The notes beneath the pieces are model-generated. The model was given only the letters and a program-made list of their open reading frames with translations, made no database searches and had not been told where the DNA came from. Positions 1 through 22,022 of a DNA stretch of 22,022 nucleotides are shown here, piece after piece. Made by a program: the position numbers and the translations under genes. Position 1 is the first letter of the stretch. Every line of letters begins with the position of its first letter. This stretch comes from a virus: IMG/VR virus record IMGVR_UViG_3300010885_065786, positions 1 to 22,022 of that record; one strand, 5' to 3'.

Positions 1-2
1 CC

Positions 3-1232
3 AGGTACGAACATGAAATAGTCACAGTTTATTTTTCAGAATGGTCTGTTGCTTACGATTTAATTTCTTCTGGAACACCTGTTGTTATAAAATTAACAAA
101 TACTGGTGGTTCTCGTACTATAAATGGGTACGTTCATTACGTAAAGCCTGATATATCCCCAGAAAAAAATTACGTTGAGGTTACTATTATTGGTTGTTCT
201 TATCCATTAAAACAAGCCTCTCAAAAGGTTTGGTCTGATGTAACAGCGTCAGAAGTAATTGCAGATATTGCAAATAGAAATGAACTTTCTTATGATTGTA
301 TACCCACAGAACGAGTGTATGACCAAATATCTCAAGCTGGAATGTCTGACTGGGAATTAATGGTAAAATTAGCAAAACAAAATGGGTACTCTTTAAAATG
401 TGATAATTCTACAGTAATTTTTCATCCAGTAACTCAAGCTTTTACTGATTTTCGAGCACAATCTTCGTATTACAGAATGAGTGGACTAGATGAAAAGAAA
501 ACTGGTATATATTCTTTTAAACCATTAATTGGAGAAGCAATTCCTTTTGAAGATGCTAAAAAAGCTTCTGTCGCTGTAAGTGGTGTGGATAGGGATTTTT
601 ATACAGAACATCAAAACACAAACCAAAAAGAAATTACAAAAACTAGAAAAGGCTCTAAGCCAATTGTTTTTGACACTTATCATACTGATGTTGTTGCTCC
701 AACATTTAAAATAGCTAAATATGAATCTGATGCAGCAGATGAAAGAAATCGTTATGCCTATAGAGGTACTGCTGTACTTCAGGGAAGTCCTGGACTTTTA
801 CCAGATGCTCCAATTTACTTAGATGGTTTAGGGGCAACTTATTCCGGTTATTGGACAATATTGTCTGTAAACCACTACATAGAAAAAGAAGTTTTTACAA
901 CTACTGTTGAAGTTGGAACAGACTCTTTAGGGCTAGCGTCAAAATGGACTGATAATAAAGAAATATATTCTCCTGACCTCTCAATTAAGAGAGTAATTAC
1001 ATCCGGAGTTAGACAACAAAATGTGGTGCCAAAAACCTCTCTTAAAAGGGTAGGCGCAGATTACAAGAAGAATTCTTCTTCCCATTTATCAACCGTAAAA
1101 AATGTTTCAAAAATTCAAACTGTTGGCTCTCCATCTCATAAATGGGTGGGGACATCTGGTAACCTACGTAGACCAGCATTTAAAGATGTTAAAATGCCGC
1201 CAAATGTATTAAAGAAAAAATTGGGGTTTTAA
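3..1232 (+). CDS. Baseplate hub protein, gpD/gp27-like (5' partial)
   Basis: The reading frame is open from base 3, so the gene begins before the window; about 409 residues are present. The first ATG at 315 is internal. The visible part has the beta-rich hub pattern of phage late-control D / T4 gp27 / VgrG N-terminal domains: a VWSDVTASEVIADIA segment, then a Q..QAGMSDWELMVKLAKQNGY segment leading into a short beta strand. The last ~90 residues are basic and low in structure (many Lys, Ser, Val), perhaps a linker to the spike. The protein would form the central ring at the tail tip that holds the spike. It ends in TAATG, overlapping the spike gene by one base, as expected for hub-spike partners. 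The family call is firm; the exact equivalent (gpD or gp27) is not. Confidence 0.8.
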   Translation, partial: RYEHEIVTVYFSEWSVAYDLISSGTPVVIKLTNTGGSRTINGYVHYVKPDISPEKNYVEVTIIGCSYPLKQASQKVWSDVTASEVIADIANRNELSYDCIPTERVYDQISQAGMSDWELMVKLAKQNGYSLKCDNSTVIFHPVTQAFTDFRAQSSYYRMSGLDEKKTGIYSFKPLIGEAIPFEDAKKASVAVSGVDRDFYTEHQNTNQKEITKTRKGSKPIVFDTYHTDVVAPTFKIAKYESDAADERNRYAYRGTAVLQGSPGLLPDAPIYLDGLGATYSGYWTILSVNHYIEKEVFTTTVEVGTDSLGLASKWTDNKEIYSPDLSIKRVITSGVRQQNVVPKTSLKRVGADYKKNSSSHLSTVKNVSKIQTVGSPSHKWVGTSGNLRRPAFKDVKMPPNVLKKKLGF

Positions 1233-1720
1233 TGATGAACAGTTCATTTTTTGGTATCTATAGGGGGGTGTGCATTGACAATGAGGACCCAGAGTCTCTC
1301 AATAGAATTCGCCTTAAAGTCCCACAAGTTCTTTATACAAATGTAACAAATTGGGCCTACCCATGCCTTCCTGTTGTAACAAACGCCGACCATCCGAACC
1401 ATCTTCCACACCTCGCTTCAGAAGTTGCCGCACTTTTAACCACTCATACAAGCCACAGCGTTTCAGTTTCAGGAACAACTGGCTCTGGTGGGGAGCCTTC
1501 ACATACCCATTCTTTTAGCGCAACACAAACACTTTCTCACTCGGCCCACTCAGGGACGTCTGGCTCTTTAAATCACAACCATGAGGAGCTAGATGATTTA
1601 TTGGAAACAAACGATACGGAGCACACGCTTCATCGAAAAGTTCCTAACCTTAACCAAGGTGTTTGGGTGATGTTTGAAGGCGGAGACCCTAACTTTCCTG
1701 TGTGGATGGGAGTGTACTAA
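1232..1720 (+). CDS. Baseplate spike protein with OB-fold (gpV/gp5-like) and His-rich loop
   Basis: This 162-residue protein starts FGIYRGVCIDNEDPESLNRIRLKVP-like, the usual opening of the Phage_base_V/VgrG OB-fold (a strand, D/E, P-x-x-x-x-R-I-R-L-K-V-P). It ends with the matching closing strands, GVWVMFEGGDPNFPVWMGVY. Between them, at about residues 50-130, is an insertion very rich in Ser, Gly, Thr and His, with HTH and HNH motifs. The protein is short for a spike because no long beta-helix follows, so the His-rich loop may form the tip. ATG 1232 overlaps the hub stop (TAATG); a second ATG follows at 1235. The product would be the membrane-contacting tip of the contractile tail tube, bound to the hub encoded just upstream. 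Confidence 0.78.
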   Translation: MMNSSFFGIYRGVCIDNEDPESLNRIRLKVPQVLYTNVTNWAYPCLPVVTNADHPNHLPHLASEVAALLTTHTSHSVSVSGTTGSGGEPSHTHSFSATQTLSHSAHSGTSGSLNHNHEELDDLLETNDTEHTLHRKVPNLNQGVWVMFEGGDPNFPVWMGVY

Positions 1721-2115
1721 TGGAACGTGCAATTATTTTACCTTTTTCGGTAGACTCTACCGGTGCAATTTTGGCTTCAAATGACCAACGATTAATTTGG
1801 CAATCAAGAGTTATTGCTGCCGTATTAACGGGTGCGGGTGAAAGGGTTTTTAGGCCCCAATATGGGGGCTTTATAAAATCAATAATTTTTGAACCAAGTG
1901 CTGATGCGGATTTCATCATTAAAGAGAGCGTAACAAATACATTTACCTCTTATTTACAAGATTTAACACTTATAAATATAAAAACCTCTATGGACTCTCA
2001 ATTGGCTACAATAAGCGTTACAATTGACTATAAGCTTCCTAGTGGGCAATTTGACCAAGTTTCAGTAAAAACTGGGTACTTAACCCGCTCAGGCGACGTT
2101 CTTCAGGAGTTATGA
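1720..2115 (+). CDS. Baseplate wedge protein, gp25-like (GPW/gp25 family)
   Basis: The 131-residue product fits the gp25/W family: a short N-terminal strand, a LIWQSRVIAAVLTGAGERVFRP segment, then YGGFIKSIIFEP, a helix, and a closing beta pair (ATISVTIDYKLP). The Glu-Arg and Arg-Pro residues in GERVFRP match the conserved EPR-type core that holds the tail sheath to the baseplate. ATG 1720 is preferred because it overlaps the spike stop (TAATG); an in-frame ATG at 1702 lies inside the spike gene and would add six residues with no gain. The gene sits between spike and baseplate J, its standard place in contractile tails, and is strong evidence for a myovirus. Confidence 0.88.
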   Translation: MERAIILPFSVDSTGAILASNDQRLIWQSRVIAAVLTGAGERVFRPQYGGFIKSIIFEPSADADFIIKESVTNTFTSYLQDLTLINIKTSMDSQLATISVTIDYKLPSGQFDQVSVKTGYLTRSGDVLQEL

Positions 2116-3818
2116 TGGCATCTAATTACATACCACAAGTGGATTACACATCTCGTGATTACGCGTCTATTCGTGAGGATATGCTTGCACTCATTCCAAA
2201 CTTTTTACCTGAATGGACATCTACCGACCCGTCAGATTTTGGAATTACTCTTATTGAGCTTTTTGCTTACATGGGAGATATGCTCAATTATTATATTGAT
2301 AGGGCCGCTAACGAAGGATTTATTAACACGGCAACTCAAAGAAGCTCTGTCCTATCCATAGCAAGCCTACTAAACTACTCACCAAGCAACGGTCTTCCCG
2401 CAACAGTAACGTTAACGTTTCAAAACAGAACTGCTACCTCAATAACTGTCCCGTCAAAGACTCAAGTAGCAACCACAACAACTATAAACGGAACTTCTAC
2501 ACAAGTTATATTTGAAACAGACACTGCGGTAACGGTTCCGGCCGCTGTTGGTGCGGTAAAAGGCTCTGCAACAGTGTCAGCAACAGAAGGAACAACTGTT
2601 CTTGAAGAATACCTTGGTGACTCTGATGGTTCTACTTTTCAAAAGTTTACTTTATCTAAAAGCCCAGTAATTTCAAAAACAACTTCAATTACTGCCAATG
2701 GGGTTAGCTATAACGAGGTTAATTACCTTATTGATTCAGGGTATAACGACCCTTCCTATACCGTATCAACAAATGCAGATGGAGTTAGCTCTATAAGTTT
2801 TGGCGACAACATAAGCGGAAGAATTCCGCCTGCGGGAGCTATTTATGCAACATACCGTATTGGTGGCGGCGCTTACGGAAATGTTGGCCCCAACACTCTT
2901 ACATATTTACTTAGCAATATTTCTGCAGGGCTTACTGTTAATAACCAAGAGTCCGCTTCAGGTGGTTCAGAAAGAGAATCAACAGACAGTATTAGGTTCA
3001 ATGCTCCTTTTGCGTTAACTGCTCTTAATAGAGCCGTGTCCTTATCGGATTACGCTGCTCTAGCAATTCAAGTACCTTCTGTTGGAAAAGCTGTTGCTGA
3101 CGGTACCGTATATAACAACATAATCCTTTATGTTGCGCCTTACGGTGATACCGGCAATGGAACCCCTGGAATTGATGTTGATGGAAATTCAAATTCTATT
3201 TTTGAAAACGCCGCTAATGATGTTGCAGATTTTATTGTTGATAAAGCACCCGCAACTACAACTGTAACTGTACTACCACCAACATATGTTCCAATAGATA
3301 TAACATTAGACTTACGGATTGCAGCTCAATACAAACAATCAACAGTGACTAATGCTGTTGAATTAGCCCTTGTAAACCTATTAAGTTTTGAAAACACAAC
3401 ATTTGCTGAGACGTTTGCGCTTCAATACGTACTTTCTGCTATTGATGGTGTTAAGGGCGTTTCCTATGCGGATGTAAAGCTATTAACACGGGCAGATGCT
3501 TCATTTACCGGAAATATGACCTCTGGAAGCCCTACAATATCAAATGTTTCTTCTTTTGTTAATGTTGCTGTTGGACAAAAACTTGCAGTAACCTCAGGAG
3601 CGGTAACAATTGCTAATGGAACTACTATCTCTGCATTTAATTCTGTTGCTAAAACCATCACTATGTCGGCAAATGCTGGAGGTTTTGGAAGCTCTACTGC
3701 AGCAAATATTTGGACATCATCATTAGCTACAACTGGAATTAACACCATTGACTGCAAAACATACGAAATTCCTAAGGTTGGGGTAATATCAATTACTCCA
3801 ATCGGCGGAATCCTATAA
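2115..3818 (+). CDS. Baseplate J-like / gp6-like wedge protein
   Basis: About 567 residues. The N-terminus is typical of baseplate J and T4 gp6: YTSRDYASIREDMLALIP, then DPSDFGITLIELFAYMGDML and an NEGFINTATQRSSV segment. The middle has the SDYAALAIQVPSVGKAVA region and VPIDITLDLRI, both standard for baseplate J. Between about residues 455 and 535 sits an added beta-rich Ser/Thr/Gly/Ala module (FTGNMTSGSPTISNVSS... GTTISAFNSVAKTITMSANA) before the last strands. ATG 2115 has GGAG five bases upstream; ATG 2112, overlapping the gp25 stop as ATGA, is only two bases away and is the alternative. The protein builds the wedge ring with gp25. Confidence 0.9.
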   Translation: MASNYIPQVDYTSRDYASIREDMLALIPNFLPEWTSTDPSDFGITLIELFAYMGDMLNYYIDRAANEGFINTATQRSSVLSIASLLNYSPSNGLPATVTLTFQNRTATSITVPSKTQVATTTTINGTSTQVIFETDTAVTVPAAVGAVKGSATVSATEGTTVLEEYLGDSDGSTFQKFTLSKSPVISKTTSITANGVSYNEVNYLIDSGYNDPSYTVSTNADGVSSISFGDNISGRIPPAGAIYATYRIGGGAYGNVGPNTLTYLLSNISAGLTVNNQESASGGSERESTDSIRFNAPFALTALNRAVSLSDYAALAIQVPSVGKAVADGTVYNNIILYVAPYGDTGNGTPGIDVDGNSNSIFENAANDVADFIVDKAPATTTVTVLPPTYVPIDITLDLRIAAQYKQSTVTNAVELALVNLLSFENTTFAETFALQYVLSAIDGVKGVSYADVKLLTRADASFTGNMTSGSPTISNVSSFVNVAVGQKLAVTSGAVTIANGTTISAFNSVAKTITMSANAGGFGSSTAANIWTSSLATTGINTIDCKTYEIPKVGVISITPIGGIL

Positions 3819-3831
3819 GTTAAGGATACAT

Positions 3832-4302
3832 ATGCCAGCCACATACCCAAATTCCGTTAAAACGTTTACTCCAAAAGTTAACGTTATTGACCTTATTCAA
3901 GCAGCAGACCCTAACTCTTTATTTGATGAAGTAACAGCTATTGAATCTGTTATTGGAACAACCCCATCGGTGGCAACGGCAGCAAGTGCATCTGGTTGGG
4001 CAAATACCGCAACTGATTATGTAACCCTTAATGGAAGACTTGCAAATATTGAAAAAGGAATTGTTGCAGATACCCACACACAATATGTAAAAATTGTAGG
4101 CGGTAGCACAATCACAGCTAGCACATCTAGTACAAAAGGTTTAATAGTAAAAGGCGCTGCAAGTCAAAGCGCTAACCTTCAAGAATGGCAAACTAGCAAC
4201 GGTACAGTAGTAGCAGCAATTTCCGCTAATGGCACTTTTTCTTCTTTAAATGCAACCGAAGTTGATACAACAGCTACCAATTTTATGCTTGGTGGAATGT
4301 AA
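3832..4302 (+). CDS. Short tail fibre / baseplate-attached fibre protein
   Basis: The 156-residue protein opens with the pattern common at the base of phage fibres: VNVIDLIQAADPNSLFDEVTAIE followed by a short ..IG..P turn, a likely trimerising attachment helix. It continues with DTHTQYVKIVGGSTI, a form of the DHTQY motif of fibre shafts, and then NLQEWQTSNGTVVAAISANG, the repeat unit seen before collagen-like and S74-type shafts. It is rich in Ala, Thr and Ser and has no enzymatic motif. An AAGG six bases before ATG 3832 serves as ribosome site. Its place between baseplate J and tail protein I suggests a short fibre or a fibre adaptor. The fibre class is well supported; the receptor role is not shown. 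Confidence 0.65.
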   Translation: MPATYPNSVKTFTPKVNVIDLIQAADPNSLFDEVTAIESVIGTTPSVATAASASGWANTATDYVTLNGRLANIEKGIVADTHTQYVKIVGGSTITASTSSTKGLIVKGAASQSANLQEWQTSNGTVVAAISANGTFSSLNATEVDTTATNFMLGGM

Positions 4303-4309
4303 CCTATAA

Positions 4310-6319
4310 ATGGCTATTTACGGCGCAGATTATTATGGTACTGCTTATTATGGGTCTGGTGCTCAGGCTCAATTTAACGCAGAACCATTTGTAGCTACTC
4401 CCTATGATTATGCTTCTATTCAATTATCTTGGGCTACACCACGCGGTGATTGGGATTATATTAGAGCTGTACGCAATTCATATGGGTTTCCTGTAACTGC
4501 CGACGATGGTGTTGTTTTATTTGAAGATGAAAAAGACATCTCTAGAATTTATTTTTTGGATGATGGCGCTTTAAGCGGTGATACTGGGTTGAAACAATCC
4601 AATCCTTATTACTATTCAATTTTTGTTCGTCAAACTTCAAATAATTTATGGCAAAAAGCAGGAGACGCTATTGGTATTTCGGTTAAAGATTACAACACTA
4701 CTACAAACATGTTTAACTATCTTCCATCAGTTTTAACATCTCAAGTTCCTTATGGGACGGCTGTTGATGAAACAAATACATTTCTTTTAAGATATTTAAA
4801 GTTAATTTCTTTAAATTACGATTTATATAGAACTCAAACTGATAATATTATTAATAGGTATGATATTGAAAACATAAACGGCAATTTAATCCCTATATTT
4901 ATGAATCAATTTGGTATTAAATATGAACCAGAGCTTGGTTTAAAACAATCAAGAATTTTTTTAAACAACATTATTCGTTTGTATGAAACTAAAGGAAGTC
5001 TTCTTGGTCTAAAAGAATATATTAAAGCCTATGCAGGGTACGACAACGAGATATCTCTTAGTAAAAATTTAATGCTTGATGCAAACGATTCTTCATTTGA
5101 AAGCTCAATTGGTAGTTGGTCCGCAATTTCTAATTGCTCTTTACTAAGACACTCTGTAACCAGTAGTCCAAGCATTGCTCCATATTTTGAAATAGAATCT
5201 GAAGCAAATTTTCCAAACTTACAAACTGGAACTCTACAAGTTACTGGAAGTGCATCGGGGACAGCAGAACTATCTTTATCGGGCGACAACCCAATTAATT
5301 ACGGTATTCCTGTAAAATCCGGTGTTGCGTATACTTTTAGTGGGTACGCAAGGGCTGGAACAACAGCAAGAAGCGTGTCTGCAAAACTTTATTGGTATAA
5401 CATGCGGGGAAATTTAATATCTTCTTCGTCTTCTGGTACAGGAGTTTCGGATACGTCAGGCTCTTGGAGCAGGTTTAAAGTTTCTCAAACTGCTCCAAGT
5501 AATGCTTATTTCTGTGTTCCAAGAATTAGTATTGCAAACATCGTAAATGCGGAAAAACATTACATAGACGCTCTTCAATTTGAAGTTGGTTCCTCAGAAA
5601 CTTATTTTGAAGAAGCAAGGCAAATTAAAATAAACCTTATTGCTAGTAGGGTTAACGAGCTTCTAAACCCTAATTTTGAAGCTAGTACAAATAATTGGAC
5701 CATATCAAATGGAACAATGGCTCTATATAATGACCAAGTTGCTCCGGACCCGGATGCAAGTTCTATTGACATAAGTGGTGGATGTGTAGAGATAACTCCC
5801 TTAACCGCTGCTGAAGTAAAGCTTACTTCAAGTTCAATGCCTATTTTTTCTGGGAATGATTATGCATTTAGCATTTATTTGTACGAAACAACCAAAACAA
5901 TTTCTGTAATACCGTTTATATCTTGGTTTAATAGTTCTAACACATTAATTTCTACGTCTAATGGAAATTCATTTTTAACGTCTAGTACTTGGACAAGGGC
6001 GTTTACTATTAGTAAAGCGCCAAATAATGCATCCTATGCTAAAGTTGGAATTAAATGGACTGCCCCATCCGGACTAAATAAAGTATACGTTGATGCAGCT
6101 CTTTTTGAAAAATCTTCATTTATAAATCAATACTTTGATGGAACAAACGGAGTTGCTCAAAGAGCTGACCTGTTTTGGGAAGGAAATTCTACTAATAACG
6201 CTAGAAGCCATTATTACAAAAATCGTTTTTCTATTCAAAATCGTTTAGTAGACACGTTGCCAAATTGGTTAAATGTGGGAAGTACATTTGAGATTTTGTT
6301 AGCGCAGCCTTCTTCGTAG
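4310..6319 (+). CDS. Tail protein I-like baseplate protein fused to carbohydrate-binding-like modules
   Basis: 669 residues in clear blocks. Residues ~1-130 are Tyr-rich and beta-like (GADYYGTAYYGSG start, then a fibronectin-like SIQLSWATP segment). Residues ~130-245 match tail protein I (P2 gpI family): MFNYLPSVLTSQ, NTFLLRYLKLISLNYDLY, a DIENI..NLIPIFMNQFG stretch and RLYETKGSLLGLKEYIKAY. Two jelly-roll-like repeats follow: NLMLDANDSSFESSIGSWS (about residue 256 on) and NELLNPNFEASTNNW (about residue 448 on), each with the N-x-x-F/W pattern of CBM4/9-type domains and an aromatic-rich core (FSGYARAG; AFSIYLYE). The end has YFDGTNG and LFWEGNS, common in phage adhesins. No clear Shine-Dalgarno precedes ATG 4310, which is 8 bases after the fibre stop. 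Likely a baseplate protein that also binds host glycans. Confidence 0.72.
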   Translation: MAIYGADYYGTAYYGSGAQAQFNAEPFVATPYDYASIQLSWATPRGDWDYIRAVRNSYGFPVTADDGVVLFEDEKDISRIYFLDDGALSGDTGLKQSNPYYYSIFVRQTSNNLWQKAGDAIGISVKDYNTTTNMFNYLPSVLTSQVPYGTAVDETNTFLLRYLKLISLNYDLYRTQTDNIINRYDIENINGNLIPIFMNQFGIKYEPELGLKQSRIFLNNIIRLYETKGSLLGLKEYIKAYAGYDNEISLSKNLMLDANDSSFESSIGSWSAISNCSLLRHSVTSSPSIAPYFEIESEANFPNLQTGTLQVTGSASGTAELSLSGDNPINYGIPVKSGVAYTFSGYARAGTTARSVSAKLYWYNMRGNLISSSSSGTGVSDTSGSWSRFKVSQTAPSNAYFCVPRISIANIVNAEKHYIDALQFEVGSSETYFEEARQIKINLIASRVNELLNPNFEASTNNWTISNGTMALYNDQVAPDPDASSIDISGGCVEITPLTAAEVKLTSSSMPIFSGNDYAFSIYLYETTKTISVIPFISWFNSSNTLISTSNGNSFLTSSTWTRAFTISKAPNNASYAKVGIKWTAPSGLNKVYVDAALFEKSSFINQYFDGTNGVAQRADLFWEGNSTNNARSHYYKNRFSIQNRLVDTLPNWLNVGSTFEILLAQPSS

Positions 6320-6331
6320 TAGTATAGAGGA

Positions 6332-6616
6332 ATGTTAAACTTACTTCTTATTTCTGGATTTACAGCTTTTATTTTTGCTGTTGCAAATCAACTTATTTCA
6401 ATATTAGATTCTTTTATAGATATGCGTTTAATTCGTGCCTTTATAACCCTTTGTGTATCAGCATGTGGGACTGGGCTTATTGGCGCAGACAATACTAAGA
6501 TGTTTATTGTCTATACAGTTTCAGGCGCTTTTTTTGGTTCATCCCTTGTGGTGGCTGTAGAACGCATAAATTCATACCAACCTGCCACAGTTCACGCGAT
6601 TGGTAGGGAGCGGTAA
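6332..6616 (+). CDS. Small membrane protein, possible holin
   Basis: 94 residues with three apparent membrane segments: about 3-22 (LLLISGFTAFIFAV...), 33-52 (LIRAFITLCVSACGTGLIG) and 56-77 (MFIVYTVSGAFFGSSLVVAV), and a charged C-terminus. Size and topology fit a three-span class I holin, and the gene closes the structural block, a common place for lysis genes. No endolysin is visible beside it, so the role is inferred from topology only. The upstream GAGG is just one base from ATG 6332, too close for a normal ribosome site, while TAGTAT lies exactly six bases before the ATG, so a leaderless start is possible. An in-frame stop at 6320 rules out a longer form. Confidence 0.45.
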   Translation: MLNLLLISGFTAFIFAVANQLISILDSFIDMRLIRAFITLCVSACGTGLIGADNTKMFIVYTVSGAFFGSSLVVAVERINSYQPATVHAIGRER

Positions 6617-6629
6617 GGCTGTGTATGCT
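6600..6629 (+). promoter_or_regulatory. Candidate promoter for the replication operon
   Basis: TTGGTA (6600-6605) and TATGCT (6624-6629) are separated by 18 bases at the junction between the structural block and the replication genes. A start near 6636 would give a ~20-base leader containing the very strong GAGGAGG site at 6645-6651, four bases before ATG 6656. Both boxes are only partial matches, and an inverted repeat overlaps the same bases, so this remains a candidate. Confidence 0.3.
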
Positions 6630-6638
6630 GTCGCTCCT
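6606..6638 (+). repeat. Inverted repeat at the late/early gene junction
   Basis: GGGAGCG (6606-6612) pairs with CGCTCCT (6632-6638), seven pairs with one G-U, around a 19-base loop that contains the stop of the membrane protein gene. No run of T follows, so it is not a classic terminator. It could be a weak terminator, an operator or chance. Confidence 0.3.
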
Positions 6639-6655
6639 GTTACTGAGGAGGTCTG

Positions 6656-7249
6656 ATGGAAAAAAATTATTTTGTTTTAGTTACGGGTAACGGAGATACC
6701 AGTAGAGCAAATATTGAGGCTCTTATGGAAGACCATTATTACGCAAAAGGTGAAGGTGGCACATTAGTTCTAGCTTATGAAAAAGCACCAACTAAAGCTC
6801 AGACACTTGTGGCACAATACGCCAAAGTTTGCAATAAAGACATTATTGTGTTTTGCCATGAGGATGCGCAGACAACTGGAATCCCTGGAGCGTCGCAGTC
6901 AACGCATCAAGACCCCATACGCGAAGCGGTTACTTTTGTCAAAGAAACTGATTCGGTTGCGTTCCTTTTATGGGATGAGCAAGACGACCAATGTTTTTCT
7001 GCGCTTAAAAGCTGTCTATCGCAGAACGTTCAAGCGTTTAATCTATGTGATGGGTTAGTACCTCTCAATGAAGTTATTAAGGTGCCTGTAAAGCCGGTAG
7101 AGAGCGTTGAACCGCTTAAAACAGAGCCTATGGTTAAGATTCCCCAGGAGACCGTTTCACAGTCGTTGGAGGATGAGTTAAGTGCGTGCCTTAAAAGGGC
7201 TCAAGAAATTGTGCAAGAGATGGCTAAATGTCGACAAAACTCTCTTTAA
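6656..7249 (+). CDS. Unknown alpha/beta protein, first gene of the replication operon
   Basis: 197 residues, function not recognised. The first ~135 alternate strands and helices in a Rossmann-like manner: YFVLVTGNGD, TLVLAYE, DIIVFCHE, SVAFLLWDEQDD, VQAFNLCDGLVPL. The loops after strands are rich in Asp/Glu. The last ~60 residues are a Pro/Val/Glu linker and a terminal amphipathic helix (LEDELSACLKRAQEIVQEMAK). From memory, similar small proteins with a LLWD..D and ..DLTDGL pattern occur in actinobacteriophages without an assigned function; a profile search is needed to support this. The ribosome site GAGGAGG is the strongest in the window, suggesting high expression. It overlaps the next gene by 22 bases, so it belongs to the replication operon and may act early. 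Confidence 0.6.
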   Translation: MEKNYFVLVTGNGDTSRANIEALMEDHYYAKGEGGTLVLAYEKAPTKAQTLVAQYAKVCNKDIIVFCHEDAQTTGIPGASQSTHQDPIREAVTFVKETDSVAFLLWDEQDDQCFSALKSCLSQNVQAFNLCDGLVPLNEVIKVPVKPVESVEPLKTEPMVKIPQETVSQSLEDELSACLKRAQEIVQEMAKCRQNSL

Positions 7250-8094
7250 GAGCACGAGCAGCACTTCATTACTTTGTTAATAGCGATATGTCTATTAGCG
7301 CTGACCGTTTAGCTGATGTGGTGGCAGAGAATAGAAAAGCAATACAGACCGCACTCAAAGAGTTGCGAGAAGCAGGGCTAATCCTGACCCGTAAAGAACG
7401 GGTGGGAAACCGAGTGGTAACAGTTAGTTATGTAACGGAAAAGGGATTCCTGGAGGCTAATTCCTGGGGGTCACAAAACGTCCTTCAGATACAGCACACT
7501 GTGCAGAATAGCTCAATACAAGTATTAGCATATTCAGCTAATAATATTAATAAAACATCAATCGAAGGATTGGAAGAAAAAATGGGGTATGAATTTTTTG
7601 AACCCACTTCAAGCTCGGAAGCCGATGAGCGACAAGCCGAGCGCCTTAAAGCCATAGAAGAGCGCAAGGCAGCCTACAAAGAGAAAAAAGAAGAAGAGCA
7701 CGAGAAGAAAGTTATCGACCGCGAAACCACGTCACCAGATGGTTGGAACATCAACCAGTCCATTAATGAGTTTGCTACACAGATGAGTCAGATTTGGGGC
7801 ATACCACCTTGGAACATGGCTGGCAGCCGTTTCTTTATCGCCCTCGCTAAATCCCGTACCCAGTACGATACCAATGGCTCTATTGAGCAAGAGATGATGA
7901 GGATATTTTTTGGCGCTTTAAAGATTAATAAAGAGACCAATGGGGACATGTTGTGGAAGATGTTTATTAAACGGTTTCCAGATTTAGCGGTTCAAGCAAA
8001 ATCAAGGATTAATTCGTCAGTAGACCTCGATACCGCTATGGTTCAGGCCGAAGAACAGTGGAAGAAAGTTTTTGGGGAGGACTTCAGTGTTTAA
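7228..8094 (+). CDS. Winged-helix replication initiator-like protein
   Basis: 288 residues. Residues ~1-75 form a winged helix-turn-helix: SLRARAALHYFV, then ISADRLADVVAENRKAIQTA (recognition region), LKELREAGLILT and a wing (RVGNRVVTVSYVT). Residues ~125-165 are a charged coiled coil (AERLKAIEERKAAYKEKKE...). The C-terminal ~110 residues are helical (PPWNMAGSRFFIALAKS, MMRIFFGALKIN, MFIKRFPDLAV). A DNA-binding N-terminus joined by a helix to a helical C-terminus, placed just before a DnaC-like loader, is the layout of phage initiators such as DnaD/RepO-type proteins. That role is inference; the C-terminal domain is not recognised. ATG 7228 lies inside the end of the preceding gene; the 3' end overlaps the loader gene by 8 bases. 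Confidence 0.6.
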   Translation: MSTKLSLRARAALHYFVNSDMSISADRLADVVAENRKAIQTALKELREAGLILTRKERVGNRVVTVSYVTEKGFLEANSWGSQNVLQIQHTVQNSSIQVLAYSANNINKTSIEGLEEKMGYEFFEPTSSSEADERQAERLKAIEERKAAYKEKKEEEHEKKVIDRETTSPDGWNINQSINEFATQMSQIWGIPPWNMAGSRFFIALAKSRTQYDTNGSIEQEMMRIFFGALKINKETNGDMLWKMFIKRFPDLAVQAKSRINSSVDLDTAMVQAEEQWKKVFGEDFSV

Positions 8095-8770
8095 GCTAGC
8101 GGATTTAAAGGTAAGACGCCGTACATGGGTTCAAACCTCTGCTATTCCTAAAGCCCGTCTTGGCTGGGTCTTAGATGACTGCTCAGATGCCCCTAATTCG
8201 GCTTTAGCGCCGATTAGAGCCTGGATTAGCGCAGCCCTTAAGGGTGAGTTCATTTTAAAGGCTGGAGGGTCTAATTGCGGTCGTGGAATCCTTTTGTATG
8301 GGGAGCCAGGTCGCGGAAAAACTACCCTTGCCCTAGCAATTATTCAGGAGATGATGACCACTTTTCCAATTGAGGCATTTGTCCCTTCCGAGAACAAGGT
8401 TCTTGTCCGCCCCTGCTATTTTACGACTTTTAATGGCGTCCTTGATTTAAAGGGAAAATTAATGGATGAGCCGACAGAAGCAGAGGAGACTCTATACGCA
8501 GGCATGTTAGGTGAGTGTAGCGATGACGCTTACAACATCAGAGTTTTAGTAATTGATGACGTAGGAAAAGAACACTCTAGCCTTTCGGGGTGGCAAAAAA
8601 ATATGCTTCATCACGTATTAAGAACACGATTTAACAACGGATTGCCTACGATTGTCACCAGTAATATCCAGCGTGATAATTGGGCTGATGTTTATGGTGA
8701 TGCAACAGGTAGTTTTATTAAAGAAGCTTTTTTGTACGTTCCAGTAACTGGTAGCAAGGATTTACGATAA
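8087..8770 (+). CDS. DnaC/DnaI-like helicase loader (AAA+ ATPase)
   Basis: 227 residues. A Walker A motif, GEPGRGKTT, is at about residues 72-80; Walker B is VLVIDDVGKE, and TIVTSNI is the sensor 1 strand. The DDVG form of Walker B and the IVTSN sensor are typical of DnaC/IstB-type loaders, and the order wHTH protein, loader, DnaB supports this. GTG 8087 is chosen because GGGGAGG sits six bases before it; a TTG at 8072 in the same frame would overlap that site. It overlaps the upstream stop by 8 bases and ends in TAATG with the next gene. The short basic N-terminus (KVRRRTW) could contact the helicase. The product would load the phage DnaB-like helicase onto origin DNA. Confidence 0.82.
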   Translation: MFKLADLKVRRRTWVQTSAIPKARLGWVLDDCSDAPNSALAPIRAWISAALKGEFILKAGGSNCGRGILLYGEPGRGKTTLALAIIQEMMTTFPIEAFVPSENKVLVRPCYFTTFNGVLDLKGKLMDEPTEAEETLYAGMLGECSDDAYNIRVLVIDDVGKEHSSLSGWQKNMLHHVLRTRFNNGLPTIVTSNIQRDNWADVYGDATGSFIKEAFLYVPVTGSKDLR

Positions 8771-9081
8771 TGGAGGCTTTTGTGGATAATCATGTAAGGT
8801 TAGTTCAGCTCTTCCTTACAGATAACCAAGTTCCTGGACCAAGTGTCTATGAGGTTGGCATAAATGATGCTGGAAAATCAATATGCACTTGTCCAAATTT
8901 TAAAAGTAGAAACTCTTGCAAACATGTTAAATTTGTTCAAGAGAAGATAGATAAAAGCAGCGGTCTTTATAACATGGAGCTTATTGATAAACCTACTATT
9001 GAAGACATTGAAAAAGCAAAATCTTCTTTTCAAGGTAACAGGGATTTTATTATAAAGTTTGGAAAAGTTGAGGTAGTTTAA
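8770..9081 (+). CDS. Small SWIM zinc-finger protein
   Basis: 103 residues. CTCPNFKSRNSCKH at about residues 39-52 is an exact C-x-C-x8-C-x-H SWIM zinc motif, followed by a helix (VKFVQEKID). The remainder is short, with an N-terminal helix and a charged tail. SWIM domains bind DNA or protein in SWI2/SNF2 helicases, MULE transposases and the Shu2/SWS1 recombination proteins; this protein has only the SWIM unit. ATG 8770 overlaps the loader stop, but GTG 8782 has GGAGG five bases upstream and may be the true start (99 residues). It lies between loader and helicase, so a role in helicase loading or in partnership with the SNF2-type helicase downstream is possible but inferred. Confidence 0.62.
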   Translation: MEAFVDNHVRLVQLFLTDNQVPGPSVYEVGINDAGKSICTCPNFKSRNSCKHVKFVQEKIDKSSGLYNMELIDKPTIEDIEKAKSSFQGNRDFIIKFGKVEVV

Positions 9082-9083
9082 AA

Positions 9084-9491
9084 ATGCGCAAAGGGGATAT
9101 CAGTAACGAGTTACCAAAGCGCGTAATTGTTACCGCAGACACTTTCCTTGACATTGAAATTACAGTAAAAAAAGTTTTAAAAGTTTTTCCTGTCTCCACA
9201 AAAGATACAAAAATTAATAGGTCTTTACTTAGCCGACTTTATATGTTTTCACAAAATGTTGGTTACACCCTAGAGTTAGCTTCGTTTACGATGGATGATT
9301 CTGCGCTAGAGCAGCTAACTGACCACCTTGACCATATGGGAACTAACCCATTTAGATATTTTACTCATTATGAGTCCATTGAGCACTTAGTTCAAGAGCT
9401 TCCCTATAGACCGGAAGTTGTTGGCGTTTTGGATTTACCAACGCGCCTGCTACGGTACGGCCACTGGGGATTGGACTTTACTCAAATATGA
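9084..9491 (+). CDS. Unknown protein upstream of DnaB-type helicase
   Basis: 135 residues, not recognised. It alternates strands and helices: RVIVTADTFLDIEITVKKVLKVFPVS at the start, a Leu-rich helix (SLLSRLYMFSQNVG), YTLELASFTMDD, then LEQLTDHLDHMG and a C-terminal EVVGVLDLPTRLLRYGHWGLDF with a Tyr-Gly-His-Trp motif. No catalytic pattern is clear. ATG 9084 follows the SWIM stop by two bases, and the stop overlaps the helicase start as ATGA, so it is coupled to the helicase. A small alpha/beta fold is likely; a helicase partner role would be a guess from position. Confidence 0.5.
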   Translation: MRKGDISNELPKRVIVTADTFLDIEITVKKVLKVFPVSTKDTKINRSLLSRLYMFSQNVGYTLELASFTMDDSALEQLTDHLDHMGTNPFRYFTHYESIEHLVQELPYRPEVVGVLDLPTRLLRYGHWGLDFTQI

Positions 9492-10714
9492 ACAAAGAAA
9501 CCTTATTACTTAGCAAGGTTATTCAAGACCGCGATTTAACAAGATTGTTTGAGCGCGGTGTCAATGACTTCTGGTTTGTTGATAATGAAGACCGTAAAGT
9601 GTGGTCTCTTCTTAAGTCTCATTTCACCAAATACGGTGAATGTCCTAGCATTGACGTTGTTAATGAAAACTTTCCTTCTTATCGAGTAGTAGATGTAGTC
9701 GATTCAATTGATTATTTACTCGATGGTTTAGTTTCAGCACGTCGTAAATCTGCAACAATTTCCATGATTGGCGAAGCGATTGAGCAGATTGAAAAACAAG
9801 GAAATCATGAGTCTGCCCTTATTACAATCCAAAAGGGGATTATAAAACTTGAAGAAGATGGTTTAAGTAAATCTACTGACGTCGACATTACAGAAAACCC
9901 GCTTAAGCTTTGGGACGAGTATTTATTTCGCAAAAACAATCCAGGATTACTTGGAGTTCCTACGGGGTTTCCAACAATTGATGCCGCAACAAATGGGCTG
10001 CAAAATGGTCAATTAGTCATTATTGTTGCCCCACCAAAAACCGGTAAATCAACTTTAGCGCTACAGATTGCACAAAACGTTCACCTCAAAGGTAGCACTC
10101 CAATGTTTCAGTCTTTTGAGATGACAAACCAAGAACAGCTTTCTCGTTATGTTTCCATGAGAGCGCGTGTTTCTCATACTCGTTACCAAAGCGGTGCCCT
10201 TACCGATGAAGAAGAATCTCGTGTTAAAGCAAAGCTTAATAGCATTGCTCAGATGAGAGAAAAATTTTGGCTTATTGGAGCATCAGAAGGCGCTACTGTA
10301 TCTGCGGTTGCCAGCAAGATTCAAATTCACCAACCAGATATTGTTTTTATTGATGGTATGTACTTGATGGTTGACGAGAATGGTGAAAAACCAGGAAGCC
10401 CCCAGGCTCTTACAAACATAACTCGTTCTCTTAAACGTTTGGCGCAAAGAACCAACAAACCCATAGTTATTTCTACGCAGGTGTTAGAGAACAAGATGCG
10501 TAATGGTCAAGTGACCACCGATGCTATTGGTTACTCGTCTTCTTTTCATCAAGATGCAGATGTTATTTTTGGTCTTCAACGCGAAGATGAAAACGTTGAC
10601 GATACTCGTATTCTTAAGGTTATTGCTTCCCGTAACTCTGGGCCAGCAGAGGTATCAATGCTGTGGGATTGGAATACGGGAGATTTTAGAGAGCTAGATG
10701 AGAACGACCTATGA
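9488..10714 (+). CDS. DnaB-type replicative helicase
   Basis: 408 residues, slightly shorter than bacterial DnaB. The N-terminal ~130 residues are helical (LLLSKVIQDRDLTRLFERGV, YLLDGLVSARRKSATISMIG), as in the DnaB N-terminal domain. The RecA-like ATPase follows: VPTGFPTIDAATNGLQNGQL, Walker A APPKTGKST, Walker B IVFIDG, then PIVISTQVLENKM (H4-like) and a late VIASRNSGPAEV segment where DnaB has its arginine finger. The first Walker residue is Ala rather than Gly, as is usual in DnaB. It overlaps the preceding gene by ATGA and the primase by ATGA. It should unwind DNA at the phage fork, loaded by the DnaC-like protein and paired with the primase that follows. Confidence 0.92.
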   Translation: MNKETLLLSKVIQDRDLTRLFERGVNDFWFVDNEDRKVWSLLKSHFTKYGECPSIDVVNENFPSYRVVDVVDSIDYLLDGLVSARRKSATISMIGEAIEQIEKQGNHESALITIQKGIIKLEEDGLSKSTDVDITENPLKLWDEYLFRKNNPGLLGVPTGFPTIDAATNGLQNGQLVIIVAPPKTGKSTLALQIAQNVHLKGSTPMFQSFEMTNQEQLSRYVSMRARVSHTRYQSGALTDEEESRVKAKLNSIAQMREKFWLIGASEGATVSAVASKIQIHQPDIVFIDGMYLMVDENGEKPGSPQALTNITRSLKRLAQRTNKPIVISTQVLENKMRNGQVTTDAIGYSSSFHQDADVIFGLQREDENVDDTRILKVIASRNSGPAEVSMLWDWNTGDFRELDENDL

Positions 10715-11640
10715 CCGTTGAGGAGATGGAAGACCTATTAGACAGGCTCGGCATAGAAGTTATTTCAATTCATGGCGATGAGATTAAAGCTAGATGCCCC
10801 GCTCACTTGGAGCGTAAAGGAAAAGAAGACAACAATCCTTCTTGGTACATTAATGCAGACACCGGTGTTCACAACTGTTTCTCATGCCACTTTAAAGGAA
10901 GTGTTAACTCATTAGTTGAGTATGTTCAAGGAGTTGGCTCCGATATAGCTAAGCAATGGATTAGCAGTGGCGAACGTAATTTAACTAAAGCGTTTGAAAA
11001 ATTAACTGCACTTGCGCCTATACAAGAACAAGCACAGCCAATGACAGAATCAATGCTTAGCGCTTTTTCTTCTCCCCCTATATACGCCTTAAAATCTCGT
11101 GGCATTACATCCGTTGCAGCAGATTATTATGAAATCTTATGGAATTCTTCTAACGAAAGTTGGATTCTTCCTATGCGCGACCCATACACTAACAAGCTTA
11201 TTGGGTGGCAAGAAAAGTGGTTTAAAGAACGCTGTTTTAATAACTTCCCACCTAAAGTAAACAAGTCATCTACACTTTTTGGCTATCAACGTTATGAAGG
11301 ACCAAACATTACTGTAGTCGAGTCACCTTTAGATGTAGCCCGACTTGCGTCAGTTGGCGTGCTTGGTGGAGTTGCAGTGTGCGGTTCTTCTGTGTCAAAA
11401 GACCAAATTAATCTTATTAGAGGAGCAAACCACATTACGTTTGCTATGGATAATGACCAAGCTGGACTCAGCTCATCAATGGCTTTACTTGAATACTCAA
11501 AAGCAATGGGATTTGACTGTTGGTTTTTTAACTATGACAATACAGACATGAAAGATGTTGGTGGTATGAGCAAAGCCGAGATAATGTTTGGCTTAGAAAA
11601 CGCACGCCACTCAATACACGGGAAGAGAGCATTCTTATGA
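10711..11640 (+). CDS. DNA primase (CHC2 zinc finger plus Toprim)
   Basis: 309 residues. The N-terminus has the CHC2-type finger: Cys29-x2-His32 (CPAH) and Cys56-x2-Cys59 (CFSC), followed by FKGSVNSLVEYV. The Toprim catalytic core is seen as VVESPLD with Glu204 and AMDND with Asp247 and Asp249, the residues that hold Mg ions. At ~half the length of bacterial DnaG it lacks a helicase-binding C-terminal domain, common in phage primases. It overlaps the helicase (ATGA) and the kinase (ATGA) by four bases each, so helicase and primase are made together. It makes RNA primers for lagging-strand synthesis. Confidence 0.9.
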   Translation: MTVEEMEDLLDRLGIEVISIHGDEIKARCPAHLERKGKEDNNPSWYINADTGVHNCFSCHFKGSVNSLVEYVQGVGSDIAKQWISSGERNLTKAFEKLTALAPIQEQAQPMTESMLSAFSSPPIYALKSRGITSVAADYYEILWNSSNESWILPMRDPYTNKLIGWQEKWFKERCFNNFPPKVNKSSTLFGYQRYEGPNITVVESPLDVARLASVGVLGGVAVCGSSVSKDQINLIRGANHITFAMDNDQAGLSSSMALLEYSKAMGFDCWFFNYDNTDMKDVGGMSKAEIMFGLENARHSIHGKRAFL

Positions 11641-12170
11641 TTATTGGTTTGTCAGGATACGCGCAATCAGGAAAAGACACCGTTGCAGGGATGCTCATCG
11701 GTCTTCATGGTTATGAAAATGTTGCGTTTGCAAGTAACATTCGCAAACTTTTATACGAGATGGACCCATTTATTAACGATGGTCAACCTGTTTTTAGACT
11801 TCAAGATTTAGTTGATTCTCAGGGATGGGAAGGCGCCAAAAAAACTGCGCCCGAAGTACGCCGTCTCCTACAAGATTTGGGAGTTGGAGCACGCAACATA
11901 CTTGGTGAAAACTTTTGGGTTAACCAAGTTTTAAACACTATTAATCCCACCAACCGCATAGTCATTACCGATGTTAGGTTTCAAAATGAAGCCGAAGAAA
12001 TTAAAAAAATTGAAAACTCACAAATTTGGCGCATTAATCGGCCTGGAGTAGGACCAGTTAACGACCACGTATCAGAGACAGATATGGATTTATGGGATTG
12101 GGACGCAGTTATCACTAATGATAAAGATATGGAGCATCTCAGCAATCAGATTAAGAGCCTGCTAGGGTAG
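11637..12170 (+). CDS. Deoxynucleoside monophosphate kinase (T4 gp1-like)
   Basis: 177 residues. The P-loop GYAQSGKDTVAG lies at residues 5-16; GKDT in this setting marks the phage dNMP kinase / AAA_33 group rather than a helicase. FASNIRKLLYEMD, VRRLLQDLGVGARN..GENFWV and IVITDVRFQNEAEEI follow in the order seen in T4 gene 1-type kinases; the DVRFQNEAE motif is highly characteristic. It ends with VSETDMDLWDWDAVITND, also typical. It should phosphorylate dNMPs from degraded host DNA to dNDPs for phage replication. The gene overlaps the primase stop by ATGA. Confidence 0.88.
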   Translation: MIIGLSGYAQSGKDTVAGMLIGLHGYENVAFASNIRKLLYEMDPFINDGQPVFRLQDLVDSQGWEGAKKTAPEVRRLLQDLGVGARNILGENFWVNQVLNTINPTNRIVITDVRFQNEAEEIKKIENSQIWRINRPGVGPVNDHVSETDMDLWDWDAVITNDKDMEHLSNQIKSLLG

Positions 12171-12174
12171 TTCT

Positions 12175-13764
12175 ATGACTTTTACGGGCACACTTCTTCC
12201 TTACCAACCAGAGGCTGTTGACCGCATGTGCGAACGACAGAAAATGTTAGTTGCTTATGATTTAGGGCTAGGAAAAACCGTTTTAACCATTGCAGCGGTT
12301 GAACGTCTTATGGATTCGCGTCAAATTACAGAGCCAGGTTTGATAGTCTGTTTATCTTCACTTAAATATCAATGGGCAAATCAGATTAGGAAGTTTACTA
12401 ATGATACTTCAAACCCTTTGGTCATTGATGGAACGCCAGCAAAAAGAGCAGAACAATACGAGAAAGCATACGACTGGCGTAATTCAAAGGTTGATTACAT
12501 CATCCTTAACTATGAGCAAGTTGTTAACGACTGGGATAAAATCAAAAAACTTCCACGAGGATTTGTAGTCTTAGACGAAGCAACCGCTATTAAGTCTTTT
12601 CGTTCAAAACGTTCTAAACAAGTAAAAAAACTATCTAACGCACCATTTAAGTTTGCTCTTACCGGAACACCTATTGAAAACGGAAAACCAGAAGAGCTGT
12701 ATAGCATTATGCAGTTTGTTGATAACGGAGTTTTAGGGAGTTTTGAAAACTTTGACCGCACATTTATTGTGCGCAACAATTGGGGTGGTGTAGAGCGCTA
12801 CATTAATCTTCCTACTCTTCATGAGGTAATGAAAGAAGCATCGGTTCGTAAAGCACAAAAAGACCCTGATGTTGCGCCATTTCTCCCAGAATCAATTCAT
12901 AAAGACCCAATCAAAATTGTTTTTGATAGGAAGTCTGCAAAGTTATACAACCGTATTCAAAAAGATTTAATGCAAGATTTAGACGATGCCCAAGCAATGT
13001 TTGGTGCCTCGTTTAATATTTTAGCGCACTACGGCATTGAAGCTAGCCGTGGTGGACCAGAAGATGAAATGCGCGGAAAAATTATGTCTAAAATTGGGTG
13101 TCTTAAGATGTTGTGTTCCCACCCAGACTTGCTTCGTACTAGCGCAAAGAAATATTTAGCCATGAACGGAGAAGGCTCTGCCTACGCTAATGAGCTTGTT
13201 AATGATGGGGCTTTAGAAAATATTGACACCTCTAATAAGCTAAACACACTTATTGAATACGCCAAGAACTTTTTAGAACAAAATGAAGAGAACAAACTAG
13301 TAATTTTTGCCACTTACGTAGACATGCTGGACAAAATAGCCGATGCTTTAGGGGTTGAACAGTGCCGCTTGTACTCAGGTAAGTTAGATGCGAAGACTAA
13401 GGAGGAGAATAAAATTGCCTTTAATACTCTACCTGAAATTCGCGTCCTTGTATCTTCTGATGCTGGTGGTTACGGCGTTGATTTGCCCGCTGCCAATCTC
13501 CTTATTAATTATGATTTACCTTGGAGTTCAGGTTCTGCAACTCAACGAAACGGACGTATTATGAGAGCATCTTCTACGTGGAAAACAATTGTTATACAAG
13601 ACCTTATTGTTGATGGCTCCGTAGAAGAACGTCAATATGACGCTTTACAACAAAAAACATCTGTTGCTAACGCAATTATTGATGGCGAAGGCATAGATGA
13701 TAAGGGCGGAGTACCACTTACCGTGGGAAGCCTTAAACAGTTTTTGACCTTTGCTTCAGTCTAA
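12175..13764 (+). CDS. SNF2-type superfamily 2 helicase
   Basis: 529 residues. Seven-motif SF2 layout: Q-like LLPYQPEAVDRM, motif I LGLGKT (residues 30-35), Ia LIVCLSSLKYQW, motif II DEAT (134-137), motif III LTGTPIEN (from 162), a C-terminal lobe with KLVIFATYVDML and VLVSSDAGGYGVDL, and motif VI QRNGRIMR (457-464). The pattern of TGTP(I/L)EN, the GG-x-G-xx-L segment and the Q-R-x-G-R motif are those of SNF2/SMARCAL1-like proteins rather than DEAD-box RNA helicases. Phage forms are thought to act in fork remodelling or recombination, like T4 UvsW, though UvsW belongs to a different subgroup. It is the last gene of the 6656-13764 operon. Confidence 0.85.
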   Translation: MTFTGTLLPYQPEAVDRMCERQKMLVAYDLGLGKTVLTIAAVERLMDSRQITEPGLIVCLSSLKYQWANQIRKFTNDTSNPLVIDGTPAKRAEQYEKAYDWRNSKVDYIILNYEQVVNDWDKIKKLPRGFVVLDEATAIKSFRSKRSKQVKKLSNAPFKFALTGTPIENGKPEELYSIMQFVDNGVLGSFENFDRTFIVRNNWGGVERYINLPTLHEVMKEASVRKAQKDPDVAPFLPESIHKDPIKIVFDRKSAKLYNRIQKDLMQDLDDAQAMFGASFNILAHYGIEASRGGPEDEMRGKIMSKIGCLKMLCSHPDLLRTSAKKYLAMNGEGSAYANELVNDGALENIDTSNKLNTLIEYAKNFLEQNEENKLVIFATYVDMLDKIADALGVEQCRLYSGKLDAKTKEENKIAFNTLPEIRVLVSSDAGGYGVDLPAANLLINYDLPWSSGSATQRNGRIMRASSTWKTIVIQDLIVDGSVEERQYDALQQKTSVANAIIDGEGIDDKGGVPLTVGSLKQFLTFASV

Positions 13765-13781
13765 GCTGATATAATTATTTA
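13744..13781 (+). promoter_or_regulatory. Extended -10 promoter giving a leaderless transcript
   Basis: TGATATAAT (13767-13775) contains a perfect TATAAT with the TGn extension. It lies exactly six bases before ATG 13782, so transcription should start at or one base before the A of the start codon. This TANNNT-N6-ATG arrangement is the known mark of leaderless genes in Actinobacteria. TTGACC at 13744-13749 resembles a -35 box, but the 20-base spacer is long; an extended -10 can do without it. No Shine-Dalgarno precedes the ATG. The -10 box overlaps a perfect 8-base palindrome, ATAATTAT (13771-13778), which could be an operator. Confidence 0.72.
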
Positions 13782-13931
13782 ATGCCTAACGCGCCCAAGA
13801 CACCTACACGTACAATTCGTGTTCCCGATGAGATTTGGAAGCCTGTCCAGAAAAAGGCTCTTTCAGAAGGTGTAACTGTTACAAGCGTACTTATTAAGGC
13901 TCTTGAATCCTATCTAGTTGACAATAAGTAG
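13782..13931 (+). CDS. Small ribbon-helix-helix (CopG/Arc-type) DNA-binding protein
   Basis: 49 residues, easily missed for its size. A basic N-terminal arm (PKTPTRTIRVPDEIW) provides the ribbon strand; KPVQKKALSEG forms helix A, and VTVTSVLIKALESYL helix B, the standard CopG/Arc/MetJ fold with alternating polar residues in TRTIRV that would enter the major groove. Such proteins work as dimers and usually repress their own promoter. The gene is read from its own leaderless promoter and sits at the one real break in the early-gene cluster. Its target is unknown; auto-repression and control of the 13969-15523 genes is a reasonable inference. Confidence 0.78.
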   Translation: MPNAPKTPTRTIRVPDEIWKPVQKKALSEGVTVTSVLIKALESYLVDNK

Positions 13932-13968
13932 CTAGCTCAATAATGTAGCCCCATATAAAGGGGATTAC

Positions 13969-14358
13969 ATGGAAAATACAGAAGTCAATAGAACAGTACA
14001 ACAGTACGTTGCGCTTAAAAATGAAATGAAGCTCATGTTAGAGCGAGAATCAGAATTAAAAAAGCGTTTACTTGAAGTTGTTGAGTCTTTCGGCGAAGTA
14101 AACGGTAATGGCCATGTAATTCTTGAAGTTGACGGGATTACACTTACTAAACAACGTAAAAATTCTAATCCACTTGACCCAGAAGTTGCAAAACGCATTA
14201 TTACTGAAAAAGGGTTAGAAGATACTTGTATGCCAAAGCTTCCAACTTTAGACCCGCAAGCAATTATGGCTGCGCTATACAAAAAAGAATTAACGGAAGA
14301 AGACATTGATTTAATGTTTCCACTTAAAGTTTCGTATGCATTCTTGGTTAAAGAATGA
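13969..14358 (+). CDS. Unknown protein with N-terminal coiled coil
   Basis: 129 residues, not recognised. Residues ~5-45 are a charged heptad-like helix (VQQYVALKNEMKLMLERESE...), followed by a beta hairpin (NGHVILEVDGITLTKQ) and a helical half (DPEVAKRIITEKG, DPQAIMAALYKKE) ending LKVSYAFLVKE. The coiled coil then hairpin layout recalls phage Gp157-type and other small accessory proteins but no firm match can be claimed. AAAGGGG five bases before ATG 13969 is a good ribosome site and lies in a small CCCC/GGGG hairpin (13949-13963). The stop overlaps the next start (ATGA), pairing it with the MerR-like gene. Confidence 0.55.
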   Translation: MENTEVNRTVQQYVALKNEMKLMLERESELKKRLLEVVESFGEVNGNGHVILEVDGITLTKQRKNSNPLDPEVAKRIITEKGLEDTCMPKLPTLDPQAIMAALYKKELTEEDIDLMFPLKVSYAFLVKE

Positions 14359-14846
14359 CAGACGATTACATTGATAACGCTTTTGCAGACCTGGACGTCT
14401 TTTACCCAGGAAGCAAAAAAAAGCGACGCGAAAGTGCATTGCCAAAAACTGTTGACCGCGTGTCAACGCAGCAATGGGATGCAAAGCCACAAGTAAAAAC
14501 TTTGCCTAACGGGAACGATGTAGAGCTTTTTACTGTAGGTGCGCTAGCTCAAGCTTTGGGAAGACCTTTTGTTTCAATACGGGTTTGGAACGAAAAAGGC
14601 TACTTACCTAAAGCCCCTTACCGACTACCCACTAAAAAAAATATTCATGGAGAAGACCATAAAGGAAGACGCCTTTACAGCCGAGCCATGATTGAAACGG
14701 CTGTACAGCTCTTTATTAAGGCTGGACTTTTAGAAGTCAAGCGTATAGACTGGGCTGTACACCGACATCTCAGCATTGAGATAGCCGAGGCATGGAGTCA
14801 AATCCTTGCAAATGAAACTAAAAACGAATCAAGTCAAACAAACTAG
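14355..14846 (+). CDS. MerR-like winged-helix DNA-binding protein
   Basis: 163 residues. The central part has a MerR-type domain: ELFTVGALAQALGRPFVSIR (helix-turn-helix), VWNEKGYLPKAPYRLP (wing start), a polar loop, GRRLYSRAMIETAVQLF (second wing helix). The W-E-x-x-G-x-(L/I)-P signature is typical of MerR and excisionase-like proteins. The first ~50 residues are acidic then basic (PGSKKKRRES) and look disordered. There is no effector domain, so it is more likely a structural or replication-linked DNA binder than a metal or drug sensor. Its stop TAG overlaps the ribosome site of the SSB gene, which it may be coupled to or control. Confidence 0.7.
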   Translation: MTDDYIDNAFADLDVFYPGSKKKRRESALPKTVDRVSTQQWDAKPQVKTLPNGNDVELFTVGALAQALGRPFVSIRVWNEKGYLPKAPYRLPTKKNIHGEDHKGRRLYSRAMIETAVQLFIKAGLLEVKRIDWAVHRHLSIEIAEAWSQILANETKNESSQTN

Positions 14847-14857
14847 GAGATATAAAA

Positions 14858-15523
14858 ATGTCAGTTCAAATTACAGATGATTTCGTACCTGAAGTTGATG
14901 AATTTTCAATTGAAAATGCAGATATTGAAGGTCGCCCAAGCAATTCAACAGATGCAATTAAATCTGGTTGGGATGCCGCAGAAGAGGCTATTAAGCCTAA
15001 AGAGTACGCAAAAGATTTTAAACTTTCTGAGACAATTCAAATCATTAAGTTTCTTGACCCAGATGGTCCTTTTGCTATTTACAGCCAACACTTTCTTACA
15101 CAAAAGACAGAAGGCCAGCGTTCATACACTTGCCTTGGAACCGGCTGCCCAATCTGTTTAACCCCATCACTAAACAGCAAAGCTGAGAAGAAGTATGCAT
15201 TCTCTATTGCAGTTCTTACTCCAACAGAGACAACTATGACAAAGCTTGTTGCCTCACCACTGTTTTTTAAAACCCTACACGCAGCACATCACTCGCCTTC
15301 AGGACCATTGGCTAAAAACTATTGGGCTGTGGCACGTCGTGGTCAAATGCAGCATACCGTTTACACACTTAACCCAGTTAAGGGTCGTGACCTTGCCGAG
15401 GATTATGGAATTGACGAGGCAAAGGCAGAGTCTGCTATTGAAGATATGAATCCATTTGATGCTTCAATTGTTCGCAAGCTTTCAATTGCAGAGCTTACAG
15501 AAGTAGTAAACGCTTTAGCCTAA
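14858..15523 (+). CDS. Single-stranded DNA-binding protein with zinc-knuckle-like Cys cluster
   Basis: 221 residues. After an acidic N-terminus (DDFVPEVDEF), residues ~45-190 look like an OB fold: FKLSETIQIIKFLDP, FAIYSQHFLT, then Cys92-x4-Cys97-x2-Cys100 (CLGTGCPIC), KKYAFSIAVLT, and AVARRGQMQHTVYTLNP. A zinc site placed inside an OB fold is known from T4 gp32, and His in SQHF could be the fourth ligand. AGGAGA seven bases before ATG 14858 is strong. The gene ends a transcription unit, with a terminator 10 bases after the stop, as expected for a protein needed in large amounts. The SSB role rests on fold pattern and context with polymerase and RecA. Confidence 0.65.
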   Translation: MSVQITDDFVPEVDEFSIENADIEGRPSNSTDAIKSGWDAAEEAIKPKEYAKDFKLSETIQIIKFLDPDGPFAIYSQHFLTQKTEGQRSYTCLGTGCPICLTPSLNSKAEKKYAFSIAVLTPTETTMTKLVASPLFFKTLHAAHHSPSGPLAKNYWAVARRGQMQHTVYTLNPVKGRDLAEDYGIDEAKAESAIEDMNPFDASIVRKLSIAELTEVVNALA

Positions 15524-15533
15524 TACTAGGTTT

Positions 15534-15576
15534 GGAGAGGTTGGGTTCTTATTCCCCTACTCAACCTCTCCTTTTT
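15534..15576 (+). terminator. Rho-independent terminator
   Basis: GGAGAGGTTGGGT (15534-15546) and ACTCAACCTCTCC (15559-15571) form a 13-pair stem with one G-U pair and a 12-base loop, followed at once by TTTTT (15572-15576). It lies 10 bases after the SSB stop and only 11 bases before the likely start of polA, so it separates SSB from polymerase expression. Confidence 0.93.
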
Positions 15577-15587
15577 AGGGGGTTCCC

Positions 15588-17564
15588 ATAAATATTATTA
15601 CCACTAAAGAACAACTTGATGAAATGGTTTCGTACTATTTACAGCAAGACTCTTTTGCGTATGATTTAGAAACTGTTGGGCCACAACGTGGCGTAACGGT
15701 TGTCAATGAGGTTTTGTGGATTTCTTTATCTACACATGGTCGAGGTGATGTTATAGCGCTAGGCCACCCAAATGGTGATTTTATTTTAGAGGAGTTCCCT
15801 TTAACTGGCCAAGGACAGAAGCGTGTAGATGCTGGATTACCAGCACGAGAATCTGATTATTCAAGAGATAAAAAGAAAGCCACAGTTACATTTGGACCAC
15901 CACCAGAGCAGCTACTCCCATCAGAAGTGTTTTTGGCGTTAAAGCCGTTGATGTTTGGAGAAGGTCGCACACTTGTTGGTCATAATTTAGTATTTGATTT
16001 AACTTCTATTGCTAAATATTACGGGGGAGAAATTCCTAAGGGCCCGTATTTTGATACTATGATTGCTTCGTTTTTGTATGACAACCGAAATAAAAACAAG
16101 TGCGGTTTAGACGATTGTTTATCTCGTGAATTTGGCTATCACATGGTTAAGGGAATTGGTAAAGAAGTTGAGAAGTATTCATTTCAAGATGTTGCCAAGT
16201 ACGCATACCTTGATGCCAAATACACATTTTTGCTTTATAAGAACGTACTTAAAAAGAAGTTAGAAGAAGGACAGCTAACCAATGTAATGAACTTAGAGAT
16301 GGGTGTCCTTAGGGTTCTATGCCACATGAAGTTGTCCGGGGCTCCAATAGATATAGAGCAGCTAACGGTTTTACACGCTCAGTTAGAGATTGATATTGAG
16401 AAAGCACGTTCTGATATTTACCGAATTGCTGGCAAAGTATTTAATATCAACTCTAACCCAGAGAAGCAAGAGCTTCTATATGGTAAGAAGGAAAATGGTG
16501 GACAAGGCCTTAAGCCTAAGATTCTTACCCCAAAGGGCAAGTCAAAAGACATAGATGGTGAACCCCTAACGTTATCTGACTACTCAGTGGCTTCAGATGC
16601 ATTAGAGCCGTATAGAGACACAAACCCACTTGTAAAAGCGCTCCTGGAGTACTCTGATTTAAATAAGCTTCTTACAACTTACGTTATTCCCTATCTTGGT
16701 GGAGATGTAACCCGCACAACCGCAGGAAAGATTAAGGTTGAACATAAAGAAAGCCTTCTTATTGACGGCAAGATTCATTGTGACTTTGTACAGCATGGGG
16801 CCGAGACTGGACGTTTCTCAAGCCGTAATCCAAACCTTCAAAACGTTCCGGCTCCTCACACGGCTCACGGCAAGGCTATCCGTAATCTTTTTTATGCTCC
16901 CGAAGGCTACAAGCTTGTAGTTGCGGATTATTCACAAATTGAACCGCGAGTGATTGCTTCCATGGCAAAAGACCCAATCATGATGGATAACTATCTCAAT
17001 AACCGAGATATTTATACAACAGTTGGAGACACCATGGGCGTGGACCGCAAGGCAGGTAAAGTCCTTGTTCTTGCTATGGCATATGGTGTTGGTCCCGATA
17101 AAATTGCGGCTTCTATAGGATGTACTGTTACGGAAGCAAAAAATCTTCTTAATGACTTTTCAAAAAAATTTAACGCTGTCAATAAGTACCGAATTATGGT
17201 TGTCAATAGCACACGCAAAAGGGGTTATGTATCCACTCTGCTAGGACGCCGTAGATACCTGCCCGATATTAACTCCTCTAATTTTGGTATTAAATCAGGT
17301 GCAGAACGTCAGGCTTTTAACACTCGCATACAAGGCTCAGCAGCAGACATTATTAAACTTGCTATGATTCGCGCCCAGGACATGATTCCAAAAGAAGCTA
17401 AATTGTTATTGACAGTACATGATGAACTTGTGACCCTCACCCCGGACAATAAAGCATTTGAAACAGCAGAGGCTATTCGTAGCGCTATGGAGGGAATTCA
17501 ACTTTTGGATGTTCCACTGATTGCAGATGTTAAAACCGTTCAACGTTGGGGAGAAGCTAAATAA
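15588..17564 (+). CDS. polA: Family A DNA polymerase with 3'-5' exonuclease domain, probable non-AUG start
   Basis: With the first ATG (15624) it has 646 residues, but the frame is open back to 15579 and encodes INIITTKEQLDE, which supplies the first strand and helix of the exonuclease fold. AGGGGG (15577-15582) stands five bases before ATA 15588; ATT 15594 or 15597 are alternatives. ATG 15624 has no ribosome site. Numbered from ATG 15624, exonuclease motifs are Asp14/Glu16 (YDLET), Asp125 (HNLVFD) and Tyr193/Asp197 (YAYLD). Polymerase motif A is DYSQIEPR (Asp435), with Pro where Leu is usual; motif B has Lys479, Leu483 (Phe762 in E. coli Pol I) and Tyr487; motif C is VHDE (599-601). This is the replicative polymerase. 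A terminator lies just upstream, so its transcript comes by read-through or from an unseen promoter. Confidence 0.93.
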   Translation: MNIITTKEQLDEMVSYYLQQDSFAYDLETVGPQRGVTVVNEVLWISLSTHGRGDVIALGHPNGDFILEEFPLTGQGQKRVDAGLPARESDYSRDKKKATVTFGPPPEQLLPSEVFLALKPLMFGEGRTLVGHNLVFDLTSIAKYYGGEIPKGPYFDTMIASFLYDNRNKNKCGLDDCLSREFGYHMVKGIGKEVEKYSFQDVAKYAYLDAKYTFLLYKNVLKKKLEEGQLTNVMNLEMGVLRVLCHMKLSGAPIDIEQLTVLHAQLEIDIEKARSDIYRIAGKVFNINSNPEKQELLYGKKENGGQGLKPKILTPKGKSKDIDGEPLTLSDYSVASDALEPYRDTNPLVKALLEYSDLNKLLTTYVIPYLGGDVTRTTAGKIKVEHKESLLIDGKIHCDFVQHGAETGRFSSRNPNLQNVPAPHTAHGKAIRNLFYAPEGYKLVVADYSQIEPRVIASMAKDPIMMDNYLNNRDIYTTVGDTMGVDRKAGKVLVLAMAYGVGPDKIAASIGCTVTEAKNLLNDFSKKFNAVNKYRIMVVNSTRKRGYVSTLLGRRRYLPDINSSNFGIKSGAERQAFNTRIQGSAADIIKLAMIRAQDMIPKEAKLLLTVHDELVTLTPDNKAFETAEAIRSAMEGIQLLDVPLIADVKTVQRWGEAK

Positions 17565-18028
17565 TGAGGTGGTTTGATAAGTTTTTTTCTAAAGATGAGC
17601 ATTTACACACCCAATTAGAGATACCTTTCAGCACTATAACTCGTTGGAGTCTTTACGATTTAAGCATTGATAATCCAAATCAAATAGCTTTGTTACTTGG
17701 ATTAAACCCGGTAAGCAAGGAAGGCGAGGAAAAAGAATTAGAAGATAGTTACAAAAGGTTAGCCGCTTTAGACGAACTCCTTCCTTTTATAGATGTTATT
17801 AGTGATTTAAACGCTCGAATAATTGTTGGGACTCAACAACGAGAGTTTGACGAAGAATTTGAAAAATCTATTAGTGATGATGAGTTAGATGCAATGACTG
17901 ACTTCTATAAGGCCATCGGTTTCTCTGCCCTCGTCACCGCTTTTTCATCAGGTATAGAACTTGATATACTTCATACTCACGCATTAAAGTTAAGCACAAC
18001 ATACAAGGAGGAAGAAGATGAGCAGTAA
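17564..18028 (+). CDS. Unknown acidic protein after DNA polymerase
   Basis: 154 residues, not recognised. It starts MRWFDKFFSKDE, has an IPFSTITRWSLYDLSIDNPNQI segment, then ALLLGLNPVS and long acidic helices (EKELEDSYKRLAALDELLPFIDVISDLNARII; DEEFEKSISDDELDAMTDFYK), ending with an Ala/Leu-rich helix and EEEDEQ. It is mostly helical and strongly acidic, without catalytic motifs. ATG 17564 overlaps the polymerase stop (TAATG) with GGGGAG about 10 bases upstream. Its place between PolA and the zinc-ribbon/RecA pair suggests a replication accessory role, possibly by contact with the polymerase; this is position-based only. Confidence 0.5.
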   Translation: MRWFDKFFSKDEHLHTQLEIPFSTITRWSLYDLSIDNPNQIALLLGLNPVSKEGEEKELEDSYKRLAALDELLPFIDVISDLNARIIVGTQQREFDEEFEKSISDDELDAMTDFYKAIGFSALVTAFSSGIELDILHTHALKLSTTYKEEEDEQ

Positions 18029-18392
18029 TTGGTGGGCAAATAAATTAGGACAGCAACAGCCCTCTGTCCCACAATATTCATCTCCACAGCAACCTACTTC
18101 ATATCCCCCCACTCAACAACAGCCTCCATACCTACCGCCCGAAGTAAGAGAACGTCAATTGCCATCAAGTGCAACGACGGCCTCTCGTTGTCCTGGATGC
18201 GGGAGCGGAAATTACACAGGTGGTGGAGAAAATAAACCACGTTGTTATGATTGCGGGTATCCAATTCAACAATCAGGTTCTGGCGTAGGTAAAGGAATTG
18301 TTGGCGGACCACAGGCTTCGGGACCAGCACAGCCTGCACGACAAGTAGCAACCGGCGGTTTTAACCCACAGACAATCATTGGACATATTTAA
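18018..18392 (+). CDS. Disordered zinc-ribbon protein with conserved-looking ends
   Basis: 124 residues. The N-terminus SSNWWANKLG is followed by ~35 residues of Gln/Pro/Tyr-rich disordered chain. A zinc ribbon comes next, Cys58-x2-Cys61 (CPGC) and Cys76-x2-Cys79 (CYDC), then a Gly/Pro/Ala-rich linker and the end FNPQTIIGHI. Two short hydrophobic end motifs around a disordered linker and a zinc ribbon look like an adaptor with two binding peptides. AAGGAGG six bases before ATG 18018 is strong, so it is probably well expressed. It overlaps the preceding gene by 11 bases and the recA-like gene by TAATG, tying it to recombination. Function unknown. Confidence 0.6.
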   Translation: MSSNWWANKLGQQQPSVPQYSSPQQPTSYPPTQQQPPYLPPEVRERQLPSSATTASRCPGCGSGNYTGGGENKPRCYDCGYPIQQSGSGVGKGIVGGPQASGPAQPARQVATGGFNPQTIIGHI

Positions 18393-19468
18393 TGGCACTT
18401 AATCCAGAGTTAGCAAAGATTATTAACAAGATTAACAAAAAGCTTGGTGCAAATACTATTGTTCTTGGTCAAGATATTAGAGACGATGTAATGTCCAGAG
18501 TAACAACTGGGTCTATTGCTTTTGATGTTGCTTTGGGTGGGGGTTGGCCCGTTAATCAATGGCATGAAATTGTTGGAGAAGCTTCTAACGGTAAAACCGC
18601 TATTGCGCTAAAGACAATTGCAGCAAATCAAGCAAAAGACCCAGAATTTACAACTGTATGGGTTGCCGCAGAACAATGGGTACCAGAATATGCAGAGATG
18701 TGCGGTGTTGATTTATCGCGCCTTTACGTTGTATCAACTAACATTATGGAGGAAGCATATGAGTCGGTTATTGAGTTGGTCGAAAGCAAGGCTGTTGATT
18801 GCGTGGTTATTGATTCCCTTCCTGCCCTGGTTCCTAGTGCAGAAGACGAGAAACAAATGGAAGAATTCACAGTAGGCAGAGGTGCCATGCTGACTAACAA
18901 GTTCTTCCGTAAGGTAGGGATTGCTTCTAAACGTTCACTCATTGATTATGAGCGTCCTTTTATTGGAATTATGATTAACCAATGGCGTGACAAGGTGGGC
19001 GTTATGTACGGCGACCCAAGAACTACTCCCGGCGGTAAAGGCAAGGATTACGCTTTTTTTACGCGTATTGAGATTAAGCGCGATGAATGGATTGACGCCG
19101 GTACAGGGCAAGAAAAACATCGCGTAGGTCAGACCATTAAAATTCGCACCCTTAAGAACAAGTCAGCCCCACCATCACAGACAGCTTTTGTTGACTTCTA
19201 CTTTGCTCCAGGAGGTCCCGTAGAACGCGGTAATTACGATTTTGCTAAAGAAGTGATTGCTATGGGTATTATCAATAAGGTCATCACTAGAGCGGGTGCT
19301 TATTATCGCTATGACATTAACGGCGAGACTCGACAATGGCAAGGGGCAGATGCTATGCTTGACTCCATACGGGAAGAAATAGATTTGAAAGAAACTTTAG
19401 AACGCGATGTGCTTGACTCCATTAAAGCTGGGTCTAAGTTCGTAGCAGATGACTCCGATGAGGAGTGA
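18392..19468 (+). CDS. RecA/UvsX-like recombinase
   Basis: 358 residues, about the length of bacterial RecA. SVTTGSIAFDVALGGG-like opening (RVTTGSIAFDVALGGGWP), Walker A GEASNGKT at 62-69, a TTVWVAAEQWVPEYAEMCGVD segment, Walker B VDCVVIDSLPALV, then IGIMINQWRDKVGVMYGDP and TTPGGKGKDYAFFTRIEIKR, which align with RecA loops L1/L2 (NQ-R-K-GVM-G-P-TT-GG). The Asp/Glu-rich end (DDSDEE) resembles the acidic RecA tail. EQW replaces the catalytic-glutamate segment AEHALD, as in other phage forms. It coats ssDNA and drives strand exchange for phage repair and recombination-dependent replication. The zinc-ribbon gene before and the nuclease after overlap it. Confidence 0.92.
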   Translation: MALNPELAKIINKINKKLGANTIVLGQDIRDDVMSRVTTGSIAFDVALGGGWPVNQWHEIVGEASNGKTAIALKTIAANQAKDPEFTTVWVAAEQWVPEYAEMCGVDLSRLYVVSTNIMEEAYESVIELVESKAVDCVVIDSLPALVPSAEDEKQMEEFTVGRGAMLTNKFFRKVGIASKRSLIDYERPFIGIMINQWRDKVGVMYGDPRTTPGGKGKDYAFFTRIEIKRDEWIDAGTGQEKHRVGQTIKIRTLKNKSAPPSQTAFVDFYFAPGGPVERGNYDFAKEVIAMGIINKVITRAGAYYRYDINGETRQWQGADAMLDSIREEIDLKETLERDVLDSIKAGSKFVADDSDEE

Positions 19469-19802
19469 AGGTCAAAAGCAATCTAAGAAGCACGAGGTAC
19501 GATTAGCAAAGAAAGTTGGCGGTCAGCGTAGCGCTGGTAGCGGGGCTTTTTGGGGTCGTAAAGGTGATGTTCGTAGTAGCGACCTTCTTATAGAGCATAA
19601 GTGGACGGGCAAAGCCTCCTTTACTGTCAAAGCCGCAGTTTTGGAGAAAATTGTCAACGAAGCAATTCTTGATAGTCGAATGCCCGTATTAGGTGTGAGT
19701 CTTAACGAGAACAATTATGTATTGCTTACTGAAGATGATTTCTTAGAAATGCGCCAGAATCTTCAGGAGTGCACTTGTCTTACGAAAGTTCCGCCAACTT
19801 AG
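19449..19802 (+). CDS. HJR-like PD-(D/E)XK nuclease, first copy
   Basis: 117 residues. KHEVRLAKKVGGQRSAGSG gives the N-terminal helix with a Glu, then GRKGDVRSSDLLIEHKWT gives the catalytic strands (Asp, then Glu-x-Lys as EHK), followed by a helix (KAAVLEKIVNEAI) and a VLGVSL strand. This is the fold of archaeal Holliday-junction resolvase (Hjc/HJR) and related small phage nucleases. ATG 19449 overlaps recA by 20 bases; ATG 19458 is an alternative. The tight link to recA supports a job in cutting recombination intermediates. Sequence similarity to the second HJR-like gene (21413) is low apart from the motif plan. Confidence 0.65.
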   Translation: MTPMRSEGQKQSKKHEVRLAKKVGGQRSAGSGAFWGRKGDVRSSDLLIEHKWTGKASFTVKAAVLEKIVNEAILDSRMPVLGVSLNENNYVLLTEDDFLEMRQNLQECTCLTKVPPT

Positions 19803-20107
19803 AGTGGTGGCATCAAGCAAAATGTCGTGGCATGGATACAGAATTGTGGTTCCCTCCACGAGATAAAATTAAATATAAAGAAATTGCAACAAAATCAAAA
19901 TCCGTATGCTTTGGTAAAGATGGCTTCCCCGAATGCCCCGTAAGACTTCAATGTTTATTTTATTCAGAGGACATGGATGAGCAGCATGGTATATGGGGAG
20001 GTATGAGCCATCGTGAGCGTAATGCGTTAAAGAGAAAAGCTGCTAAGGTTGGCCTTACATTAGAAGAGTGGGTACTCAAACATGGAAATAAAAGGGGAAA
20101 AATTTAA
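19775..20107 (+). CDS. WhiB-family iron-sulfur transcription factor
   Basis: About 110 residues. Four cysteines (Cys17, Cys45, Cys54, Cys60, counted from TTG 19775) with CPVRLQC, then the hallmark turn HGIWGGMSHRER and a basic C-terminus (KRKAAKVG). The AKCRGMDTELWFPP opening is standard. The spacing is C-x27-C-x8-C-x5-C; the usual form is C-x2-C between the second and third Cys, so six extra residues (within FGKDGFPE) are present. TTG 19775 is chosen because AGGAG lies five bases upstream; GTG 19769 overlaps that site. WhiB proteins bind the host sigma factor through a 4Fe-4S cluster and are limited to Actinobacteria and their phages, so this gene marks the host group. It overlaps both neighbours. 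Confidence 0.88.
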   Translation: MSYESSANLEWWHQAKCRGMDTELWFPPRDKIKYKEIATKSKSVCFGKDGFPECPVRLQCLFYSEDMDEQHGIWGGMSHRERNALKRKAAKVGLTLEEWVLKHGNKRGKI

Positions 20108-20963
20108 GGCAACCGGCAGCCTTAAAAAATTTATTGACGCGGGTAAAAAAACTTCAAGAGTATTAACAACTGTAGAACGTCAACTTATTGCTAAGCCCGC
20201 ACCCACTGACCGTCGTTCTGATGTGCTCCATCCCTCAGCTATGGTTAAAGATGATTGGTGCCATAGAAGTTCATATTTTCAATTACTTGGTTTTCCACCC
20301 CCACCAAGTAAATACCGCGTAACGCTTACACAAAAAAGAGTATTTCAAGTAGGCCATGACATTCATGCAGGTTGGCAAAATATATTTAAAGAGATGGATG
20401 CTCTGTGGGGAAAGTACTATTGCGATGATTGCAAAGACACATTTTTAGGAATTCCATCGAATCACAAAATAGATGTTAAACACCTTGAATATCGAGAGGT
20501 TTCACTTAATTATGAGCCATTAAAGATTTCTGGTCACGCAGACGGAATACTTCTTGGTTTTGGGGAGCCCCTACTATTAGAGATTAAATCCATAGGCGCA
20601 GGCACATTTAGATTTGAAGCGCCAAATCTTACAGCTGAACATAACGGAAATCTTGATGACATGTGGAAAGCGTTAAATGCTCCTTTCATGAGTCATATTA
20701 AACAAGCACAGATGTATATGAAATTAGCTGAATTGATAGGGCTGCCAATACAACCACAAGAAGCAATATTTTTATACGAAAATAAAGCTAATCAACAGGT
20801 TAAAGAATTTGTTATTCCCAAAAGCGATTTTGGAATTAGTCACATTTTGGAAGCAGCTGAACATATAGTTTTTGCGGTTGACAAGAAAGAGCCTCCTACC
20901 TGTAATATTGATGCTACAGAAGGTTGTTATCAGTGTAAGGGGTATGATAATGTTCAAGCTTGA
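20082..20963 (+). CDS. Cas4-like PD-(D/E)XK exonuclease with Fe-S cysteines
   Basis: 293 residues. RecB/Cas4 nuclease motifs appear in order: Cys60 in DDWCHRSSYF, GHDIH (91-95), GHADG with Asp154, LEIKS with Glu167 and Lys169, then HIKQAQMYM (the Q-x-x-x-Y helix). Three cysteines close the protein (Cys274, Cys282, Cys285, as GCYQC), which with Cys60 could hold a 4Fe-4S cluster, as in Cas4 and AddB. A further CDDC pair sits near residue 130. No cas genes or repeats are nearby, so this is a phage recombination exonuclease rather than part of a CRISPR locus; it could make 3' overhangs for the RecA-like protein. It overlaps whiB by 26 bases. Confidence 0.82.
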   Translation: MEIKGEKFKATGSLKKFIDAGKKTSRVLTTVERQLIAKPAPTDRRSDVLHPSAMVKDDWCHRSSYFQLLGFPPPPSKYRVTLTQKRVFQVGHDIHAGWQNIFKEMDALWGKYYCDDCKDTFLGIPSNHKIDVKHLEYREVSLNYEPLKISGHADGILLGFGEPLLLEIKSIGAGTFRFEAPNLTAEHNGNLDDMWKALNAPFMSHIKQAQMYMKLAELIGLPIQPQEAIFLYENKANQQVKEFVIPKSDFGISHILEAAEHIVFAVDKKEPPTCNIDATEGCYQCKGYDNVQA

Positions 20964-21447
20964 GGTTACAGGAATTAGTGAAGAAATTATTTCAATATTA
21001 GAGCGTCAAGGTTTGACAGTAAAAAAAGTTCTTGACATAGAATTACCTGATTTCCCTACAGACATCACATTAGTGGGAGACCAAGACCTTATGGTAATGG
21101 CGTCTAAATACATGGAGAACTACAACATGATGCGCACACAGACCGCGTGTGCTCAAGTTGCAGAACTAGAAGCAGAGAATGACTACGATTTAGCTGAGGC
21201 AAGGGCTTTAATTTCCACTTCAACAGGTAAAAGTACAGAAAAAGCTGGGCTTTTAAAAGCAGCTGTACTAACCCAATCAGATATCCAAGAAAAACTTAAA
21301 GTTAAAAAATACACATACGCGTACCGTAAGCTTATGGAGACTACACAGGACAATATGGAGCGGTATTACAGCCTAGTGAGCCGTGAGCTAACCCGACGCA
21401 CTTCAGGAGACCGTGACCGCATGCGAGGCAGCCGTTACAGTGCCTAG
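20950..21447 (+). CDS. Helical protein, possible UvsY-like recombination mediator
   Basis: 165 residues. A short beta/alpha N-terminus (FKLEVTGISEEIISILERQG) is followed by a long helical region: MASKYMENYNMMRTQTACA, VAELEAENDYDLAEARALI, a GKSTEKAG loop, AVLTQSDIQEKLKVKKYTYA, then YRKLMETTQDNMERYYSLVS and a basic end. The plan (paired helices, Ser/Thr-Gly loop, 'VL..D..' turn, long last helix of Tyr/Arg character) resembles T4 UvsY, the mediator that loads UvsX. This is pattern recognition only. ATG 20950 is chosen since AAGGGG is seven bases upstream; ATG 20944 is too close. Location among RecA, Cas4-like and HJR-like genes fits a mediator. Confidence 0.5.
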   Translation: MFKLEVTGISEEIISILERQGLTVKKVLDIELPDFPTDITLVGDQDLMVMASKYMENYNMMRTQTACAQVAELEAENDYDLAEARALISTSTGKSTEKAGLLKAAVLTQSDIQEKLKVKKYTYAYRKLMETTQDNMERYYSLVSRELTRRTSGDRDRMRGSRYSA

Positions 21448-21790
21448 TCAGTCAAGAAAACATAGAGGGTATCGTTCGCAAAAAGTAGTAGCTATGTACT
21501 TAGCCGAGCATGGATTCCCTTTTGCTGAAAGTACAGGGGCTGGTCGTAGCGGAACAGATATTACGGGCACTATTGGAATTGATTGGGAAGTTAAAGCCCG
21601 CAAAGATTTTTCACCCAGCGCCACTATTAAGCAGCTTAAAGACAGACACAACGGTAAAGATTTGCCCGTAGCAGTTTTGCGTCTTAACGGACAGGGAGAG
21701 GTTAATATTACTGAATGGGTTACACTAGTGCGGTTAGAAGATTTTGTTAACTTGTTGCGAGCCGCAGGATATGGAGAGCCAGATGTATAA
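21413..21790 (+). CDS. HJR-like PD-(D/E)XK nuclease, second copy
   Basis: 125 residues from GTG 21413 (AGGAG three bases upstream) or 116 from GTG 21440, which overlaps the preceding stop by 8 bases; both are plausible. SRKHRGYRSQKVVAMYLAEH is the N-terminal helix, AESTGAGRSGTDITG gives the Asp motif and IDWEVKARKD the Glu-x-Lys motif, with AVLRLNG and VTLVRLEDFVNLLRAAGYGE closing. This is a common actinobacteriophage nuclease type, close in plan to Holliday-junction resolvases and VRR-NUC domains. It would act on branched DNA in phage recombination. It overlaps the small coiled-coil gene by 8 bases. Confidence 0.7.
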   Translation: MTACEAAVTVPSQSRKHRGYRSQKVVAMYLAEHGFPFAESTGAGRSGTDITGTIGIDWEVKARKDFSPSATIKQLKDRHNGKDLPVAVLRLNGQGEVNITEWVTLVRLEDFVNLLRAAGYGEPDV

Positions 21791-21989
21791 AGAAGCGCAT
21801 AAACTTTTACAAGAATTGTTTAATGCCAAAGAAGAAGTTAAACGTTTAGAAACAGAGTACAGAAAAGTATGTGAGTGCAATGAAAAACTTCCAGGGGTGG
21901 TAGAAAAACCATCAGATAAGTCTTATTATTACCGCAAAATGTATAAAACATGCCAGTACCACACAACGAGGTTAACACACAGTGCCTAA
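21783..21989 (+). CDS. Small coiled-coil protein, unknown
   Basis: 68 residues. An amphipathic helix (EAHKLLQELFNAKEEVKRLE) leads to a Cys-containing segment (VCECNEK), a Pro-rich turn and a basic Tyr-rich helix (SYYYRKMYKTCQYH). Three cysteines and one His might bind metal, but the spacing fits no known finger. ATG 21783 is chosen because GGAG lies six bases upstream; ATG 21771 in frame is an alternative. It overlaps the nuclease stop by 8 bases and the next gene by 8 bases. Function unknown. Confidence 0.5.
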   Translation: MYKEAHKLLQELFNAKEEVKRLETEYRKVCECNEKLPGVVEKPSDKSYYYRKMYKTCQYHTTRLTHSA

Positions 21990-22022
21990 TTATGACTTTA
22001 CTTGTCTACGATGTGATGTTAC
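21982..22022 (+). CDS. FmdB-type zinc-ribbon protein (3' partial)
   Basis: Only 13 residues are inside the window: PNYDFTCLRCDV after a GTG start at 21982. The pattern P-x-Y-(D/E)-(F/Y)-x-C-x-x-C is the opening of FmdB/CxxC_CXXC_SSSS small regulators. The start overlaps the preceding stop by 8 bases, like its neighbours. Confidence 0.5.
   Translation, partial: MPNYDFTCLRCDV

Follow-up and report, generated by a model that had tools for sequence, protein, structure and literature searches.

A putative AUA start codon and a candidate Shine-Dalgarno-occluding leader pseudoknot at the polA gene of a metagenomic phage

Where does translation of polA begin in this phage, and what might control it? 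The question is raised by a 22,022-nucleotide stretch of viral DNA (IMG/VR record IMGVR_UViG_3300010885_065786; hereafter the window), in which a mechanical list of open reading frames begins polA at ATG 15624 because ATA is absent from the list's start codons. The polA frame is in fact open from the stop codon TAG (15576-15578) through to that ATG, reading GGG GTT CCC ATA(15588) AAT ATT(15594) ATT(15597) ACC ACT AAA GAA CAA CTT GAT GAA ATG(15624). We consider it likely that PolA starts at 15588, with AUA in this phage and AUG or UUG in its relatives, and that a leader pseudoknot occluding the Shine-Dalgarno (SD) sequence limits translation of polA. The features on which this reading depends are collected in Table 1.

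The product matched the Pfam profiles DNA_pol_A (PF00476, 1.4e-91) and DNA_pol_A_exo1 (PF01612, 2.9e-13), both past the cut-off, which are the domains that define a family A polymerase with a 3'-5' exonuclease; it also matched PHROG 17. Comparison of the window polA with its sisters gave dN of 0.03-0.04 and dS above 1. This strong purifying selection indicated that the gene is functional and its protein in use, although it cannot provide a date for the ATA codon. When viral contigs were searched with the extended protein, 80 relatives were recovered; additional searches enlarged the collection to about 290 loci with 174 distinct 5' ends. Relatives were also sought in bacterial and archaeal genomes, and none was found there. 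We take the window phage to be a freshwater phage, and its relatives to be a large group of mostly freshwater-type metagenomic phages.

Table 1. Features at the SSB-polA junction, in window positions
Feature	Coordinates	Strand	Remarks
Probable SSB gene, 221 aa	14858..15523	+	Directly upstream of polA
S1 5' arm GGAGAGGTTGGGT	15534..15546	+	Pairs with 15559-15571
S2 5' strand CCCCTA, hairpin loop	15554..15559	+	Complementary to TAGGGG 15576-15581
S1 3' arm ACTCAACCTCTCC, then TTTTT	15559..15571	+	Pairs with 15534-15546
S2 3' strand TAGGGG	15576..15581	+	Overlaps the SD sequence
SD sequence AGGGGG	15577..15582	+	5-nt spacer (TTCCC) to ATA 15588; SD:anti-SD -8.8 kcal/mol
ATA, putative PolA start codon	15588..15590	+	Aligned codon is ATG, TTG or GTG in relatives; ATA private to the window population
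ATG, internal Met13 rather than start	15624..15626	+	Weak SD; codon unconserved; inside predicted helix 7-18
polA	15588..17564	+	Family A DNA polymerase with 3'-5' exonuclease domain, 658 aa

The start position of PolA

An earlier note on this DNA had proposed that PolA begins at a non-AUG codon, either ATA 15588 or one of the ATT codons at 15594 and 15597. Across the 174 distinct 5' ends, the codon aligned to ATA 15588 was ATG in 114, TTG in 37 and GTG in 2, and nearly all of the remaining 5' ends had a standard start one codon off that position. The proposal therefore held for ATA 15588. It did not hold for the ATT codons, at which no relative begins and whose spacing from the SD is long (11 and 14 nt, respectively).

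The residues encoded upstream of ATG 15624 were conserved. Rather than all starting at the position of that ATG with no similarity ahead of it, nearly all of the 80 relatives recovered with the extended protein aligned from residue 1. An alignment of 34 relatives showed that L10 is invariant and that T5, T6, Q9 and E12 are each conserved in at least 90% of sequences; T5, Q9, L10 and E12 were also invariant in an alignment reaching as far as Streptomyces-phage PolA (~42% identity). The AlphaFold2 model, computed with the 34-sequence alignment as input, had a mean pLDDT of 88.5, with values of 94-97 for residues 1-20, and contained a strand (residues 2-4) and a helix (residues 7-18). That is, the upstream 12 codons encode the strand and the first half of the helix; the earlier note had expected the open frame to supply the first strand and helix of the exonuclease domain.

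No standard start codon comes earlier in the frame than ATG 15624, which is the choice of the mechanical ORF caller; a PolA beginning there would be without its first 12 residues. We regard such a start as very improbable. The SD:anti-SD duplex energy was only -1.3 kcal/mol ahead of ATG 15624 versus the far stronger duplex ahead of ATA 15588 (Table 1), so the observation in the earlier note that the AGGGGG five bases ahead of ATA has no counterpart at the ATG was correct. Codon 13 was ATG in just 119 of the 174 relatives, and in the others it was TTA, CTT, CTA or another codon. Furthermore, because the model places a helix at residues 7-18, Met13 falls inside a helix, and a start at this codon would cut the fold as had been foreseen: the helix would be severed, strand 2-4 removed and conserved residues dropped. 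With almost no SD ahead of it and an unconserved codon, ATG 15624 was rejected as the start.

We concluded with high confidence, on the basis of the aligned starts, the conserved N-terminal residues, the SD and the position of the predicted helix, that the start position of PolA is most plausibly 15588. The codon at this site has the attributes of an AUA-start gene, namely a homologous start position, proper SD spacing and no other in-frame start upstream, and the alignment suggests that initiation takes place at the AUA itself. One practical outcome is that ORF callers would trim 12 conserved residues from this PolA, because AUA is unusable by them.

The meaning of the ATA codon

Two sequences alone, the window and contig IMGVR_UViG_3300009159_000662, carry ATA at 15588, and together they make up one of the 174 distinct contexts. 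The two are 100% identical across 11,227 bases, and a search for independent alleles at the polA start recovered this sister contig only. Sisters at 94-95% protein identity carry ATG at the same position. Judged from this distribution, ATA is a derived state that is private to the window population, and because it is so confined it is not a family-wide regulatory device. The codon may be a weak start that arose in this population or a hypomorphic allele; an error is less likely. The window SD ranked 11th strongest among the leaders of 156 relatives (means of -6.9 for ATG starters and -6.1 for TTG starters), and a strong SD of this kind would fit compensation for a weak start codon.

A possibility to be taken seriously, if not a probable one, is that ATA is a recent hypomorphic allele or a sequencing or assembly error that has no regulatory meaning, and that PolA in this lineage is normally made from ATG as in its sisters. 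The confinement of ATA to a single context and the ATG of the close sisters favor this interpretation, and ATG to ATA is a single transition. In addition, the two ATA contigs represent one population and may share reads, such that they are perhaps not independent data; a rare, defective or erroneous ATA allele is therefore possible. On the other side, the codon is carried by two contigs that agree at every base of their long shared stretch, and the SD ahead of it is among the strongest of the family, as expected where the start codon is weak.

Natural AUA starts have been documented in Staphylococcus aureus for infC, ccpN and citZ by ribosome profiling and reporters; they operate at about 10% of AUG, with ccpN reaching as much as 30% in rich medium (PMC13009471). 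The infC and ccpN AUA starts are accompanied by strong extended SDs, and the citZ AUA is limited to one strain lineage (PMC13009471). The phage polA start resembles these genes in its AUA codon, resembles infC and ccpN in its strong SD, and resembles citZ in being confined to one population; in contrast to the measured S. aureus starts, it is deduced from alignment. An actinobacterial precedent for initiation factor 3 (IF3) limiting a gene through its start codon is sigR of Streptomyces, whose GTC start is repressed by IF3 (PMC5472188), although sigR is a cellular gene with GTC and the present case is a phage polA with AUA. IF3 control of the polA AUA, as the earlier note had it, would be a guess. 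By itself the AUA would be a minor curiosity. It does provide a natural series of ATG, TTG and ATA at one conserved start, which makes start-codon strength, SD strength and leader structure directly comparable.

The leader hairpin and its complementarity to the SD

The earlier note missed the potential pairing between a hairpin loop and the SD just upstream of the start; of the regulatory features proposed here, this pairing is the more general. A 13-bp hairpin (S1, spanning 15534-15571) begins 10 nt past the SSB stop codon (15521-15523) and lies ahead of the polA SD. Its loop contains a strand complementary to the sequence overlapping the SD, and the pairing of these two strands is here termed S2. 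Position 15559 is common to the S2 strand and the top pair of S1, and that S1 pair must open for S2 to form. The hairpin was nearly always present in the relatives, and the sequence of its stem varied freely: counted from the loop, all four Watson-Crick pair types occurred at every position of S1, so that the stem covaries. A MAFFT alignment of the leaders misplaced the SD strand because the lengths of stem and connector vary, and pairs were therefore counted by scripts instead.

We grouped 156 distinct leaders into 88 clusters and scored each by its longest loop-SD complement. A complement of at least 5 bp was present in 69% of the 88 clusters, versus 22% for shuffled loops (maximum of 300 runs, 36%). 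When SDs were swapped among clusters, 46% reached at least 5 bp (maximum of 1000 runs, 60%). The mean complement was 5.06 as compared with 4.48 +/- 0.11 after swapping, and none of the 1000 swaps reached the observed mean. The loop is thus complementary to the downstream SD beyond chance, as expected of an SD-occluding leader. When ten gene starts in this part of the genome were scanned, polA had a z of 13.9 against shuffles and 3.8 against swaps, and the values for the other nine were at most 3.1 and 2.2, respectively.

Loops and SDs also matched by class. An SD of GGGG went with a CCCC loop in 47 of 54 cases, and GGAG with CTCC in 11 of 20. On the PolA tree, several lineages of the main clade had lost the GGGG SD and the CCCC loop together. 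Examples of loop and SD were CCTCCTT with AAGGAGG (L155), CCCCTAA with TTAGGGG (L107) and TATCCCCT with AGGGGATA (L080), and the window (CCCCTA with TAGGGG) differed from its sister L002 (CCCCTT with AAGGGG) by a two-sided change. Own versus crossed loop-SD pairing did not differ significantly between nearest sisters (40 better, 37 worse; Wilcoxon p = 0.17). Compensatory change is therefore supported mainly between deeper lineages, and small changes in the SD flank are not reliably compensated.

We also considered whether the two helices fit together. S1 is 13-18 bp long and the connector to the SD is often only 3-7 nt; because of this long stem and short connector, many leaders cannot accommodate both helices at full length, and some S1 pairs must open. 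A crude model that counts stacking only put the median gain from the pseudoknot at 8.8 kcal/mol; with a penalty of 7-10 set against it the balance is about neutral, the penalty and the limit on strand reach being our own assumptions. Such a poised structure might suit a regulated leader, and might equally suit a functionless one.

Some lineages keep the hairpin without the loop-SD pairing (e.g., with loops CAACACGTGC or TAAC). The leaders of L029, L033, L034, L064 and L072-L077 have lost the pairing, and most of them carry a loop with the palindrome CACGTG (AACACGTGC) that might dimerise with another such loop or serve as a protein-binding site. In L084 and L087, the Streptomyces phages GiJojo and pSt2308, the leader hairpin is followed by one or two small ORFs ahead of polA, and owing to these insertions it is separated from the polA SD.

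The idea that SD hiding is general among the genes of this phage was rejected, in that the other starts showed little or no signal. One possible exception stands ahead of ATG 13969, where the hairpin CCCC(ATATAAA)GGGG (13949-13968) covers the SD of a 128-aa gene. The relatives carry variants of it: CCTAAC/GTTAGG in L029, L036 and L077, CCCCAA/TTGGGG in L028 and GCTCC/GGAGC in L068. The formal test of SD pairing at this gene was weakly positive (z 2.1-2.4), and the site could be a second SD-hiding element in the form of a simple hairpin.

The main rival interpretation of the polA hairpin is that it is merely an intrinsic terminator or attenuator that ends the SSB gene, its C-rich loop pairing with the SD by chance or without consequence. 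The window stem is G+C-rich, is followed by TTTTT and starts close behind the SSB stop codon, and a terminator-like hairpin also occupies this place in the Streptomyces phages Alone3 and BRock, where the loop differs and does not pair with the SD. Nevertheless, a plain terminator fits the TTTTT of the window and not the relatives that are devoid of a U-run: this run is unconserved, and the stem is followed by CCAT in L016 and by CTCTAACATC in L150. The order of bases in the loop, beyond their composition, fits the SD, as the comparison with shuffled loops revealed, and the SD and loop classes shift jointly. We therefore judge a mere terminator somewhat unlikely. It would be most improbable that the loop imitates the anti-SD tail of 16S rRNA and acts on the ribosome instead of on its own SD. 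Such mimicry is suggested by the distant clade, where the loops of L138, L156 and L165 read ACCTCCTTTCT or GACCTCCTTTCT, which is more than their own SDs require; in the GGGG clade, on the contrary, the loop is CCCCTT and tracks its SD rather than the 16S tail. The loops of L138, L150, L156 and L165 are ACCTCCTTTCT or close to it, and their likeness to the 3' end of 16S rRNA extends past the stretch that their own SD needs.

The upstream gene, known leaders and the proposed mechanism

The 221-aa gene ahead of polA occupies the position of the annotated SSB gene in Streptomyces phages GiJojo and Alone3. Its protein aligned weakly by BLASTP with the Alone3 SSB (E=0.003), its AlphaFold2 model matched the BRock 'Single-stranded DNA-binding protein' (Foldseek E=1.2e-10) and gave weak matches to RPA OB-folds in the PDB, and some of its orthologues matched PHROG SSB families (best 1.3e-6). 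Position, similarity and modelled fold make it probable that this protein is the SSB of the phage. An ORF of 49 aa (13782-13931) for an Arc-like repressor (PHROG 6506, E 7.7e-13), which falls below the 60-aa cut-off of the ORF list, is situated where the SSB/polA gene cluster starts. The relative L043 has a tRNA gene (1034-1106) some 1.9 kb ahead of polA.

To our knowledge, leaders in which a pseudoknot controls a phage replication gene have been characterised in few cases, and searches of open-access texts found no account of one ahead of a family A phage polymerase. A search of Rfam with the window leader returned no match (best STnc390, 15.5 bits against a cut-off of 50), and the leaders of ten relatives returned nothing relevant; a known RNA family, riboswitches included, was accordingly rejected for these eleven leaders, as the gathering score was not reached. 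In the preQ1-I riboswitch, which has an H-type topology, the hairpin loop pairs with a downstream sequence that includes or adjoins the SD. The polA leader would share this arrangement with the translational preQ1-I riboswitch (PMC10622847) and other leaders with the SD in a pseudoknot, but it differs from preQ1-I in having no conserved ligand pocket, an S1 sequence free to vary and no Rfam match.

Two leaders of T4-type phages were also compared. In gene 32 of T4, T2 and RB69, a leader pseudoknot 67 nt upstream of the start nucleates binding of gp32 on an unstructured ribosome binding site (RBS) (PMC3014915, PMC535899). The polA locus is similar in having a replication gene, a leader pseudoknot (here predicted) and an SSB gene. 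In contrast, the polA pseudoknot would contain the SD itself, it precedes polA and not the SSB gene, and any binding of protein is hypothetical. An operator of the gene 32 type, with its pseudoknot upstream of an unstructured UUAA(A)-rich SSB RBS, was rejected, given that the pairing here takes in the polA SD and the leader follows the SSB gene. For gp43 of T4 and RB69, a hairpin upstream of the RBS, together with a protein-bound stretch overlapping the RBS, limits synthesis of the polymerase; its UAAC loop is read by the protein, with no evidence for a pseudoknot (PMC3014915). Both are DNA-polymerase mRNAs with a hairpin upstream of the RBS, but the polymerase is of T4 type there and of family A here, and in the present leaders the stem is unconserved and the loop is kept mainly as a complement of the SD. 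As far as its sequence indicates, the polA leader would work like SD-occluding pseudoknots, and is neither a T4 gene 32 operator nor a known riboswitch.

We infer that the loop-SD pairing forms in the cell and represses polA, and propose the following sequence of events. The polA gene would most likely be transcribed together with the SSB gene, and the leader hairpin would fold between the SSB stop codon and polA. Its loop CCCCUA would then pair part of the time with UAGGGG at the SD, creating an H-type pseudoknot in which the SD is hidden and initiation is lowered. Relief may come when the SD is freed by a ribosome, by a replication protein or by partial melting of the stem. The start codon would serve as a second level of control, lowest with AUA, for which the strong SD would partly compensate. 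It is a guess that the closed form is stabilised by PolA or SSB, in the way that T4 uses gp43 and gp32 with different RNA designs (PMC3014915, PMC535899). The fullest version of this scheme would be a widespread phage RNA element, in which PolA or SSB opens or closes an SSB-polA pseudoknot that conceals the polA SD, with an IF3-sensitive AUA brake added in this population, and this we consider unlikely.

Here a large group of phages carries a comparable arrangement ahead of its family A polymerase; the stem covaries throughout the 88 leader clusters, and Rfam contains no such entry. If control by PolA or SSB, as in that fullest version, were real, polymerase output would track replication demand, and the leader would be an independently evolved family A counterpart of the autogenous operators of T4 gp43 and gp32.
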